From the IMG/VR virus record IMGVR_UViG_3300021378_001388, positions 1 to 64,000 of that record: a DNA stretch of 64,000 nucleotides; one strand, written 5' to 3'. Both the position numbers and the translations under genes were made by a program. This DNA comes from a virus. Under the pieces are notes generated by a model. That model made no database searches. It saw only the letters and a program-made list of their open reading frames with translations, and was not told the DNA's origin. Positions 1 through 64,000 of the stretch are shown here, piece after piece (the stretch's first letter is position 1; every line of letters starts with the position of its first letter).

Positions 1-51
1 TGCTGGAGTCTGAAATTCTTCATTGAATGATGGACAACATTCTTTTGCCAT
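1..51 (-). CDS. N-terminus of an unidentified protein, cut by the window edge
   Basis: An ATG at 49-51 opens a frame that runs off the left edge after 17 codons and begins MAKECCPSF. A good ribosome-binding site (AGGGAG) lies about 6 nt upstream. It follows the SNase gene by 19 nt on the same strand, so it is probably co-transcribed. Too little is visible for a functional call. Confidence 0.55.
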   Translation of the reverse strand, partial: MAKECCPSFNEEFQTPA

Positions 52-70
52 ATTTTCTCTCCCTAATGTC

Positions 71-520
71 TTATATTATAGTAACTTCACCAGATTCTAT
101 TAAAATTTCTCTATTTACTAAGTGAGCCGCTTCGATATCTGCTTTTGCTTGACCTTCATAAGGAACTGCATGATGTGTTTCAATCATAACATCTGTGTAT
201 AATGTACCATCTTCGAGTACAAAATCACCCATAGTTCTACCATATTTTCCTGCTTTATCTCTGCGAGTTCTAATTATACAGTTTGAACCTTCTGGAATCA
301 ATGTGTGTGCTTTGGCAGTGGCTGCCAATCCAAATATCTTTTCAACTTTATCTCTTGTTCTCTTTTCAGGTGTATCAATACCTGCTACACGAACTCTTTC
401 TTTATATAACCAAATGCCAAATCCTAAATCAATGTTAACATCTACTGTGTCTCCATCAACTATACGTTGTATTGTACATTTGTACAAAAATGGGTCTTGA
501 ATATGTTGTTGTTCTGCCAT
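71..520 (-). CDS. Thermonuclease-like (SNase fold) nuclease
   Basis: A 149-residue protein of the staphylococcal nuclease family, Ca-dependent phosphodiesterases that cleave DNA or RNA. The family signature is clear: VDGDTVDV near residue 22, VRVAGIDTPE near residue 43 (supplying the catalytic Arg and Glu) and KYGRT near residue 92 (second catalytic Arg). There is no signal peptide, so it should act in the infected cell, perhaps in host DNA breakdown or nucleotide recycling. Its start codon abuts the lipase stop, so it probably belongs to the late lipase transcript. Family call is strong; the substrate is inferred. Confidence 0.88.
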   Translation of the reverse strand: MAEQQHIQDPFLYKCTIQRIVDGDTVDVNIDLGFGIWLYKERVRVAGIDTPEKRTRDKVEKIFGLAATAKAHTLIPEGSNCIIRTRRDKAGKYGRTMGDFVLEDGTLYTDVMIETHHAVPYEGQAKADIEAAHLVNREILIESGEVTII

Positions 521-1506
521 TACTTCTCCTTTTTACCAAATTCACCAAGCATACCTTCATCATTGATATACTGTAATCTATCTTTCCATAAAACTTCTTG
601 ACCTTTCTTAGTACTTGAACACATTTTCATATTTTCAATGTAACTAGTCATAAAGTGGTCTGGTAATTCTTTACCTATTTCATAGAAAGAGAAACTTTCT
701 CTTGCCGCAAATAACCAGAAACTATTGACACCGAAGTTCAAACTATCTGGTTGTTGTAGATGACAGAAATTACCATCGTCTAATAATTTAATTAATGTTC
801 CAGTATGAGCATATCTATGTCTGTGTGTGCCAGTCGGTGGTACTAAAGGAACAACATCAGTTTCATTCACAACACGAGTTAGTCTAATCTTATCACGCAT
901 TGTTCTATTGCCGTGTGAGTCTGTAACTTTAGGTTGACCGAAAGTAATACATTCGCCTACATTGAAACTCGCATGGTCGAGATACCAGGAAACTACGACT
1001 GCCGCGGCACCACCAAGACTATGTCCTGTGACACATACTTTATAATCTTCTTCTAATCTGGATAATAAGTCATCAGCAATCATTTCTGCTGTTCTATGAA
1101 ATCCTGTATGAATGTTAATGCCTAATCTCTTACTCTTATCTTTAAAGAAATTAATATCTTGCATTGCATTGTGCGAGTTTGATGTGCCTCTTACTGAAAC
1201 ATAATGTGATTTTGTAGAATCATCAGTGAGAACAACATACCTTATTTCATTTATTTCATTAATGTAAACTGTAAAGTCTTTTTCATAAGTTGAGTTAATT
1301 ACTTCTTTTGTCTTGTAGACATTTGCCGCTAAATCGGCATACCACCGTAAATCTGCCCATTTAACTTTTTTATCTGATTTAGTCTGTTTGAAATTTGCTT
1401 CGAGGTTGTATTTCTTAACTAACCATTTTCTTACTACGATTGCCAACTTGGCTAGAATCCAGCCCTTAAGAAGCCACCGAAGTGTGAACGCTATAATAAA
1501 TGACAT
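520..1506 (-). CDS. Membrane-anchored class 3 lipase/esterase
   Basis: A 328-residue alpha/beta hydrolase of the fungal-type lipase (class 3) family. The nucleophile elbow GHSLGG lies near residue 161 inside VCVTGHSLGG, followed by a plausible acid (ETDVVPLVPP) and His region (HRHRYAH). The first ~30 residues form a hydrophobic, positively flanked segment that would tether it to the inner membrane. The start has an AAGGAA site about 8 nt upstream. An exact T4-type late promoter (1539-1546) lies just upstream, so it should be made late. Attack on host lipids during lysis or virion exit is an inference; the natural substrate is unknown. Confidence 0.82.
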   Translation of the reverse strand: MSFIIAFTLRWLLKGWILAKLAIVVRKWLVKKYNLEANFKQTKSDKKVKWADLRWYADLAANVYKTKEVINSTYEKDFTVYINEINEIRYVVLTDDSTKSHYVSVRGTSNSHNAMQDINFFKDKSKRLGINIHTGFHRTAEMIADDLLSRLEEDYKVCVTGHSLGGAAAVVVSWYLDHASFNVGECITFGQPKVTDSHGNRTMRDKIRLTRVVNETDVVPLVPPTGTHRHRYAHTGTLIKLLDDGNFCHLQQPDSLNFGVNSFWLFAARESFSFYEIGKELPDHFMTSYIENMKMCSSTKKGQEVLWKDRLQYINDEGMLGEFGKKEK

Positions 1507-1538
1507 TTTGTATTTCCTTACGAATTATATTATATTCG

Positions 1539-1546
1539 TATTTATA
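1539..1546 (-). promoter_or_regulatory. Late promoter (TATAAATA) for the lipase gene
   Basis: On the minus strand the sequence is TATAAATAC, an exact match to the T4 late -10 consensus. It lies 33 nt upstream of the lipase ATG, in a 44-nt gap with no other -35-like element. A short inverted repeat (CGAAT/ATTCG, 1521-1538) sits in the predicted leader. Confidence 0.7.
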
Positions 1547-1550
1547 CAAA

Positions 1551-2963
1551 TTAGTACTTCATAGGTTCATCAATTGGCATTTCACTAGGAAAATCTGAGT
1601 TTACTAAGTTATAAAGAGTTGCTACGCCAAAGCCAACTGCACCAACTGGACAAGTATCTTTGTTTTCACGGTTCCATGCCATACCAGCAATATCTAAGTG
1701 TGCCCAAGGAGTCTCTTGGTCTACAAATCTGTATAGAAATTCAGCGGCTGTTGTTGAACCACCAAATGGACCACCGATATTCTGCATATCAGCAATCTTA
1801 CTATCAGTCATTTTATTCCAATTTTGTCCCATTGGCATACGGAAGAAACCTTCGCCACCTTCGTCACCAGCATCCATTATCGCATCTCCCCACATAGTAG
1901 AGTTCGTAAATAATCCTGCCATCTCGTGACCTAATGTTTGTACAATAGCACCTGTTAGTGTTGCTAAATCAACGATACAGCGTGGACTGTACTCATTTTG
2001 TACATATGTCAATATATCTGCTAAAACCAAGCGGCCTTCTGCGTCTGTGTTAAGGTTTTCGACAGTTAATCCACTTAATGATGTAACAACATCACCTGGT
2101 TTAATTGCTGTACCATCAGGCATATTCTCAACAAGTCCTACAATACCAATTACATTCTTATCCACTTTATGATTTGCTATGGCATGCATTGCACCGACAA
2201 CTGCGGCACTTCCACCCATATCATATTTCATATCACCCATATTACGTCCTGGTTTAAGGCTGATACCGCCAGTGTCAAATGTAACACCCTTGCCTACTAA
2301 CGCAATTGGAGAATCACCAACTTTACCACCCATATGTTCCATTACAACAACATAACTGTCTCTTGCTGAACCTTGACCAACACTCAATAACAGACTTAAG
2401 CCCATTTCTTCTAGTTGTGCTTGATGATAGATTTTTACATTGACGCCTAGTGGCGATAATGTATCGTTAATTCTTTTGGCATACTCTGCTGGATATAAAA
2501 CATTTCCTGGTTCTGATACCAAGTCACGTGAGAAATAAACGCTTTCGTGTAACATATCAATCGTATCAATATCATCAACATGAATTTCTGCGTATGTTGG
2601 ATTTTCTTTAGTCTTATATTTTGAAAATGAATATCTTGCCATCATTGCGCCATCATAGACTTCTTTAGGCATTTCATCATCAAAGTAAACATGGTCTACT
2701 TGCTCTTTATATCTGCTATAATATTTACCACCAAGATTTCTCCAATCATTGTCTGATTGTTTATCAGTCTTAACTACACATATTGCTCGTGTATTGACTT
2801 TAGATGGATATGTCATTTCAGTTTCTAAATTATCTTTATTATCGATACTGTTTGACAAACACATAGTATCAAGTTGACCATTTAGTTTCTTATCTAATAT
2901 CTTATAGTCCGAAGAGCCATAAAGAACAATTATTGCTGATTTTGATTCATATGATTTATTCAT
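1551..2963 (-). CDS. pepA: Leucyl aminopeptidase, M17 family
   Basis: A 470-residue cytosolic aminopeptidase that removes N-terminal residues from peptides using two metal ions. The M17 signature is intact: GKGVTFDTGGISLKPG and MKYDMGGSAAV carry metal-binding Lys/Asp residues, and the hallmark NTDAEGRLVLADIL follows. Length is slightly under the ~500 residues of bacterial PepA. It starts in an ATGA overlap with the HIT gene and has a GAGGAA site. The operon MTA nucleosidase-HIT-PepA is driven by the promoter at 4146-4174. A role in recycling peptides made by the phage-encoded Clp protease is inferred. Confidence 0.93.
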   Translation of the reverse strand: MNKSYESKSAIIVLYGSSDYKILDKKLNGQLDTMCLSNSIDNKDNLETEMTYPSKVNTRAICVVKTDKQSDNDWRNLGGKYYSRYKEQVDHVYFDDEMPKEVYDGAMMARYSFSKYKTKENPTYAEIHVDDIDTIDMLHESVYFSRDLVSEPGNVLYPAEYAKRINDTLSPLGVNVKIYHQAQLEEMGLSLLLSVGQGSARDSYVVVMEHMGGKVGDSPIALVGKGVTFDTGGISLKPGRNMGDMKYDMGGSAAVVGAMHAIANHKVDKNVIGIVGLVENMPDGTAIKPGDVVTSLSGLTVENLNTDAEGRLVLADILTYVQNEYSPRCIVDLATLTGAIVQTLGHEMAGLFTNSTMWGDAIMDAGDEGGEGFFRMPMGQNWNKMTDSKIADMQNIGGPFGGSTTAAEFLYRFVDQETPWAHLDIAGMAWNRENKDTCPVGAVGFGVATLYNLVNSDFPSEMPIDEPMKY

Positions 2964-3406
2964 TCTTTTTCCTCATCGTTAAATTTTATAAAAGGATGCA
3001 CTCTTCGATATTCATCTTTATGTTCTGGATGAAATCCATAATACTCCGATCCTCTATGTCCTTTGTGTGCTAATCTGACACTTCCAGGAAAACCTTCTAC
3101 ATCTCCCTTATGTCTTGGTATAAAGTGAACGTGAGGCCACATCACAGATTGCCCTGCTGGTTCTCCCATATTCATACCAAAATGATATCCGTCAATTTGT
3201 CCAGTTTTTACCAAATTATCTCCATAAACAACCGCTTCACCGAGTGTTTTTGTTATATATTCTGGTGTATTTATTTTAGGAACGAATAATAAGTGTCCAT
3301 CACACGCTGGCCAGGCGTCCGGATATACTCTAAAATGTTCGCCATCAATTATAACTTCTTGGTTATTTAACTCGAATGGGGTGTCTTTGAACTCTCTAAT
3401 CATCAT
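2960..3406 (-). CDS. HIT-family nucleotide hydrolase/transferase
   Basis: A 148-residue HIT protein. The core GQSVMWPHVHFIPR aligns with the HIT triad motif; the second and third histidines are present, but the first position is Trp instead of His. Family members hydrolyse Ap4A-like or AMP-conjugated nucleotides. I chose the ATG at 3406 because it forms an ATGA overlap with the upstream MTA nucleosidase stop; a GTG two codons earlier is possible. It is sandwiched in a purine/peptide-salvage operon. The exact substrate cannot be told from sequence. Confidence 0.8.
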   Translation of the reverse strand: MMIREFKDTPFELNNQEVIIDGEHFRVYPDAWPACDGHLLFVPKINTPEYITKTLGEAVVYGDNLVKTGQIDGYHFGMNMGEPAGQSVMWPHVHFIPRHKGDVEGFPGSVRLAHKGHRGSEYYGFHPEHKDEYRRVHPFIKFNDEEKE

Positions 3407-4116
3407 TTCCACTGTTCCAATATAGGAAGCACTTTCTTTACTGTTTTAGCCGCTTTAACACTTGCATCATCTATAAACTCTTCAAACTGATAGTGTGATT
3501 CTGTTCCTGCTAAGTCGCTTAATACTCTTACAATTACAAACGGCACATGCCAAGAACAACATACTTGTGCTATTGCACCACCTTCCATTTCGATTGCATC
3601 TGCGCCGAACTGACCACGAAACATTTTTCTTGTACCTTCACAAGCCAAGTAAGTGTCTCCAGTAAGAATGCGGCCGAATGAAACAGTATCATCTACTACA
3701 TTAGTTATCGCATTTTTCAATCTTTCTGGCATACGATATGCAACATCTTCATCTGTATCATCTAATGATGGGAAACTGCCAGGAATAGAACTAATTAACT
3801 GGCCATTCACAATTGCTCCATAATCATGTTGAATGAGTTCAGATGCAATAATTATATCACCAAGAGAATATTCTGGATTTATTCCGCCTGCGACACCACT
3901 AAATGCAATACTACTACATCCGAAATGTCCTAATAACAAACCGGTTGTTAATGCGGCGTTTACTTTACCTATTCCACATTCTGCCGCAATGACATCTATG
4001 CCATTCATCTTGCCAAACTTAAAAATTTTATTTACGATTATTTCTGTTTTTGGTTCAGCATCCCACTCTAACCTAGAATATTCTTCTGGTATTGCTGAAA
4101 TTATTCCTACTGCCAT
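3403..4116 (-). CDS. mtnN: 5'-methylthioadenosine/S-adenosylhomocysteine nucleosidase
   Basis: A 237-residue member of the PNP/UDP phosphorylase superfamily closest to bacterial Pfs/MtnN. It releases adenine from MTA or SAH. Visible catalytic positions are Glu12 (in AIPEE), Glu178 (in AIEMEGG) and Asp201 (in VRVLSDLAG), with the expected spacing; FSGVAGGI is the phosphate/ribose loop. It leads the operon with HIT and PepA from a strong sigma70-like promoter. Removing SAH would relieve methyltransferase inhibition and recover adenine. Other nucleoside phosphorylases are excluded fairly well by the Glu/Asp pattern. Confidence 0.9.
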   Translation of the reverse strand: MAVGIISAIPEEYSRLEWDAEPKTEIIVNKIFKFGKMNGIDVIAAECGIGKVNAALTTGLLLGHFGCSSIAFSGVAGGINPEYSLGDIIIASELIQHDYGAIVNGQLISSIPGSFPSLDDTDEDVAYRMPERLKNAITNVVDDTVSFGRILTGDTYLACEGTRKMFRGQFGADAIEMEGGAIAQVCCSWHVPFVIVRVLSDLAGTESHYQFEEFIDDASVKAAKTVKKVLPILEQWK

Positions 4117-4145
4117 TGCATTCCTTCTTTTGACTTAATACACAT

Positions 4146-4174
4146 ATTATCGCACAATCTGTGCAATTAGTCAA
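4146..4174 (-). promoter_or_regulatory. Sigma70-like promoter for mtnN-HIT-pepA
   Basis: On the minus strand TTGACT (4169-4174) and GATAAT (4146-4151) are separated by 17 nt. The spacer contains the inverted repeat GCACA-GAT-TGTGC, a candidate operator. It lies 30 nt upstream of the mtnN ATG. Confidence 0.65.
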
Positions 4175-4190
4175 GTGTTCTCGTGTGTAT

Positions 4191-4847
4191 TTAGTCTAAA
4201 TTATATCTTAATTTTGGGTTGTCAATTAAGTCTTGTGTCTGTTTAGTAACGATGCCTGTCACTGCTAACATAGGTCGTTTATGTAGACTACAATTTGCTG
4301 TACCGTGAGGCATGTCTTTCCATTCCCACGTAATGATATCTCCAGCAGTCCAACGTTCACATATTTGATTACCGAAGATTAAAATCTGTCCTGGTTCCCA
4401 ATCTTCTAATGCAACTAAGAAGCGTCTTGCTTCACCGCCGTTTGTTTCTTTTTCGTAATGTTTATCCATATGCATAGATACGACTTCACCAGTTACTTGA
4501 ATATGTAGTTTGTGTCTACTACTTTCCATTCCTATAGTGTCAATCATCTGTTGCATTACAGGTCCAATTGTGTATGAACCTTGATACATTGATATCTCTG
4601 GGTCACCACCAGCATCAATAATATCTTTTAATTCGTTTTGTGCAAGATTGCCTCTAGGGTCAGTCTTGCCGTGTTTGTGCCACCTGTTATTCCAGGTGAC
4701 ACTAGCCATAGTTCTATAGGCTTCTTCAAGTTCATCTTTCCAATCGCCTACAAATCTTCCGCATTTTTGATAAGATTCTGTATCTTTTATTGATTTATCG
4801 AAATGATAGTTTGATAGTTCTTTACCTAATTCCCAATTACTTTTCAC
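4191..4847 (-). CDS. 2OG-Fe(II) oxygenase-like (Asp/Asn hydroxylase-like fold)
   Basis: About 218 residues. A HxD pair in SMHMDKHYE, a distal His in MPHGTAN and an Arg-containing strand (KRPMLAVTG) fit the 2-histidine-1-carboxylate iron site and 2-oxoglutarate anchor. The strand pattern LVALEDWEPGQILIFG is typical of the double-stranded beta helix. I chose the GTG at 4847 because it forms a GTGA overlap with the upstream membrane gene; a TTG 10 codons upstream would give 228 residues. It is last in the TctA operon. Substrate unknown. Confidence 0.7.
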   Translation of the reverse strand: MKSNWELGKELSNYHFDKSIKDTESYQKCGRFVGDWKDELEEAYRTMASVTWNNRWHKHGKTDPRGNLAQNELKDIIDAGGDPEISMYQGSYTIGPVMQQMIDTIGMESSRHKLHIQVTGEVVSMHMDKHYEKETNGGEARRFLVALEDWEPGQILIFGNQICERWTAGDIITWEWKDMPHGTANCSLHKRPMLAVTGIVTKQTQDLIDNPKLRYNLD

Positions 4848-5110
4848 AATCCTGTGTCCTTTATAAAATATATCCAAATCAACATAGGTATTATGATAGC
4901 AAACTGAGGAAGAAAATTAAGAATTATTGCTTTCTCATTCCATTTAAGACCGACATATATCCAGCCACTTGCGGCAATCATTTGTAAAATACTATTCCAA
5001 GGCGTTATACCGGCAACATGTAAAACCATTGCTATCAGTATAAGTATCGCACTTGCGTATTTAATGATTACAACCGATGTATCTTGTTTCTTACTGTACA
5101 TCTGTTTCAT
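4844..5110 (-). CDS. Small membrane protein, three predicted helices
   Basis: An 88-residue hydrophobic protein with three likely transmembrane segments (about residues 14-31, 38-55 and 61-84). It overlaps the upstream P-loop gene by 20 nt and the downstream oxygenase by 4 nt, so it is translationally linked in the TctA operon. I do not recognise a functional family. The size and position recall an accessory membrane subunit such as TctB, but TctB has four helices and no diagnostic similarity is visible, so that is only speculation. Confidence 0.65.
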   Translation of the reverse strand: MKQMYSKKQDTSVVIIKYASAILILIAMVLHVAGITPWNSILQMIAASGWIYVGLKWNEKAIILNFLPQFAIIIPMLIWIYFIKDTGL

Positions 5111-5759
5111 CGTGTGGTAAACTATTGTCGTTCAATAGACCATCTCTTTTTCGCTTGTCTAACCAACTATGTTCAACGTTATGAACATATTTAGCATTCG
5201 GGTCTTTGTTAAGAATATAGTGAAGTCTTTCATCACTCGCATCTACAGGAATATTAAGCAAGGCATCTAGTGACTTCAGGTACTGATGCCTAAACAAGTA
5301 CAATAGTTCTACACTTAAAAACACATGAGGGTGTGCTGTTAAGTCTTCTACTTTGTTGAGAAAGTTGTGATAACTTTCTACTCCTCGTTTTCTTAGTTGA
5401 TTTTGTCCCATGATATTTTGGTCTCTACCAATAATACCAACTTGAACATTTCCTACTTTACTAAGTTCGCTTAATACTTCTTTGTAGTTTGGATAAACAG
5501 TTTGCTTTTGTCCATTAATGATATCTACATATGGTCCACTTACACTAAGTACCCAGTTCTCACTTAGTGACCAATCGTGTCCACTAATAGTTTCTGGATG
5601 TGACCAAATATCTTTGAAAGGTGCCGCATCGTGGTTTATCCAATACTCTCTTAACAGGTCATCCCAACCTGAGACATCATCGTGCATAGATAATGCTTTT
5701 GAGAATAAGTGATTACCAGACCCTTGAGGTCCGGTAAGCACTAAAATGTTTGACTTCAT
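5091..5759 (-). CDS. P-loop protein, sulfotransferase-like
   Basis: A 222-residue protein with an N-terminal Walker-A-like loop (LTGPQGSGNHLFSKAL, residues 8-23). The GSGNH variant and the following HDDVSGWDDLLREYW region resemble the P-loop sulfotransferase/nucleotide-kinase-like proteins common in marine phages. No classical Walker B is obvious. Its ATG overlaps the tctC stop (TGATG), placing it in the TctA operon. Substrate modification on the cell surface would be a guess. Confidence 0.6.
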   Translation of the reverse strand: MKSNILVLTGPQGSGNHLFSKALSMHDDVSGWDDLLREYWINHDAAPFKDIWSHPETISGHDWSLSENWVLSVSGPYVDIINGQKQTVYPNYKEVLSELSKVGNVQVGIIGRDQNIMGQNQLRKRGVESYHNFLNKVEDLTAHPHVFLSVELLYLFRHQYLKSLDALLNIPVDASDERLHYILNKDPNAKYVHNVEHSWLDKRKRDGLLNDNSLPHDETDVQ

Positions 5760-6889
5760 CAGTCTTGCTTGAAGAAAGATTTAATCTTATTAAGAATACC
5801 GCCTTCTTCCTTTTCTTCTACAACATCTACTGCATCAGCATTAAGAATACTTTCTTTGTATACTGCTTTGATGTTTAACGCATCGTTTGAGAATTCAACT
5901 AAGCCACGTAACGCATCTTCTGTAACAAATGACATCAATGTATCTCTACGAGCATTACCTTCTGCACCAATAACCCATTCATACTTACCAACTTTCTTTT
6001 GAATGGCTTTGATTGCTTGTGGGTCTTTAGACATTTCTAACAATGCTTTTTGTAGTAACTCTGCGTTAGGATTACCAGCGTTCACCCAAAATGCTTTTTG
6101 TAGAGCATCACGGAATGACTTAACTAGTACATATGCATCATACATTGGACCTGAAGGTGCTTCGCCCCATTTGGCTTCATATAAGATTTCCATTTGCTTT
6201 CCTGGATAGTTAACATCATCTGCGTGTGAACCATCTGCTTGTAGAATACCGTGATGGAACCAAAGTTCTGCATCTGGATTTTTAGCAATGTGCTTCTTGT
6301 ATGCCGCAGGGTTTTCTCTGTCAACAGTTAGTTCGCCACGTTTAAATGCTAAACGTCTGTCACCACCGTTACCAAATCCTGGTACCCAGTTAACTTTTGA
6401 TTTGAAACAAGTTGAGTATTCAGCAATTGAGTCTAGTTTACCACATAGTAATAGAGCCATACCCATTGCATCTGGAACACGACCTGACTTAGATGCAAAT
6501 ATAATGTTGTCTAAATCAGCATCAAGTCTTTTACCAACAATAATGTTTAAGTTCATCATACCAATTGATTCCCAATCAGCATAGTTGTAATCAACTTGTT
6601 CTTGTAAGAATGATACACCATTACCACCATGTGAAACCATAATGATAGTGTTATCAAATCTTAGTTCGTTTTGAAAGGCATTTACCGCTGGAATATCTCT
6701 AGCACCTGGAAAATTCCTAAGTTTTAGAGTATGCTCTGGCAAAAACCTTTGCAGTTCTTTAAGTACAATTTCTGTCCACACAGTAGTACCAGAACCTGGT
6801 TTCTGTGGCACAACAAATGTAAATGTTTCAGCAAATGCTGATGTTGTAATGCCTAGTGATAATACTAGGGCCATAAAGATTTTCTTCAT
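5759..6889 (-). CDS. tctC: TctC-like periplasmic carboxylate-binding protein
   Basis: A 376-residue secreted protein. It begins MKKIFMALVLSLG with a classical signal peptide ending near SAFA (cleavage about residue 20). The mature N-terminus TFTFVVPQKPGSGT matches the opening beta strand and loop of Bug/TctC receptors, which bind citrate-like or other carboxylates for the tripartite tricarboxylate transporter. The last ~25 residues are a charged tail not typical of the family. tctA lies 55 nt upstream on the same transcript. The receptor family is clear; the ligand is unknown. Confidence 0.8.
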   Translation of the reverse strand: MKKIFMALVLSLGITTSAFAETFTFVVPQKPGSGTTVWTEIVLKELQRFLPEHTLKLRNFPGARDIPAVNAFQNELRFDNTIIMVSHGGNGVSFLQEQVDYNYADWESIGMMNLNIIVGKRLDADLDNIIFASKSGRVPDAMGMALLLCGKLDSIAEYSTCFKSKVNWVPGFGNGGDRRLAFKRGELTVDRENPAAYKKHIAKNPDAELWFHHGILQADGSHADDVNYPGKQMEILYEAKWGEAPSGPMYDAYVLVKSFRDALQKAFWVNAGNPNAELLQKALLEMSKDPQAIKAIQKKVGKYEWVIGAEGNARRDTLMSFVTEDALRGLVEFSNDALNIKAVYKESILNADAVDVVEEKEEGGILNKIKSFFKQD

Positions 6890-6944
6890 TTTTCTTTCCT
6901 ATTCTCCACATTAAAAAAACTACTTAAAAGTGTGTGGTTCACCT

Positions 6945-8384
6945 TTAAGCATATTCTAGTTTACTTCTCTTAACTATACTGAATACTAACAGCATAATAA
7001 CTACACTCATTATACCTAAAAACAGTGGTCGTGTTACTAGTGTGTCTACTGAGTAAATGAACCACATTTGTAGAGATAATGCCTCTATTTTCATTGCAAG
7101 TATAAATGCCATTAATAAGGCAGGTCTACTAAACTTGTACTTCTTCATAAACAATCCTAAACAGGTAGTAATACCTAATATAGCATAGTCTTGCCACCCG
7201 CCTGTGTATTGAACACAAGCCCAGATGATAAATCCCACTAAGAATGGGAAGTAATAAATGTAGGGGACATAAGTTATCTTTGCAATTTGCTTATTAAATG
7301 CTACACAAAGTATACCAGTAATTACTGTCGCCCACATAAATCCAAATGTTAAACTGTCAAAGAACTTTATATCTGCGGCGATTTCTTGTGTTCCCAATTC
7401 GAAACCTAAGTATGCAAATAGTCCTAATAGTACTGCGGCAAAACTTGCTCCTGGTATGCCAAACAATACTGTTGGTATCATACTAGTTGCTTTTTGGGCA
7501 TTGTTGCTTCCTTCTGGACCTACAACGCCTCTCATATTGCCATTGCCAAATTCTTCTTCGGGATGACTTGCTACTGTTGAACCGTAACTCATCCAATCTC
7601 CCATTGCGCCACCTAATCCGGGTAGAAATCCTACAAAGGCGCCAATTGCACCACCACGTAGTGCGTCCCATTTATATTTCCAAACTGCTTTAATACCTTC
7701 CCAAGTCTGATGTGTATGTGTTTCTTCACCTATTGTTGCGATAGAGTTTCCTCTACGCCAACCAGCAATGATTTCAGGAAAAGCAAATAGACCAGCAACT
7801 AGTGGCATAAGTTGTACACCATCACCTAGATAGTCCCACCCCATAGTAAATCTGTCCATATTCGTTTCTGGGTCTGTGCCTATTAATCCTATTCCAATAC
7901 CTACACAGATTGCTATGATACTTCTAAACCAAAACTTATTACTGACAAATCCAACACACGCCAAACTTAACAAGATAAATGCCCACAACTCTGGTATGCC
8001 AAAATACATAATAAGTTTTGCATACTGAGGCAATAGGGCAAAAGTTAATGTACCCCAAAATAATCCGTTTAATGTTGATGTTGTGATTGCGGCTGTTAAT
8101 GCCTCTGTGGCTCTGCCTTGCTGTGCTAATGGATATCCATCTACCATTGTTGCCGCGGCTGAGTTTGCGCCTGGGATACCTAATAGTATTCCTGCATAAG
8201 TATCACCTGTTGTACTTGCGGCGACTACTGCCATACAGAAGATTACACCCATATATGGGTCGAAACCAAAATAACTTATGAAACCAAACATTGCTACGAG
8301 TCCAGTAGTGGCTCCCGCACTTGGTATAAGTCCTATTATTAATCCGTAGAATGTACCTGCTAACAAGGTAAGAATTGCTGACAT
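6945..8384 (-). CDS. tctA: TctA-family carboxylate transporter large membrane subunit
   Basis: A 479-residue polytopic membrane protein with about 11-12 hydrophobic helices. Family hallmarks are the N-terminal GLIIGLIPSAGATTG, the GDTYAGILLGIPGANSAAATMVDG loop and GAFVGFLPGLGGAMGDWMSYG. TctA is the permease of the tripartite tricarboxylate transporter. I start at the ATG at 8384, which has AGGAAA 7 nt upstream. A strong promoter lies at 8505-8533. No recognisable TctB accompanies it, so the phage subunits may pair with a host TctB or the small membrane protein at 4844-5110. Confidence 0.92.
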   Translation of the reverse strand: MSAILTLLAGTFYGLIIGLIPSAGATTGLVAMFGFISYFGFDPYMGVIFCMAVVAASTTGDTYAGILLGIPGANSAAATMVDGYPLAQQGRATEALTAAITTSTLNGLFWGTLTFALLPQYAKLIMYFGIPELWAFILLSLACVGFVSNKFWFRSIIAICVGIGIGLIGTDPETNMDRFTMGWDYLGDGVQLMPLVAGLFAFPEIIAGWRRGNSIATIGEETHTHQTWEGIKAVWKYKWDALRGGAIGAFVGFLPGLGGAMGDWMSYGSTVASHPEEEFGNGNMRGVVGPEGSNNAQKATSMIPTVLFGIPGASFAAVLLGLFAYLGFELGTQEIAADIKFFDSLTFGFMWATVITGILCVAFNKQIAKITYVPYIYYFPFLVGFIIWACVQYTGGWQDYAILGITTCLGLFMKKYKFSRPALLMAFILAMKIEALSLQMWFIYSVDTLVTRPLFLGIMSVVIMLLVFSIVKRSKLEYA

Positions 8385-8504
8385 TGCCAATTTCCTATTA
8401 AATTTATATTAAAATGTTTAAGATTTTGAACATGCCTTAGCAACTCTGCTATACATGATTGAAGTACAGTTCTGTACTAGTTTTATTTATCTTTTTATAC
8501 GAAT

Positions 8505-8533
8505 ATAATATCACAATTGACAAGGGGTGTCAA
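8505..8533 (-). promoter_or_regulatory. Sigma70-like promoter for the tctA operon
   Basis: Minus strand TTGACA (8528-8533), 17-nt spacer, TATTAT (8505-8510). TTGACA-CCCCT-TGTCAA forms an inverted repeat across the -35 box and spacer. An AGATAAATAA stretch about 25 nt downstream could be a weak late motif. Leader to the ATG is about 115 nt; the 155-nt intergenic region shows nothing else I can interpret. Confidence 0.65.
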
Positions 8534-8545
8534 CAGTTTTTTGAA

Positions 8546-8734
8546 TTATTTTTGAATTATTTTTGAATATGCTTCTTCAAAGCCTTCTTCCCATTCTGAT
8601 AATGGGGCTCCGTCACAGCCTGCTCTCCATACACGATTAAAGTATCCTTCGGCGCAAGATAACACTGTCGATTCCGACGTGTTAAAGTGTCCTTTTACCA
8701 TCCAAAACATTCTGTACGCTTCTTTATGTGACAT
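8546..8734 (-). CDS. Small protein of unknown function
   Basis: Sixty-two residues, hydrophilic, with two Cys and several aromatic residues; begins MSHKEAYRMF. It follows the methyltransferase by 43 nt on the same strand, and its end lies next to the -35 box of the tctA promoter. No family recognised. Confidence 0.55.
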   Translation of the reverse strand: MSHKEAYRMFWMVKGHFNTSESTVLSCAEGYFNRVWRAGCDGAPLSEWEEGFEEAYSKIIQK

Positions 8735-8777
8735 ACGTATATTTACTCAATATACGAATCGTTAGCGTAAACATAGG

Positions 8778-9455
8778 TTATTTTTTACGTAATACGAAAT
8801 AAAATCTGTTATTGTCGTCTTGTCGTAATGTTAAGACATCACAGTTAAGATATTGTGCGGCGTTTGAAATAAAGACTGGGTCCCAGTCATAAAAATTAAT
8901 CCATTTAGCCGCTGGACGATTGTGTTGAATTCCTGGATTAACTCTGAAATATAAGAAACCACCTGACTTGACCATGCCTACTACATTTTCAAGTTCACCA
9001 AGTATCTTATCACTACTACCAAAATTGATACTACCTAGACAGATAGCAACATCATATTCGACTTCTGGGTTATAATCTAGTGTATGAACACTGATATCTG
9101 CTCTATCATTATATGGGTCAATACCAGTTAAGTTTTGTATCTTTCCTTTAAACTCGTTATACCCACAACCGATATCAATTACGTTACCTGGATTCATTGC
9201 ATTCACTTCATCAATGATTGCAAGTCCACTATATTTAAATTTCTTTGTTTCTGCTTGCCAGACTTTACCAAAGTAATTTTTCAATACTGCTCTATCGATT
9301 TGTTCTGCTAATGCGTGAACTTCTGTATCATCAATTTGATTCAGTTCAATATCAAATACACCATTTACAACTTGGCAATATGCATGTTTATCCTGTAATA
9401 GACTTGGGTTGTTTTTAAGAATTCTATCTAATTCGTTTAATATTTTTAAGTTCAT
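8778..9455 (-). CDS. SAM-dependent methyltransferase
   Basis: A 225-residue class I methyltransferase. Motif I is VIDIGCGYNEFKG (about residue 91), followed by an acidic strand end (LTGIDPYND), motif IV-like DVAICLGSINFG and the post-IV strand GGFLYFRVNPG. The target cannot be inferred: there is no NPPY or PC motif of DNA methylases, so a small molecule, RNA or protein substrate is more likely. It overlaps the upstream zinc-ribbon gene by ATGA and shares its promoter at 9592-9620. Confidence 0.8.
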   Translation of the reverse strand: MNLKILNELDRILKNNPSLLQDKHAYCQVVNGVFDIELNQIDDTEVHALAEQIDRAVLKNYFGKVWQAETKKFKYSGLAIIDEVNAMNPGNVIDIGCGYNEFKGKIQNLTGIDPYNDRADISVHTLDYNPEVEYDVAICLGSINFGSSDKILGELENVVGMVKSGGFLYFRVNPGIQHNRPAAKWINFYDWDPVFISNAAQYLNCDVLTLRQDDNNRFYFVLRKK

Positions 9456-9583
9456 TTTTGTTCCTTCTTAAAGCCCCAATCAATCAAATACTTATGACTG
9501 CAATTTGGGCACGGTGATGGCATTTGAGTGATAAATCTATATCCACACTGTAGGCATTCCATATCGTGTTCTATTTGTTTCAT
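9452..9583 (-). CDS. 43-residue zinc-ribbon protein
   Basis: A short frame with ATG at 9583 and a TGA that overlaps the methyltransferase ATG by 4 nt. Two CxxC knuckles (CLQC and CPNC) 15 residues apart define a zinc ribbon. The -10 box of a TTGCAT/TATAAT promoter ends only 8 nt before the ATG, so the mRNA would be nearly leaderless. Small ribbons like this bind nucleic acid or the partner protein; translational coupling suggests a partner of the methyltransferase. Confidence 0.75.
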   Translation of the reverse strand: MKQIEHDMECLQCGYRFITQMPSPCPNCSHKYLIDWGFKKEQK

Positions 9584-9591
9584 ATATTAGT

Positions 9592-9620
9592 ATTATAACA
9601 CAAATAATTATATTATGCAA
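9592..9620 (-). promoter_or_regulatory. Sigma70-like promoter for the zinc-ribbon/methyltransferase pair
   Basis: Minus strand TTGCAT (9615-9620), 17 nt, TATAAT (9592-9597). The predicted +1 falls at or just before the ATG at 9583, and no ribosome-binding site is present. Confidence 0.65.
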
Positions 9621-9629
9621 TAGTTATTA

Positions 9630-10307
9630 TCAATATTGTACATCATATGTTATTGCTAAATGTTTACTCGGTTTATTTGGTTGATGAACTTTTATGTTTC
9701 CTACAGTTAGACCTTTGATGTTTGATATCATTCTATCTAGGTTAAATTTATTACCGTGAGGATGAACAAATGTGTCGTAGTCATTGAGATATGATGTGAA
9801 ACCGTAACCTTTGATGAGGTCGTCTAATTCTTTAAAATCACCAGGCTTGTGATGAAAGTCTCCTGCTATTATACAGTTTGTGTTCTGAAGTTTATTCAGT
9901 AAAAATTCAATATCTTCTAGTGTATGTTTATGTATTATAGTATTGCCATCAGGATAACAAGGTAATACACTACAATATACAATCTTGTCGATACCTGTGC
10001 ATAATGCTTTAGAGCCTTGGAAATTATCTCCTGTTGCTCTAACTATATCTTTGCTTGGTAAATTAAACGATATACAAGATTCAAATTTTGATTTACCGTG
10101 AAATCTTGCTATACCTACATATAAAGATTTTCTTGCATTAGGTATACTTCTTTCTAAGTGAATCTCTTTTATATTTGGTCCTGACAATTCGCTCTTAATT
10201 GGCAGTCTTTGAAATAATGCGTAATCTACATCTTTGGTTACTTCTCCAAAATAATCACTTCCGTGATTAAAACAGTCCGTATTATATTGGAGTATACTGT
10301 GTCTCAC
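9630..10307 (-). CDS. Endonuclease/exonuclease/phosphatase-family hydrolase
   Basis: A 225-residue DNase I-like (EEP) protein. Diagnostic motifs appear in order: CIIAGDFHHKPGDF (the GDFN-type metal/base motif), NLDRMISN (LDR-type motif) and a C-terminal SKHLAITYDV (the S-D/K-H motif). EEP enzymes cleave DNA, RNA, nucleotides or phospholipids. The N-terminal metal-binding Glu motif is less obvious. It lies 6 nt after clpS and is probably on the same transcript. A role in host nucleic acid degradation is plausible but unproven. Confidence 0.75.
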   Translation of the reverse strand: MRHSILQYNTDCFNHGSDYFGEVTKDVDYALFQRLPIKSELSGPNIKEIHLERSIPNARKSLYVGIARFHGKSKFESCISFNLPSKDIVRATGDNFQGSKALCTGIDKIVYCSVLPCYPDGNTIIHKHTLEDIEFLLNKLQNTNCIIAGDFHHKPGDFKELDDLIKGYGFTSYLNDYDTFVHPHGNKFNLDRMISNIKGLTVGNIKVHQPNKPSKHLAITYDVQY

Positions 10308-10313
10308 AGTAAA

Positions 10314-10631
10314 TTAAGTCGTTGGCTCTAAAGATACTGATAAAGGATAATTTGCAACTCGGCTTGCTTTGACTGTCTCTTCAACTTTTTGTTCTGCGAT
10401 TTCTAAGTTGTACATTCCTACGATTGCTTTTTCGTCTGTATGTATCTTATGGGCTAAATCAGCCGATGTGTCTTGGTCATGATTAAACAATGCCATAAGT
10501 ATGTCAATAACAAAATCGAACGGAGTCTTATCATCATTGTGCATTACAACATAATACTGCTTCGGTTCGCCTATTGTTAATAACGAATTATCGGACGATT
10601 GTATCTTTTCTTTTTCGTTACTTTCAATCAT
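10314..10631 (-). CDS. clpS: ClpS adaptor protein
   Basis: A 105-residue adaptor. The ClpS core is clear: YYVVMHNDDKTPFDFVIDIL matches the DDxT/P-FVI pocket that recognises N-degrons, and KIHTDEKAIVGMYNLEIAEQKV matches the HxxGxAxxGxYxxEIAExK region, with Gly-to-Glu-type differences. In hosts ClpS brings N-end-rule substrates to ClpAP. The phage also carries clpX and clpP, but no ClpA is seen here. A late-type promoter and the Hsp20 terminator lie just upstream. Confidence 0.92.
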   Translation of the reverse strand: MIESNEKEKIQSSDNSLLTIGEPKQYYVVMHNDDKTPFDFVIDILMALFNHDQDTSADLAHKIHTDEKAIVGMYNLEIAEQKVEETVKASRVANYPLSVSLEPTT

Positions 10632-10655
10632 TATTACTCTCCCTCATATAGTATA

Positions 10656-10662
10656 TATTTAT
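10656..10662 (-). promoter_or_regulatory. Late-type promoter for clpS
   Basis: Minus strand GCATAAATATATAC contains the ATAAATA core 24 nt upstream of the clpS ATG and directly downstream of the Hsp20 terminator, the expected arrangement for a new transcript. Confidence 0.5.
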
Positions 10663-10664
10663 GC

Positions 10665-10694
10665 AAAAAAGAGACAAACATTTCTGTCTGTCTC
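10665..10694 (-). terminator. Factor-independent terminator after hsp20
   Basis: The minus-strand RNA forms a 10-bp stem (GAGACAGACA with TGTTTGTCTC, one G-U pair) closed by a GAAA tetraloop and followed by six T. It lies 42 nt past the hsp20 stop. Confidence 0.85.
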
Positions 10695-10736
10695 CCTTAA
10701 TTATAACTAAATTAGTAGTTAAAGTCAAGTAACTTT

Positions 10737-11162
10737 TTAGTTAATTTTGATAGACTTTGGTTTCTTTTCTTCTGGAACAATGCGTTCTAAAGAAATGTAA
10801 AGCATACCATTTTCCATCTTGGCTTCTACTACCTCAACGTATTCTGCTAATTTCCAAGTTCTTGTAAAACTTCTATTAGCAATGCCCTTGTGTAGATATT
10901 GAATTTCTTCGGACTCTGCTTCTACTTTCTCACCTGTAATAGTAAGAATGCCTTCTTGTACATCGATTTTTAAATCATCTCGTACAAAACCAGCGAGTGC
11001 TAGTGTGATTTGATACTTATCATCACCAGAAGTCTCTACGTTGAAAGGGGGATACCCATTGTTTGTTCCAGTATTGAACGTTTGAAAGTCTTCGACCAAT
11101 CGGTCAAATCCTAGCATTGTTCTGTGGAAGTCGGGCAGGGTTAATGTTGTAACTCTTGTCAT
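10737..11162 (-). CDS. hsp20: Small heat-shock protein Hsp20 (IbpA-like)
   Basis: About 141 residues with an alpha-crystallin domain. The IbpA-type N-terminus FHRTMLGFDRLVEDF is followed by NVETSGDDKYQITLALAGF, KIDVQEGILTITGEK and LAEYVEVVEAKMENGMLYISLERIVPEEKKP. These ATP-independent holdases keep unfolded proteins soluble. I start at the ATG at 11162 because AAGGAG lies 7 nt before it; an upstream ATG would add 8 residues including the SD region. The 100-nt leader folds into hairpins that look like a ROSE RNA thermometer. It ends in a strong terminator. Confidence 0.93.
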   Translation of the reverse strand: MTRVTTLTLPDFHRTMLGFDRLVEDFQTFNTGTNNGYPPFNVETSGDDKYQITLALAGFVRDDLKIDVQEGILTITGEKVEAESEEIQYLHKGIANRSFTRTWKLAEYVEVVEAKMENGMLYISLERIVPEEKKPKSIKIN

Positions 11163-11169
11163 AATTTTT

Positions 11170-11246
11170 CTCCTTATATTAAGCAAGTTATTATTGTTTG
11201 AGACCCTTTCGGCATCTCTGTAATATACTAAACACTATTGCTTAGT
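11170..11246 (-). promoter_or_regulatory. Candidate ROSE-like RNA thermometer in the hsp20 leader
   Basis: In the minus-strand RNA, CUUGCUU (11181-11187) can pair with the Shine-Dalgarno AAGGAG (11170-11175) around a 5-nt loop, with the G of UUGCU bulged. This is the signature of ROSE elements that control proteobacterial hsp20 genes. Two further hairpins precede it: a GAAA-capped stem at 11200-11218 and an 8-bp stem at 11227-11246. Multi-hairpin leaders are usual for ROSE. Seen in sequence; thermosensing is inferred. Confidence 0.6.
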
Positions 11247-11263
11247 ACACTCTTATTTAGTCT

Positions 11264-11506
11264 TTATAAACCAATTTTCTCGGAAAATAACACTAAATCT
11301 TTTGCGGGACCTACATCACAAGGTAAGCCTCCATGTTCTTCTATGTACGCTGTTAGTACTGCTTTGTACCAATTCTGCGAGTTATGATGTGCTAATTTAT
11401 TAAAACGTGCTATTCCATGACTTGTTCCGTCCATAGTTAGCAATGCTCTAGCGGACTCTTTCTGGAGAGTTCTTACATCTAGTGTTTCAATTACATCAAT
11501 TGCCAT
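11264..11506 (-). CDS. Conserved-looking small protein of unknown function
   Basis: An 80-residue soluble protein (MAIDVIETLD start) whose ATG overlaps the S21 stop by one base. It is therefore translationally linked to S21 and IF-3. No motif recognised; the single Cys and two adjacent His (AHHN) do not define a metal site. Confidence 0.6.
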   Translation of the reverse strand: MAIDVIETLDVRTLQKESARALLTMDGTSHGIARFNKLAHHNSQNWYKAVLTAYIEEHGGLPCDVGPAKDLVLFSEKIGL

Positions 11507-11769
11507 TAATACATTCTTTTCTTACGTAATACATTCTTTGCTTGTTCACGCTTTGTGCGTTGTTTGGCAGCCGCTTTCATTTTCTTTCTTTTTTCAGTCG
11601 GTTTAATAAATGCTTGACGTTCTCTAACTTCCTGAACTGTTCCTGCATCTGAGCATTTTCTCTTCCAAAGTCTTAATCCTCTTTCGAAGTTGTCGTGCTG
11701 TATTTCTACATGAGTTCCTATTGGTCTTTCTCTGCCTGTAACTTTCTTTTTTGGTGTAAATTTAGCCAT
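11506..11769 (-). CDS. rpsU: Ribosomal protein bS21-like
   Basis: An 87-residue very basic protein. The segment NFERGLRLWKRKCSDAG followed by EVRERQAFIKPTEKRK is the bS21 core, and the tail is rich in Lys/Arg. bS21 sits near the anti-Shine-Dalgarno region of the 30S subunit and affects mRNA selection. It overlaps infC by 8 nt, giving a translation-initiation pair. Phage bS21 proteins are thought to enter host ribosomes and favour phage mRNAs; that role is inferred here. Confidence 0.88.
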   Translation of the reverse strand: MAKFTPKKKVTGRERPIGTHVEIQHDNFERGLRLWKRKCSDAGTVQEVRERQAFIKPTEKRKKMKAAAKQRTKREQAKNVLRKKRMY

Positions 11770-12301
11770 CTTTGTATAGTAGTCCTATTATTCTATTGCC
11801 GTTTAATGCTAAGTTTGAATCCCATTTAAAGTTATCTAAATGTGTTTCAATCGCTTCTTTGAAATGATTAAATACTTCTGACCTATTCGCATTCTCTCTT
11901 CCACGCATCTGAATAGTTATCTTCACTTTTGCACCTTTTTCTAAAAAATCTTGGGCACGATTTAATTTTATAAGTAAATCATGCTCACATATATTAGGTT
12001 TAAACTTTATTTCTTTTGTATCTATCTTTGCCGCTCTGGCTTTTTTAGCCATTTCCTTTTCGTTCTTCTGTAGTTCATATTTATACTTATTTAACTCAAT
12101 GATTCTGGCAACAGGCGGTTCTGCTTTTTCAACAACTAGAACTAAGTCTAAGTTTTCTGCTTTAGCCATATCTAGTGCTTCTTTTTTGCTCATTACTCCT
12201 AATTGGACTCTATCTGGCCCTACTACTCGTAATGTATCAAATTTAATTTGATGGTTAGATACAATCATAGTCTTTTGATTGTTCTTGTAAATTTTACCCA
12301 T
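11762..12301 (-). CDS. infC: Translation initiation factor IF-3
   Basis: A 179-residue protein of near-normal IF-3 length with both domains. N-terminal: VRLxG-like [21 protein letters not shown] and the [15 protein letters not shown] strand. Linker rich in Lys. C-terminal: [42 protein letters not shown], which carries the 30S-binding loop. IF-3 controls start-codon choice and subunit dissociation. It overlaps clpX upstream by 8 nt and rpsU downstream by 8 nt. A phage-borne IF-3 is uncommon and suggests redirection of initiation, including leaderless or weak-SD messages. Confidence 0.93.
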
Positions 12302-13547
12302 CTATACCTTGTTCTGCTTTTTTATCATCTTCTGCATACACTAATATAGGGGTATCCACTTCTGCATCAATAAATTCTTTAGTAATAATAACTTTAACTA
12401 AACCTTCTTCTGCCAATTTTGGTAGAGTGAATTGTAATTTCAATAATGATTTTTCTATTACACTTCGTAGTCCTCTTGCACCCGTTGTATCTTCGTGTGC
12501 AATTTTGGCTATTGCGGACAATGTGTCATCGCCCATTTCTAGTTCTACGCCATCTAATGAAAATAACTTTTTGAACTGTGCAACTATACTGTTCTTTGGT
12601 TCAACTAGAATTCTAACTAGTTCTGATTGTGTTAATTCATCTAATCCTACGACTATTGGAAATCTACCCATAAATTCTGGAATCAATCCATATTTAAGAA
12701 GGTCCTGTGTTTTAATATGTTCTCTAGTATTACACGCAGAAGTTTCTTTTTGTTTAGCACCAAACCCAATCCCAGGACTTGTGTTAACTCTGTTCTCTAC
12801 AATCTTGTCAATGCCTACGAATGCACCGCCAACAATGAATAGAATCTTTCTAGTGTCTACTTCAATCATTTCTTGGTTTGGATGTTTACGACCCCCGCCA
12901 GGTGGGACACGAACAACTGTTCCTTCAACGATTTTAAGTAGTGCTTGTTGTACACCTTCACCAGAAACGTCTTTTGTGATTGATAAGTTTTCACCTTTTT
13001 TGGCTTTCTTATCAATTTCATCAATGTAAACAATGCCACGTTCGGCTTTTTCAACATCAAAATCTGCTGAAATAAGTAATCGTTGAACAACATTCTCTAC
13101 ATCTTCACCAACATAACCACTTTCAGTTAATGTAGTTGCATCAATTTGAGCAAACGGAACATCAAGGAACTTAGCAATAGTTTTACCTATCAACGTTTTA
13201 CCTGTGCCACTAGGACCGAAACACAAGATATTAGATTTATCTAATTCGATATCAGTGTCGGTAGAATTGACACGTTTATAATGATTATATACTGCGACTG
13301 CAATTACTTCTTTTGCTTCGTTTTGACCAATAACGTGATTATCCAAATACTCTTTAATTTCTTCTGGAGTAACTGTTGTAGTATCGTAATCAGGATTATC
13401 TACTTTTGATTTTACTTCGTGGATAATGTCATGGCATAAATCAATACACTCATTACAAATGTATTGATTTGGTCCTGCAATTAATGTTTTAATTTCGTTC
13501 TTTGGTTTTCCACAAAATGAACATTTAAACTCTTTATTTTCTGCCAA
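12294..13547 (-). CDS. clpX: ClpX, ATPase subunit of the ClpXP protease
   Basis: A 417-residue full-length ClpX. The N-terminal zinc-binding domain has CSFCGKPK and CNECIDLC. Walker A is [15 protein letters not shown], Walker B is [10 protein letters not shown], the pore-1 loop region GYVGEDVEN is intact, and the IGF loop for ClpP docking appears as PGIGFGAKQ in the usual place. Sensor-2 Arg lies in TTGARGLRS. It unfolds substrates and feeds them to ClpP; the phage encodes its own ClpP at 40702. It lies 17 nt after the shifted-frame ORF of the membrane coiled-coil gene. Confidence 0.96.
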
Positions 13548-13564
13548 TATTATACCTTTTGCCT

Positions 13565-13821
13565 TTATTTAATATTCGTATCAACGTCATCTAACCAACC
13601 ATCTCGCTTGAATACTTCAGTATTTATCTTACGTTGAACTTCTTCAGGAGTAATTATTTCTTCGACTTCTTCGTCAATCTCGGCATCATCTAAGACAACA
13701 CCTATATTGTCGTCAATTTCTTCGGGTTCCTCAGATGTTGCGATATCTATTACTTCATCATTAGTAATATTATCGCTTATTTTCGGTGAAATGTCAAGTG
13801 ATTTCTTTACTTTTTTTTTTT
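13565..13821 (-). other. -1 frameshift site and C-terminal extension of the membrane coiled-coil protein
   Basis: The upstream gene ends TTC AAA AAA AAA AAG TAA, so an A AAA AAG slippery heptamer, the same as in E. coli dnaX, lies directly before its stop. In the -1 frame translation continues for 81 codons to TAA at 13565. The extension is strongly acidic (many Asp/Glu) and ends in a KRDGWLDDVD-like tail. This frame has no ATG, GTG or TTG start of its own, and it fills the whole gap up to clpX. Either programmed frameshifting or a homopolymer length error (11 A) explains it. Confidence 0.7.
13620..13627 (-). promoter_or_regulatory. Possible late promoter before clpX
   Basis: AGATAAATACTG on the minus strand matches the late core of this genome, 73 nt upstream of clpX. 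It lies inside the -1 frame extension, so chance occurrence in coding sequence is possible. Confidence 0.35.
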
Positions 13822-15297
13822 GAAAGAAAATTTGTCGAATATTTCTTCTTGTCTGCCACCATTATTTCTGTTTTGAAAACTATAGTTTGCCGCAATCAAT
13901 AGTAATACTGCTAATGGGTCAAACACAAAAATGAATACAATGATAAGCCATCTAACTGCTTCATCGATTGTATCGTTGTCTGTGTTATCATAGACCATTT
14001 CTGCGATGTACTTGATAGGTCCTATCTCTGTTGCAATTGCTCTAATCTCACGTTCTAGTTCAAACTTCTGGTCAATCAAAACATCAATAGCATCATCATT
14101 AGCATTTATCGTTAATTGTAGTGCATCTACTTCTGCTGAGTTATCAACCTGTGATACATTTAACAATTCATTTCTTAGTCTATCAAGGATAATTAAAGAA
14201 CCCGCAACTTCTCTATCTGCTTTCTCACGCAATCTTTTGATTTCTTCTCTAGCGGAAGATATTACAGGAGACTCTATACCTCTTGCATCTTCAATTTTCA
14301 CTAGTAATTCCATCTTACGTTCATTTACTGATTGAGTATCTTCACTTCTTAACTTCGTTACCATATTGCTAAGTCTAATACGCTCTTGTTTGTATTGATT
14401 TTCAAAGTCTTTACGAACTTCTGCAATCTTCATTCCTAGTTCAGTTAACTTTACTGCATTTGCTTCATTCCATTCTTTAAGAACTTCTGCATTTCTCCAG
14501 TAACCCCAAGGAATACCAACTACTTGTTGTGCTTTCTTCAAGTCTTCTTGTGTACCAGATTTTGACATCTCTTTAAATGTAGAAATGTCTGATTTGATTT
14601 TGTTAATTTGGTCCTGAAATGGTGCTACTGCATAATCATAACTTGTTGTATCTTTGCCGACATTAGTAATATCATTTTCATACTTCTTGGCTTGTTCTTC
14701 TAGTTTATCAAGTTCTTTATCTAGGCTATCCATTTGATTTAAATATGGTGCAACCTTATCATCATCTTTTGATAGTTCAGTAGTGATGATTACATTCTGT
14801 TCATCGATAGAAGGTTGAATACGAACCATAACATTGTCCATTCTATTTTCTTCTGTATCGATTTGGTCTTGTACTTTTGAAGTATCTGTTTCACCTTCGG
14901 AATCTAATTTTATAATCTTGTTTTCAAGTCTATTATTTGTGCTTTCATATCTAGCCATATCTTGTACGACACGTTCAATACGGGCAGTATTTTCTTCACT
15001 GTCTGCCGCTTGTTCTAAATGTGCTTTTGATAGAAAACCAAAAATACCCATTGAAGTAATAAGCATTAAGATTACTACCGCAATTGTAAGATATGATTTT
15101 AAAAGAAATGGCGCCCTTTTCCAGTTTCTATAAACCCAAGATGCTGAAACTAATTTGCCCACTTCTAATGCTACTGCCATAATGGCAACTGAAACTGCTG
15201 ATGCAGTAAAGATAGCCATAAGACCCGCAACTGAAAACCAAGCGGCAATTGCCGCAATTGTGATGGCGGTTATAAATGTAATTATTGGAAATAACAT
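13807..15297 (-). CDS. Membrane-anchored coiled-coil protein
   Basis: A 496-residue protein in the zero frame, or 577 residues if the -1 frame is read. The N-terminus has three hydrophobic helices (about residues 1-20, 25-48 and 66-90). A long charged coiled-coil region rich in Glu/Lys/Asp follows (about 95-440), then a C-terminal helix (WLIIVFIFVFDPLAVLLLIAA, about 450-470). The topology resembles large envelope-tethered phage proteins of the DUF4407 type, but I cannot confirm a family. Expression could come from the late motif at 15363-15370, with a hairpin-terminator in the leader. Confidence 0.75.
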   Translation of the reverse strand: MLFPIITFITAITIAAIAAWFSVAGLMAIFTASAVSVAIMAVALEVGKLVSASWVYRNWKRAPFLLKSYLTIAVVILMLITSMGIFGFLSKAHLEQAADSEENTARIERVVQDMARYESTNNRLENKIIKLDSEGETDTSKVQDQIDTEENRMDNVMVRIQPSIDEQNVIITTELSKDDDKVAPYLNQMDSLDKELDKLEEQAKKYENDITNVGKDTTSYDYAVAPFQDQINKIKSDISTFKEMSKSGTQEDLKKAQQVVGIPWGYWRNAEVLKEWNEANAVKLTELGMKIAEVRKDFENQYKQERIRLSNMVTKLRSEDTQSVNERKMELLVKIEDARGIESPVISSAREEIKRLREKADREVAGSLIILDRLRNELLNVSQVDNSAEVDALQLTINANDDAIDVLIDQKFELEREIRAIATEIGPIKYIAEMVYDNTDNDTIDEAVRWLIIVFIFVFDPLAVLLLIAANYSFQNRNNGGRQEEIFDKFSFKKKK

Positions 15298-15325
15298 AAT
15301 AAATACCTCCTCTATAATGTAATAA

Positions 15326-15349
15326 AAAAGCCTCTAAGAAGAGGCTTTT
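15326..15349 (-). terminator. Factor-independent terminator after the glycine-zipper gene
   Basis: Ten-bp perfect stem AAAAGCCTCT/AGAGGCTTTT with a 4-nt loop, followed on the minus strand by six T. The stem works in both directions, but minus-strand genes flank it on both sides. Confidence 0.85.
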
Positions 15350-15362
15350 GTTTCTCTCATAT

Positions 15363-15370
15363 GTATTTAT
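15363..15370 (-). promoter_or_regulatory. Late promoter motif before the coiled-coil gene
   Basis: Minus strand CATAAATACATATGAG carries the ATAAATAC core. It lies upstream of the terminator at 15326-15349, so a transcript starting here would carry the hairpin and U-run almost at its 5' end. Confidence 0.5.
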
Positions 15371-15416
15371 GAGATATTATAGCGAAATTGTGTTATCAGT
15401 TATAATAAGTGTGTAC

Positions 15417-15947
15417 TTAATTCAACGATAACGACATTCTTACTGGCACAGTTGACCCTACTGAGTACTGTCTGTCAGTTCTAAAAGTTGGTGTAAAATC
15501 ATCAAATCCATCACCTAACTCTATTGCTACTGTTGTTGAATATCCAGTCACTACTTCGGTTACTGCTCTTACATAAGTAATCTCACACTGTTCTACTTGT
15601 TTGTAACCTACGATTACTTTTTGACCACCGTGGTTCTCGCCTGCTTTCGCACCAAGAATAGCACCGAAGATAGTAGCGGCATCTTTACCAGAACCTTTAC
15701 CTACTTGATTGCCTAGAACCCCACCGATGATAGCACCAGCAATTGCATCACCGGCTGTGCCTTTAGTGTTGCCATAGACAGGAACTTCTACGATGTTACA
15801 AGTCTTTTCTGGAACTTCTCTTATTACATCTTTTACGATAGCAGTACTTGATAAAACTGTACCGTCTATTGAAACACTTGTGCCTGCTGACACATTTGTA
15901 GCAAGTAAACTTAGTCCTAATGTTACTATTGTCAATATATATTTCAT
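15417..15947 (-). CDS. Glycine-zipper 2TM envelope protein
   Basis: A 176-residue exported protein. I start at the ATG at 15947 because AAAGGAG lies 7 nt upstream and a signal peptide follows directly (MKYILTIVTLGLSLLATNVSAG). The centre contains a glycine-zipper 2TM domain (DAIAGAIIGGVLGNQVG, then AATIFGAILGAKAG). This fold is common in SlyB/17-kDa-antigen-type outer membrane proteins. The C-terminus has alternating beta strands. A strong promoter precedes it and a terminator follows, so it is a stand-alone unit. A role in envelope stability or superinfection exclusion is speculative. Confidence 0.82.
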   Translation of the reverse strand: MKYILTIVTLGLSLLATNVSAGTSVSIDGTVLSSTAIVKDVIREVPEKTCNIVEVPVYGNTKGTAGDAIAGAIIGGVLGNQVGKGSGKDAATIFGAILGAKAGENHGGQKVIVGYKQVEQCEITYVRAVTEVVTGYSTTVAIELGDGFDDFTPTFRTDRQYSVGSTVPVRMSLSLN

Positions 15948-15978
15948 TTTTAACTCCTTTAGTTGTTGATTCTTAATT

Positions 15979-16006
15979 ATTATAGCATAAAACCGATTTT
16001 TGTCAA
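15979..16006 (-). promoter_or_regulatory. Strong sigma70-like promoter for the glycine-zipper gene
   Basis: Minus strand AAAAAC followed by TTGACA (16001-16006), a 16-nt spacer and TATAAT (15979-15984). Both hexamers match consensus. It overlaps the last codons of the GNAT gene. Leader about 25 nt with AAAGGAG. Confidence 0.75.
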
Positions 16007-16509
16007 GTTTTTGCTGTTTTTTTAAGTTTATATTCAAAATTTTGTGAAGAATCGTTAATTTTAAGTAATTTTGCACCATTTCTAATGTGAAAATGTGTTG
16101 CCATAGGTGTTAAAGGCGACAATGTGACTACTTTTCTGATATTCGTATTTACAGTGAGATAATCTTTCAGTTTCGCCATAATCTCTTTACCAGCACCTCT
16201 CTTGCGACTCCAAACAGTATATGCCACTGCTGTATTGAAATCTTCTTTAAGATGTGCATTTTGACTTATTAAGTCTAATTCTCGTACACTTTGTGGTACA
16301 TCGTTACAATATGCTACACAAATAACACCTTCAATGTTATCTTCATATTTCAGTCCGTATATCTTACGACTGTAACTAGTTCTAAATTCTAAATCTAATT
16401 CTGGCCTAACTGGGTCTTCACTGACATCAATATCTGTTAGTTCTACAAGTTCAGTTCCCTTAACCCAATGAAAAAAGTCATCAAGTCGTGTCTTAAATGT
16501 TTTCATCAA
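16003..16509 (-). CDS. GNAT-family acetyltransferase
   Basis: A 168-residue protein. The GNAT core is visible: IEGVICVAYCNDVP strand pair, AVAYTVWSRKRGAGKEIMAKLKDYL containing the acetyl-CoA pyrophosphate loop RKRGAG, and the C-terminal THFHIRNGAKLL strand/helix. The acceptor is unknown; protein N-termini, ribosomal proteins or antibiotics are all options. It follows ferredoxin by 12 nt and is in the same run of small genes. Confidence 0.75.
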   Translation of the reverse strand: MMKTFKTRLDDFFHWVKGTELVELTDIDVSEDPVRPELDLEFRTSYSRKIYGLKYEDNIEGVICVAYCNDVPQSVRELDLISQNAHLKEDFNTAVAYTVWSRKRGAGKEIMAKLKDYLTVNTNIRKVVTLSPLTPMATHFHIRNGAKLLKINDSSQNFEYKLKKTAKT

Positions 16510-16521
16510 TATATTATTCCT

Positions 16522-16866
16522 CTACTCTTTATCAAACTGGTCTAACAATGGGGTTTTATCTTCTGTGTATCCTTCTTTAGGATTATATTTGTCTGCATCT
16601 GGCAACGGGTCTATCTGCTCAACGATAACTGGCCATATCTGTGACATCTTGTCATTTATATCTAAAAGTCTCTGTGTAAATTTTGGATGATTATCGGCTA
16701 TGATTGCTTCTGCAGGACATTCTGGTTCACAAACTCCACAGTCAATACATTCATCTGGATTAATAACCAACATATTTTCACCTTCATAGAAACAATCAAC
16801 CGGACAAACCTCTACACAATCTGTATACTTACATTTTATACAATCTTGGGTTACTACATATGCCAT
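16522..16866 (-). CDS. fdxA: 7Fe-8S ferredoxin, FdxA type
   Basis: A 114-residue ferredoxin. The N-terminal half holds the cluster ligands: Cys9, Cys12, Cys17, Cys21 with CPVDC, then [12 protein letters not shown]. The arrangement with Cys17 replacing the classical third position and the C-terminal ~40-residue extension ([18 protein letters not shown]) match the FdxA 3Fe-4S/4Fe-4S type of proteobacteria. Very host-like, so recent transfer is likely. It may supply electrons to phage-encoded redox enzymes such as the radical SAM protein; that link is inferred. Confidence 0.93.
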
Positions 16867-16871
16867 CTCAT

Positions 16872-17024
16872 CTATTCCTCATCTAAATATTTACCTGTAC
16901 TTTTCATCTCTCTTTTTCTGTCTATCTCTACTTTGCTTCTAAACCTAGGAGTACGGAGTGCTTTAGCAACAGGGTTTCTTTTATTAATTTTCAATTTTTT
17001 CTTCTTGCTCTTCTTCTTTGCCAC
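16872..17024 (-). CDS. 50-residue highly basic protein
   Basis: Begins at GTG (17024) as [10 protein letters not shown]; roughly 40% Lys/Arg with a central [16 protein letters not shown] block of the kind seen in small conserved marine phage proteins. An in-frame ATG at 17069 would add 15 residues, but it lies between the -10 box and the likely +1, so GTG is preferred. A nucleic-acid-binding or ribosome-associated role is suggested by composition only. It lies 5 nt upstream of fdxA. Confidence 0.65.
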
Positions 17025-17038
17025 GACTCTATTCCATA

Positions 17039-17086
17039 AATTACGCCAGTTAGATATATTATAACCCAAACTGGCGTAATTGTCAA
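17039..17086 (-). promoter_or_regulatory. Consensus sigma70-like promoter inside a 13-bp inverted repeat
   Basis: Minus strand TTGACA (17081-17086), 17 nt, TATAAT (17058-17063): a perfect consensus. It is overlaid by a perfect 13-bp inverted repeat (17069-17081 and 17039-17051, AATTACGCCAGTT / AACTGGCGTAATT) with a 17-nt centre that holds the -10 box. One arm fills the spacer and the other covers +1 to +13, the classical place for an operator. It would drive the basic protein, fdxA and GNAT genes. Confidence 0.75.
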
Positions 17087-17103
17087 CTATTTTTAGAGTT
17101 TTT

Positions 17104-17262
17104 TTAGCCTTTAGTTAATACTTGGTAGGCACCGAATGCAATAGCGGCATAAGCGGCTATGTTGACCCAACTACCTAGAAAAAGAATTACTAAACCCACT
17201 GCAACTAAACCTAGTCCGCCGTGTGAGGCTTTTTCTTTTAATCTACTTGTTAAAAATCCCAT
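17104..17262 (-). CDS. 52-residue membrane protein
   Basis: ATG at 17262 with AAAGGAG 8 nt upstream; begins MGFLTSRLKEKAS. Two closely spaced hydrophobic stretches (about residues 16-30 and 33-47) suggest a helical hairpin in the membrane. It is 14 nt after the SGNH hydrolase gene and ends just before the consensus promoter. No family recognised. Confidence 0.7.
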   Translation of the reverse strand: MGFLTSRLKEKASHGGLGLVAVGLVILFLGSWVNIAAYAAIAFGAYQVLTKG

Positions 17263-17276
17263 ATTATTACTCCTTT

Positions 17277-18203
17277 CTAATTGTATCTCTCATTTATAAA
17301 TTTATATAGCAGTATTGCTACTTCCATATGTCCATCGATATTCCAATGTATGCCATAGTTTGATATATAATGGTCTACATCTCCGTTGTGACTATTACCC
17401 AGGTTACTAAGATAACTTTGCAAATTTCTATTTTCTCCCAAATCACTAATTGTTAAATGATTAAGTAACGGATTTTCGTCAACTAGTTCTTTGTGATACG
17501 AATTAAAAAAGTCCATCTCCTTCCAAACATAACGGTCATCATCGTTATATAAAAAACTTGAATAGGTGCCATCAACGGCTTTTTTACTCACATATCTAAA
17601 TGGATTATCTCTCACCATACGATAATCTAAATCATTAATTCCATCAAATGTTAGATAAGGAACATCATAACTAGATAATAGATAATACAACGCTCTCCGT
17701 TGTTTTATATGATTAAACACATCTTGTATACTGTTCCTAAAAATGCCCCAATTTTGAGCAAGTGTTTTAGGATTTACACCGGTGTAATTTGTTTTCCATG
17801 GATAAGTAACCTTACCGTCAGATGAAATCATACTAGGGTTCATTCCTACTACTTCATATTCGTTCTTATCATCTATTTTAAAAAATTGTACATATCTGCT
17901 AGAACTAGTAAAATTAAATAAGATAAAAACTTTCTTTTTTGGATTACTGCGTAAAAAACTCTCTAAAGACATCATCGACCTGTCGTTAGATGCTCCTAGA
18001 AATCCAAAGTTTATTGAGTCTTTAAATCCTAAACTTTCAGTGAGAAATTGAGTGTATGAATTACTGTTACATCCTGTTATATACTCCTGCTCAAGTTCAG
18101 TATCTACTGGCTCTCTCATAAGAAATTCTGGCTTAGGAATAGTATCTTCGCCGAAAGTGAAACTATCTCCGAAACTAACTAATGTATATTCTGATAAATT
18201 CAT
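17277..18203 (-). CDS. SGNH/GDSL-like hydrolase
   Basis: About 308 residues. Block I is VSFGDSFTFGED (nucleophile Ser in GDS), NFGFLGASND fits the Gly block, and the C-terminal HWNIDGHMEVA supplies the Asp-x-x-His pair typical of this family. SGNH enzymes deacylate lipids or O-acetylated sugars. I use the ATG at 18203, 5 nt after the deformylase stop; an in-frame TTG five codons upstream is less likely. Together with the epimerase and glycosyltransferases it may act on surface glycans; that is an inference. Confidence 0.75.
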   Translation of the reverse strand: MNLSEYTLVSFGDSFTFGEDTIPKPEFLMREPVDTELEQEYITGCNSNSYTQFLTESLGFKDSINFGFLGASNDRSMMSLESFLRSNPKKKVFILFNFTSSSRYVQFFKIDDKNEYEVVGMNPSMISSDGKVTYPWKTNYTGVNPKTLAQNWGIFRNSIQDVFNHIKQRRALYYLLSSYDVPYLTFDGINDLDYRMVRDNPFRYVSKKAVDGTYSSFLYNDDDRYVWKEMDFFNSYHKELVDENPLLNHLTISDLGENRNLQSYLSNLGNSHNGDVDHYISNYGIHWNIDGHMEVAILLYKFINERYN

Positions 18204-18208
18204 TTTAC

Positions 18209-18676
18209 TTACTGCCAACGTGTTCTTCTTCGTCCCTTATTTTTTGCACCTCTTGTGTCGAATGTGATGCCATTAAGATGGTCGCATTCGTGTTGAAATG
18301 CTTGTGCCCATACTCCAACAAATGTTGATGACTTTCTTTCTCCTTGTAAATCTGTAAATGTTCCTATAATACTATTAGGTCTAGTTATTTTTAATTCCAA
18401 ACCAGGAAAACTTACACATCCTTCTAAGAATTCTTCATCTTCACTATCTTCTGCTTTATCCCACATTGGATTTATACAAACAACAAAACCAGTATCTTCG
18501 TGACCAATTATCATAAGTGCTGTATTTTCACCAACTTGTGGAGCGGCAAGGCCAATTGCATCATTTTCTTGCATTATTACAATCATATCATAAACTAATT
18601 TCTCAGAATGTTCTGAAATAATGTGTTCATCACACTTAGTTTTCAATATCTTATTTTTTTTATCGACTAGTTTCAT
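18209..18676 (-). CDS. def: Peptide deformylase
   Basis: A 155-residue deformylase with all three motifs: GLAAPQ (residues 42-47), EGCVS (85-89, Cys87 metal ligand) and QHECDH (128-133, His ligands and catalytic Glu). It removes the formyl group from nascent N-terminal Met. The C-terminal helix seen in bacterial enzymes is replaced by a short Arg/Lys-rich tail, as in other phage deformylases. It sits between the epimerase and the SGNH hydrolase, and a weak ATAAATA motif lies at 18704-18710. Confidence 0.94.
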   Translation of the reverse strand: MKLVDKKNKILKTKCDEHIISEHSEKLVYDMIVIMQENDAIGLAAPQVGENTALMIIGHEDTGFVVCINPMWDKAEDSEDEEFLEGCVSFPGLELKITRPNSIIGTFTDLQGERKSSTFVGVWAQAFQHECDHLNGITFDTRGAKNKGRRRTRWQ

Positions 18677-18706
18677 TTTTTATTCCTTGTTGATATACTG
18701 TAATAT

Positions 18707-19612
18707 TTATTCATTTTTAAATATTTTTTCAAACATCGCATTTAGACCAGGAACTATCAAAGTCTCTGGAGACCAATGTAGTAAATGCTTAGTCTTACTA
18801 ATATCTGCTAATGTCTCTGGTGCATAACCTTTTGGTTTATCTATATTAATTGCTTCTAAATCTGGTCTATGTTCTTTCAGTATATCAACAACTGCATTGA
18901 CTGATATATTATTTCCAGTGCCTACATTGAATGTATCATTCTTAACTTTGCTTTCCATACTGGCAATACAAGCCCTCGCAACATCAGATACGTGAATATA
19001 ATCTCTTTTGAATTCACCATCGCCGTGAATAGTTACTGGTTTTCCTTCTTTAATAAGTTGAGCAAACTTTCCAAACATCAAAGAAGTAGGTTGATTTTCT
19101 GAATACACGGTAAAGAAACGTAAAATGTTATAATTCAAATCAAACATAATCTTGTATTGTTTACATAAGTGTTCGCCAAATAATTTTGACATTGCATAAT
19201 AATTTAATGGGTCTGGTTTATGCGTTGGTTTATTAGGAGCCGTGTTGTTACCATATACCGAACTAGAACCTGCATACACAAATTTCTTAACACCCACCGC
19301 ACTAGCGGCAGTTAGTATGTTTCTTGTGCCTACTACGTTATCATCAAAGTAAGCATCTGGATTAATAAAACTCTCTGGAATTCTGGCTTTACCTGCTAAA
19401 TGAATAATGTAATCTTGTCCTGCACAAGCCATTACGCATCGTGCGGCATTTGATAAGTCTCCCTTAATATACTTGACATGGTCTAAACCAATTGGTTTAT
19501 CTGCTCTATCTAAGATAGTTATTTCATACCCTTTTTGATGTAACTGCGTTACTAATTCAGTACCTATAAAACCTGAACCACCTGTTACTAATACTTTGCC
19601 TTTAGTTTCCAT
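18707..19612 (-). CDS. NAD-dependent sugar epimerase/dehydratase
   Basis: A 301-residue extended short-chain dehydrogenase. It has the Rossmann loop VLVTGGSGFIGTEL at residue 7, the IIHLAGKA strand, a catalytic Ser in YAGSSSVYG and YAMSK (Tyr-x-x-x-Lys). The closest functional group is UDP-glucose/galactose 4-epimerase or related nucleotide-sugar enzymes. It starts directly after the yggX stop and shares its promoter. It would supply sugars for the glycosyltransferases at 24733 and 58571, or remodel host surface polysaccharide; exact substrate unknown. Confidence 0.88.
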   Translation of the reverse strand: METKGKVLVTGGSGFIGTELVTQLHQKGYEITILDRADKPIGLDHVKYIKGDLSNAARCVMACAGQDYIIHLAGKARIPESFINPDAYFDDNVVGTRNILTAASAVGVKKFVYAGSSSVYGNNTAPNKPTHKPDPLNYYAMSKLFGEHLCKQYKIMFDLNYNILRFFTVYSENQPTSLMFGKFAQLIKEGKPVTIHGDGEFKRDYIHVSDVARACIASMESKVKNDTFNVGTGNNISVNAVVDILKEHRPDLEAINIDKPKGYAPETLADISKTKHLLHWSPETLIVPGLNAMFEKIFKNE

Positions 19613-19873
19613 TTAAACAGGCGTAGGTGGGTCTAGTTTTTCTCCACCTTCAAAAAGAAATTCATTTCTTCGTTCAGCCAAGAACGTTCTAGCCTCTGGA
19701 TCCATCATATTTAATTGATTTTCGTTGATAAACATCGTCTGCATTTCAAGCCATTCATTCCAGGCTTGTGCTGATATTTCTTTTAAGATTTTTTCACCTG
19801 CTTCACCAGGAAAAGGTGCAGATGTTAAAGTAGGCAATTCTTTGCCATATTTTGCACACATAACTGTACTCAT
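19613..19873 (-). CDS. yggX: YggX-family Fe(II)-trafficking / Fe-S protection protein
   Basis: An 86-residue protein, the normal size for YggX. It matches along its whole length: VMCAKYGKELPTL with the conserved Cys6, APFPGEAGEKILKEISAQAWNEWL, MQTMFINENQLNMMDPEARTFLAE and the FLFEGG end. In enterobacteria YggX helps protect Fe-S clusters and limits oxidative damage. It is first in an operon with the epimerase, deformylase and SGNH hydrolase. It is unusual cargo for a phage and fits the nearby ferredoxin. Confidence 0.93.
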   Translation of the reverse strand: MSTVMCAKYGKELPTLTSAPFPGEAGEKILKEISAQAWNEWLEMQTMFINENQLNMMDPEARTFLAERRNEFLFEGGEKLDPPTPV

Positions 19874-19900
19874 TGGTTGTTCTCCATAATAGTTTAATTA

Positions 19901-19929
19901 ATTATAACATATTTTGAACCAATATGCAA
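19901..19929 (-). promoter_or_regulatory. Sigma70-like promoter for yggX operon
   Basis: Minus strand TTGCAT (19924-19929), 17 nt, TATAAT (19901-19906), 27 nt before the yggX ATG. It lies just past the spoVR stop. Confidence 0.7.
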
Positions 19930-19937
19930 GAGTTAAT

Positions 19938-21464
19938 TTATATAAGTATTCCAGTCCCAACTTTAGAATTAGAGTGTTGTTGGCATTCAAATAAATCTAG
20001 TAATGCGTCATCGTGCATTGTATATAGTTTTACTTTATAACCCCAAAGTTTCTGTACATGAAATAATACTTGGTCTGCTGTTTTCTTGTTTAATCTCTTT
20101 CCTTTATAACTTTCGTGTAAAAGAGTTAAATCACGTGAATGCATAATATCTGCACTTGTTACTTGAATATCAGGTACCATTGCCGCCGTTTCATAACTAG
20201 AACTTAGATTCTTACGAATCTTTTTGTATCCACGGTCATTGTGTATTGAAGTAACTCTATAATCATCATAATGGTTTTCATCGTGTAGATTAAACATTCC
20301 TTGGTCACGAATAACTTTTGGTCCTAGAAACTGTAGAATTGCACTTTCATCTCTATAGTTTGCAACTATATCTTTAATCGTAATACGCCAATCCGTATCT
20401 GCCAGGTGCGGAAACCAGTGTTTATCTTCATCATCTGGTTCTGTACATACTCTTTGGATATCTTTCAATATAGCGAAGCCTAGTGCGTATGGATTGAATC
20501 CACTATAGTTAGGTGAATCAAAAGATGGTTGATATAGGACAGAACTATGTAATTTAAAGAATTCAATCATTGAGCCGTCATCAACTTTACCCTGGTCATA
20601 TAACTTATTAAATATGTAATGATGTGTAAAACTTGCAAAGCCTTCATTCATCACTTTTGTTTGATATTGGGGATAAAAATATTGTGCAATTCTTCTGACG
20701 ATTCTACATATCTCACGTTGCCAAGGAGACAATATAGGAGAATGCTTTTCTATGAAGTATAACAAATTTTCTTCTGGCTCAGAAGGCCAAGTTTCGTCTT
20801 CTTTTTTTGCTTTTTTCTTTTCTTCTGGTAATGTACGCCATAAGTCATTTACTTGTGACTGTAAGTATTCACTTCTTGTGCGTTGTTGTTCTGCTTCTTC
20901 ACGTGCTGATATCTTGTTAGGTCGTTTATACTTATTGATACTTTGATATTGAATGGCATGACACGCATCTAATGTTTCTTCGACAATATCAGTTCCATAC
21001 TTTTCTTCACATTCTCTTATGTATCGTTTTGCAAACAGTAGATAATCTACAATAGCATCCGGTGATGTCCATTGCTTAAACAAATAGTTATTCTTAAAAT
21101 AATGATTATGTCCAAAAGCGGCGTGAGCAATGACAAGCGCCTGTGTGGTCATTGAGTTTTCTTCCATAAGATAGTTGATACAAGGATTAGAGTTAATAAC
21201 CAACTCATATGCTAATCCCATCTGTCCTGCACTATACTGTTTTTGATTTGAAATGAAACTTTTACCAAAACTCCAGTGATTGTACATTAATGGCATGCCA
21301 ACACTTGAGTATGCATCTAACATTTGCTCTACTGTAATGATTTCAATCTGATTAGGAAAACAATCAAGGCCCATATCGTTAACTGCAATTTCTTCACACG
21401 CATCCATCATACGATACAATTTATCTGAATCCCAACTAGAACCGGTGTATATCAAATTACTCAT
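19938..21464 (-). CDS. spoVR: SpoVR-family protein (YcgB)
   Basis: A 508-residue protein of essentially the same length as E. coli YcgB (~510). Family blocks include the N-terminal YxGSSWD-like LIYTGSSWDSDKLY, the MPLMYNHWSFGKSF segment, ELVINSNPCINYLMEEN and the HxxFGHxxFFKNN-type HAAFGHNHYFKNNY with possible metal-ligand His residues, then a WHPxx-free C-terminal domain. Biochemical function is unknown; it is genetically linked with PrkA and YeaH in stationary-phase and stress responses. Here it overlaps yeaH by 4 nt and ends the three-gene operon. Confidence 0.95.
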   Translation of the reverse strand: MSNLIYTGSSWDSDKLYRMMDACEEIAVNDMGLDCFPNQIEIITVEQMLDAYSSVGMPLMYNHWSFGKSFISNQKQYSAGQMGLAYELVINSNPCINYLMEENSMTTQALVIAHAAFGHNHYFKNNYLFKQWTSPDAIVDYLLFAKRYIRECEEKYGTDIVEETLDACHAIQYQSINKYKRPNKISAREEAEQQRTRSEYLQSQVNDLWRTLPEEKKKAKKEDETWPSEPEENLLYFIEKHSPILSPWQREICRIVRRIAQYFYPQYQTKVMNEGFASFTHHYIFNKLYDQGKVDDGSMIEFFKLHSSVLYQPSFDSPNYSGFNPYALGFAILKDIQRVCTEPDDEDKHWFPHLADTDWRITIKDIVANYRDESAILQFLGPKVIRDQGMFNLHDENHYDDYRVTSIHNDRGYKKIRKNLSSSYETAAMVPDIQVTSADIMHSRDLTLLHESYKGKRLNKKTADQVLFHVQKLWGYKVKLYTMHDDALLDLFECQQHSNSKVGTGILI

Positions 21465-22738
21465 TTTTTGCCTTGGCTTTTAAATATTTCTCTAAACACA
21501 GGATATATATCGAGTGTATCTTCAATATGTTTTGTTATAATGTTTTTATGGTTACCTTCTAATGATACATACTCCTGTAATAAGTTTCCAGTATTGTAGT
21601 ACCCGTGTCTTTTTTGTCCTACTTGAATATAACTAAAATATTGAGTTATTGGTAAAATATCTTTATCGATAACATTTAGAAGGTCTTCGTTGTCGTGTTC
21701 GAAATTGTCTCCATCACTTGCTTGTGCAAAATATATGTTCCATTCATTCGGAGAATATCGGTCATCTATAACTTTCTTTGCAAGTTTAAATGCACTTGAC
21801 ACCATTGTACCACCATTTTCTTTATTATTAAAGAAGTCTTCTTCAGAACACTCTGTTGCTAAAATATGATGTCTAATGAATACACATTCTACTCTTTTAT
21901 ACTTACGAGATACAAACAAGTTAAGTAGCATAAAAAAGCGTTTTGCTAAATCTTTATGCTGTTCAGTCATACTTGCACTTACATCCATTACAAAGAATAC
22001 AACTGCTTGTGATATTGGTGCTGGTTTCTTACTAAAATTGTTATATCGTAAATCTACTGGGTCTACAAACGAGACTGCATTTGCTCTAATACGCAGTCTG
22101 CTAATTTCTTCTTCAATCTCAACTCTACGCTCTTTGTCTTTACAGGTTTCTAACTCTGCTTCTAACTCTTTAATCTTTTTTAGTTTTGGACCTTTTAGAG
22201 CAATCTTACGACCAATAGAATTGACCATACTTTTCTCTAAGTTCATTTGTGCTGGATTGCCATCATTAGTATAACCACTGCGAGTAAGTTCAAATCTTTC
22301 GACTGCTTTATTTTCTTTAGAAATCATATGAGGAAGTTCTAGGTCTTCGAACAGGATATTAACAAATTCATCATTGCTCAATGCAAAGCCAAATTCATCT
22401 TCTCCTATACCCTCATTACTTGCTTCACTTTCGCCACCACCTCCACCTTGACCACTTGGTGGTTTCTGTAACAAATCTCCCTCAACAAAATCTTTGTTGC
22501 CTGGGAGAACTATATCACGTGAGCCTGATTGAGGATTATGTCCGAATTGTGGTTCATCGATACCCTTTCGAGTGATAACCACATCTTGTGATTCGCCAGA
22601 ACCTTTAATTGTTCTGCCGCCTAATGATTCGTGTATACTTCTACGTATCTCTTGCTTAGTACGTTTAATAAATTTTTGTCTATTGTTAGAAGACTTTGAA
22701 CCTGGATTCTTTCTTCTGTCAATTATTGTATTTGCCAT
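21461..22738 (-). CDS. yeaH: YeaH/YhbH-family protein (DUF444)
   Basis: A 425-residue DUF444 protein, close to E. coli YeaH in size. The N-terminus is Arg/Lys rich (IIDRRKNPGSKSSNNRQKF, a hallmark of the family); a Gly-rich linker follows near residue 100. The C-terminal half has a von Willebrand A-like fold with a MIDAS motif, VFFVMDVSASM. It is the partner of PrkA; target proteins are unknown. It lies 11 nt after prkA and overlaps spoVR by ATGA. Confidence 0.95.
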   Translation of the reverse strand: MANTIIDRRKNPGSKSSNNRQKFIKRTKQEIRRSIHESLGGRTIKGSGESQDVVITRKGIDEPQFGHNPQSGSRDIVLPGNKDFVEGDLLQKPPSGQGGGGGESEASNEGIGEDEFGFALSNDEFVNILFEDLELPHMISKENKAVERFELTRSGYTNDGNPAQMNLEKSMVNSIGRKIALKGPKLKKIKELEAELETCKDKERRVEIEEEISRLRIRANAVSFVDPVDLRYNNFSKKPAPISQAVVFFVMDVSASMTEQHKDLAKRFFMLLNLFVSRKYKRVECVFIRHHILATECSEEDFFNNKENGGTMVSSAFKLAKKVIDDRYSPNEWNIYFAQASDGDNFEHDNEDLLNVIDKDILPITQYFSYIQVGQKRHGYYNTGNLLQEYVSLEGNHKNIITKHIEDTLDIYPVFREIFKSQGKK

Positions 22739-22749
22739 TAAGTCTTCCC

Positions 22750-24684
22750 CTAGTTAGACTTCTGTACCCGCATATACCATTCTACTAATCGTTTAACTTG
22801 ACGGGCTGTATAACCCTTTTCTGTCATTCTATCTATGAAGTCATCGTGCTTAGATTGGTCTTCTTTAGTCTTCTTACTACCAAATGAAATAACTGGAAGT
22901 AATTCTTCTGTACCAGCGAACATTTTGTGTTCAATAACTTCTTTCATCTTTTCGTAAGCAGTCCAAGGAGGATTCTTGCCTTCATAGTTACTTCTTGCAC
23001 GTAGTACCCAGTTTACAACTTCATTTCTGAAATCTTTTGGGTTGGCAATACCTGCAGGTTTTTCAATTTTTTCTAGTTCTTCATTGAGAACAGAACGGTC
23101 AAATAAGTTACCCGTGTCTGCATCTTTATAATCAATGTTCTGAATCCAATGGTCAGCATAATCTAAGTATCTGTCAAATAGATTTTGGCCATATTCGTTA
23201 TAACTTTCTAAGTATGCTTTTTGAATTTCTTTTCCAACTTGTTCTGCATATTTGATACTTAAATGGTCTTTAATAAAACCTAATAACTGCTCTTCCATTT
23301 CTTCTGGAAATTGCTCACGTTTAATTGCAGTTTCTAGTACATACATTAGATGAACTGGGTCTGCCGCAATTTCTTCTGAGTCAAAGTTAAATGTCTGTGA
23401 AAGAATTTTAAATGCGAAACGAGTACTCATTCCATTCATTCCTTCGTCAACGCCTGCTACATCTTTATACTCTTGCATACTTTTTGCTTTAGGGTCTACA
23501 TCATGTAGGTTTTCGCCATCATAAACTCTCATCTTGGCAGCCAAGTTCGAGTTCTTATGCTCTTTTAACCTTGAAAGGACTGAGAACTGTGACAACAAAT
23601 CTAAAGTATGAGGCGCACATTTACTACTGTCTAGGCCTGACGAATCTAACATCTTCTTATAGATAGATGTTTCTTCGGTGGCTCGTAAACAATATGGCAC
23701 TTTAACAATATATACTCTGTCTAAGAATGCTTCGTTGTTCTTATTGTTTCTGAATGTTTCCCATTCACTTTCATTTGAGTGTGCAACTACGATACCATTA
23801 AATGGAATTGCTGAAATACCTTCAGTTCCCATATAGTTACCTTCTTGTGTTGCAGTAAGTAGTGGATGCAAGACTTTAATTGGTGCCTTAAACATCTCCA
23901 CGAATTCCATAATACCTTGATTACCTCGACATAATGCACCAGAGAATGCGTATGAATCTGGGTCATTTTGTGAGAAGTATTCTAATTTACGAATATCAGT
24001 TTTACCAACTAATGCTGAAATGTCCTGATTGTTATCATCACCTGGTTCAGTCTTCATAATACCGATTTGCTTCAATTTGGACGGATACATTTTAACAACA
24101 CTAAATTTTGAAATGTCACCTTCGTATTCATCTAATCTTTTAACTGCCCACGGTGATAATAGACCTGTAAGATAACGAGATGGAATACCAAATTCTTTTT
24201 CTGCATCTGCGCCAAACTCTTTAGGGTCAAATAGCCCTAGTGGCGATTCAAATACTGGCGAAATCTCATCGCCTGCTTTCAGCACATACATTGGGTGCAT
24301 TTGCATTAACTCTTTTAAACGTTCTGCTAATGATGATTTACCACCGCCAACTGGTCCTAGAAGGTATAATACTTGTTTCTTTTCTTCAAGTCCTTGTGCT
24401 GACTGTCTGAAGTAAGCAACTAATCTTTCGATTGCTTCTTCCATACCATAAAAATCTTCAAATGCTGGATAAACTTTAATTGTACGATTTAAAAAGATAC
24501 GGCTTAGCCTAGGAGTTGTGCTAGTATCAACTATATTTGGTTCACCAATTGCATCCAATAATCTTTCAGCGGCTGATGCATATGCTAACTCGTCTTTCTT
24601 ACACAATGTAAGATAGTCAGACAATGACATTTCATCGTGTGATTTACTAGCATATGATTTTTCGAACTTTTTAATTAAACTCAT
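22750..24684 (-). CDS. prkA: PrkA-family serine protein kinase / AAA ATPase (YeaG)
   Basis: A 644-residue protein, the same length as E. coli YeaG. The N-terminal PrkA AAA domain begins SLSDYLTLCKKD and has Walker A LLGPVGGGKSSLAERL (residues 108-123). The region GALCRGNQGIMEFVEMFKAPIKVLHPLL carries Walker B-equivalent and ring contacts, and NEAFLDRVYIVKVPYCLR follows. The C-terminal kinase-like domain is complete. In bacteria PrkA phosphorylates unknown substrates and aids survival under nutrient stress. It opens the operon with GAGGATAAAG before the ATG; I see no convincing consensus promoter in the 48-nt gap upstream. Confidence 0.96.
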   Translation of the reverse strand: MSLIKKFEKSYASKSHDEMSLSDYLTLCKKDELAYASAAERLLDAIGEPNIVDTSTTPRLSRIFLNRTIKVYPAFEDFYGMEEAIERLVAYFRQSAQGLEEKKQVLYLLGPVGGGKSSLAERLKELMQMHPMYVLKAGDEISPVFESPLGLFDPKEFGADAEKEFGIPSRYLTGLLSPWAVKRLDEYEGDISKFSVVKMYPSKLKQIGIMKTEPGDDNNQDISALVGKTDIRKLEYFSQNDPDSYAFSGALCRGNQGIMEFVEMFKAPIKVLHPLLTATQEGNYMGTEGISAIPFNGIVVAHSNESEWETFRNNKNNEAFLDRVYIVKVPYCLRATEETSIYKKMLDSSGLDSSKCAPHTLDLLSQFSVLSRLKEHKNSNLAAKMRVYDGENLHDVDPKAKSMQEYKDVAGVDEGMNGMSTRFAFKILSQTFNFDSEEIAADPVHLMYVLETAIKREQFPEEMEEQLLGFIKDHLSIKYAEQVGKEIQKAYLESYNEYGQNLFDRYLDYADHWIQNIDYKDADTGNLFDRSVLNEELEKIEKPAGIANPKDFRNEVVNWVLRARSNYEGKNPPWTAYEKMKEVIEHKMFAGTEELLPVISFGSKKTKEDQSKHDDFIDRMTEKGYTARQVKRLVEWYMRVQKSN

Positions 24685-24732
24685 CTTTATCCTCGTTGTT
24701 GTTAATTTTGTCTTACTATAGTAGTTATGCTT

Positions 24733-25575
24733 TTAAATCTCTGTCTCTTCTGTAGATGAATAAAACATTTTACCCACATTACCGTTAAAAGTATAGTGTC
24801 CTACATGGTCTAGTTTCACTAACGGGTCTAGCCATATATCACCGCCAAGTTCTTGCCATCTACGACAGAATGCATAATCTTCACTGAGATATCTATTTGT
24901 ATCTTTTTCGTGCATTGTATCAAAAAATAGATATGTCCACTTGGCAAATTCTTCATCTAAATGTAAGTCGTTATTAAAATGCATTTCAGGATATGATTCT
25001 ATCATTTTTTCAATGACACTTCGTTTGATAATCATAAATCCAGTACCCGCATCTTTAAGTTTGACCAAGCCACCTTGGATATCTAATCTGCGAGTTTTTG
25101 TTTCTTCATTGTAGTCCCATAAAGGATTAATTGCATAATTTGCCGCACAATCTTTTATGGCTCCCTCGTCTAATCCTCTTTCAATTGCATCTTTAATAGA
25201 TGACCAATCTAATTCTTTTTTAGGATATGCTCCTACAATAACATCTTTATCGTGTTGCAACATATGTAGTATGTCTATTGCATCGAAATTTATGTCTGCA
25301 TCAATAAACATCATATGAGTTGCTTCTGGATTAGACATAAAGTATGCTACCATATGACATCTTGCACGAGATATCAAACTTTCGTTTGCTGATGTTGTCA
25401 AAGAATACGGAATATCATACTTAGTAAACATCATGTGGCCTTTAGTCCAAGACCTAAAATATGGTTCTGAAATTTGTCCCGCATAACAAGGTGTACAATA
25501 ATGTACGTGGGTTTTCTTAATAAAATCTAAGTCAATATCTTTTCTATATTCTGCCAACTTATCTACTATTGCCAT
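24733..25575 (-). CDS. GT-A fold glycosyltransferase
   Basis: A 280-residue enzyme. HVHYCTPCYAGQISEPYFRSW opens the nucleotide-sugar domain; THMMFIDADINFDAIDI contains the DxD metal motif (IDADI), and KDAGTGFMIIKRSVIEKM plus LSEDYAFCRRWQELGGDIW are typical acceptor-side blocks. No signal peptide. Target could be virion proteins, DNA or host glycans. It is separated from prkA by 48 nt and from the kinase gene upstream by 7 nt. Confidence 0.82.
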   Translation of the reverse strand: MAIVDKLAEYRKDIDLDFIKKTHVHYCTPCYAGQISEPYFRSWTKGHMMFTKYDIPYSLTTSANESLISRARCHMVAYFMSNPEATHMMFIDADINFDAIDILHMLQHDKDVIVGAYPKKELDWSSIKDAIERGLDEGAIKDCAANYAINPLWDYNEETKTRRLDIQGGLVKLKDAGTGFMIIKRSVIEKMIESYPEMHFNNDLHLDEEFAKWTYLFFDTMHEKDTNRYLSEDYAFCRRWQELGGDIWLDPLVKLDHVGHYTFNGNVGKMFYSSTEETEI

Positions 25576-25582
25576 GTTTTAC

Positions 25583-26296
25583 CTATTTTTCCTGTTGGTT
25601 GATTGCCGTCTTGTTTCGTCTCTCATTTTCTATCCATTTTTTCGCATAAGGATTTGAAGGTGGTCGTGAAAGAAATGCTGTAACATTTTTTTGAACTTTT
25701 TCAAAGTTTTTCTTTCTTTCTGGGTCTTCTAATCCGCCGTTATTATCAACGATTTGAAACTTTCCTTTACCAAACAACTGCTGAAACTTCATCATATTGT
25801 TTTGTACATCATTCCACATCCTTGAAACTTCTTCTGGCTTTAGAGTTCTTTCTCTATTCACGTTTCTTTCTTGTGCAATCTCTAAACTTGTATTCACAAA
25901 GACCATCATACATGAGTAGCCCATTTTGACTAGTTTTTCTTTTGCAGTTGCTATCTTATTAATATCTCTACCTGTTCCGTCAATGATAATACCCAATCTG
26001 CCATCTAAGTACATTTGCTCTCTTTTAGCAGTTACTTCTTTTGCTCTACCTCGTATTTCTTGCCCTTGGTCAGAATAGATAACATCTGGGTCACCGTAAT
26101 CTAATCCTGCTTTTTTCATCTTGTATTCGTAGACATCATCTGAATTGATAGGTCTTAGACCGCCACCTTTTAGAATTGGAGAATCTGCGATACGACTTTT
26201 GCCACTTCCTGGGCCACCAGCCATAAACACTGCTTTAAAGATATGAGGGTCATCTACTCCCTCTTCTACACTACTAATTATTTCATTTACTCGCAC
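25583..26296 (-). CDS. P-loop kinase (zeta-toxin/PNK-like)
   Basis: A 237-residue protein with Walker A FMAGGPGSGKSRIADS near residue 24 and a LIIDGTGRDINKI strand/loop that resembles the acidic base of zeta-type and polynucleotide kinases; NVNRERTLKPEEVSRMW resembles the lid arginines. Starts with GTG at 26296 behind GGGAG. Both a consensus sigma70-like promoter and a late motif precede it, so it may be expressed throughout infection. Substrate unknown. Confidence 0.72.
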   Translation of the reverse strand: MRVNEIISSVEEGVDDPHIFKAVFMAGGPGSGKSRIADSPILKGGGLRPINSDDVYEYKMKKAGLDYGDPDVIYSDQGQEIRGRAKEVTAKREQMYLDGRLGIIIDGTGRDINKIATAKEKLVKMGYSCMMVFVNTSLEIAQERNVNRERTLKPEEVSRMWNDVQNNMMKFQQLFGKGKFQIVDNNGGLEDPERKKNFEKVQKNVTAFLSRPPSNPYAKKWIENERRNKTAINQQEK

Positions 26297-26332
26297 AACA
26301 GTACTCCCATTAAAATATGACTATAATTTATA

Positions 26333-26340
26333 GTATTTAT
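26333..26340 (-). promoter_or_regulatory. Late promoter motif (ATAAATAC) before the kinase gene
   Basis: Minus strand CCAGATAAATACTATAA, 37 nt upstream of the GTG start and downstream of the sigma70-like promoter. Confidence 0.55.
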
Positions 26341-26370
26341 CTGGATTTGTTGTTGATTTGGCATATATGT

Positions 26371-26399
26371 AGTATAACAGTTTGCCAGGCAATTGTCAA
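26371..26399 (-). promoter_or_regulatory. Sigma70-like promoter for the kinase/glycosyltransferase genes
   Basis: Minus strand TTGACA (26394-26399), 17 nt, TATACT (26371-26376). The spacer contains the palindrome TTGCC-T-GGCAA. Confidence 0.7.
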
Positions 26400-26412
26400 T
26401 ACTATATTATGA

Positions 26413-28293
26413 TTACTTAGGAAATACTTTGTCTTTTACACTTGACCAATAAGATTTGATTTCTTTTAGATTTTTTGTTGCTAAATTATATTTACGTGTT
26501 GCGGTAGGATTACCTGATGTTTTCCAACTGTTACTAAGTTTATCTTCAAGTGCCTGGTCAATTTTACCATCATCCGTAGAGTATTCAAAGTTATTTTTGT
26601 AATTCGTGTCTAATAGAGTCGTGACCGTTCTTCTGTCAGTACTTAACTTTTCAAGGAATTCTTTTAATCCAAGTTCAATATCTTTTTTATTCTGAAAACT
26701 ACCAGTTTTAAGTAAGTTACGAATGTCACTAGATAAAGTGCCAACTGATTGAATGTATTCTTTCTGTTTAGGTGTCCAATAAGATTTTGCTTCATTGTAT
26801 ATCTTCGCTGTCTCTGGTTTCCACTGAATATACTTATTACCATCTGCTAAATTTTCGACTATTATATTCTCTGCAGGAATATATTTTGTATCACCTGCAA
26901 GAACTCCACCGTCAATAACCTCTTGTGCTTTATCAACTTGGGCTCTCAGTTTTGCTCTCTTCTTATCAATAATCTTAGACCCTTTATTAGTCAAGTAATG
27001 CTCATAATCCCGTGAGTTATATGACCAATATATTTTTGTATGTAGGTTTCTAGTTTTCTTTCCATCTTCAACATCAGAATTTTCAATAGTTGTACCATCC
27101 TGTTTAATGACTTCATCTTTTCTGTAGTCTTTAGGGTCTTCGTCATCAGTGAATGGCGTTTGACTGACTCCAGGATTAAGTTCTGCTTGATTACGTGCAA
27201 TTTGAAGCATTCTTTTGACCTCATCTTCGTCTGCTCTCGTATCAGTAGTAACTCCTACAATATCAGGATGTCGTGTGCCTAATGGCGCATTTAGGTCTTC
27301 GACTGCTTCTTTCATCGCTGGAGAACCAGTGTTTTCTAATACTTTCTTCTTACAAGGGTCAACCGCCGCACTGCCAAGAACTAATGCTAATGCTTTTCTT
27401 AGTAATTCGGCAGCCATATCGGCTAATGCATTAATTTCGTTTGCAATTTGAGTCGTTACATCTGCTATTGCGTTTATTACTTTTGCTACTAACCCGATAA
27501 TAGCACCTAAGGCTTTAATTCCAACGCCCACAATTGCACTAATTACATCTGCAACAACACTACCTGCTCCTACAATAGCGGCCATAATACTTTGTATTAA
27601 AGATGTTATGCCAGAATCATTTAGTAAAGAAGTTATATCGCCAATTGCACCGTCAATAAAGTCCAGAGTGCCGTCAAATATACCAGCCAGAATTCCCATC
27701 AACTGATTAAAAGACGAACAAGGGTCTCCTTGTTCTCCAAATTGTTCATTCATTGATGCCAGTGCGTCTGCGTCTTGCATTGTCTGTGGAATATTTGCTG
27801 TTTGAGTATTCGTATGATTAGTCAAAGAATTATACATTCCAAGACCTAATGCAGTCAATCCTGCAATCTTTAGAAATTTTTCTAAATCTATATCAGTTTG
27901 AGATAGTACTCCTGCAAATATTAATGCTTTATCGGCATCACTAAATCCAGAAAATGCGTTAGTTAAACCTGCTATGCCATTAGTAGTACTAGTTACGCCT
28001 GATGATGAGCCTAGTGCAGAAAGTAAAGCACTTCCATATGAACCTCTTGCTAGGTATGGATTACTAAAATTATTCGCATCCATCTCATTTGCTATTGAAT
28101 TCAATGCTTTTTGTCTGTTAAACTGATGCTGTCTTGCCTCTAATTCTGCCATTTCAAGTGGTGTCAATTGAGATGTGTTAAAAGCCTCAGAGTATTGTTT
28201 AGGAGTTAAATTTGTACCTGAGAACGTTAAGTTGCCACCGCCATTCGCTACAAATAATTGATATAGTCTTTCGATTTCCGCTTCACTAGCCAT
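26413..28293 (-). CDS. Large structural protein with hydrophobic core, probably tail/baseplate
   Basis: A 626-residue protein. The middle (about residues 195-310) is a long run of Ala/Ile/Val/Gly-rich amphipathic repeats (for example IMAAIVGAGSVVADVIS), flanked by polar domains; two Cys pairs (DPCSSF and DPCKKK) bracket it. The C-terminal 300 residues are charged. It begins 2 nt after the PAAR-lysozyme gene, so it is likely part of the tail spike or baseplate module, or a tape-measure-like or injected protein. No family name can be assigned. Confidence 0.6.
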   Translation of the reverse strand: MASEAEIERLYQLFVANGGGNLTFSGTNLTPKQYSEAFNTSQLTPLEMAELEARQHQFNRQKALNSIANEMDANNFSNPYLARGSYGSALLSALGSSSGVTSTTNGIAGLTNAFSGFSDADKALIFAGVLSQTDIDLEKFLKIAGLTALGLGMYNSLTNHTNTQTANIPQTMQDADALASMNEQFGEQGDPCSSFNQLMGILAGIFDGTLDFIDGAIGDITSLLNDSGITSLIQSIMAAIVGAGSVVADVISAIVGVGIKALGAIIGLVAKVINAIADVTTQIANEINALADMAAELLRKALALVLGSAAVDPCKKKVLENTGSPAMKEAVEDLNAPLGTRHPDIVGVTTDTRADEDEVKRMLQIARNQAELNPGVSQTPFTDDEDPKDYRKDEVIKQDGTTIENSDVEDGKKTRNLHTKIYWSYNSRDYEHYLTNKGSKIIDKKRAKLRAQVDKAQEVIDGGVLAGDTKYIPAENIIVENLADGNKYIQWKPETAKIYNEAKSYWTPKQKEYIQSVGTLSSDIRNLLKTGSFQNKKDIELGLKEFLEKLSTDRRTVTTLLDTNYKNNFEYSTDDGKIDQALEDKLSNSWKTSGNPTATRKYNLATKNLKEIKSYWSSVKDKVFPK

Positions 28294-28294
28294 T

Positions 28295-29092
28295 TTAATT
28301 CATTCCCCTTTTAAACCAATTACTCTCTTCTATTCTTCGTGTAGTAAGTCCAGGAACTGTGACTTTTACACCATTTTTTGTTTCTTTATTATATTCTAAT
28401 ATCTTAGCCGCAATTTGTGTATCTGTGCGAGTTCCATTATCAGTTACTTGACTTAGTGAACCTGTACCTAAATTAAATACAAAACTAGTAAGAGCATTAA
28501 TTTGGTCAGGAGACCAATTGCGATTATTATTAGCAGAATAGTTAGCAACAAAATTTCTACGTTGTGTTAGGTCTTCATTTAGTCTACGTAGTGCTTCTTC
28601 TTCTGTTATACTTTCTGTAGGACTTAATGCTTCTGTTCCATAACCATTAGTATATTGTTTATTGTCCCAGAATGCATCCGCAGTAAAGTTTTCTTTAGAC
28701 TTTATGTAATCAGTTAAATCATTCGGAACAGATGAATACGCCTGTGTGGGTGGATGGTGATTTTCTCTCGGAGTTACGCTTCCTGTTCCACCACCATTAA
28801 TACTTACTTTAGATGACCCAGATAAAACTATTATACCACAAGAATGAGTGTCACCAACTCTGCCTGCTGGCTGACCGTTTATGAAAACATTATGAGAGCC
28901 GTTTACTAGTGGCGTAACGTGAGGAACACAACCTACTCTTGGTTTTGGAACACCGTGTGGCTCTGTTTTATCACCGACACGATATGCCTGTAAATTTTCA
29001 ATAAGAACATTAGAACTTCCAGGTCCACATTTTCCTGGAGAACAGGGTGAATGAGGTGATATTGGGTCAGTTGTTCTCGCGGCTTGTGGCAT
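28295..29092 (-). CDS. PAAR-repeat spike tip fused to a GH24-type lysozyme
   Basis: A 265-residue two-domain protein. Residues 1-110 are a PAAR spike tip: RTTDPISPHSPCSPG, GSSNVLIENLQAYRVGD and GSHNVFINGQPAGRVGD repeats with Cys/His zinc ligands. Residues ~125-262 are a lysozyme of the GH24/lambdoid endolysin type: catalytic Glu134 in KSKENF, Asp143, then TNGYGT at 148-153, and SFVFNLGTGSL with TTRRIEESNWF near the end. In T4 the cell-wall enzyme is on gp5 and the PAAR tip is separate; here one chain holds both. It would puncture the envelope and cut peptidoglycan during entry. Confidence 0.88.
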   Translation of the reverse strand: MPQAARTTDPISPHSPCSPGKCGPGSSNVLIENLQAYRVGDKTEPHGVPKPRVGCVPHVTPLVNGSHNVFINGQPAGRVGDTHSCGIIVLSGSSKVSINGGGTGSVTPRENHHPPTQAYSSVPNDLTDYIKSKENFTADAFWDNKQYTNGYGTEALSPTESITEEEALRRLNEDLTQRRNFVANYSANNNRNWSPDQINALTSFVFNLGTGSLSQVTDNGTRTDTQIAAKILEYNKETKNGVKVTVPGLTTRRIEESNWFKRGMN

Positions 29093-29403
29093 TATGTTAT
29101 CAAGCCTCCTTTATCTGGAGTTATAATTGTTGATGTTGCTTGAATATATGAATCTGCTGTATCTTTTCTAGTCTTTAAAACTGAAATGATTTTATCAGAC
29201 CTAAAATGTACATTATTCTCACTATCACCTGTTACAGTGAAAGTTTGAAACGCCGCACCTTTTGGTCCCATAGCAATCGTCAATGGCTTTGTAATAACTA
29301 CATTAGAATCATCTTCAGCATCAAATTTTCCTAAGATTTCTTGACCTGTTTGTAAGTATAATGTTACTATATCACCTTTTTCATATTTCTTTTCTTTTAG
29401 CAT
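29092..29403 (-). CDS. Small beta-rich structural protein, unknown
   Basis: A 103-residue protein with strands resembling an Sm-like barrel (KGDIVTLYLQTGQEILGKFD, NVVITKPLTIAM). It shares one base with the PAAR-lysozyme start and has a strong late motif upstream, so it is likely a virion component. No family assigned. Confidence 0.55.
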   Translation of the reverse strand: MLKEKKYEKGDIVTLYLQTGQEILGKFDAEDDSNVVITKPLTIAMGPKGAAFQTFTVTGDSENNVHFRSDKIISVLKTRKDTADSYIQATSTIITPDKGGLIT

Positions 29404-29428
29404 TTTTATTTACCTGTTGTTGTTATAT

Positions 29429-29436
29429 GTATTTAT
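29429..29436 (-). promoter_or_regulatory. Late promoter for the spike module
   Basis: Minus strand GCATAAATAAATACATATAAC holds two overlapping ATAAATA copies 26 nt upstream of the 103-residue protein gene. Confidence 0.65.
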
Positions 29437-29459
29437 TTATGCACAAACTACGCACTTAA

Positions 29460-29903
29460 TTATTTCCTATCTTTAAGGTGTGGTTCTATGTCTTTGTATG
29501 TCATTCGTTCCATAATATCTATGTCCCCTTTAATTTCTTCATACTTGTCTACTTTACCATTCTTTCGGTTAAGTACATACCCATCGACATACGCAACTAG
29601 GTATATTTCACCTTGTTGGGTGAGGTCTAAGATTAACCATAATTCGGGATTTTTATCTGGGTGTGAGTGCAACGCTGTATAGAAACATCCTAATCCATTG
29701 CCACTATTTGTGTAAAAACCTTCACTGATATATTCCCATACATCAGGAAAAGTAGTTACATCATCATAATTGAATCCGTTTGCTGAATAAGGAAAGGTTT
29801 TCCACCAATTTACGATTTCTTGTAGTGTTGTTTGTTTTAACTCTTTTTTTAATTTTAATCGTAATTGGCGCCATTCGTAAAGCAATATTGCTTTATCTTG
29901 CAT
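29460..29903 (-). CDS. Phage protein of unknown function
   Basis: A 147-residue acidic/basic mixed protein with many Trp (four, including EIVNWWKTF) and no membrane segment or signal peptide. Its ATG is directly adjacent to the fibre gene stop, so it may be a fibre chaperone or assembly protein; that rests on position only. Confidence 0.55.
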   Translation of the reverse strand: MQDKAILLYEWRQLRLKLKKELKQTTLQEIVNWWKTFPYSANGFNYDDVTTFPDVWEYISEGFYTNSGNGLGCFYTALHSHPDKNPELWLILDLTQQGEIYLVAYVDGYVLNRKNGKVDKYEEIKGDIDIMERMTYKDIEPHLKDRK

Positions 29904-30854
29904 TTACATTGTCCATCTTTTTACAGTATATGATATTTCTGTTGTGAAGTTTGTATCTTGTGTGTAATTAATCTTTAGATTATCACCATCTATGACTGAT
30001 GTGAACTCAATATTTGAAAACTCGTCTGCTTGTGCTATTGAATCGCCATCATCTTGCCAGATTTCTGTATTGTTATCTGTAAGTTTTGCTTGTGCAATTG
30101 CTGGAGTAACTGCCGCTCCGTTAATAACCTGAAGTCTGCCTACACGAACAAATGTTATTGCTGGTGATGTACCTACTTGCTTCAATGAGTAATCAATGAA
30201 GAATGAAGTAGAGTCTGTTTTAGCATATTTCAAAAATGTTCCAGATGTAGCGTTTAATTCTTTCTTAAATAAACTAGGACGTTTGCCGTCTGCTGAAGTG
30301 TGTGTTTGTAGATGCATATTAGCATATACTTGGCTGAAACTATTCTCTGTAAGAACCTCTACATTCTTTCTTTCACTAGCAAATATGTTTGCATAAAAAT
30401 GGTCTACAGTATCGATTGCAGTACCGGTTCCTGTACCTACACCTGTTGCTGTAAATGTTGTGCCAATATTATTATCAGCGGCGCCTATTAATGTGAAGTC
30501 TGTTGTTCCGACAGTTTTTATTTTATATACTTTAGCATTAACAAATGCACCAGCAGTAATTACACCGTAAGTTGTCATAGCAGTGAGAAGTGCGGGAACA
30601 TCAGATATGCTTCTGATGATTAAGTCTTCATCTATTTCTAGTCCAGGCTCTGCTGTATGTTGATTTAAAAAAGTTTGAACGATTGATTGAGCGTTAGCAA
30701 AAGGGTCAAATATAATTTCATCAACTGACGCTGAAGTTCCAACATATAGTTGCTTAGAATCAGTAGTGTAGCCTAATTCACCAGCATCTAAAGTACTTGC
30801 TGATATTTCACTACGAAGACCACGTCTTAATAAAATTTTTACATTTGTTGCCAT
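29904..30854 (-). CDS. Tail-fibre/adhesin-like structural protein
   Basis: A 316-residue protein. The N-terminus KILLRRGLRSEISASTLDAGELGYTTDSKQLYVGT is the short beta repeat typical of phage tail-fibre and tropism-determinant N-terminal domains. Residues ~100-146 form a Thr/Gly-rich block ending in TGVGTGTGTA that is frequent in marine phage structural proteins and looks like a moveable module. The rest is beta-rich. A late promoter precedes it. Probably a fibre or a decoration adhesin. Confidence 0.72.
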   Translation of the reverse strand: MATNVKILLRRGLRSEISASTLDAGELGYTTDSKQLYVGTSASVDEIIFDPFANAQSIVQTFLNQHTAEPGLEIDEDLIIRSISDVPALLTAMTTYGVITAGAFVNAKVYKIKTVGTTDFTLIGAADNNIGTTFTATGVGTGTGTAIDTVDHFYANIFASERKNVEVLTENSFSQVYANMHLQTHTSADGKRPSLFKKELNATSGTFLKYAKTDSTSFFIDYSLKQVGTSPAITFVRVGRLQVINGAAVTPAIAQAKLTDNNTEIWQDDGDSIAQADEFSNIEFTSVIDGDNLKINYTQDTNFTTEISYTVKRWTM

Positions 30855-30869
30855 ATTACACTCCCGTTA

Positions 30870-31559
30870 TTACATGTATTTATCAAAATAGGCTTGGACT
30901 TTACCTGCCCACAATCTTGCATAACGTTCATACTCATCAGTGTCAACAACAAATTCTTGGTAGTTACCCATATTGTCTGCTTCTGCATCCCAGCCAATCA
31001 TCATAATAACAATTGTTTTGATATCAGTGCCATAGATTTGATTATGGGCTTCGGCATATGCCGCACCTTGTAAAAAATAATCATCAATCCATTCTCGTTT
31101 CTTTGGTTTACGAGATGTTTTAAAGTCAATGATTGCTGGTTTGCCTTCATATACACCAACACAGTCTGTTGTGCCAGCGTAAAGACCAGGATAATATAAT
31201 GGAACTTCTGTACCCCATACTTCATCTACTTTAGATAGACCTTGCTCAATGACAATCTCTGACAATTCTCTTGCCATCTGATGTATCAGGTTTGAACCAT
31301 TTGGTCTATCTTCTTCTAAGATATATTTTTCGAGGTGTAAGTGAACTTGTGTTCCAATACCAGTAGCAAGTCGCATAATTCTATCTGCTTCTTCATTGCC
31401 GACACGTTTGCGCCATTCAAATAAAGCAGATTTGTCTGCAAGTGCGGAGAGTACTGTAGTAACACTTGGTAAAGGCTGTCCGTCGGGCGTTTGATAATGC
31501 CGACTACCTTTAATGTTTACTCGTTCTAGTGGTTTATAGGTAAATTTTTCTTTAAGCAT
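30870..31559 (-). CDS. PD-(D/E)XK exonuclease, RecB/MGME1-like
   Basis: A 229-residue nuclease. The catalytic core is YAGTTDCVGVYEGKPAIIDFKTSRK, with the metal-binding Asp, then Asp-Phe-Lys (D-x-K); a helix with EVWGTEVPLYYPG precedes it and QGAAYAEAHNQIYG (the Q-x-x-x-Y motif) follows. PSVTTVLSAL and GTQVHLHLEKYI resemble the N-terminal helices of the family. It probably trims DNA ends in recombination or host DNA degradation. The -10 box of its promoter ends 6 nt from the ATG and no SD is visible, so it may be translated from a leaderless mRNA. Confidence 0.85.
   Translation of the reverse strand: MLKEKFTYKPLERVNIKGSRHYQTPDGQPLPSVTTVLSALADKSALFEWRKRVGNEEADRIMRLATGIGTQVHLHLEKYILEEDRPNGSNLIHQMARELSEIVIEQGLSKVDEVWGTEVPLYYPGLYAGTTDCVGVYEGKPAIIDFKTSRKPKKREWIDDYFLQGAAYAEAHNQIYGTDIKTIVIMMIGWDAEADNMGNYQEFVVDTDEYERYARLWAGKVQAYFDKYM
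30876..30883 (-). promoter_or_regulatory. Late promoter for the fibre gene
   Basis: Minus strand TTGATAAATACATGTAAT, 22 nt upstream of the fibre ATG and overlapping the last codons of the exonuclease. Confidence 0.65.
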
Positions 31560-31565
31560 AGCACT

Positions 31566-31594
31566 ATTATACTATACTTTAGGTTAGAATGCAA
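31566..31594 (-). promoter_or_regulatory. Sigma70-like promoter for the exonuclease (leaderless)
   Basis: Minus strand TTGCAT (31589-31594), 17 nt, TATAAT (31566-31571), then AGTGCT and the ATG. Predicted +1 coincides with the start codon. Confidence 0.68.
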
Positions 31595-31601
31595 GAGATT
31601 T

Positions 31602-32012
31602 TTAAAGTTTTTCTTGGATTTCTTCGATTAATTTTGCTTTAGTGTGGCGTCTGTCTAATTGAATACCGAGGTTTTCTTCTGCCCACATATCAATTTGCTT
31701 TTTAGTCATTGATTCAAAATCAACTTCTGGCATCTCTGACTGCTCTTCAACTGTCTTTACTGCTTCACCTACAGCAATTGATACGATTTCACTAGTTGCT
31801 ACTGCGTTTGCTAAATCTTTTGCTTCGTTATCTGCAACACGTTTCATAAACTCTCTGTGGCGTTTTGCATCTTGGACTTCTTTTCTAAATGCTTTCTGTT
31901 TTGGAGATAAACTTTCAATGCCGCCTTCTGGATTTTTCTCTAATTCTTCAACGTGTTTCTTCATTTCTTCTTTAGAGATTGTTATAATTGGTTTACTAAT
32001 TATTAGTGCCAT
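31602..32012 (-). CDS. Phage protein with C-terminal SAP/Rho-N-like motif
   Basis: A 136-residue, helical, charged protein. The last 40 residues (MTKKQIDMWAEENLGIQLD then TKAKLIEEIQE) have the two-helix pattern of SAP or Rho N-terminal DNA/RNA-binding motifs common in phage structural genes. It overlaps the next gene by one base. Function unknown. Confidence 0.6.
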   Translation of the reverse strand: MALIISKPIITISKEEMKKHVEELEKNPEGGIESLSPKQKAFRKEVQDAKRHREFMKRVADNEAKDLANAVATSEIVSIAVGEAVKTVEEQSEMPEVDFESMTKKQIDMWAEENLGIQLDRRHTKAKLIEEIQEKL

Positions 32013-32332
32013 TATTTTTTCACCTTTGTTTTTGCTGTTTTGACTGCCAGTTTGCGTACTGTGTCTTTGTCAGCAGTATTTTTGTTTTTTGTTGGATGAA
32101 CTAGGTCTATTGTATCAGTTGTAACTTTAGATACATACTTACTATTTCCCAATAAACTAACCATTGACTCTGCGTCAACTGTATAACCCATTCCGTTCAA
32201 CTCACGCACCATCATATCCATAGTAACTGATGGAATATCATTCGCTTTTAACGAAATAAGATAAGCATTAATATCGCCCATTAACTGAGCATCATAATTC
32301 GCCTTCTCTTGTAGAAGTTTGGCGAAATTCAT
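32012..32332 (-). CDS. Phage protein of unknown function
   Basis: A 106-residue helical protein with a Lys-rich tail (KTAKTKVKK). It lies between the SAP-like gene and an acidic gene in a tight run. No family recognised. Confidence 0.55.
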   Translation of the reverse strand: MNFAKLLQEKANYDAQLMGDINAYLISLKANDIPSVTMDMMVRELNGMGYTVDAESMVSLLGNSKYVSKVTTDTIDLVHPTKNKNTADKDTVRKLAVKTAKTKVKK

Positions 32333-32333
32333 A

Positions 32334-32789
32334 TTATGCTCTTTCTTCTCTGCCTACTGGATTTGTTTCTTCGCCTGAAGACGATTCATCACCACCAAAG
32401 TCTGCTGTGATATCATCTTCTAAGTCAGCGCCCATATCACCGCCAAGTTCTACATCACCCATATCATCAGCCATTTTCTCGCCTGATAGAACTAGTGTTG
32501 CATCTTGTACTGCATCTTTAGCCGAACGTGCTTGTCCTAGTAGACCGTTAATCGCATCATCAACTGAACCTTTAAACGTTGCCGCTTGGTCAGGACCATG
32601 TGAATATGCCATTTCGTCTGATAATGGACCGATTTGGTCGTTTTGAATTTTGCCTAGTTTCTCAATTACGTCTTGTAATTCATCAACAATGCCTCTGGCA
32701 GCCATTGTGATTTCCGCCTCAGCCGCATCAACTTCAAGTAGAGCGTTTAACTCTTCCATTAAAGTCTTTTCTAAGTTAGTTTTTTCCAT
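32334..32789 (-). CDS. Acidic structural/scaffold-like protein
   Basis: A 151-residue protein, helical in the first 100 residues and strongly acidic with Gly/Asp/Ser at the end. Low complexity and acid tail suggest a scaffold, head core or injected protein. Nothing diagnostic. Confidence 0.55.
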   Translation of the reverse strand: MEKTNLEKTLMEELNALLEVDAAEAEITMAARGIVDELQDVIEKLGKIQNDQIGPLSDEMAYSHGPDQAATFKGSVDDAINGLLGQARSAKDAVQDATLVLSGEKMADDMGDVELGGDMGADLEDDITADFGGDESSSGEETNPVGREERA

Positions 32790-32815
32790 TTTATTTCCTT
32801 GGTTATTAAATTTAA

Positions 32816-33661
32816 TTACATTCCGTAATATTCGGTATTTTCATCCCAGTTATCTAGTACATCTTTTAGTTTGTCATGCATATTATACAAGTCGCCTGTA
32901 CCTGCTTTATCTCCACCACGCATCATCAAATGACTATTTTCTGCTCTATATTGTATCGCATGTTCTAGTTGTTTCATGCTGGCTTCTAATCTGTCTTTAG
33001 CGATAGATAATTGTGAGTCATTCTTCCATCTGTAATGGTCAGGACCTTTTTCTTCCTCATCTTCTGCTACTTGTTCTGTCTCTGGACTAGCGTCACTGGT
33101 AGTTGTTTCGCCAGTCTGTGATAAGTCCAAGTCTATTGCTTCAAGTGTTTCTTTGAAGTTAGGATAAAAATTCTTTGATTTCTTTTTCTCTACTACTTCT
33201 TCAACACTCTCATTTGCTCTTTTTAAGGCATTTGCTACGCTTGGATGTGCTGATAATCCCTTTGCAATCTTTTCAATAGTTGCAACAGCACCTGAATAAT
33301 TACCGTCTTTATATCTAGGGTCGTTTAATATACCGAATGCCATTTTAATTTGTTTATCAGAAAACTCTGCTTTTTCTTCAGTCACTTCTTGCTGTTCATA
33401 TGAAGATGAAGTATCTTCGCCGTGGGCTTTTAATAATGAAGTGATTGTTTCAATCATAAGCATATTTTCCACATACTTCTGACTCATATATTGATGAGTT
33501 TTTAATTCAACTTGTTCTGCTTGTAGCGACTTCTTTGCCTCTTCTAAAGTTTCAAAGTCTCCATCAACTGCATATCCAAAGTTCTTCTTCAAGTATTCAT
33601 TCATACGAGAAGACACGTGAATATCTGTCGAGTTAAAAAATTTGTTATCGTTTAAATTCAT
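32816..33661 (-). CDS. Phage protein of unknown function, probably virion-associated
   Basis: About 281 residues from the ATG at 33661 (an in-frame TTG four codons upstream is rejected). Mostly charged helices with an acidic low-complexity linker (around residue 195, ASPETEQVAEDEEEKG). A late promoter with the core GATAAATACATG lies 31 nt upstream. Likely structural. Confidence 0.6.
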   Translation of the reverse strand: MNLNDNKFFNSTDIHVSSRMNEYLKKNFGYAVDGDFETLEEAKKSLQAEQVELKTHQYMSQKYVENMLMIETITSLLKAHGEDTSSSYEQQEVTEEKAEFSDKQIKMAFGILNDPRYKDGNYSGAVATIEKIAKGLSAHPSVANALKRANESVEEVVEKKKSKNFYPNFKETLEAIDLDLSQTGETTTSDASPETEQVAEDEEEKGPDHYRWKNDSQLSIAKDRLEASMKQLEHAIQYRAENSHLMMRGGDKAGTGDLYNMHDKLKDVLDNWDENTEYYGM

Positions 33662-33691
33662 AATAAATCCCAATATTAATACATATTACAT

Positions 33692-33699
33692 GTATTTAT
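33692..33699 (-). promoter_or_regulatory. Late promoter
   Basis: Minus strand AAGATAAATACATGTAAT, one of the clearest matches to the genome's late core, ahead of the gene at 32816-33661. Confidence 0.65.
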
Positions 33700-33723
33700 C
33701 TTTTTAATACACAAACATAATTT

Positions 33724-34344
33724 TTAAAGAATTATGTTCTCGTAGAGATTAGATATCTTACGTTTATATTTGCCTGCCTCGTGTTTTGACTGTGAGAACC
33801 TTGCTTGAGCAATATCCATTCTGCCTTCGTTAACTGCACGTTTGGCCACTTGATATGAGTTCTTATGTTGGATTGCTGAAGTATAATTACGTTCAAATAA
33901 TGCATTAATTCTAATTATTTCCATAATTTCTGGAGAATTAATTGTTTTGCCTTCATTGAGATGATTAGCAATACAACAAACTGTTTCATACAATTGTATA
34001 TCTTCAAATAATATAGAATCACTGCGAGTATCAAGTATATCGTATCTTTCTTCTTTGTTTTTCTCTACTGAAAATGCGCCAACTTTGACACCTTTCTCAG
34101 TTTTAGTAGATTCTGTAATTGTTTTCTTAACTTTATGTGCTACACTCGTTGTTGCTTCAGCAAAACCTTTCATAATGTTTGCCATAGCATCGACATCTGC
34201 ACGTTTTACGCCAGGTGTGATATCTACTGGTTGTTCTGAATTATTTGATTGAGGTGATGCTTCATTTAATTTAACAGTCTCGCCATTCATAACTTTCATT
34301 AGATTAGCCATCATGCTTACATCTTTTTGACTTGGTACTGACAT
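33724..34344 (-). CDS. Phage protein of unknown function
   Basis: A 206-residue protein with two similar N-terminal repeats (VSMMANLMKVMNGE and VDAMANIMKGFAE), a Thr/Lys-rich linker and a helical C-terminal half. The internal repeat suggests two copies of a short binding helix. In the late structural block; function unknown. Confidence 0.6.
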   Translation of the reverse strand: MSVPSQKDVSMMANLMKVMNGETVKLNEASPQSNNSEQPVDITPGVKRADVDAMANIMKGFAEATTSVAHKVKKTITESTKTEKGVKVGAFSVEKNKEERYDILDTRSDSILFEDIQLYETVCCIANHLNEGKTINSPEIMEIIRINALFERNYTSAIQHKNSYQVAKRAVNEGRMDIAQARFSQSKHEAGKYKRKISNLYENIIL

Positions 34345-34364
34345 TTTAGAACTCCTACTAGTTG

Positions 34365-34559
34365 TTAAACAGTTTTATACCCTCGCAATGTAGGAACTAA
34401 CACACCTTTGTGTGTCAATTTCTCTGCCAGAACCTCTTCTCTGCCTGACAACTGCGATTCATTTACATAATCTCCCTCAGAAAAGTATTTATTTAATAAA
34501 TTCTCCTCTTCCTCAGTAATCATTACATATAATCCACCTAATATTTCTTTTAATTTCAT
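34365..34559 (-). CDS. Small phage protein of unknown function
   Basis: Sixty-four residues, starts in an ATGA overlap with the upstream gene. An in-frame ATG at codon 13 is an alternative start. Predicted winged-helix-like pattern (QLSGREEVLAEKLTHKGVL), low confidence. Confidence 0.5.
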   Translation of the reverse strand: MKLKEILGGLYVMITEEEENLLNKYFSEGDYVNESQLSGREEVLAEKLTHKGVLVPTLRGYKTV

Positions 34560-35287
34560 AATTGCTCTTGTTTTCTTAATCTATTAAGTAAATTTCTAAA
34601 CTGTATTCTAGTATCTGGGCTCATTGCCAGATTATCTAAGTTTTGGGCTTGATGTGCCATTGCTTGTCTCTGAATTGGAGTCAATGGTCTGCCTTGTTCT
34701 GCTTTATCCATCGCATCTGCTGTTTGTGCCGCAGTTGCACCGCCTAAATTGTCTCTGCCAAGTCTTTGCATGGCTTGTGTTCTTGCTGTTTTCATTTTCT
34801 GGTCTGATTGAGCAGCCGCACCTGGTGTTGGTTCAACTGGCTCTTCAACCCCTACATATGCATCTTTTCCCCTAGCATCTGGTCCTTGTGAACCTGTGCT
34901 GTATGCTTCGTCTAAAGATTTCCATTCATCATACGATAGAAAAATATCTGTATCTGGGTCATAATAACTGCCCTCTTTTGGGTCATAATATACAACTTTA
35001 CCAGATTTAGTCATAATAGGACCTTCTAGTCCGTCTCTGGCTTTATATTTTTCTGGCATAGCAGGAAGTTCTGACCAACCTTCTGATAAACTCATCATAT
35101 CTTCAATCGTAGATACATCTTTAGATTTTAATGCAGACATTACTTTAATATAATCAGAAAAACTTAATGTTTTCATTCTTGCTTTGACATCTTCTACTGG
35201 AGAATCAATAAGACTAGCGATGTCTTGCATTCGGTCATCTACACCTTCAACAAACATTGTTTTCTCTATTTCATTCTTTAATGACAT
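34556..35287 (-). CDS. Phage protein of unknown function
   Basis: A 243-residue protein. A central Tyr/Asp-rich stretch (VYYDPKEGSYYDPDTDIFLS) resembles short beta-repeat segments; the C-terminus is helical, Gln/Ala-rich. It sits in the late block between two small genes. Confidence 0.55.
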   Translation of the reverse strand: MSLKNEIEKTMFVEGVDDRMQDIASLIDSPVEDVKARMKTLSFSDYIKVMSALKSKDVSTIEDMMSLSEGWSELPAMPEKYKARDGLEGPIMTKSGKVVYYDPKEGSYYDPDTDIFLSYDEWKSLDEAYSTGSQGPDARGKDAYVGVEEPVEPTPGAAAQSDQKMKTARTQAMQRLGRDNLGGATAAQTADAMDKAEQGRPLTPIQRQAMAHQAQNLDNLAMSPDTRIQFRNLLNRLRKQEQL

Positions 35288-35298
35288 TATATTCTCCG

Positions 35299-35577
35299 TT
35301 ATCGCCTATTTAGTGTCTTTAAACGCTTACTCGCTGGATTCATTCGCTTAGTCATTTTTGCTTTACGTTTCATTCTAGCGCCCATTTTTGCTTTTGTTCT
35401 TGCTAATGTGAAGCGTTTCTTCATATTAACTGGTTTAAAACAATTTCCAGGTTTAGTTACTGTTTTACCTTTAAGTCTTCCTGAACTACATCTATACTTA
35501 CGAACAATACTTCTGCCTTTACGGGCATAAACTAATTTCGCTTCATATATCTCTTCAGAAATTTCTTCAAATAACAT
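35299..35577 (-). CDS. Highly basic small protein
   Basis: A 92-residue protein with more than 30% Lys/Arg, mainly in the C-terminal 45 residues (KRFTLARTKAKMGARMKRKA). Two Cys near residues 30 and 46. Composition suggests binding to nucleic acid, perhaps packaged with the genome. Confidence 0.6.
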   Translation of the reverse strand: MLFEEISEEIYEAKLVYARKGRSIVRKYRCSSGRLKGKTVTKPGNCFKPVNMKKRFTLARTKAKMGARMKRKAKMTKRMNPASKRLKTLNRR

Positions 35578-35581
35578 CTTT

Positions 35582-35833
35582 TTAGCCTATCAAATTAAAC
35601 ATCTGTGCAAATAAGGCAATAAGCATTGTCGAAAATAAAGTTGATGCTGTCCATATCAAAATTTTCTTCGTCTCTGCAAAACCTTTTTCCATTACTGCTT
35701 CGTTCTTATCAATCTTTTCATTAATGTCTTTTAATGACTTATTAAAATGATGATACCTCTCATAGCATACTGCTACGTGAGTCTCTAAACTCTCTGCTTC
35801 TAAATGTGCTAATTTTGGTTCCTTATCAGCCAT
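35582..35833 (-). CDS. Coiled-coil protein with C-terminal membrane helix
   Basis: An 83-residue protein: a charged helix of ~55 residues, then ILIWTASTLFSTMLIALFAQMF as a single transmembrane segment. The architecture is like small holin/antiholin or tail-anchored proteins; no further evidence. A late promoter lies 31 nt upstream. Confidence 0.65.
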   Translation of the reverse strand: MADKEPKLAHLEAESLETHVAVCYERYHHFNKSLKDINEKIDKNEAVMEKGFAETKKILIWTASTLFSTMLIALFAQMFNLIG

Positions 35834-35864
35834 GGTAGCATCTCCCTAAATTAAATTACTAATT

Positions 35865-35872
35865 GTATTTAT
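35865..35872 (-). promoter_or_regulatory. Late promoter
   Basis: Minus strand AATGATAAATACAATTAG, 31 nt ahead of the membrane-anchored coiled-coil gene, after the terminator at 35907-35930. Confidence 0.65.
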
Positions 35873-35906
35873 CATTTGTAGCCAGGAATTAATCTTCAAG
35901 TAAAAC

Positions 35907-35930
35907 CAAAAAGGAGACATTATGTCTCCT
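35907..35930 (-). terminator. Factor-independent terminator
   Basis: Eight-bp stem AGGAGACA/TGTCTCCT with a 3-nt loop and a T5 tract on the minus strand, 30 nt beyond the stop at 35960. The stretch 35937-35962 is an AT-only direct repeat of TTAATTAA units. Confidence 0.8.
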
Positions 35931-35959
35931 CTCTCAATTAATTAATTTAATTAATTTAA

Positions 35960-36736
35960 TTATTTTCTATCAAATGGTCTACCTAATTGACCTCTTTTAG
36001 TACTATATGTTGTTGCACCTATTCTTTTTCCTAATGCCCTACCAGCGGCACCTGCGGCTGCGATTGCTCCAATACCAGCGGCTGCTTTTACGATTGGTTT
36101 ATCCCACATCTTCTTCTTTTTATCTTCACTATCGTCAACAATATAATTACCACGTTTCTGTAGTTTTAGAAGTGCTGGCATTATTTCTGCCAATCTTGCT
36201 TTTCTACGCATCCATTGAACTAATCTTGTGACTACTAGTGCTTTTTGATTTTGACTCAAGTTGTCCCAATCTCCTACAAGTCTACGAACTGACTTTAACA
36301 TACCATCTTGGACATTTAAATTTCTTTGATATCTTAATAGATATCTTTGCTCAAATGATGAATCGTTTCTATTATTAGAATAATGAAGTAAAAATCTCAA
36401 AATGTCTGCTTTCTGTAATGAAAGTCTGCCTCTTGCTATTTCATCTTTTTCATCATCGCCAATATCGTTGTCTTTTCCCATTAAACGATTAAGAGCCATA
36501 TACATATCAGTACCATTAGTTCTGAAATAATCAAAGTTTCTGTAAACCATAGTACGAGATGCTATATCTCCTGCCAATGGGGCAAAGTCGTAATCTTTAT
36601 TAAAAATATTTAATATAAGAAAATGAACAAAAACTATATCTGCCGCATCATTAATATTAACATCAGACGCCATCTTTTTAGTTCTGAACAATCTACTTTC
36701 AGATAATGTATTAACAAATTGAACTTTGTTTACCAT
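35960..36736 (-). CDS. Phage protein of unknown function, virion-associated
   Basis: About 258 residues from the ATG at 36736, which has TTGGAG 9 nt upstream; an in-frame TTG would add five residues but is the SD itself. Helical, Arg/Leu rich, with an Ala/Gly-rich hydrophobic segment near residue 225 (AAAGIGAIAAAGAAG) and a basic tail. Possibly a packaged or membrane-contacting protein. Confidence 0.6.
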   Translation of the reverse strand: MVNKVQFVNTLSESRLFRTKKMASDVNINDAADIVFVHFLILNIFNKDYDFAPLAGDIASRTMVYRNFDYFRTNGTDMYMALNRLMGKDNDIGDDEKDEIARGRLSLQKADILRFLLHYSNNRNDSSFEQRYLLRYQRNLNVQDGMLKSVRRLVGDWDNLSQNQKALVVTRLVQWMRRKARLAEIMPALLKLQKRGNYIVDDSEDKKKKMWDKPIVKAAAGIGAIAAAGAAGRALGKRIGATTYSTKRGQLGRPFDRK

Positions 36737-37110
36737 TTTCTGCAACTCCAATATCTTGCTTTGTGCTTTGGTCCAGGATTATCGCAATTATGTCTTGCTC
36801 TAAAATTCTTTCGTTTTCCTGGATTAGACTTTTTAATTCTAACACCCTTTTGCCCGAAGTTAACTTTAACTACATTGCCCTTATCATTCTTAACATAGAC
36901 TTTGAATTTTTTAACATCACCCGCACTAGGTTTATTTAATTTAACAGTACGACCTTGATATTCTGCTTCAAAAAGTCCTTCTTCGCAGTATGCAAGATAT
37001 CCATATTCTTCATGGAAATCTTGTGAGTCTTCTAATGTAACTTCTGTAATTGGTTGCTCTATGAGTTCTAACTCATCAATCAATCTTCTTAATTCTGTAT
37101 TATCCGTCAT
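36730..37110 (-). CDS. Phage protein with C-terminal basic Cys-containing domain
   Basis: A 126-residue protein. The first ~45 residues are acidic; the C-terminal region (KLNKPSAGDVKKFKVYVKN, then RKNFRARHNCDNPGPKHKARYWSCRKW) is a compact basic module with two Cys and two His, a possible zinc site. It overlaps its neighbour by 7 nt. Function unknown. Confidence 0.65.
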   Translation of the reverse strand: MTDNTELRRLIDELELIEQPITEVTLEDSQDFHEEYGYLAYCEEGLFEAEYQGRTVKLNKPSAGDVKKFKVYVKNDKGNVVKVNFGQKGVRIKKSNPGKRKNFRARHNCDNPGPKHKARYWSCRKW

Positions 37111-37111
37111 A

Positions 37112-37303
37112 TTAATTCTCTTTTACTATATCTTTACAAGTATCACTCGCATATTTTTTAAAGTACCTAGGCGCAAATGCGTGTAAAAATACTGCCAGTG
37201 CGGCCTTTTTCAAACGCCACGCAATACCCATTGCGTGTTTAAAATGTTGCCAGCGTGTCATATCTGCCTCATCTAAATGCAATTTACACTTCTCGCTAAA
37301 CAT
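37112..37303 (-). CDS. Small DUF6356-like protein
   Basis: Sixty-three residues. The pattern TRWQHFKHAMGIAWRLKKAALAVFLHAFAPRYF followed by SDTC fits the short DUF6356 family (one amphipathic/hydrophobic helix with a conserved HAF.P element). Late promoter 30 nt upstream. Function unknown. The match is from memory of the motif only. Confidence 0.55.
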   Translation of the reverse strand: MFSEKCKLHLDEADMTRWQHFKHAMGIAWRLKKAALAVFLHAFAPRYFKKYASDTCKDIVKEN

Positions 37304-37332
37304 TATTACTTCCTCGTTCTTACATATTATAT

Positions 37333-37340
37333 GTATTTAT
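37333..37340 (-). promoter_or_regulatory. Late promoter
   Basis: Minus strand AAGATAAATACATATAAT, just upstream of the DUF6356-like gene. Confidence 0.65.
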
Positions 37341-37341
37341 C

Positions 37342-37479
37342 TTACTTGAGGGCTCCACTCGTAACTCTTTTACTGTTAGGATGTCTTTTTGATACGAATG
37401 TTGAGTGTGACAGATTCTTCTTAGTTGCCCTCTGTCCTCTTTTTGGTGTTTTTACGTGTGGTACTGCTCTTTTTCCCAT
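37342..37479 (-). CDS. 45-residue very basic protein
   Basis: ATG at 37479, begins MGKRAVPHVKTPKRG, ends in TAA at 37342. More than a third Lys/Arg, Ser/Thr-rich. It fills the gap between the ligase-like gene and a late promoter, although only a weak ribosome-binding site (AAGA) is visible. It resembles the other tiny basic genes of this genome (16872, 35299). Confidence 0.55.
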   Translation of the reverse strand: MGKRAVPHVKTPKRGQRATKKNLSHSTFVSKRHPNSKRVTSGALK

Positions 37480-37504
37480 GGTCTTATTATTAGTAGTTAA
37501 AAAA

Positions 37505-38713
37505 TTATCTCTCTTGCCTCATGTTCGCCGCTGTAAAACCTGCTCTATTGACTAGTTTTACGTCCTTGTCTATTACATATCCTTCTCCACCTCTTTCACC
37601 GTTTGTACTGGCTTCGATATCTGCTGGCTGAGAATCTAATGCTGTAATAATCTTATTCTTTGTTGTCATTACACCTTTAATAAATGTAAATATTGCTTCA
37701 AATCCATCGCTATTTTCTTGGGCGTATTGAAGTACTCTTTCTTTTTTAGGTCCACTTAGTTTTGATGTTTCTACCCATTGACTAAAACTCGCTCCTAGGT
37801 TATCTAAGTTGCCTGCTTTTGTGCTATTATTGATATATGTATAAAGAATATTACGAAAATCTGTCATTTTTAATTCTGCTGGAACTGCCAATAATTTATC
37901 AATTGCATTAGCATTTGATTTTAAATAACTTTCTAATCTGTCTACTTCTGGTAAGTCAACACCAGGCGATGTAGTAACATATACTGGAGGCATAATAAAT
38001 GTTCTACCATCTTTAAGTTGCCCCATATCTACACTGCTTTTGTTTCCTTCTAAATCAATTGATTGGTGTACAACAATACCTACATCACTTCCTGTAATCT
38101 TTTGGCCTATTTCACTTTTTTCGTTCACTGAATATGTTGTAGTGTTTGGCTTAAATATAAGTCTACCATCTTTTGATGGAGGGGTTGAGAACCATAATAA
38201 GTCGCCGTGTAAATATCCTCTGAAGTCGTCAGGAATAACACTCTCTACTTTGTCCCATATATTTTTCATTTGTGTTGCGAATGCTTTACGGCTATCTTCA
38301 ATTTCGCCTTTGGCTCTGTTTAAAAACATTTGCTCTAAGTCATCACTGCTTGTTACTCTGCCGTTATAACCTTTTGCACCAAATCCACTTTTATCTGTAA
38401 GTACGAATTCGCCATTCTCATTACGACCAAAGATGACGGCTGGTGAGCCATCCCATTTGATACTAATTGATGAAGGAGAAGTTTCTATCTGATGTAATTT
38501 AGCGATTGCTTTTTTACCACCTTCACTTCCTGCTGGTCCGTCAAGTCCTAGAATAAGGTCTTCTAAATGTTGAATTCTTGCGCCCTCTTCATTGAGTGCT
38601 TTATCCAGAAGTTTCTTCATCTTCTGATGGAAACCTATTTGTTTATTACGAGGCTTTCTTGGACCTCTAAATCTTCTTTGACGACCTTTGTCTAATATAT
38701 CTTCAACTTTCAT
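37505..38713 (-). CDS. Nucleotidyltransferase/nucleic-acid-ligase-like protein (DUF6267-like)
   Basis: About 402 residues from the ATG at 38713. It has elements of the covalent nucleotidyltransferase (ATP-dependent ligase/capping) fold in order: SIKWDGSPAVIFGR (motif I KxDG), GYLHGDLLW (motif III-like), GGEGYVI (motif IV) and VKLVN (motif V) close to the C-terminus. The usual Arg of motif I is replaced, and no C-terminal OB domain follows. The N-terminus is basic. It sits in the late block. Ligase activity is an inference; marine phage homologues are usually left as unknown. Confidence 0.68.
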   Translation of the reverse strand: MKVEDILDKGRQRRFRGPRKPRNKQIGFHQKMKKLLDKALNEEGARIQHLEDLILGLDGPAGSEGGKKAIAKLHQIETSPSSISIKWDGSPAVIFGRNENGEFVLTDKSGFGAKGYNGRVTSSDDLEQMFLNRAKGEIEDSRKAFATQMKNIWDKVESVIPDDFRGYLHGDLLWFSTPPSKDGRLIFKPNTTTYSVNEKSEIGQKITGSDVGIVVHQSIDLEGNKSSVDMGQLKDGRTFIMPPVYVTTSPGVDLPEVDRLESYLKSNANAIDKLLAVPAELKMTDFRNILYTYINNSTKAGNLDNLGASFSQWVETSKLSGPKKERVLQYAQENSDGFEAIFTFIKGVMTTKNKIITALDSQPADIEASTNGERGGEGYVIDKDVKLVNRAGFTAANMRQER

Positions 38714-38714
38714 C

Positions 38715-38948
38715 TTACTTATCCCCGTATGGATTTTCACCTGTTAATTTAGGACGAGCAAACCACAGTTTAAACCATTCTTTTGTGCCTGGTTCTATGT
38801 TGTTTTTCTTTTGATACTTAGACTTTTCAGTTCCTGTATAAGAAATATTTTCTTGCTTGGTTTCTTCAGGTTGGTATGGCTTATAGATACCAGAAAGAAT
38901 CTTTAGTTCTTCAAGTTGCTGTTCGAGGCTACTACTTTCTTTTAGCAT
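38715..38948 (-). CDS. Small phage protein of unknown function
   Basis: A 77-residue hydrophilic protein. The C-terminal stretch EPGTKEWFKLWFARPKLTGENPYGD is a compact, probably conserved module. Overlaps the upstream gene by 17 nt. Confidence 0.55.
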   Translation of the reverse strand: MLKESSSLEQQLEELKILSGIYKPYQPEETKQENISYTGTEKSKYQKKNNIEPGTKEWFKLWFARPKLTGENPYGDK

Positions 38949-39183
38949 GAGTTATTCCTCGCTTAAACTTTCTCAAGTCGCCAGTTCGTATGCTATTAAC
39001 CAAACGCTTAGATAAATCTACTGCAACATCATTATCAAACTCACGGTGAATGAATTCAATTAGATTTATTGCACCAGAAATAATATGTTCGCCCTTTTGT
39101 TCAACGAATCTCTCTGGCTCATTCTTAGAAATCGCCATTGAGTTTAATTCTTCAAAAAGACTTTTACGTGGTTTCTTAGTCAT
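38932..39183 (-). CDS. Small helical phage protein
   Basis: About 83 residues from the ATG at 39183, with TTGGAGAG upstream (an in-frame TTG there is the SD). Predicted helical, basic tail. A late promoter precedes it. Confidence 0.55.
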   Translation of the reverse strand: MTKKPRKSLFEELNSMAISKNEPERFVEQKGEHIISGAINLIEFIHREFDNDVAVDLSKRLVNSIRTGDLRKFKRGITHAKRK

Positions 39184-39219
39184 AAAATTGCTCTCCAAGA
39201 GATAAATTCTCTATCAACA

Positions 39220-39227
39220 GTATTTAT
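39220..39227 (-). promoter_or_regulatory. Late promoter
   Basis: Minus strand TTGATAAATACTGTTG, overlapping the gp41 stop codon and driving the small genes downstream. Confidence 0.6.
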
Positions 39228-40645
39228 CAATTATCATCAAATGGAGTAGACTTTTTTGTCTTTAACATCGCTCTCAAATCCCTTGAGGCGTTTGTCTTCT
39301 CCGGTGGAATAGCGGAGTCACTCATAGTATCAGTGACCGTGTTTTTTCTTTTTAATGTGTCCATAACTTTTGAAGTTTGGGAATCTTGTGAACCAACTGC
39401 TAAATCATCATCTTCTAAATCTGAATCACTAATTCTAAGACTATCTCTGTCAAATACTAGATTTATCTTGGAACCAACACCACTAGAACTTCTTGTTTTC
39501 AATAATTGTAATTGATATTGGCCACGTTCTCTCATTGCATTACTAGTAAAGATACCAATAACATTATCAGCAGTTTGAATTTTAGAGATACCACCAGCAA
39601 TATGAGAGTGGTCAAACTCAATTTCTTCTACTGCTGAACGATTTAACTGTGATGCAGTGACTACAACTGTTTGAGATTCCATTGCAAAGTTACGAATTTC
39701 TTCTGTGACATATTTGTCTTTGATAAACAAATCACCTGGATTAACTTTCTTAGTTGCAGGCATTAACAAGTCTAAGTAGTCTATACAAATACAATCAACT
39801 GTTTTACCTGTTACAATTTGAAGTTCTTTTAGATAAGCCCGAACATCATTCATTGTTCCACCAGAAGACATATACTTAATTCTAAGCATACCAGATTTCT
39901 TACCAATAGTCTTCACTTTCAACTCAACATCATCTAGTTCTTTAAAGATACGCCTAGTACTCTTGTCAGTTGCCATCGCATCGATACGCATTGCTGACAA
40001 TTCTTCTGATAATTCTAAAGTAAGATAGACAACATTCATACCGGCTTCTGCCCAGTTCAATGACATATTCTGCATAAACAAAGATTTACCTGAACCAGAA
40101 CCACCAGCAAAGATAGTTACTTCGCCTCGATTAATACCACCGTAAAGTTTATCATCTAAGTCTTTCCAACCTGTAGTAATTTGTCCGTTATTGTCTTTGA
40201 GCATTTCAAGTCTTGCTCTAGGGTCATGGAAATAATCAGTACCTAAAGACCTTGCAAGTCCAATCTGGACTGCTTCTTTGATGGTTGTTTCTACTTCACC
40301 ATATTTACCTTCTTCAAGTAAATCAGCACTATTAACGATTGCTCGTTCAATTGCTTTGTGTCTACAGAATGTTTCAAACTCGTCAACAAACCAATCATTA
40401 TGCTTTACTATATCCTCTAGTAGTTCTATCTCTTGCCCGGTCTCTGCTTTTATTTGTTCAACAGATGGCATAGTAGAATATTCTGCACTATAGTTTATTA
40501 GATAGCCCACAATATCACGGCTTGGTCTATCAAAGTGGCGTTCATCAATTATGCCCATCACTCTAGTAAACAACTGCGGGTCTGTCAACATAAATTGAAC
40601 AAATAATCTTTGTAAGTCTGGAGAATAGTTTTTGACTTCTGACAT
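39227..40645 (-). CDS. 41: Replicative DNA helicase, gp41/DnaB family
   Basis: A 472-residue RecA-fold hexameric helicase. N-terminal DnaB-like domain, then Walker A TIFAGGSGSGKSLFMQN (near residue 178), GMNVVYLTLELSEE (motif H1a), VDCICIDYLDLLMP (Walker B) and VVVTASQLNRSAVEE (motif H3). It unwinds DNA at the fork with the primase gp61 encoded nearby. Upstream is a consensus promoter and an AGGAAA site. Confidence 0.95.
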   Translation of the reverse strand: MSEVKNYSPDLQRLFVQFMLTDPQLFTRVMGIIDERHFDRPSRDIVGYLINYSAEYSTMPSVEQIKAETGQEIELLEDIVKHNDWFVDEFETFCRHKAIERAIVNSADLLEEGKYGEVETTIKEAVQIGLARSLGTDYFHDPRARLEMLKDNNGQITTGWKDLDDKLYGGINRGEVTIFAGGSGSGKSLFMQNMSLNWAEAGMNVVYLTLELSEELSAMRIDAMATDKSTRRIFKELDDVELKVKTIGKKSGMLRIKYMSSGGTMNDVRAYLKELQIVTGKTVDCICIDYLDLLMPATKKVNPGDLFIKDKYVTEEIRNFAMESQTVVVTASQLNRSAVEEIEFDHSHIAGGISKIQTADNVIGIFTSNAMRERGQYQLQLLKTRSSSGVGSKINLVFDRDSLRISDSDLEDDDLAVGSQDSQTSKVMDTLKRKNTVTDTMSDSAIPPEKTNASRDLRAMLKTKKSTPFDDN

Positions 40646-40669
40646 TTAGTTTCCTGGAAAGTTTATATT

Positions 40670-40698
40670 ATTATACAAGTTTTTAGACACTTTGTCAA
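40670..40698 (-). promoter_or_regulatory. Consensus sigma70-like promoter for gp41
   Basis: Minus strand TTGACA (40693-40698), 17 nt, TATAAT (40670-40675). GACA-AAG-TGTC forms a small dyad at the -35 end. Confidence 0.75.
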
Positions 40699-40701
40699 CA
40701 T

Positions 40702-41355
40702 CTAATATGTTTCAATTAGTTTATCCGCAATTCCGTGTTTGATTGCTTCTTCTGGAGTTAACCAATGGTCAGTTTTTGGTGCTAACATATGTTTACGAAT
40801 ATAAGGCTCTTTCTTCCCAGTACATTTCATATAATGTTCAAGTAATTTTTGATTTGTCCATTCCATATGAGATTGTGCATCTAACATATCGTGGTACTGT
40901 CCTCTAGTTCCACCACTAAATTCATGTGACATTACTGCTGTATTTTGTGTTAGATATCTATGTCCCTTTTTTCCAGCCATCATAAGCATAACGCCACAAC
41001 TTGCGATTGAACCCATGCCATATGTATGTACTGGAATACGTGACTGTTTGATAACATCGATAAGATGCATACAACTATCTACATAACCACCCGGAGAGTT
41101 GATATACAAGTGAATAATTTTTGGTGCGTCTTTTTCAGGCATCAAGTTATATTCCATAATCATCTTAACTAATGGCATACAATTGTCTTGGTTAAATTCT
41201 TTGTCCATATGTAACACACCATTTTCCCTTAAGAATTCACCAGGTTGTTTTGGTGGTGCTGGTGGTTGTGGCATTGGTGGCATCGGCGGTGGCGTCGGTG
41301 CTTCTTTAGGTTCTGGTATCACGTTAATTTTAATTTTAATCTCTTTATTTTTCAT
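40702..41355 (-). CDS. clpP: ClpP-like serine protease
   Basis: A 217-residue ClpP/crotonase-fold protease. The catalytic triad is visible: Ser119 in GSIASCGVMLMMAG, His144 in MSHEFSGG and Asp196 in KTDHWLTPEEAIKHGIAD; LYINSPGGYVDSCM is the oxyanion strand. The N-terminus has a 40-residue Pro-rich extension (APTPPPMPPMPQPP), not typical of ClpP, which may alter gating or partner choice. With phage ClpX, ClpS and PepA it could make a phage-specific degradation path. The ClpX IGF-loop pocket residues cannot be judged by eye. Confidence 0.9.
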   Translation of the reverse strand: MKNKEIKIKINVIPEPKEAPTPPPMPPMPQPPAPPKQPGEFLRENGVLHMDKEFNQDNCMPLVKMIMEYNLMPEKDAPKIIHLYINSPGGYVDSCMHLIDVIKQSRIPVHTYGMGSIASCGVMLMMAGKKGHRYLTQNTAVMSHEFSGGTRGQYHDMLDAQSHMEWTNQKLLEHYMKCTGKKEPYIRKHMLAPKTDHWLTPEEAIKHGIADKLIETY

Positions 41356-41430
41356 GTTAATATTATGCTCCTACGCTTTTTATTAATAGCAGGTCGTTAT
41401 GAGTCCCTCCTGCCGATGTGACTTTTAAAT

Positions 41431-42429
41431 TTACATTATTCTTGTTTTTACGCTTATCTTTGTACTATTACTTATGCGACCATCAATAATCGATTTCAGA
41501 GTATATAACTTTCCGTACTCTTTTACTGAATCTGCCGCATCTTTAATATGGTCTTCCCAGATTGGAAATGAAACACTCCAACCATTTTCTTGTGCCTGAT
41601 ATATTAACTTCTTACCGGCGTTATCTCTGTCAGGACATACGATAACTTCCCCTTTAAACTGATTGATATAATCAATTTGTTTCTGTGATGCTTCGTTGCT
41701 CATTATAGCAACACAATCTAAGACTGCGGCATCAATCGTTCCTTCAACTACAATCAAATATTCTCTATCTTCTTTAATCTTATCAGAATTATATAAAAAA
41801 TTCTTTGGTTGCTTTGTCATATATTTAGATTCTGAATTACCTGTAATGTCTCTTCCTGTAAATCCGACAATTCTATCACCTTGTGTGAATGGAAATATGA
41901 TGCGGTTCTTAAATCCAAATGTGCTACTCCAATAAGTATCTACAAAATCATATAAACCTCTATCAAGTAGATATTTTGCCGCCATAATTGCACCTTCAGG
42001 TGGACTATCTTTGTTAATTATATCTTCTAATAATTCTGAACTTTCTGGCAACTTCATTCCAGGAAATGATGGTATTCTAGTAGTTTGTGTTTTCGATGTA
42101 AACACCCACGGACCATCTGATAACTCTTTTTCTCTTATACTTTCAATCTGTAATCTTTTTATCTCACTCTCAGGAACACCAAGCAATCTCATAAACTTAA
42201 CAAAATTCTTGTTTATGACTTGACCTTTTCTATGAGATGCAGTTATACCACAGTTAAAACAATGATATGATACTAAATCACCCTCATTCTTCAATCCACC
42301 CCTCATTCTTGTATCAGAACGAGCCTCGCCCTGGTCGATACAGCACGGACAATTAAAACTCAGCCAACCGCCTGAACTTTGTCTTGTCTTACCGGGAATG
42401 AATTGATAAACAGTTTGTTGTAGTTCCAT
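41431..42429 (-). CDS. 61: DNA primase, gp61/DnaG-like
   Basis: A 332-residue primase. N-terminal zinc finger FNCPCCID...YHCFNCG, then TOPRIM elements: LIVVEGTIDAAVL (Glu) and VIVCPDRDNAGKKLI (DxD). It makes RNA primers for the gp41 helicase-linked lagging strand. The promoter -10 box (TATTAT) ends 6 nt before the ATG and no SD precedes it, so it may be leaderless. Confidence 0.92.
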   Translation of the reverse strand: MELQQTVYQFIPGKTRQSSGGWLSFNCPCCIDQGEARSDTRMRGGLKNEGDLVSYHCFNCGITASHRKGQVINKNFVKFMRLLGVPESEIKRLQIESIREKELSDGPWVFTSKTQTTRIPSFPGMKLPESSELLEDIINKDSPPEGAIMAAKYLLDRGLYDFVDTYWSSTFGFKNRIIFPFTQGDRIVGFTGRDITGNSESKYMTKQPKNFLYNSDKIKEDREYLIVVEGTIDAAVLDCVAIMSNEASQKQIDYINQFKGEVIVCPDRDNAGKKLIYQAQENGWSVSFPIWEDHIKDAADSVKEYGKLYTLKSIIDGRISNSTKISVKTRIM

Positions 42430-42435
42430 CTAATT

Positions 42436-42464
42436 ATAATACAGTATTGGAACTTAAAAGTCAA
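42436..42464 (-). promoter_or_regulatory. Sigma70-like promoter for the primase (leaderless)
   Basis: Minus strand TTGACT (42459-42464), 17 nt, TATTAT (42436-42441), AATTAG, ATG. Start site predicted at the initiation codon. Confidence 0.65.
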
Positions 42465-42472
42465 GTGGTTAA

Positions 42473-43276
42473 TTAGTTTCTCATCAAAATTTTATCTATT
42501 GTGCCTGTTGCTGTATTTGGGTAGGTAACTCTAAGCCAATTAACGTTTGAACGAACAACATAACCTTGTGTACCAGTCTCATTATTAATTGTAATGCTCG
42601 GGTCATACATAAGTTCTGGTGTTAAGTCAAACCAATCATTATCCGATGAACTTGGCTGAACACTTAAATCGCCTTCTATCTTTAGAACTCCTGTAAATCC
42701 TGTATAATATACAGCAAATGTGTGAAGAGATTTAGATTTGATAGTATCACCTGCACCATCAAATACAGTAGAGATAAACCTGCTACCATCATCAAAGAAT
42801 GTTGATGTTGACTGTGAGTCTGAGAACTCTGGATAAACATCATCTAGTACCTCAATTACGCCGTGAGCATTGTCATTCACATCTGTATAAATGATTTGCT
42901 CTACACCATTCTCAACAGTGTACATTGCGAATTGATAAAAGCCCTCGGGGAGTAAGACTGTATCTGATGTCGCAATGGCAACTGTTGCCATACCTTTAGT
43001 TGCGTTAGTAACTGTTAAATATCGAAAGAGAACATTTTCCCTTGATTCTCTGTCGTACATTTTCCATATAACAGTTTTTCCAGTAAGGTCTACAGATTTT
43101 CTATCTGTGTCCCTAAATTTAAATCTAAGAGTATTGTCGATACCCTTATGCAGTTTGTGTGTAGTATCGTACATTGGCATATTCCCCAGGTATTGAGACA
43201 TAGTTGCGTTGTTGTCGCTATCTAAGACAACAACCTCTATATCTCGTTGGTATTGGTATAAATTAAAGTTTATCAT
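42473..43276 (-). CDS. Virion structural protein, beta-rich
   Basis: A 267-residue protein with many beta strands and a possible immunoglobulin-like first half (VDLTGKTVIWKMYDRES, TDTVLLPEGFYQFAMYT), resembling phage baseplate upper-protein/fibre N-terminal domains. Its late motif ends 5 nt before the ATG. It is inserted between replication genes. Adhesin or baseplate role is an inference. Confidence 0.6.
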   Translation of the reverse strand: MINFNLYQYQRDIEVVVLDSDNNATMSQYLGNMPMYDTTHKLHKGIDNTLRFKFRDTDRKSVDLTGKTVIWKMYDRESRENVLFRYLTVTNATKGMATVAIATSDTVLLPEGFYQFAMYTVENGVEQIIYTDVNDNAHGVIEVLDDVYPEFSDSQSTSTFFDDGSRFISTVFDGAGDTIKSKSLHTFAVYYTGFTGVLKIEGDLSVQPSSSDNDWFDLTPELMYDPSITINNETGTQGYVVRSNVNWLRVTYPNTATGTIDKILMRN

Positions 43277-43280
43277 GTAT

Positions 43281-43288
43281 GTATTTAT
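43281..43288 (-). promoter_or_regulatory. Late promoter (minus) of a divergent pair
   Basis: Minus strand AAGATAAATACATACATG; the core lies 4 nt before the ATG of the structural gene, so transcription would begin at or inside the start codon. Confidence 0.6.
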
Positions 43289-43314
43289 CTTCCAGACTGT
43301 GATTTATAGGATGC

Positions 43315-43321
43315 ATAAATA
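43315..43321 (+). promoter_or_regulatory. Late promoter (plus) of a divergent pair
   Basis: Plus strand TGCATAAATATAATTTATGG: an ATAAATA core 6 nt before the ATG of the only plus-strand gene. It is 26 nt from the minus-strand late core. Confidence 0.6.
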
Positions 43322-43327
43322 TAATTT

Positions 43328-43720
43328 ATGGAAGACGAAAACAAAATAAAATGGCTACAGGATAATTATCCATTCTTTTCTTGTGTTAAATATGGCAATA
43401 AAAAAGAATATACAGAATACCTTGGAATCATCATTAACAGTGACGCTACAATCACATCAATGTACAACTTCGAAATAATCAATACTGCCGAAGCAAGAAA
43501 GCATTTTATAGAACTTGGCGAACAATGGTGGTGGGAATCAAATAGATTGATTCCTATAAACCTTTTTCTACGTTCTCAAATTGAACCATTCAAAAATTGT
43601 ATTCTGAATATGAATTCTAAAGATGTCGAAGTTCTTTGGGGACCAGAAACGAGTTTAACGAATATTATTCAAAAGAGAATTAAGAGGCGCTCTGTTCAAC
43701 TTGTTCGCAAAATAGATTAA
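43328..43720 (+). CDS. Plus-strand conserved phage protein of unknown function
   Basis: A 130-residue protein, MEDENKIKWLQDNYPFFSCV at the start, Trp-rich middle (EQWWWES). It is the only gene here on the plus strand with coding support; the minus strand below it is empty until the 41-nt overlap with the mini-DnaE gene. The start relies on a late-type promoter without SD. T4-like marine phages carry similar proteins, from recollection; no function known. Confidence 0.75.
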   Translation: MEDENKIKWLQDNYPFFSCVKYGNKKEYTEYLGIIINSDATITSMYNFEIINTAEARKHFIELGEQWWWESNRLIPINLFLRSQIEPFKNCILNMNSKDVEVLWGPETSLTNIIQKRIKRRSVQLVRKID

Positions 43721-44279
43721 GTTGCACCACGATACTTACTGCATATGCAATTGCGTGTGCTTTCTTAAAATAATATGAACCATCAGTTGGTTTAATCCAA
43801 ACTTCTTTCTTAATTGTTTCTTTACTCTCGTTTAAGAGAGGTCTTTTTGCTGGACGTATGATTGCTAGAACTTCTGCAAGTTCGATAACACTAGATGGTT
43901 TCAACACTCTTAAAACATTAATATGAGCGTGTACGTGTGCGAGATTTTTAACAACATCTTCGTGTTGCAACAAGTCCCATATTGGCTCTTTGTTTGTTAG
44001 TTCATCTAAGTGTTGTTCGTCTCTTACGCCAGTATATAAAGAATTGTTTAGAAAATCTAACTTGAAGTATCCTCTATCTTCTGCCTCTTTATAATCAATT
44101 GATGAAAGACCCGTAAGTTGGTCAAATGGAATAGGCTGAAGATATACACCGCTGTTATGTTTGTCATAAGTATCGTCTTTCTTTTTTATAATTGCTGGAA
44201 TATGCTTGAAGTGGACCAACAGGTCATCTCTGCTAACTACATCAATATCAATATCTGTTTTTACTACATTCATTTCCAT
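43680..44279 (-). CDS. Miniature DnaE-like (Pol III alpha palm/finger) protein
   Basis: A 199-residue protein that resembles pieces of bacterial Pol III alpha: TDIDIDVVSRDDLLVH mirrors the PDxDxDF catalytic aspartate segment, GLSSIDYKEAEDRGYFKLDFLN the GLVKFDFLG region, and VLRVLKPSSVIELAEVLAIIRPAKRPLL the LKPTSFEDLIALVALYRPGP block. A full enzyme exceeds 1,100 residues; here PHP, most of the thumb and the OB/beta-binding parts are absent. It may be a domesticated palm domain, an inhibitor or a clamp/loader contact. It overlaps the plus-strand gene tail-to-tail by 41 nt. Confidence 0.7.
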   Translation of the reverse strand: MEMNVVKTDIDIDVVSRDDLLVHFKHIPAIIKKKDDTYDKHNSGVYLQPIPFDQLTGLSSIDYKEAEDRGYFKLDFLNNSLYTGVRDEQHLDELTNKEPIWDLLQHEDVVKNLAHVHAHINVLRVLKPSSVIELAEVLAIIRPAKRPLLNESKETIKKEVWIKPTDGSYYFKKAHAIAYAVSIVVQLNLFCEQVEQSAS

Positions 44280-44590
44280 ACCAAAGCGAACATTGCCGCA
44301 TCATTTTCATCTTCAAAATATATCTTATCTGATTTTCCTATAACATATATTCCATTACAATTGTCATCACACCAATCTACTAGTTCACCTAATCGACCAG
44401 CACCTTTTACAATTGGCTTTATTTCATAATCTATCTTATCAGAAGAAATAGCCGTCCATTTTAAATAATCTTCGTTATCAAAATCAGATGCAAATCTTCT
44501 TTTAGGGTTCTTTTCAGGTCCTACTATTCTACGAAGTCTTAATAGACGTTCTTGTGTTCTTTTGGGATTGCGTCTTATTAACTCTCCCAC
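44270..44590 (-). CDS. Small phage protein with WC...YFEDExDA module
   Basis: A 106-residue protein: basic N-terminus (RRNPKRTQERLLRLRRI) and a C-terminal module ELVDWCDDNCNGIYV...IYFEDENDAAMFALVW. The module resembles the 67-residue protein at 46690, suggesting paralogues. Overlaps the PRTase by 13 nt. Function unknown. Confidence 0.65.
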   Translation of the reverse strand: MGELIRRNPKRTQERLLRLRRIVGPEKNPKRRFASDFDNEDYLKWTAISSDKIDYEIKPIVKGAGRLGELVDWCDDNCNGIYVIGKSDKIYFEDENDAAMFALVWK

Positions 44591-45072
44591 GGAAACTCCA
44601 CCCAGATATTTTCTTCATCTAAGTCAATTTCTTCATTACAATAATCCATCGGAACTTTAGAATTTGGATTATCAATTAATGATGCAAATCTTACATTTGT
44701 ATGCCATGCTTCTGATTTGTAGTCTCCTACCATGCCCATTGATTCTTGCCAATCATTCTGTATCCATTCCATTGCGTCTCCGCCTCGATTGATATCATCA
44801 ATAATTAAAATTTTCTTGTTATCTTTTAATGCATCCCTAGCCATAAGGGCATTACGTTCAGTATTTTCATCAAGTCCATCTGATTCTAATTGTACGCATA
44901 ATGTTTTCATAGGAATGTCAGTAGTGTGTGAAAGTAAAACTGCTGGTACTAATCCGCCTCGTGTTATGCCTACGATATAATCGGGTCGCCATTCATCTTT
45001 AAACATTTGCATTGCAATTGAATTTACTGACACTTCAACTCCTACCCAAGTGTATTCTCTAATATGTTTCAT
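44578..45072 (-). CDS. Phosphoribosyltransferase, purine/hypoxanthine-like
   Basis: A 164-residue type I PRTase. The PRPP loop is ILIIDDINRGGDA (residues ~91), and YIVGITRGGLVPAVLLSH is the PPi-binding loop, typical of guanine/xanthine/hypoxanthine salvage enzymes. With the phage PRPP synthetase at 52599 it could recycle bases from degraded DNA or from MTA/SAH cleavage. Base specificity not visible. Confidence 0.82.
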   Translation of the reverse strand: MKHIREYTWVGVEVSVNSIAMQMFKDEWRPDYIVGITRGGLVPAVLLSHTTDIPMKTLCVQLESDGLDENTERNALMARDALKDNKKILIIDDINRGGDAMEWIQNDWQESMGMVGDYKSEAWHTNVRFASLIDNPNSKVPMDYCNEEIDLDEENIWVEFPWES

Positions 45073-45353
45073 TCTATCTCCACGTCTGGTCCAGAAAGTA
45101 ATGCTTCTGCGGCCTTGTACTGTTTGTAAATATCCTGTAACACTTCGTACTTCTCTAACATCTCTTTATCAGGTACAAGAATTGATAAACGATTTTCAAT
45201 TTCTTCCAGTCTGCTACTCATAGATTTAATTTCATCATCTCTTGGGTCATCTAAATCACTCCAATAATTATCATCAAGTGTTATTGTAGTAGGCGATATG
45301 TAATCATCAGAACTATCTGCATCTAATGTTATCATTAAATCTTCTGGATTCAT
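45069..45353 (-). CDS. Small acidic coiled-coil protein
   Basis: Ninety-four residues, acidic N-terminus and a heptad-like C-terminal helix (SRLEEIENRLSILVPDKEML). ATGA overlaps on both sides. No family. Confidence 0.55.
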   Translation of the reverse strand: MNPEDLMITLDADSSDDYISPTTITLDDNYWSDLDDPRDDEIKSMSSRLEEIENRLSILVPDKEMLEKYEVLQDIYKQYKAAEALLSGPDVEIE

Positions 45354-45541
45354 TTCTTATTCTCCTTTTTGATTACTTGCCAACTTCCATCTGGATTTTC
45401 TATCCATTCTAAATCATCGTCTTCGCCCCAACCCAACCTCGCTAAAGTTTCCTTTGGTAACTCTATATATAATTCACCAGTTTCTGGGTCTTTCTGTATT
45501 AGTAGACTACCGACTACTGAAGTTTCTTTTTTCGTTGCCAT
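45350..45541 (-). CDS. AbrB/SpoVT-like small protein
   Basis: A 63-residue protein; ELYIELPKETLARLGWGEDDDLEW has the looped-hinge beta-strand/helix pattern of AbrB/MazE DNA-binding domains. It could be a transcriptional regulator or antitoxin-like protein; without a toxin partner nearby it more likely regulates phage genes. Moderately confident on the fold only. Confidence 0.65.
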   Translation of the reverse strand: MATKKETSVVGSLLIQKDPETGELYIELPKETLARLGWGEDDDLEWIENPDGSWQVIKKENKK

Positions 45542-46215
45542 TATATACCTGCCTTCTTCAATATCATTTTAACAAATTGAACATCTTCTACCCTTGCGTT
45601 GAACTTTCGTGTCCAAAATGCGGGCTCTAAATAATCATTTATCAACGTCAACTCGTGGTCAGAAAAACTATCAATCAATTCAGCACCATTATCACAATTA
45701 AAAATAACCCAAGGACTAATGCGTCCTGATTTGATATAATGTATAGCCAATGGTTTACTGACTTCCTCAAAAAACTTGTTAAAAGGTCTTTCATATTCTT
45801 CACCCCACTTCTGCATTAATAATATGCTTCGTTCTACCGCTCTGTCCGCAGATTCTTTTCTATTTAACTCCTGTACATAGGTATTATATACTGAATCTGA
45901 AGTCCATTTATCTAATTTTACACTATTTTGTATAACAAAGTCAACATATTCTTCAGGATTTATTGCATTTATATTTAGTATATGCTTTCCAAACTTAGTA
46001 AAACCTAGATAAAACTTACTTTTTGCAAACATATCAAAGTCAATTGGTTTGCCTGTTGCTTGTGTTAACTCATAAAAACGATTGAATGCGTAAAATGCCA
46101 GTCTGCTATACTTTTCATTTTTATTCATATATCGTCTTTTAGGTTCACAGACGTGGACCATTATAGTCTTTTCAGACTTAAACTTTTTTAAACAATATTG
46201 ACATTCAAAACTCAT
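45541..46215 (-). CDS. Phage protein with N-terminal zinc finger
   Basis: A 224-residue protein beginning FECQYCLKKFKSEKTIMVHVC, a C2H2/C2HC finger, followed by a helical domain. It has an ATGA overlap with the clamp-loader-like gene and shares one base with the AbrB-like start. Function unknown, probably replication-associated by location. Confidence 0.68.
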   Translation of the reverse strand: MSFECQYCLKKFKSEKTIMVHVCEPKRRYMNKNEKYSRLAFYAFNRFYELTQATGKPIDFDMFAKSKFYLGFTKFGKHILNINAINPEEYVDFVIQNSVKLDKWTSDSVYNTYVQELNRKESADRAVERSILLMQKWGEEYERPFNKFFEEVSKPLAIHYIKSGRISPWVIFNCDNGAELIDSFSDHELTLINDYLEPAFWTRKFNARVEDVQFVKMILKKAGI

Positions 46216-46700
46216 TTACTTTTCTTTTTCTTTGCTTTCTTTTTTTCAAAAATTTCACTGACTTCTTTGTCAGACATACCCATATCAGTTGCCATTTGTT
46301 TCATATCTGAAACATTGTTCATTTTTAGAAACAATTCAACTTCAATACCATTCATTGTAGGATATGTTTCTGAAACAAATTGCGAAATAGCATCTTTCTT
46401 TATTTTAGAGTTTGGTGCTTTAATCCATTCGTGGTACTGCTTCTTACCTGTTCCAGTCAAACACATTAACTTCCAAACTAATTCTTCGTGTTTATAGATA
46501 TCTCCATAATGCTTGTTTACAAATTCATTCGTATTGAGTAACAAATCATCTCTATCTTTACCCTTTGTAGAACTTGCATATCGAATGAACAACCAACTAC
46601 TCCACGCCTTCTTCTTTTCAGCATCAAGGTTAGCATACCAATTGAAGTCTCTTCTATCAATTGCACTTAGTACATCACTTAGAGGTAACTTAGCCGCCAT
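46212..46700 (-). CDS. 62: Clamp-loader small subunit, gp62-like
   Basis: About 162 residues from the ATG at 46700, behind GGAAGG; the upstream ATG at 46775 lacks an SD and would run into the neighbouring gene. The helical pattern LSDVLSAIDRRDFNWYANLD and a Lys-rich tail fit the short clamp-loader partner of marine T4-like phages that works with gp44. gp44 is not in this window. Family assignment is from pattern and position near gp61 and UvsW. Confidence 0.6.
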   Translation of the reverse strand: MAAKLPLSDVLSAIDRRDFNWYANLDAEKKKAWSSWLFIRYASSTKGKDRDDLLLNTNEFVNKHYGDIYKHEELVWKLMCLTGTGKKQYHEWIKAPNSKIKKDAISQFVSETYPTMNGIEVELFLKMNNVSDMKQMATDMGMSDKEVSEIFEKKKAKKKKSK

Positions 46701-46893
46701 TACAATACCTTCCACCATGCACAGTAATAAAAAACTGTGCGTCTTTGTCTTCGTTAAAGTAAAAGTAATCTGCATTACTTCCTACATTATAGCACCAACT
46801 ATTGACTTTCAACTTTTCTTTACACCACATAAACGCATCCTTGCTTTCGCCTACATCGTCTATCGCTATCATGTGTTTATTAGAAGAAGTCAT
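46690..46893 (-). CDS. Small phage protein paralogous to the 44270 gene
   Basis: Sixty-seven residues. The core FMWCKEKLKVNSWCYNV then YFNEDKDAQFFITVHGG mirrors the C-terminal module of the 106-residue protein at 44270. It overlaps the genes on both sides (14 and 11 nt). Function unknown. Confidence 0.65.
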   Translation of the reverse strand: MTSSNKHMIAIDDVGESKDAFMWCKEKLKVNSWCYNVGSNADYFYFNEDKDAQFFITVHGGRYCNGG

Positions 46894-47380
46894 AACTGCT
46901 CATTTGGTCTGGAATTCGATTTAAGTCTTTTACAAAATATGCACACTTTGGACTATCTCCGTATTCTAATGGGATTGCAAGAATATGGCCGTACTTCAAT
47001 TTAGGAAAGAACCATTTCACATCTGCAAACACATTGTTAATTTTAATTGGTTGCCAATCCATTGTATACCCTTTTAATGGATTTGTCAATAGCGTATCGA
47101 ATTTACGTTCATTAATACTTGTTAATGGAATGAATTCTAGTAATCCTAGGTCTGCTTCTCCAATCATAATATTCCAATCTATTGGCATTTCAATCGTATG
47201 TGGGCCAATACTAATACTCATACTAGGCGCACTGAATGTTTCTATAAACACAAGTGGAATAAAAAAGAAATCTGGGTCATCTTTATCTGTTACATCCATG
47301 ACACAATAACGAATGTCATCAATTTCTTCTGGTAAACTGTTCATTTCAAAACATCTGTTATCTGGTGTTAATATTTTCAT
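46880..47380 (-). CDS. Conserved T4-like phage protein of unknown function
   Basis: A 166-residue protein beginning MKILTPDNRCFEMNSLPEEIDD. Beta-rich with conserved-looking Trp/Pro positions (VKWFFPKLKYGHILAIP). It lies between uvsW and the gp62-like gene. No enzyme motif visible. Confidence 0.65.
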   Translation of the reverse strand: MKILTPDNRCFEMNSLPEEIDDIRYCVMDVTDKDDPDFFFIPLVFIETFSAPSMSISIGPHTIEMPIDWNIMIGEADLGLLEFIPLTSINERKFDTLLTNPLKGYTMDWQPIKINNVFADVKWFFPKLKYGHILAIPLEYGDSPKCAYFVKDLNRIPDQMSSYDFF

Positions 47381-47389
47381 AGTTGTCCT

Positions 47390-48835
47390 TTAATATGTAA
47401 TCTTATCGATTGTGAATGGGTATGAAGCATCTTTGTAGTACTTTTTTCGTTCTGTTAAATGTCTTTTTGAAAACTTACAACGACTGGTTACATCCCATAT
47501 TTGTACAAAGTCTTTGTCTTCTGCCATTCGAACTCCACGACCAATCGATTGGATAACTCTAACAAACGATTTGCCTGGTTCTAGTAGCACTAAATTAAAG
47601 ATACGAGGAATATTAATACCAACTGCGGCTACTCCATAAGTGGCAATTGTGATTGTATTAGTACCTTCATTTATATCATTGTATGCATCTTTTCTATCTG
47701 AGACTGCCATTGAACCTTGAACGAATTCAGATTCTGGTATTAAATCCTGTAATGCTTCTCCATTTTTAATTCTATTTGTCAGAACAAGAGTATTTCCAGT
47801 TTTGGAAATGTCTTTAATCATCTTAGAAACATAATCTAATCTCTTTTTGTCTTCAAGTAAAAATGTCATTTCATTTTGATAGTTGGAGTACACTGCTGTT
47901 TCTTGTGTTTGTACAATGTTCACATGGCAGTTTGCTAGAACACCTTGGTCCTGTAATTCTTTTGCTGACAGTTTGTTTATAACATCGCCAAGTGAACTAC
48001 GCAAACTAGCAGATTCCCAATCACTCTTAGGAATAGTCCCTGTTAGTCCCCAACGAATAGGCACATTAGCAAATACACTAGTAAGTAAATCTTTCAATAC
48101 ATCTGCTTTTGCTTGGTGAGTTTCATCAACAATTACACAACAGACACCATCAATGAAGTCCATAATATTGGCTTCACCTTTCTTAGTCTTTTTCAATAAC
48201 GAATTGAGAGATTGCCAAGTACAGATAGTATGTGTTCTACCTTCTTCTTTTTTATCACCAAAATATACACCAACATCTAATCCACAATTTGTGTAATCTT
48301 CTTCTGTTTGGCGTACTAAGTCTTTATTTGGTACAATAACAATAGACCTACCATATTTCTCAACTACTTTACTCATAGTTGCAGTCATAATCGTCTTACC
48401 AGCACCTGTGGCTATCTCTTGGAGACACTGTGGTGCTGATATAAACTGATTGATTACTTCTACTTGATAGTCTCTTAATACAATTGGTTCGCCCGCTTTT
48501 ATATGTCCTTCAGGCCAAGTAACTCCGTCCCAGAAGTTCTCAGTTATAATAGGAAAACTCATTTCTTCGTTTTCACGCCTATCATCAATGACTACCTCGT
48601 AACCTTGTTCAATGATTACTGGTAAAACATCATCTAATAAATTTAGAAATGTTCTGCCACCGACATCACAAAAGCGGACTGTGCCATCCCATCGACCGAG
48701 TTTGTATGCAGGCATATGATATGCATGAGGTAAGAAATACTTCAATTTGTCACTGCATTTTCTACGAGTTGATGGGTCAAGGCCTTCTAACTTGACATTT
48801 ACTTCGTCCTTGATTATGATTGTACATTTACTCAT
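47390..48835 (-). CDS. uvsW: Recombination helicase UvsW
   Basis: A 481-residue superfamily 2 helicase. Motif I QEIATGAGKTIMTATM, motif II VIVDETHQA, motif III GLTGTIPK, motif V AVGINIPRIFNLVLLE and motif VI QSIGRGVRMAED. The N-terminal ~110 residues match the small UvsW double-stranded-DNA-binding domain. It remodels forks and D-loops and promotes late recombination-primed replication. Shares one base with the gene upstream. Confidence 0.95.
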   Translation of the reverse strand: MSKCTIIIKDEVNVKLEGLDPSTRRKCSDKLKYFLPHAYHMPAYKLGRWDGTVRFCDVGGRTFLNLLDDVLPVIIEQGYEVVIDDRRENEEMSFPIITENFWDGVTWPEGHIKAGEPIVLRDYQVEVINQFISAPQCLQEIATGAGKTIMTATMSKVVEKYGRSIVIVPNKDLVRQTEEDYTNCGLDVGVYFGDKKEEGRTHTICTWQSLNSLLKKTKKGEANIMDFIDGVCCVIVDETHQAKADVLKDLLTSVFANVPIRWGLTGTIPKSDWESASLRSSLGDVINKLSAKELQDQGVLANCHVNIVQTQETAVYSNYQNEMTFLLEDKKRLDYVSKMIKDISKTGNTLVLTNRIKNGEALQDLIPESEFVQGSMAVSDRKDAYNDINEGTNTITIATYGVAAVGINIPRIFNLVLLEPGKSFVRVIQSIGRGVRMAEDKDFVQIWDVTSRCKFSKRHLTERKKYYKDASYPFTIDKITY

Positions 48836-49374
48836 TATGATGCTAATTTATACCATTCTGGTTGCTTTGTTTTCCAAGTTGCAATATGACTTTTATGTTT
48901 GATGTAGTAATTTCTGTATGCAGTCACACTGTCTTTATCTCTTACATCATCTGGCATTGCTTGGGTTGGTTGAGTAAAAGATGCATCACTGATGTTTACG
49001 GGTGGATACTTCAATGCTTCACTCAATTTTGTATAAGATAGGTGGTCTTTACCGTATCGTATCTTAAATTCTTCGTGTAAATGAGACCACATTTCATATA
49101 GAAATGCATAATTATGCCTACTTGCACGAGTCCAGATGTTACTTGGATGATTTACGTGTGATGCTTTATAAATGATATTTTCCATATTGTCACTTAAACG
49201 CCATCTTTTGATTCGTCTACCAATCTTATTCTTATCGTGCCACTCTACGCCGTCACAAACACGATGGGCTGTTGACATTAGTTGGGCATACTCTACGAGC
49301 ATCTTACTACAGTGTTTATCTAGGTGCATTTCTGCACTTGTTTTTGCATTTTTGTCTAAGTAAAATATATTCAT
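48835..49374 (-). CDS. Conserved phage protein of unknown function
   Basis: A 179-residue protein starting MNIFYLDKNAKTSAEMHLDKHCSK. Rich in His, Trp and Tyr; pattern AEMHLDKHC and the end KQPEWYKLA faintly recall pyrimidine-dimer glycosylases, but key residues of that family are not placed, so I do not name it. A promoter and terminator lie just upstream. Confidence 0.65.
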   Translation of the reverse strand: MNIFYLDKNAKTSAEMHLDKHCSKMLVEYAQLMSTAHRVCDGVEWHDKNKIGRRIKRWRLSDNMENIIYKASHVNHPSNIWTRASRHNYAFLYEMWSHLHEEFKIRYGKDHLSYTKLSEALKYPPVNISDASFTQPTQAMPDDVRDKDSVTAYRNYYIKHKSHIATWKTKQPEWYKLAS

Positions 49375-49411
49375 ATAATTTCTCTATACTCTCTTCTTGT
49401 CATAATAACTT

Positions 49412-49440
49412 AGTATAACATAATTCGCCATATAATTCAA
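49412..49440 (-). promoter_or_regulatory. Sigma70-like promoter for the 48835-49374 gene and uvsW
   Basis: Minus strand TTGAAT (49435-49440), 17 nt, TATACT (49412-49417). Confidence 0.65.
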
Positions 49441-49453
49441 GTCTTTTCTGCAT

Positions 49454-49486
49454 AAAAAAACGCCGGTAATATTTCTATTACCAGCG
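49454..49486 (-). terminator. Factor-independent terminator after the AAA ATPase gene
   Basis: Stem CGCTGGTAAT/ATTACCGGCG (10 bp, one G-U pair), 6-nt loop, T7 tract on the minus strand; 25 nt past the stop at 49511. Confidence 0.88.
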
Positions 49487-49510
49487 CCGAGGGGTTGACT
49501 TTTTAAACTC

Positions 49511-50524
49511 TTATGAAACTCTACGCTTCATACAAGTTGATTCTGCTAGAGTTTTCCATCTTACTTTGTTCATATTACGAAGGTCTGCAATCTTTTGAGC
49601 CATTCTCAATGAGACTTCACGCAACCTATCTTGTTCGTCAACCATAAACTCAATGATTTCTTGCTCTTCAATTTTAGTTAGACCTTTAGTATCAAACAAC
49701 CCACCGTCTCTGGCAATCTGTTTAATTCTCATAATCTTGTCACGTGTAGTGTCAAGTGTAAGGTCAAGGTAATGACAACGAGAAAGAATTGCTTCTAAGT
49801 GGTCTTTGATTTTAGTTTGTCTAGTACTATCAAACTTCAAGTTTGTAATAAAGATAACTGAACCTTTAAATTCAAATTCACCAGGAACACCTTCTCTACG
49901 CAAGAAGTTTGAATCAGAGTTCCAAGAAATTCGTCTTTTCTTGCCACTATCAAGTGCGGCTTTAAGAATGTTTAGTGCATCTTCATTCCAAAGAATACTA
50001 TCACAATCATCTAGGACTACAATACTTTTTGAATCCGAGTACTTGTAAAGAGTGCTATATAAACCGATTGCCGACATTGCACCTTTAACAAAAGTATGTC
50101 TTAATGGTTTATCAGCCATCATATCAAACAAACTATCTTTTTCAAGTATTTGTTCAACACCAAATGTTTTACCGACTCCTGGAGGTCCTGTAACAATCAT
50201 ACCTCGAACAATACCGTCTAGTGTAGCACCCGTCATTTCTTCTAAAATAGAAAAACGTTCTGCAATTCGGTCAATCGCTTGTTCGTCAGTTTCAATCACT
50301 TCTTTACCAAGTTCAGCATTTTCTACTTCGGTAACTTGGTCTTGGTTTTCAATCTTAATTCTACAAGCATCACGGCCAGAAAATACTTTTTCAGTCGCAT
50401 CTGTTGTTTTAACTTTCACAAAGTATGACCCATCTTTCGACTTAGTTATACCTTTAATTAATGGGAAACAACCGTTTATCTCGGTGTTGTTATAAGACCC
50501 GTTTTCTATTTTTATCATATTCAT
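49511..50524 (-). CDS. AAA+ ATPase
   Basis: About 337 residues from the ATG at 50524, which has GAGGG 6 nt upstream. Walker A GMIVTGPPGVGKTFGVE, Walker B SIVVLDDCDS, sensor-1-like GSVIFITNLKFD and a C-terminal lid. The ~60-residue N-terminal region is beta-rich. Similar stand-alone AAA proteins occur in many large phages; target unknown. Single-gene unit with promoter and terminator. Confidence 0.82.
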   Translation of the reverse strand: MNMIKIENGSYNNTEINGCFPLIKGITKSKDGSYFVKVKTTDATEKVFSGRDACRIKIENQDQVTEVENAELGKEVIETDEQAIDRIAERFSILEEMTGATLDGIVRGMIVTGPPGVGKTFGVEQILEKDSLFDMMADKPLRHTFVKGAMSAIGLYSTLYKYSDSKSIVVLDDCDSILWNEDALNILKAALDSGKKRRISWNSDSNFLRREGVPGEFEFKGSVIFITNLKFDSTRQTKIKDHLEAILSRCHYLDLTLDTTRDKIMRIKQIARDGGLFDTKGLTKIEEQEIIEFMVDEQDRLREVSLRMAQKIADLRNMNKVRWKTLAESTCMKRRVS

Positions 50525-50556
50525 ATTCAACCCTCTCATTTGTTTAATATAACTAT

Positions 50557-50584
50557 ATTATAGCACAGATATGATATCTGTCAA
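50557..50584 (-). promoter_or_regulatory. Consensus sigma70-like promoter with operator-like dyad
   Basis: Minus strand AAAAACTTGACA (-35 at 50579-50584), 16 nt, TATAAT (50557-50562). ACAGATA-TCA-TATCTGT is a 7-bp inverted repeat starting inside the -35 box. Confidence 0.78.
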
Positions 50585-50597
50585 GTTTTTAATTATT

Positions 50598-51149
50598 TTA
50601 TACTTCTGACCTACGCAGTGAATAATCTTCTTTCTCTACTGGTCCATCTTTTAGTACCTTATGGGCTTCTAGCCACAGAGAACTGCCAACTACTTTCGTC
50701 ATATCGTTCACTAGTAGAGCCATTTCTTCTGCAAACTTAGGTGCAAAACTCTTATCAAACACAAAAATAGACAAACTGTTGTCAATCATATCAGCAAGTT
50801 TAACAAATTGTGCTTCTGCGGGCGCCTCTGCTAGTCGTTTCCTATCGATTGCTTTACGAACAGCACGATTGCCATCTTCTGGTTTTGATGTATCTGTTAA
50901 CCATTGAACCATTGTGGCAACTTCGTCACCAAATAGAGCATTAATATCTGCTAGTGTGTACGCAGTATCCTCTACAACATCGTGCAACAACGCACCAGCC
51001 TGCTGGATTTCGCTACCACCGTGTTGTGATACTAGGCGTGCTACTGCCATAGGATGAACAATATAGTCTTCACCAGTGTATTTCCGCTTCTGTCCCTCGT
51101 GGGCCTTAATAGCGAAAGCGAATACATCTTTAAGTAAATTTGTTTTCAT
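50598..51149 (-). CDS. HD-domain hydrolase, Mesh1/SpoT-like (predicted (p)ppGpp hydrolase)
   Basis: A 183-residue single-domain HD protein. YIVHPMAVARLV supplies the first His, AGALLHDVVEDT the HD and ED residues, and VKLADMIDN the downstream Asp/Asn: the metal-site pattern of SpoT and small alarmone hydrolases. No synthetase domain is present. It would lower the stringent-response signal and keep host biosynthesis running. It forms an operon with two tiny genes upstream through ATGA overlaps. Other nucleotide pyrophosphohydrolase specificities are possible. Confidence 0.82.
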   Translation of the reverse strand: MKTNLLKDVFAFAIKAHEGQKRKYTGEDYIVHPMAVARLVSQHGGSEIQQAGALLHDVVEDTAYTLADINALFGDEVATMVQWLTDTSKPEDGNRAVRKAIDRKRLAEAPAEAQFVKLADMIDNSLSIFVFDKSFAPKFAEEMALLVNDMTKVVGSSLWLEAHKVLKDGPVEKEDYSLRRSEV

Positions 51150-51307
51150 CGTATCTTAAATCTTTCTGTTCCGTATACAATTTTATTGATAGCGTCTCGT
51201 TCAACGATTAATTCTTCTAGTGTCTTACCATATCTCTTATAGTCCATATCTTCTGGACTAATAGGTAACCATTCACCAGTCTTTTGTGACTTTACATACT
51301 TAATCAT
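51146..51307 (-). CDS. 53-residue protein of unknown function
   Basis: ATG at 51307, TGA overlapping the Mesh1-like ATG (ATGA). Begins MIKYVKSQKTGEWL; hydrophilic, helical second half. Translational coupling on both sides supports it being real. Confidence 0.65.
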   Translation of the reverse strand: MIKYVKSQKTGEWLPISPEDMDYKRYGKTLEELIVERDAINKIVYGTERFKIR

Positions 51308-51429
51308 ACAGACACCTTAGATAGTTTAAGAGTAGTCAATGTAACTGGTAACAATACCGCACTCATAGTCGCTACAAAAAATACTAATCCAAATATTATC
51401 TCTGCCATCTCACTATTATATTCTGTCAT
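51304..51429 (-). CDS. 41-residue single-helix membrane protein
   Basis: ATG at 51429 with AGAGGAG 8 nt upstream. One transmembrane segment (IIFGLVFFVATMSAVLLPVT). First gene of the Mesh1-like operon, with promoter at 51458-51485; stop overlaps the next ATG. Confidence 0.7.
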   Translation of the reverse strand: MTEYNSEMAEIIFGLVFFVATMSAVLLPVTLTTLKLSKVSV

Positions 51430-51457
51430 TTTTACTCCTCTCATTTAATATACTATT

Positions 51458-51485
51458 ATTGTAACACAAAAATGTGGTTTGTCAA
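51458..51485 (-). promoter_or_regulatory. Sigma70-like promoter for the Mesh1-like operon
   Basis: Minus strand AAAAACTTGACA (-35 at 51480-51485), 16 nt, TACAAT (51458-51463); CACA-TTTT-TGTG dyad in the spacer. Confidence 0.72.
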
Positions 51486-51497
51486 GTTTTTGCAATT

Positions 51498-51851
51498 TTA
51501 TATCGCAACATCCTTGAAGCCAAAACTAGCAACTACTGATTGCTTACCAGTTTCATCTTCGACAATATCACCAACACTAACACTGTACATACTTGATAAA
51601 CGTTCAATGTTTTCTTCTGGTCCCATATTACCTACGTGAAATACACCTTCTAAACTATCAGCGGTAATATTTGATACGTGAGTATAGTAACCACGGTTGA
51701 AGGCATCAGCCGCAATCATACCTGTATCATTTTTACGTAGGTTCATATCTAATTTTAAAGATTGCTTATGAACTGCATCGTGACCTTCTTCGTTAATCAG
51801 GTCAATTTCTGCGTCCGTAAGGTGGATTTGAAACAGTTTAAATTTATTCAT
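51498..51851 (-). CDS. Phage protein of unknown function
   Basis: A 117-residue protein, begins MNKFKLFQIHLTDAEID. Shares one base with the LPD29-like gene and so is coupled to it. Pattern resembles accessory proteins found beside polyvalent/antirestriction-type genes, but no family can be named. Confidence 0.6.
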   Translation of the reverse strand: MNKFKLFQIHLTDAEIDLINEEGHDAVHKQSLKLDMNLRKNDTGMIAADAFNRGYYTHVSNITADSLEGVFHVGNMGPEENIERLSSMYSVSVGDIVEDETGKQSVVASFGFKDVAI

Positions 51852-52279
51852 TATTTCTCTCCTTTAAATTCATAAGGTTTGTCCCACTTACCAATGTTAA
51901 TGTGGGTGTAATAAGCAGTATCAAAATAGTCAATCATTGCATCTGACTTGTCATACCAAGCACGACCACCCTCTATTGATGCGGGTGCAGTCTTCATAAT
52001 ATTGACAATTTCGCTGAATAATGCTTTGTGTTTACCGTAATTTTCAGGATAATACTCATTGATTTGCTCGTAGCCATCGAACTTGTATGTTGGAGCCTCT
52101 GGATGATGCTTGTCTTTTCGGTCTAAACTTCCGTCAAAGAAGTTTATTTCACCAGAAACGATAGAAACATTAAGACTTGAGTAATTATTTCTAGTAACAG
52201 AAAATTTTAGTTTGTTTTTGAAACGCTCTTTAAGAGCAACTCGAACCGCTTTTACTTCTTCAGTTGATATATAAGCCAT
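51851..52279 (-). CDS. LPD29-like domain protein
   Basis: A 142-residue protein; AYISTEEVKAVRVALKERF, KLKFSVTRNNYSSLNVSIVSG and INFFDGS follow the pattern of large polyvalent protein-associated domain 29, found in plasmid and phage proteins of unknown role (often with antirestriction genes). A strong promoter precedes it. Confidence 0.62.
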   Translation of the reverse strand: MAYISTEEVKAVRVALKERFKNKLKFSVTRNNYSSLNVSIVSGEINFFDGSLDRKDKHHPEAPTYKFDGYEQINEYYPENYGKHKALFSEIVNIMKTAPASIEGGRAWYDKSDAMIDYFDTAYYTHINIGKWDKPYEFKGEK

Positions 52280-52310
52280 TTATTAACCTCTCTTTATTGA
52301 ATATACTTAT

Positions 52311-52338
52311 AGTATACATCAAAACGAGGATTTGTCAA
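52311..52338 (-). promoter_or_regulatory. Sigma70-like promoter
   Basis: Minus strand AAAAACTTGACA (-35 at 52333-52338), 16 nt, TATACT (52311-52316), drives the LPD29-like pair. Confidence 0.72.
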
Positions 52339-52362
52339 GTTTTTAGGTGTTTTTTGTGTAAA

Positions 52363-52602
52363 TTAGACTGGAATTTGTTCTTTTTCAGTGGGCATATCGT
52401 CTAAAACATCCCATTTTTCAATAAAATTGTCTAAATCTGTGTCTATTAATGAACGGCTGTTGCCTGAATCTATATATCTATAAGACAAACATATAACGAA
52501 CGGATTATCTGGTGGATAATACGCATCAGTAATTTTTGCTAACCGATGGCTTGTTTTGTGTTGGATTATTGTTCCTGAAGTTATTGTTGGTTTATTCATC
52601 AT
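52363..52602 (-). CDS. Small phage protein of unknown function
   Basis: Seventy-nine residues; [24 protein letters not shown] suggests a small beta barrel. It overlaps the prs stop by ATGA, so it is coupled to the PRPP synthetase. Confidence 0.58.
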
Positions 52603-53552
52603 AGTTTTATATTATTATTAAACAAACTGCTTACACTTTCTTCATTACTTACTCTGCGAATTGCTTCACCGAACAATTTCGAAACACTAACTTGTCGTGT
52701 CTTTTTTAAATCGCTAGGACAACGAAATTCGATACTATCTGTAATGACTAATTCTTCTAATACACTCTTTTCCACTTTTTTACAGGCTTCACCTGTTAAT
52801 ACTCCGTGAGTAATGTATGCTCTGACACTTAATGCACCAGCATCCATAATTGCCTGAGCGGCATTACATAATGTTCCGCCACTATCAACAATATCATCAA
52901 CTAAAATAGCGTGATGTCCTTCAACCTCACCAATAATGTTCATTACTTCACTTTGACCTGCTCTTGGTCTGCGTTTATCAACAATAGCAATATCATCGTG
53001 GAACATATCAGCAAATTTTCTTGCTCTTACAGTACCACCAGCATCTGGTGAAACGAATACTGTACTCTCATACGCTTCATTACCCAAATGTCTCTTAATA
53101 TCTTTAGCAAATACGATACGACTTGTTAAATCATCAACTGGAATATCAAAGAAGCCTTGAATTTGTCCAGCGTGTAAGTCCATTGTCAGAACTCTATCTG
53201 CACCGGCTTCTGTAATGAGATTTGCTACGAGTTTAGCAGTAATTGGTGTACGACTTGCACTTTTTCTATCTTGTCTTGCATAACCAAAGTAAGGAATGAC
53301 TGCTGTAATACGTTTTGCACTACTACGTTTTGCCGCATCAATCATTACAAGAAGTTCCATAAGATTATCGTTTACAGGAGTACTTGTACTCTGAACAATA
53401 AAGACATCTTCACCTCGAACATTCTCTAAAAACTCTACACTACTTTCGCCATCAGCAAATGCTTTAATGTCAGTAGGAACTAATGCAGAGAAACAATATC
53501 CAGCGATTTCTTCTGCAAGTTTTGAATTACTATTTCCAGATATAATTTTCAT
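52599..53552 (-). CDS. prs: Ribose-phosphate pyrophosphokinase (PRPP synthetase)
   Basis: A 317-residue full-length enzyme. [14 protein letters not shown] is the flexible ATP loop, [15 protein letters not shown] the divalent-ion motif, and [17 protein letters not shown] the PRPP-binding loop. It makes PRPP from ribose 5-phosphate and ATP for nucleotide synthesis. It feeds the phage PRTase at 44578 and ribonucleotide reductase. Overlaps the upstream membrane gene by ATGA. Confidence 0.96.
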
Positions 53553-53788
53553 AGTTGAGGAACTTTGTTATCTTCAATTAGTTTCTCACATTCTCTTTGA
53601 ATCTGCCGAACTTCGAGTTTCATTACTTCGATTCTTTGTTGCTCAACAGTAATATCAACTATTGCAGTAGCAACTTCGTGTGCCATTTGCTGATATCCGT
53701 ATTTCATTCCACTCTTATAACTAAAGTAAGCACAAGCGCCGATAAAAGCACTCATCATTATTACTATATCTGTTCCTATCATCATCAT
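53549..53788 (-). CDS. Small protein with N-terminal membrane helix and coiled coil
   Basis: Seventy-nine residues: [19 protein letters not shown] is a transmembrane helix, followed by a charged helix. AAGGA site before overlapping ATG codons. Leads the prs operon. Confidence 0.62.
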
Positions 53789-53811
53789 TCCTTAAGTTTG
53801 ATTATTAAAAT

Positions 53812-53840
53812 AGTATAACACAATTTAGTCTGGTTGTCAA
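53812..53840 (-). promoter_or_regulatory. Sigma70-like promoter for the prs operon
   Basis: Minus strand TTGACA (53835-53840), 17 nt, TATACT (53812-53817). An ATAAATATG late-like core sits upstream at 53851-53857. Confidence 0.72.
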
Positions 53841-53858
53841 ATTATATACATATTTATC

Positions 53859-55229
53859 TTACTTCACATCAGTATCTACTGTATCTAAAAAGTCGCATAA
53901 CCGAGGGTCTAAATAATCGTGGTAATCTCTATTAAGTACTTTGTCTGTTAATACTGTATAATTTTTCATTCTTCGTTGATGGTATAATTTTGTTTTCTCA
54001 TCAACTTTATTATCCTTTATATATCCTTCGAAGTTTTTAATAATACGGCTCAAATGAAGGTCGTAGGCTGGAAGTCGTAAAGATTTGTAATACTCTAAGG
54101 CTTCATTTATTAGTTCATCGGGTAGCCATTTAATATGTAAAACATTGTCCATATTATGTAAAGAGAAGTTTATATTTCCGTCAACAGCAAAATGTCCATA
54201 TTTCAATCCAGCGACAATATCAGGATAATTAGCAAAATCAAATACATTATATGCCATTGCGACTGAACTAACTTCGGCCCATCCTCTAATTTTTCCTGAT
54301 GTGAAATAATCGTCTAATGTTTTCAATCGTTTCTTTAATAAGTCATAACGATAAGGCGCTCTAATATAGTCATATGTACTGCCTGTGCCATCTGCACTTA
54401 CCAGCATTCGTATGTGTCGGAAATGTGTTAATAGTTCCATAACCTCAGTGACAAACTTAGTACCGTTTGTAGTGACCTCTAATGATATATGGTCTGCGTG
54501 TCCTGTGTCAATTATATATTTTAACAATTCAATAAAATGAGCATTTATAAAAGGTTCGCCACCCGTACATTGTATTTCTTGTAATTGCGGAACTAATCGT
54601 TTAATTTCTTCATATAGTGTCTCTGGGAATTCTCCTGGTGTCCATTTATACTTATGGGCATCATCCATATATAAATCTAAATCATCTTCTTTGGTTACAT
54701 TTTGTAAAGCAAGATACTTGTGCATTTTATTATCTAACGGAACCCACATATCACTGCTACCACTTGTACACATTAAGCAATGTAAATTACACTTATTGTC
54801 AAACTTTAAATCTAATGAACGTAGTCTTGGGTTTTTGACCATCTCGTCTATGTCATACTCGAAACCTCCGTCAGCATGGCCTTCACCGGGCTCTATGTAA
54901 ACTTGATTCATTCCTTGTCGTTTGCTTTTTATTCCTAGGTCTTCTTGTCGCCAACAACTACTACAGGCAGTATGTCGTTTGCCTTCCATCATTTGCTGAC
55001 GGATATCTTTCATAAATTCACTATTGAATGCTTGATTTGCCGACATGGCATATGGTTTGAATACTGTTTTCTGGTTGGGATTATACATTTCAAGGACAAC
55101 TTCTTTATCGTCCGTTCCAATTGCTACTGCTTCATTTGCCGAGCAACAGGGTCCGTATGACCCACCATTATGTAAAACTAGTGCGGTAAATGGATATGTA
55201 CACCAAGTGTCTGAGGGATAACTTTTCAT
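53859..55229 (-). CDS. Twitch-domain radical SAM protein
   Basis: A 456-residue radical SAM enzyme. The cluster motif is CNLHCLMC (near residue 147), GGEP follows in QCTGGEPFIN, and VTTNGT is a further core strand. The N-terminal part has a SPASM/twitch-like Cys set (TWCTYPF, YGPCCSA, CSSCW) that could hold an auxiliary cluster. Similar proteins occur in marine phages; reaction unknown (peptide or sugar modification are common for the group). Phage FdxA could be its electron donor. The late-type core lies 5 nt before the ATG. Confidence 0.85.
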   Translation of the reverse strand: MKSYPSDTWCTYPFTALVLHNGGSYGPCCSANEAVAIGTDDKEVVLEMYNPNQKTVFKPYAMSANQAFNSEFMKDIRQQMMEGKRHTACSSCWRQEDLGIKSKRQGMNQVYIEPGEGHADGGFEYDIDEMVKNPRLRSLDLKFDNKCNLHCLMCTSGSSDMWVPLDNKMHKYLALQNVTKEDDLDLYMDDAHKYKWTPGEFPETLYEEIKRLVPQLQEIQCTGGEPFINAHFIELLKYIIDTGHADHISLEVTTNGTKFVTEVMELLTHFRHIRMLVSADGTGSTYDYIRAPYRYDLLKKRLKTLDDYFTSGKIRGWAEVSSVAMAYNVFDFANYPDIVAGLKYGHFAVDGNINFSLHNMDNVLHIKWLPDELINEALEYYKSLRLPAYDLHLSRIIKNFEGYIKDNKVDEKTKLYHQRRMKNYTVLTDKVLNRDYHDYLDPRLCDFLDTVDTDVK

Positions 55230-55234
55230 ACCAC

Positions 55235-55241
55235 TATTTAT
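55235..55241 (-). promoter_or_regulatory. Late-type promoter motif abutting the radical SAM start
   Basis: Minus strand GAATAAATAGTGGTATG; ATAAATA ends 5 nt before the ATG, again predicting a leaderless transcript. Confidence 0.45.
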
Positions 55242-55261
55242 TCTATTAATACTGAACTGAC

Positions 55262-55675
55262 TTACGCAATAGTTTCTTCTTTATCAACTGGTGTCTCTGG
55301 TTCTTCTACCACATCTTTTTCTAACAATGTTATCAATTCATACATCTCATAACAATCATATCCTGAGACTGCTAACGCACCTTTGATGTATGTAGGATTA
55401 ATTGGCAATAACGCCTCATTTATTTCGTGGTATGTAATTATTTTGTTTCTATATATAACTCCGCGAGAAGTTAATGAAGTACATTCTTGTGCATAATAAT
55501 CTACACCACCCAATACCATAACAGCCATTTCTTTATCTTCTAATTCAGTTGCAAGAACTAGCATCTCTGGGTCAGTATCAATAACTTGATGCGGCTGTGC
55601 CTCAACTGACTTTACAAATGCAAATATAATTACAGCCGTTATTAATGTTGCATAAGTTAGATACTTAAATGACAT
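55262..55675 (-). CDS. Exported protein of unknown function
   Basis: About 137 residues from the ATG at 55675. N-terminal signal/anchor (YLTYATLITAVIIFAFVKSVEA) and a mature part with two Cys about 45 residues apart that could form a disulfide. GAGG directly before the start. Overlaps the upstream gene by 11 nt. A start 11 codons earlier is possible but breaks the signal peptide. Confidence 0.65.
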   Translation of the reverse strand: MSFKYLTYATLITAVIIFAFVKSVEAQPHQVIDTDPEMLVLATELEDKEMAVMVLGGVDYYAQECTSLTSRGVIYRNKIITYHEINEALLPINPTYIKGALAVSGYDCYEMYELITLLEKDVVEEPETPVDKEETIA

Positions 55676-55847
55676 GACCTCTTTCTCTAAGTCTGCGTTT
55701 CCAAGCACCGCCTATTTTCTGTTCAGAGTATTGTTCTCTTAACCAAACTAATGTTGGTTCTTTGGCATCTTCTTCAATACCTGGATTTTTAGCCAAAGAT
55801 TCGATTAAGTTGTTAATTTCGACTTCGGTTAGATTTAATAGGTTCAT
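55665..55847 (-). CDS. Small phage protein of unknown function
   Basis: Sixty residues, strong AAGGAG upstream; acidic helix then basic tail (GAWKRRLRERG). Followed by and overlapping the exported protein. Confidence 0.6.
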   Translation of the reverse strand: MNLLNLTEVEINNLIESLAKNPGIEEDAKEPTLVWLREQYSEQKIGGAWKRRLRERGHVI

Positions 55848-55884
55848 CCTGTTCTCCTTGTGGTTATATTAAAAAATTATTATC

Positions 55885-56667
55885 TTATTTCTTTGGCGCC
55901 CGCTCTATGTCTTCTTCTTCACATTTTAGTCCTGTTTGAATTTCTACAATTCTCACAGGCGTTGAAGTTTCGTTACTTAGTTTATGCCACCATCCTGAAG
56001 GTATTTCTACATTTTCGTGTATTCCTAGTTCTCTAGGTTGACCTTCTAACTCTAATGTAGCAACTCCTTGTGTTACTACCCAATACTCACTTCTGTATTT
56101 GTGTCTTTGTAAAGATAAAGATTTTCCTGGGTCTACTGTAAGTTCTTTTACTTTTGTTTTAAGGTTTGCACCTGTTCCGTCTTCGTGTAATACTCTATAG
56201 TAACCCCAATTTCGAATTGTTTTAGGTGCTTTCCATTCTTCTAAAATCCAACTGCTTGAATTTTTCTTATCTGTTCCGCCTACTCCCCATACAAAACCAA
56301 ATCCAGGTGAAGTATCTGCAATAGATGTTGCAAATTCTACTTCAGGCGTATTGCCTTTTTTTCTATCACCGCCGTTAGCGAAGATTATTTGGTCATTTGG
56401 ATAATGTGCGATAACTTGTTTAATGAAATTGATAGCAGTATCATCATCATCCATAAAGGTGAAGACTTCATCTACCATTTGTAAGTTATTGAGAATTGCA
56501 ATACGCTCGTTCCAGGGCATAAAACATTTACCCTTTTTGCGTTCTAACCATTCATCTGAGTTTAAGCCAACAATAAGCATATCGCCCATTTCTTTAGCGG
56601 CCTTAAGATATGAAATATGTCCAGAATGTACTGGGTCAAATCCACCAGTTGCAAGAACTATTTTCAT
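55885..56667 (-). CDS. Cytidylyltransferase-cupin fusion (nucleotide-sugar synthesis)
   Basis: A 260-residue bifunctional-looking protein. Residues 1-~135 are an HxGH nucleotidyltransferase (ATGGFDPVHSGHISYL, as in RfaE C-terminal or glycerol-3-P cytidylyltransferases). Residues ~150-250 are a mannose-6-phosphate isomerase-type cupin (LSLQRHKYRSEYWVVTQGVA, ENVEIPSGWWHKLSNETSTP). Such fusions are seen in marine phages. It would make an activated sugar for glycosylation of surface or virion components. Confidence 0.85.
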   Translation of the reverse strand: MKIVLATGGFDPVHSGHISYLKAAKEMGDMLIVGLNSDEWLERKKGKCFMPWNERIAILNNLQMVDEVFTFMDDDDTAINFIKQVIAHYPNDQIIFANGGDRKKGNTPEVEFATSIADTSPGFGFVWGVGGTDKKNSSSWILEEWKAPKTIRNWGYYRVLHEDGTGANLKTKVKELTVDPGKSLSLQRHKYRSEYWVVTQGVATLELEGQPRELGIHENVEIPSGWWHKLSNETSTPVRIVEIQTGLKCEEEDIERAPKK

Positions 56668-57005
56668 TATTTTCCTCCCAGTTTAATTTCATAACCCATT
56701 GTAACTCCTATCTTACCTGTTGTTTCGTATGCTGGTGTAATAAACCATCCATCGTTTATGTATCTTATCATCGGCGCTATATTCATTCCACTATAGCCTG
56801 TTACTAATCCTATTTCTAAATCCCAATTATTATCTACATTAGATATTTTTTTACCAACATAATAACTGACTTTTTCTTCACTGTTATAATAGGCTCCAGT
56901 AATCCAATTATCTACTGTGCATCTGCCGTGGGGATGCACACTATTATAGTCGCCTTCTAATCCAACGTGAAACGACAATGCAAGTAATAATGATAGGCAA
57001 CCCAT
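56667..57005 (-). CDS. Small secreted beta-barrel-like protein
   Basis: A 112-residue protein with a short N-terminal signal-like segment (LSLLLALSFHVGLEG) and alternating aromatic/hydrophobic strands ending ITPAYETTGKIGVTMGYEIKL, as in outer-membrane barrels. Shares one base with the cytidylyltransferase-cupin start. Family unknown. Confidence 0.62.
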   Translation of the reverse strand: MGCLSLLLALSFHVGLEGDYNSVHPHGRCTVDNWITGAYYNSEEKVSYYVGKKISNVDNNWDLEIGLVTGYSGMNIAPMIRYINDGWFITPAYETTGKIGVTMGYEIKLGGK

Positions 57006-57431
57006 TTATCTGTTTCTAACTTCTTCCTGAAATTTATTAGTTAAGAAGTCTAAATTATTCTTAAGCCAATCGGATTGAGTGTAATCTACTTTCTCTTTCC
57101 ACTGTAACTTTTCTTCAAGGTGGTTCATCCAAGTACTTTGTATCCATGTTTGAAACTCTGTTCCTATTTTGGTCATACTTTTCTCCTGTGTTAAATGTAT
57201 TTCTACAATTGGATGGTCATTGACAAATCTCATTATAGTATGGTATTCTTTGCATACTCCATTCTTAATGTTTGCATTGCCAATATCCATCATTACTTTT
57301 TGTAACTTTAAAATAATTTGTTGGTCTACAATCCTAGGTACTAAACAAAAATGTGCCTCGTTGTGGGGAGTTAACGCAACAAAATCTTTTACTTCGTAAT
57401 CTATTACACCTATTTTATCTAATTCTATCAC
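57006..57431 (-). CDS. Phage protein of unknown function
   Basis: A 141-residue hydrophilic protein linked by ATGA overlap to nrdB, begins MIELDKIGVIDYEVKDF. No recognisable motif. Confidence 0.6.
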   Translation of the reverse strand: MIELDKIGVIDYEVKDFVALTPHNEAHFCLVPRIVDQQIILKLQKVMMDIGNANIKNGVCKEYHTIMRFVNDHPIVEIHLTQEKSMTKIGTEFQTWIQSTWMNHLEEKLQWKEKVDYTQSDWLKNNLDFLTNKFQEEVRNR

Positions 57432-58558
57432 AGAGACATTCCACCAAAGGTATCAGAAGATACGTCTTGTTTGACTCCACCTTGAATATATGAAGTGATT
57501 TCTGTTTCTTGTGGTGCTACTTGAACATCTGCACCTGCAATCCATTTCTGTGTCCACGGTAAAGGGTTTGCTTGTGGAACAACATATGGACATTTTAGAT
57601 TAACAGCAATCATACGTTTGCAACAAATCCATTCAATATAATCACTTAACAACTGTGCGTTAAGACCAATCATTGAGCCATCTTTAAATAGATATTCTGC
57701 CCACGCTTTTTCTTGTTCTACTGCATCAACAAACATCTGAATACATTCTTCTTCTGTTTCTTTTGCAATTTTAATATAATCTTTATCGTCTTTAGGTAAA
57801 ATCTTTAGAAGTGATTGAGTAGAAGCCAAGTGCAAATTCTCATCACGTGCAATTAGTTTAATAATCTTCGCATTGCCTTCCATCTTCTTAAGTTCAGCAA
57901 ATGCCCAACTACAAGCAAACGATACATAGAAACGAACACCTTCTAAGATGTTAACACTCATTAGTGTTTTGTATAATGCTTTCTTAAGTTCGTATAGGTC
58001 TACTTCAACTTTCTTGCCATTGACTGTATGTTTGCCTTCGCCTAGTAGTTGATACTTTAATGATAAGTCAATGAGTTCATCGTAGTTAGTACTGATAGCA
58101 TCAGCACAGTCTGTAATCTCAGGAATACTCATCATTTCATCAAATACTTTACTAGGATTAGAATATACATTACGAATAATATGTGTATAACTACGTGAGT
58201 GAATTGTTTCACTGAATGTCCAAGTTTGAATCCATGCTTCTAGTTCTGGAATACTTACTAATGGCCCGAATGCTTCTACTGGCGCACGACCTTGTACACT
58301 ATCTAGTATGATTTGTCTTTTAAGATTACTTGTGAAGATGTGTCTTTCATTATCTGTAAGATTATTGAAGTCATTTGCATCCTTGTGGCAATCAACTTCT
58401 TCTGGTCGCCAAAAGAAACCCAACTGTTTATCAGTTAATTTATCAAATTGTTTATACTTCAACATATCATATCGTTGAATTGTCACACCGCCCGATGGGT
58501 CTAAAAACGCCTTCGCAGTTGTGTGGTCTTGTTTATTTTTTGCGTTAAATACTGTCAT
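57428..58558 (-). CDS. nrdB: Class Ia ribonucleotide reductase beta subunit
   Basis: A 376-residue NrdB like the E. coli/T4 enzyme. Iron ligands appear as Asp86 (LDSVQGR), Glu117 and His120 (FSETIHSRSY), with the Tyr124 radical site conserved, then ELKKMEG and ARDENLHLAS in the second half. It stores the tyrosyl radical used by NrdA to make deoxynucleotides. Separated from the glycosyltransferase by 12 nt. Confidence 0.96.
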   Translation of the reverse strand: MTVFNAKNKQDHTTAKAFLDPSGGVTIQRYDMLKYKQFDKLTDKQLGFFWRPEEVDCHKDANDFNNLTDNERHIFTSNLKRQIILDSVQGRAPVEAFGPLVSIPELEAWIQTWTFSETIHSRSYTHIIRNVYSNPSKVFDEMMSIPEITDCADAISTNYDELIDLSLKYQLLGEGKHTVNGKKVEVDLYELKKALYKTLMSVNILEGVRFYVSFACSWAFAELKKMEGNAKIIKLIARDENLHLASTQSLLKILPKDDKDYIKIAKETEEECIQMFVDAVEQEKAWAEYLFKDGSMIGLNAQLLSDYIEWICCKRMIAVNLKCPYVVPQANPLPWTQKWIAGADVQVAPQETEITSYIQGGVKQDVSSDTFGGMSL

Positions 58559-58570
58559 CTCTCTAATCCT

Positions 58571-59455
58571 CTAAGCAAACAACGATTGAAAAGTCGTATG
58601 TTTGTGTTTACCGTATTCATGGGCTTTACTCCAATCAATTTGTGTTTTTCCGTAATCTCTGAATCCACCTGGAATTCTGTTTCCATCGTTATCTAATAGT
58701 ATTTTAAAAAAGCGTGGAAATAAATTTTCTATCACTTTATGGTCTTTCCATACTTGTTCATGGGTTGTATCATTCCACACAGTTTGAGAAACATTTTTAG
58801 TTTCAGTACTTGAGTTTTGAAAACCAAACTGCTGACTTTCTATCCCACTTAATCCTGATGTGAGTATACTTAACAGAAAAAGAACATCTTCATTATATCT
58901 AATTTTTGTAGTATTAAGTTCTTCTAACTTTTCATATATATCTGCACCGTTTAGAAACAGTTGGCTAAACACTGGACTATTATTCAAATATGAAGAATGC
59001 CTTTGGTCATTACTTTCAGCAGGTGGTAATCCTATTCTGCATCCGCCACAATAACTAACTATATCTAGTAAACTATCATATAGATTAAACATTTCTGTTA
59101 AGTCATCATCTGTGCAAACTCTCTTACTAGTCTTCATATCTTCTTCTAATCGTATGCCACTTTTTTTAAAATACTTCTGATTTCTTCTTTTGAAAACTAA
59201 ATCATCATCTAAGACACAATACTTTATAGTACCAGCATCTTTGTATATACAATCTCGTGTCTTTGCCAGACATAAGTAATCGTCTAAATTTATTTCTTCA
59301 GGCAGAACTAGATATTCACAATCATAGGTGTATTGGTCTCGTTCCCAAGACTGAACAACCATAACCACTCTTTCTTTTAGTGAATCAGAAAGACCGTTAT
59401 ATGTTATCTGGTTGTTAACTCTATTAACTGTTGGAATGTATATTTTCTCTATCAT
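58571..59455 (-). CDS. Glycosyltransferase-like protein (TAGT/base J-type pattern)
   Basis: About 294 residues from the ATG at 59455. IYIPTVNR opening strand, VVMVVQSWERDQYT, and KYCVLDDDLVFKRRN with the acidic metal motif are typical of a GT-A fold seen in phage DNA-base glycosyltransferases. The promoter -10 box ends 6 nt before the ATG without SD. It sits between nrdA and nrdB. DNA hypermodification is a possibility only. Confidence 0.68.
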   Translation of the reverse strand: MIEKIYIPTVNRVNNQITYNGLSDSLKERVVMVVQSWERDQYTYDCEYLVLPEEINLDDYLCLAKTRDCIYKDAGTIKYCVLDDDLVFKRRNQKYFKKSGIRLEEDMKTSKRVCTDDDLTEMFNLYDSLLDIVSYCGGCRIGLPPAESNDQRHSSYLNNSPVFSQLFLNGADIYEKLEELNTTKIRYNEDVLFLLSILTSGLSGIESQQFGFQNSSTETKNVSQTVWNDTTHEQVWKDHKVIENLFPRFFKILLDNDGNRIPGGFRDYGKTQIDWSKAHEYGKHKHTTFQSLFA

Positions 59456-59461
59456 AGTTCT

Positions 59462-59490
59462 AGTATAGCACAGAAATCTATATCGTGCAA
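59462..59490 (-). promoter_or_regulatory. Sigma70-like promoter for the glycosyltransferase (leaderless)
   Basis: Minus strand TTGCAC (59485-59490), 17 nt, TATACT (59462-59467), AGAACT, ATG. Overlaps the last codons of nrdA. Confidence 0.6.
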
Positions 59491-61784
59491 CCTTCACAAT
59501 CCTCATCATCAATTAAAGTGCCCATTGGAAGTTCTTCATTTTTATCCATGAAGTCACCATCAACATTTATTTCGCCTTGTCCATCAAATGTATTGAAGTA
59601 ATACAATTGTTTTCCACCATACTTATAAAACATTATAAGATGTTGCAACATCACTGACATTGGAATCTTTTCATCTTCAAAGAATACAGGATTGTACGAT
59701 GTATTGACCGATATACCTTGGTCGATATACTTTTGTAATACTGCCATAATCTTTAAATAACCTTCTGGACTTTTCTGGTCCCATAGAAGTTCATATTTAC
59801 TTTTCAACTTGTGAATACCAGGAACTACTTGCTTTAGTACTCCGTGCTTTGATTGTTTGATACTAACTAAACTACGTGGCGGTTCAATACCATTTGTAGA
59901 ATTTGAAATCTGTGCAGATGTTTCTGCAGGCATAAGAGCCATTAATGTTGAATTTCTAATTCCATATTCTTTAAGGTCTTCTCTAAGAGATGCCCACGGC
60001 ATTCTTTCTTTATGAGAAACAAGTTCGTCAATCTCTTTCTTACGAGTGTCAATTGGCACAACACCGTGTCCGTATCTTGTTTCATCAGATTTCGGACAAG
60101 GTCCAATATCTTTTGCCAAATTATTTGAGGCTTTGATTAGATAATAACTCCATGCTTCTGCCCATTCATCGACTAACTCTAAGTTAGGGTCAGTATAGTT
60201 TGTATCATTTTTAGCCAGCCAATACGCAAAATTAATAATGCCTACGCCCAAAGGTCTCCTATTATTTGTTGATAATTCAGCCGCAATGAGTGGATAATCT
60301 TGGTAACTCAATAGAGCATCAAGTCCTCTTACTGCTAACTCACAGGGCTTTTCAAAGTCTTCTGGAGATTTTATATTGCCCCAATTGATAGCACTAAGTG
60401 TGCAGAGAGCAATTTCGCCCTCTTCGTCCATCACACTGTTCAATGGCTTTGTTGGTAGATTAATCTCGCAACATAGATTTGATTGTTTGATTGGTGCCAC
60501 TTTTGTATCAAAAGAACTGTGGTCATTTGCGTGGTCTACATTCATCAAATAGATACGGCCTGTATTCTTTCTCTCATTCATAAATGAAGAAAATAGTTCA
60601 ATAGCAGGTACTGTTTTCTTACGAATAGATGTTTTACGTTCTGCTTGTTCATATAGTTCACGGAACTTATCTTGGTCATTAAAGAATGCATCATACAATC
60701 CTGGGACATCTTGTGGTGAGAATAATGTAATATTGCCACCTGTCATTAGACGTTCATACATCAGTTTATTGAACTGAACACCATAATCCATATGTCTAAC
60801 ACGATTATCTTCTGTGCCTTTGTTATTCTTTAAAACAAGTAAATCTTCGACTTCATAATGCCAAACAGGATAATATAATGTTGCCGCACCGCCACGAACA
60901 CCACCTTGTGAACACGATTTAACAGCCGCTTGAAACATTTTATAGAATGGAATAACACCTGTATGACTTGCATCGCCATTACGAATAGGTGAGTTTATTG
61001 CTCGGATACTACCTGCTCCAACGCCAATCCCTGCTTTCTGAGAGACATATTTAACAATTGAACTAGATGTCGCATTAATACTATCTAAACTATCTCCAGT
61101 CTCAATTAATACACAACTACTGAACTGTCTTTGTGGTGTACGAACTCCAGCCATAACAGGTGTTGGCAATGAGATGTCAAATGTACTGATGGCATCATAA
61201 TATTCTTTTATCCACTTCAAACGTTCTTCTTGTGGATAATTACTAAACAATGTTGTCGCAATAAGAACATACGCCATTTGCGGTGTCTCATACAAGCGTT
61301 TTGTAACTCTATTCTGTACTAAGTACTTTCCACGAAACTGTTCCATTCCAATATAAGTGATATCAAAATCTCGGTCGTGTTTAATAAAAGCATTAATTTT
61401 TTCCCACTCTTCGATTGAATATGCACTCAACAATGCTTTGTCGTAAAATCCAGACTCGACATTTTTATTGACCAATTCTAAAAGATGAATTGGCTCAAAG
61501 TTGTTATATACTTCTTTTCTAATATGATAATTGATTAAGTTTCCAGCAACCCATTGATAATTCGGTGTATCTTCTGATATTAATTCTGCCGCGGCTTTAA
61601 TAAGTGTTTCTTGTATTTCACTACTTGTCATTCCGTTATAGAATTGTATATGTGATTTCAATTCAACTTCACTGGCAGACACATTATTAATATTGTTACA
61701 CGCTTCAAATACAACTTTGTGCATTTTTTCTAAATCTAAATCTTCTTTTTCTCCGTTTCGTTTAACTATCTGAATGTTACTCAT
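59478..61784 (-). CDS. nrdA: Class Ia ribonucleotide reductase alpha subunit
   Basis: A 768-residue full-length NrdA. N-terminal ATP-cone (IVKRNGEKEDLDLEKM), active-site Cys in QRQFSSCVLIETGD, SNLCCEINLPTKPL (catalytic Cys/Glu), ALCTLSAINWG (second redox Cys) and NTSYNP/YYFNTFDG near the radical-transfer tyrosines; the C-terminus EDCEGC holds the redox relay pair. Converts NDPs to dNDPs with NrdB. A GAGGG site precedes the ATG. Confidence 0.97.
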   Translation of the reverse strand: MSNIQIVKRNGEKEDLDLEKMHKVVFEACNNINNVSASEVELKSHIQFYNGMTSSEIQETLIKAAAELISEDTPNYQWVAGNLINYHIRKEVYNNFEPIHLLELVNKNVESGFYDKALLSAYSIEEWEKINAFIKHDRDFDITYIGMEQFRGKYLVQNRVTKRLYETPQMAYVLIATTLFSNYPQEERLKWIKEYYDAISTFDISLPTPVMAGVRTPQRQFSSCVLIETGDSLDSINATSSSIVKYVSQKAGIGVGAGSIRAINSPIRNGDASHTGVIPFYKMFQAAVKSCSQGGVRGGAATLYYPVWHYEVEDLLVLKNNKGTEDNRVRHMDYGVQFNKLMYERLMTGGNITLFSPQDVPGLYDAFFNDQDKFRELYEQAERKTSIRKKTVPAIELFSSFMNERKNTGRIYLMNVDHANDHSSFDTKVAPIKQSNLCCEINLPTKPLNSVMDEEGEIALCTLSAINWGNIKSPEDFEKPCELAVRGLDALLSYQDYPLIAAELSTNNRRPLGVGIINFAYWLAKNDTNYTDPNLELVDEWAEAWSYYLIKASNNLAKDIGPCPKSDETRYGHGVVPIDTRKKEIDELVSHKERMPWASLREDLKEYGIRNSTLMALMPAETSAQISNSTNGIEPPRSLVSIKQSKHGVLKQVVPGIHKLKSKYELLWDQKSPEGYLKIMAVLQKYIDQGISVNTSYNPVFFEDEKIPMSVMLQHLIMFYKYGGKQLYYFNTFDGQGEINVDGDFMDKNEELPMGTLIDDEDCEGCTI

Positions 61785-61797
61785 TATACCCTCTACC

Positions 61798-62262
61798 CTA
61801 ATATGTTGTTATCTCTGAATCTTCCATACCTGCAACACGTAACTTTATTATGTTGGACAGTTGAAAGTGTTTAATTTCAAACCCTTTTGTTATACCAAGA
61901 TACTGATTTCTAATAAGTGCAACTTGGTTTATTAATTCACCAACTGCAACAATTTCATCTTCACCATCTGCATACTTTTCTGCATCTCTACTACTCAATA
62001 CTTTATTATAATTTTCTAAATATTTCCTCAGATACGAACTTCTCTTCTTTCGTAACTGTATATTCAGATGTTCAAGTATTGCCTCTATCTCTTGTAATTG
62101 ACCAAACCGAAGTTCAACATATGCAGGAAGATAAGTTGCATTTTTCTCAATGTTTCCAACTATCTTCACTTCTTTTCTTGCGTCCGAAAGTTCACTTTCA
62201 AAAAATTGAATAAAGTTTGGAATTTCACTCCAGTCTTTTACTATTTTGCTATACCAATTCAT
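61798..62262 (-). CDS. uvsY: Recombination mediator UvsY-like
   Basis: A 154-residue helical protein. The C-terminal block ITKGFEIKHFQLSNIIKLRVAG lines up with the conserved GFAIKHIQDMRAFEAG end of T4 UvsY, and a Lys-rich centre (RKKRSSYLRKYLENY) fits its DNA-binding helix. It loads UvsX on gp32-coated ssDNA. Located close to uvsX and gp32. Confidence 0.82.
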   Translation of the reverse strand: MNWYSKIVKDWSEIPNFIQFFESELSDARKEVKIVGNIEKNATYLPAYVELRFGQLQEIEAILEHLNIQLRKKRSSYLRKYLENYNKVLSSRDAEKYADGEDEIVAVGELINQVALIRNQYLGITKGFEIKHFQLSNIIKLRVAGMEDSEITTY

Positions 62263-62495
62263 TAGTAATCATCACCATCATCATAATAATCGTCTTCATC
62301 TACTTCATCTTCAAAGTATCTGTCTAACGAAACCACAAGAATAGGGTTGCCATCTATTAGCAACTCAATGTCCTCACTACTCATTCCTAAATCGTCACAC
62401 TGTTTTATGAACATTTCGCCGGCTTCTACTCTATCTTTGCCAGGAATATAGTTCACTAAAGTTTCCCACAATTCGTATAGCGATTCTGATTCCAA
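62262..62495 (-). CDS. Small acidic protein upstream of uvsY
   Basis: A 77-residue protein with an acidic, Asp/Tyr-rich tail (FEDEVDEDDYYDDGDDY). Shares one base with the uvsY ATG. T4 also has small genes at this position. Function unknown. Confidence 0.6.
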   Translation of the reverse strand: MESESLYELWETLVNYIPGKDRVEAGEMFIKQCDDLGMSSEDIELLIDGNPILVVSLDRYFEDEVDEDDYYDDGDDY

Positions 62496-62535
62496 GTTGA
62501 CTCCTCTTAGTTTTGTCTTGTTATTGTAAGCAATC

Positions 62536-62543
62536 TATTTATA
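62536..62543 (-). promoter_or_regulatory. Late promoter (exact TATAAATA) for the uvsY unit
   Basis: Exact T4 late consensus on the minus strand, located in the 8-nt loop of the inverted repeat GCAATCT/AGATTGC (62530-62551), 40 nt before the small acidic gene. Confidence 0.65.
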
Positions 62544-62558
62544 CAGATTGCTCGATTT

Positions 62559-63638
62559 TTATACTTCTTCCGAAGCAACAGTATCTTCTATTTCTACTTC
62601 TAATACTTCTGCAATATCTTCAGCATTCCAATCGTTCATAACAACATCAAGTTTTTCATCTGACCAATTCTTACGGAATTCAATCATTTCTTCGCCTGCT
62701 TTAGTCACATACTTCAATCGATTTCCTTGCTTAACAAGTAAACCTTTTGCTTCGAAAAACTCAACAAGACCACTATAAGGACTCATTCCAGTTTCATATG
62801 GAATCTCTACTTGAACACTCTCAAATGGTTTTGAGTATCGTGTTTTCATTACTTTACAAGCCGCACGAATACCGTGTACTTGTGAAGTTTTGTTGCCATC
62901 TGCATCTACTTTAAGTTTAAGTTTACGCATTGCAACTACAATAGAACTAGCGTAGATAAAGCCTTGACCACCTGAGATTTTATCATCTGGGTCAAACATA
63001 TCTTGTGATGCGTATGTGTGATTTGTAGCAACTAGTCCTACATTATAATCACCAAACATATTCACACTATTTCTTACTAGTGCCGCTAGGGCTTTTGGTT
63101 TACGACCCATATCACCTTTCATATCGCCACGATTGAACTGGTCAACATCGGTTGGGGTCATCATCATTCCAAGACTATCAATAACAAATAAGACTTTAGG
63201 ACGTTCTTCGTCTGGCTTATCTGCGTGGTCTTCTCTATAACCTTTCATAAAGTCTGAAATGATTTTTGCAACATCATCAATCATTGCTACATTTAGTTTA
63301 AGCAACTTTTCTGGTGTTGTATCTACGTTAAGTGCGTGTAGCCAACTTTCATCTAGTGCATTTTCACTATCGATTAAGACTACAAAAATTCCTTGGTCTT
63401 GTGCATTTTTTACTACGTTACCAGCGGCAATGAATGATTTACCTGCGCCACTTTCACCTGCAAAGACTGTTACCTTACCTAGTGGAATCCCTTTATGGAA
63501 GTCATTACTGATAAGTTTGTTTAATGTGAAATTACCTGTTGATACCCAAGTGTCTGGGTCTCTAAAACCAACGCTCATACCTGGAACTGATTTCGTTATA
63601 TTTTTGCGAAATTTACTCGCATCGAAGGCTCGTGCCAT
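62559..63638 (-). CDS. uvsX: Strand-exchange protein UvsX (RecA family)
   Basis: A 359-residue recombinase. Walker A TVFAGESGAGKSFIAAGN, VVLIDSENALD, VLFVIDSLGMMM (Walker B) and VGLVATNHTYAS. C-terminal acidic tail. Forms filaments on ssDNA with UvsY and gp32. AAGGAG site. Confidence 0.97.
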   Translation of the reverse strand: MARAFDASKFRKNITKSVPGMSVGFRDPDTWVSTGNFTLNKLISNDFHKGIPLGKVTVFAGESGAGKSFIAAGNVVKNAQDQGIFVVLIDSENALDESWLHALNVDTTPEKLLKLNVAMIDDVAKIISDFMKGYREDHADKPDEERPKVLFVIDSLGMMMTPTDVDQFNRGDMKGDMGRKPKALAALVRNSVNMFGDYNVGLVATNHTYASQDMFDPDDKISGGQGFIYASSIVVAMRKLKLKVDADGNKTSQVHGIRAACKVMKTRYSKPFESVQVEIPYETGMSPYSGLVEFFEAKGLLVKQGNRLKYVTKAGEEMIEFRKNWSDEKLDVVMNDWNAEDIAEVLEVEIEDTVASEEV

Positions 63639-63664
63639 ATAATTCTCCTTATGTGATGTAAAAA

Positions 63665-63694
63665 GAGTAGGGGAGTATTATACTCCCCATACTC
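63665..63694 (-). terminator. Factor-independent terminator after gp32
   Basis: Long GC-rich stem (GGGGAGTAT/ATACTCCCC extended by GAGTA/TACTC with a one-base bulge) followed by T5, 13 nt beyond the gp32 stop. Confidence 0.88.
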
Positions 63695-63706
63695 AATCAT
63701 TGGTTC

Positions 63707-64000
63707 TTAGTCAGTTTTTCTACTACGAATCATTGCTAAGATATCTGCCGCATCTGACTTCGGTGCATCAGTAGATGTTTCTACTGGTGCTGGAGTCGGA
63801 GTTGGTGCTGATGCTTCTGCAACAGGTGTTGCTTCTGCTGTCGCAACTTCTTTAACTTCTTCTACTTTTGGAGCAGATGGAGTTGGAGTTGGAGCCGAAG
63901 TGCCTGCTGGAACATCTAACCCATAAGGTTTATAGTGCTGACCCCAACGAGATGGGTCATACAATTCACCATCAACAGATGCTTCAAACATCTCTGTGAT
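63707..64000 (-). CDS. 32: C-terminus of single-stranded DNA-binding protein gp32 (partial)
   Basis: Ninety-seven codons, open at the right window edge. MFEASVDGELYDPSRWGQHYKPYG is the end of the core domain of marine T4-like gp32; a Pro/Ala/Thr-rich linker and the terminal DAADILAMIRSRK follow. The tail of gp32 usually recruits partner proteins. The apparent ATG at 63991 is internal. Followed by a terminator and uvsX. Confidence 0.85.
   Translation of the reverse strand: MTEMFEASVDGELYDPSRWGQHYKPYGLDVPAGTSAPTPTPSAPKVEEVKEVATAEATPVAEASAPTPTPAPVETSTDAPKSDAADILAMIRSRKTD

Follow-up and report, generated by a model that had tools for sequence, protein, structure and literature searches.

The dnaX gene of Escherichia coli makes its tau and gamma products by -1 ribosomal frameshifting on A_AAA_AAG, the shift yielding the shorter product with the help of a Shine-Dalgarno-like element upstream and a stem-loop downstream of the slippery sequence. 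Transcriptional slippage is exemplified by the A9 run of Thermus thermophilus dnaX and by the poly(A) genes of endosymbionts. When stimulators are present, few heptamers in E. coli are more prone to frameshifting than A_AAA_AAG (PMC4066793), runs of about nine A or T are slippage-prone in many bacteria (PMC1088944), and 12-50% of transcripts from long poly(A) runs in endosymbionts are corrected (PMC5009743). In phages, frameshifting (gpG/gpGT, gene 10 of T7 and T3, Ig-like extensions) provides a longer second form with an extra C-terminal part, and related phages may encode such an extension fused in frame.

The locus analysed here lies on the minus strand of a 64,000-nucleotide stretch of viral DNA (the window; positions 1 to 64,000 of IMG/VR record IMGVR_UViG_3300021378_001388), and resembles each of these systems in part. 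As in E. coli dnaX, an in-phase A_AAA_AAG is present and two C-terminal forms of one gene product are expected; in contrast to dnaX, the product of the shift would be the longer one, and a search for the two stimulators found neither. As in the Thermus and endosymbiont cases, a run lies within coding sequence, long runs being otherwise rare there, and transcripts that have slipped would bring the conserved frame downstream back into reading; here, though, the gene encodes a phage membrane protein and slippage is predicted from sequence. As with the phage extensions, the second form would be the longer one and the extension is fused in frame in related phages, but the product is an envelope coiled-coil protein encoded beside clpX rather than a tail chaperone or a coat protein. 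No report of this frameshift in pelagiphages was found in the literature. We estimate a probability of about 0.8 that the gene gives rise to two protein forms through slippage at an A9-A11 run.

The probable slip site in the window and its close relatives

The zero-frame short form of the membrane coiled-coil gene, delimited by its open reading frame and by homologues, comprises 496 codons (13807..15297, minus strand) and ends TTC AAA AAA AAA AAG TAA. The A11 run (13811..13821) contains an in-phase A_AAA_AAA (13819-13813), overlaps an in-phase A_AAA_AAG (13810..13816) and is directly followed by the zero-frame stop TAA (13807..13809). The -1 frame continues for 81 codons and a stop (13565..13810), encodes an acidic tail and terminates 17 bases short of the TTG start, at 13547, of clpX, the next gene downstream (12294..13547). 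ATG, GTG, TTG and CTG codons are all absent from the tail of the window, and none is shared throughout the clade. An earlier note on this DNA had described this gene end and its acidic 81-codon -1 frame lacking a start codon of its own, with coordinates and sizes that proved correct, and had predicted a 577-residue product beside the 496-residue form, a size that likewise agrees with 496+81.

Scans of viral contigs yielded seven close relatives with 82-93% identity (L002-L007 and L128, the latter the same as L132/L133); all are metagenome assemblies, and since L002 and L003 are alike around the site, the set, window included, amounts to about seven independent sequences. A search for further clade members with a relaxed DNA pattern returned a sole match, L156, which proved to be an unrelated stretch. 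In all eight contigs the zero-frame product is exactly 496 codons long and ends at an A-run followed by TAA at the identical codon position, beyond which the -1 frame stays open for 81-106 codons. The run and its last base read A11G in four contigs including the window, A11T in three and A9G in one (L005). The dnaX-type heptamer, which had been named as the signal, is thus in phase in the window and in five of the eight contigs overall, but gives way to A_AAA_AAT in L002, L003 and L007, and in L005 it sits on a run of only nine. It is therefore not the conserved part of the site; all eight contigs share instead the A9-A11 run and an in-phase A_AAA_AAA.

This variation also bears on sequencing error, which had been put forward as the main alternative. 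Runs of 11 bases are a classic spot for indel errors, and the fusion of the tail in distant relatives might suggest that the true genomes carry one continuous frame. Against this, eight contigs from different samples are concordant, each being off the continuous frame by the same single base, and they are so across three different sequences at the site, one of which, A9, is of a length that sequencing handles reliably. As run lengths and last bases differ between contigs, a shared error is very unlikely. A similar judgement applies to phase variation, in which replication slippage would change the run length so that individual genomes switch between the short and the long form. Long A-runs are hypermutable and a contingency locus would look alike, but all eight contigs are in one phase (A11 or A9) with neither A10 nor A12 among them, and we regard this reading as highly improbable.

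Composition has to be taken into account in weighing the site. In-frame A_AAA_AAG is ordinary in this genome, with 11 cases in 84 ORFs, so the heptamer by itself is weak evidence. The A11 run is the sole run of at least nine A or T within the 64.9-kb record, and in seven of the eight related contigs the run at the site is likewise the only one, with one other A9 in a total of 396 kb. A Markov model of composition predicts about 4.5 such runs per 64 kb; the A11 as such is thus not improbable, and it is the rarity of long runs elsewhere that departs from expectation, as though they were avoided in these genomes.

The extension, its fused relatives and the membrane protein

The tail behaves as protein-coding sequence in the -1 frame. 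Its median dN/dS is 0.26 in that frame as compared with 0.87 and 1.74 in the other two, the gene body having 0.12, and the other two frames each contain 6-18 stops. Alignment gaps in the tail are whole codons only, although its length ranges from 81 to 106 residues, and the ...NT...GWLD end is conserved. When neutral evolution was simulated at 0.2-0.6 substitutions per site, only about 1-7% of tails acquired no stop. In addition, 13 distant relatives with 44-58% identity carry the tail fused in frame, with the landmarks LDx6D[NT] and then GWLD, and with clpX as the next gene. Taken together, the purifying selection seen in the -1 frame and the homology with fused tails indicate that the tail is a real protein-coding extension. 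The homologue comparison that had been proposed as a check was thus positive both ways, the extension being fused in the 13 distant relatives and separated by the A-run in all close ones. Because the distant relatives carry a tail with the same landmarks in frame 0, again followed by clpX, the fused arrangement most likely represents the ancestral state, and the frame break a derived one limited to one clade of marine phages, which would have placed an ancestral C-terminus behind a slip site.

An independent start for the tail, at a non-standard codon such as ATT, was also considered. ATT codons are found in the tail, at codon 15 in all contigs, and a promoter motif (see below) lies just upstream of that codon. 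Codon 15, however, falls at or before the expected transcription start, leaving no room for a leader with a ribosome-binding site, and in the fused relatives the tail is plainly the C-terminus of the membrane protein; separate translation is thus extremely unlikely.

Structure models of the protein, of low confidence (pTM 0.31-0.37), place hydrophobic segments at the N- and C-terminal ends of a long coiled coil. Weak peptidoglycan-binding matches occur mid-protein in some distant relatives, and neither the membrane protein nor the tail could be assigned a function from Pfam, PHROGs or the PDB, a weak tetraspanin-like match being below the cut-off. The protein would appear to sit in the inner membrane, its coiled coil in the periplasm and its C-terminus in the cytoplasm, in which case slippage would decide which copies carry the acidic tail. 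Among isolates, the closest one carrying a related membrane protein is Pelagibacter phage Mosig EXVC030M, where the match covers 43% of the query; the homologue in that phage is another gene, which is shorter and lacks this tail.

Genes around the site (6945-16866, minus strand) encode ClpX, IF-3, Hsp20, ClpS, a TctA transporter component, a ferredoxin and a glycine-zipper protein resembling the 17-kDa antigen. The window also has genes of the UvsX, DnaB-like helicase and NrdA types and many that are AMG-like, and within it no tRNA or known RNA family was detected. A link between the tail and ClpX is suggested by gene order alone, which is identical in the close and distant relatives checked.

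Ribosome or RNA polymerase

Slippage on the A-run is the only simple route by which the tail could be reached, and we infer it as the best explanation of the locus. Most translation would stop at the TAA right behind the run, giving the 496-residue form. In a fraction of events slippage would occur at the A9-A11 run, either through RNA polymerase adding one A or dropping two, or through the ribosome moving back one base on A_AAA_AA(A/G). Both routes would here lead to an identical 577-residue product, which gains the acidic and probably cytoplasmic C-terminal tail. The earlier reading of a programmed frameshift is therefore upheld as regards the conserved -1-frame extension, while its attribution to a ribosomal signal of the dnaX type is not established.

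The sequences offer features of both mechanisms. A slippery heptamer of the form X_XXY_YYZ is in phase, as ribosomal frameshifting would require. For transcriptional slippage, a run of about nine or more lies at the frame junction throughout (A11 in 7/8, A9 in 1/8), with long runs otherwise rare, as described above. The classical stimulators of dnaX were sought in vain: AGG, GGA and GAG, as marks of a Shine-Dalgarno-like element, are missing from codons 487-493, within about 20 nt upstream, in all seven sequences examined, and directly downstream there is no conserved stem-loop, the 45 nt in question folding at 0 to -3.5 kcal/mol. A hairpin further downstream (z = -3.7 in the window) was rejected as a stimulator; it starts about 35 nt past the slip site, displays no compensatory changes and has lost its outer pairs in two sequences, and the promoter motif offers a better account of why its sequence is conserved. 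An AU-rich hairpin at 13740-13776 (minus strand) lies near the expected 5' end of a clpX transcript, its inner stem being kept in 7/7 sequences and its outer pairs lost in two.

As the features shared by the clade are the A9-A11 run and the in-phase A_AAA_AAA, with the last base varying, ribosomal frameshifting is no more likely than polymerase slippage. We lean slightly towards RNA polymerase as the slipping machine, and consider that the ribosome has somewhat less than an even chance of being responsible. The slippage rates established for E. coli need not hold in the host of this phage. Since the clade varies both in the length of the run (A9, A11) and in its last base (G, T), the two mechanisms could be distinguished by test.

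The promoter motif in the extension

A feature missed by the earlier note is a sigma70-type promoter motif within the coding sequence of the tail, TTGACA-17 nt-GATAAT (13769..13797, minus strand), which matches the sigma70 consensus at 11/12 positions and is likely, as a candidate, to be the promoter of clpX. TTGAC(A/T)-17-GATA(A/C)T recurs at exactly this spacing in 20/20 sequences compared (19 plus L007), which come from widely differing phages, the intervening residues varying. Synonymous variation in the first codons of the tail is 0.114, the lowest of the gene (0.18-0.69 elsewhere), and the codon choice at the motif has by itself a P of about 0.01-0.06 per sequence, the sequences not being mutually independent. 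The LDx6DN pattern, initially read as a conserved protein motif, could not be upheld as such, codon choice showing it to be at least partly the footprint of the promoter. Near-consensus sites of this type number nine on the window's coding strand and zero on the opposite one, the expected number being 0.9; they are probably phage promoters of the host-sigma70 type. The nine minus-strand sites (TTGAC-16/18-[TG]A[TA]AAT) have their first bases at 50584, 45944, 40698, 27858, 17086, 16006, 13797, 10728 and 4174, and several of them are located just upstream of gene starts.

The stretch immediately 5' of the -35 box (13798..13821, minus strand) is A-rich and overlaps the slip site; the distance from the end of the A-run to TTGACA is exactly 13 nt in 8/8 contigs. 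A position 13 nt upstream of a -35 box is UP-element territory, so that the A-richness may serve two purposes, or may be kept for the promoter instead of for slippage. Taken to its limit, this would mean that the stretch is retained as a putative UP element, that the frame break is incidental and that the short protein alone matters. The invariant promoter motif, the low synonymous variation at the start of the tail, the constant end point of the run and the A-rich hinge of the fused relatives (A fraction upstream of the -35 box 0.40-0.63, as against 0.57-0.63 in the clade) all agree with such a role. It leaves unexplained, however, the open frames, the whole-codon gaps and the low dN/dS in the rest of the tail, as well as the shared NT...GWLD end, and promoter and slippage roles can coexist; we therefore consider it quite unlikely that the promoter accounts for the site to the exclusion of slippage.

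A combined role is conceivable, if still improbable: the A-run might act both as the slip site that sets the ratio of short to long form and as an UP element, thereby coupling the form of the envelope protein to clpX expression. Where the tail is fused, slipping by -1 on the lysine hinge would bring translation to the TGA within TTGACA and so yield a short form; the two forms might then be ancestral, this clade having exchanged the default frame. One fused relative, L134, offers an A9 in frame at the hinge of the tail, immediately followed by CTTGACA, and a slip there would end at that TGA.

The LDx6DN case illustrates that an intragenic promoter can leave its footprint as a conserved peptide pattern, and calls for caution where such motifs are read as protein function. 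The tail itself would escape standard annotation of these genomes. Two-form expression through slippage on the A-run would make this family a natural experiment, in which the same tail is fused to the membrane protein in distant phages and stands behind a slip site in one clade.
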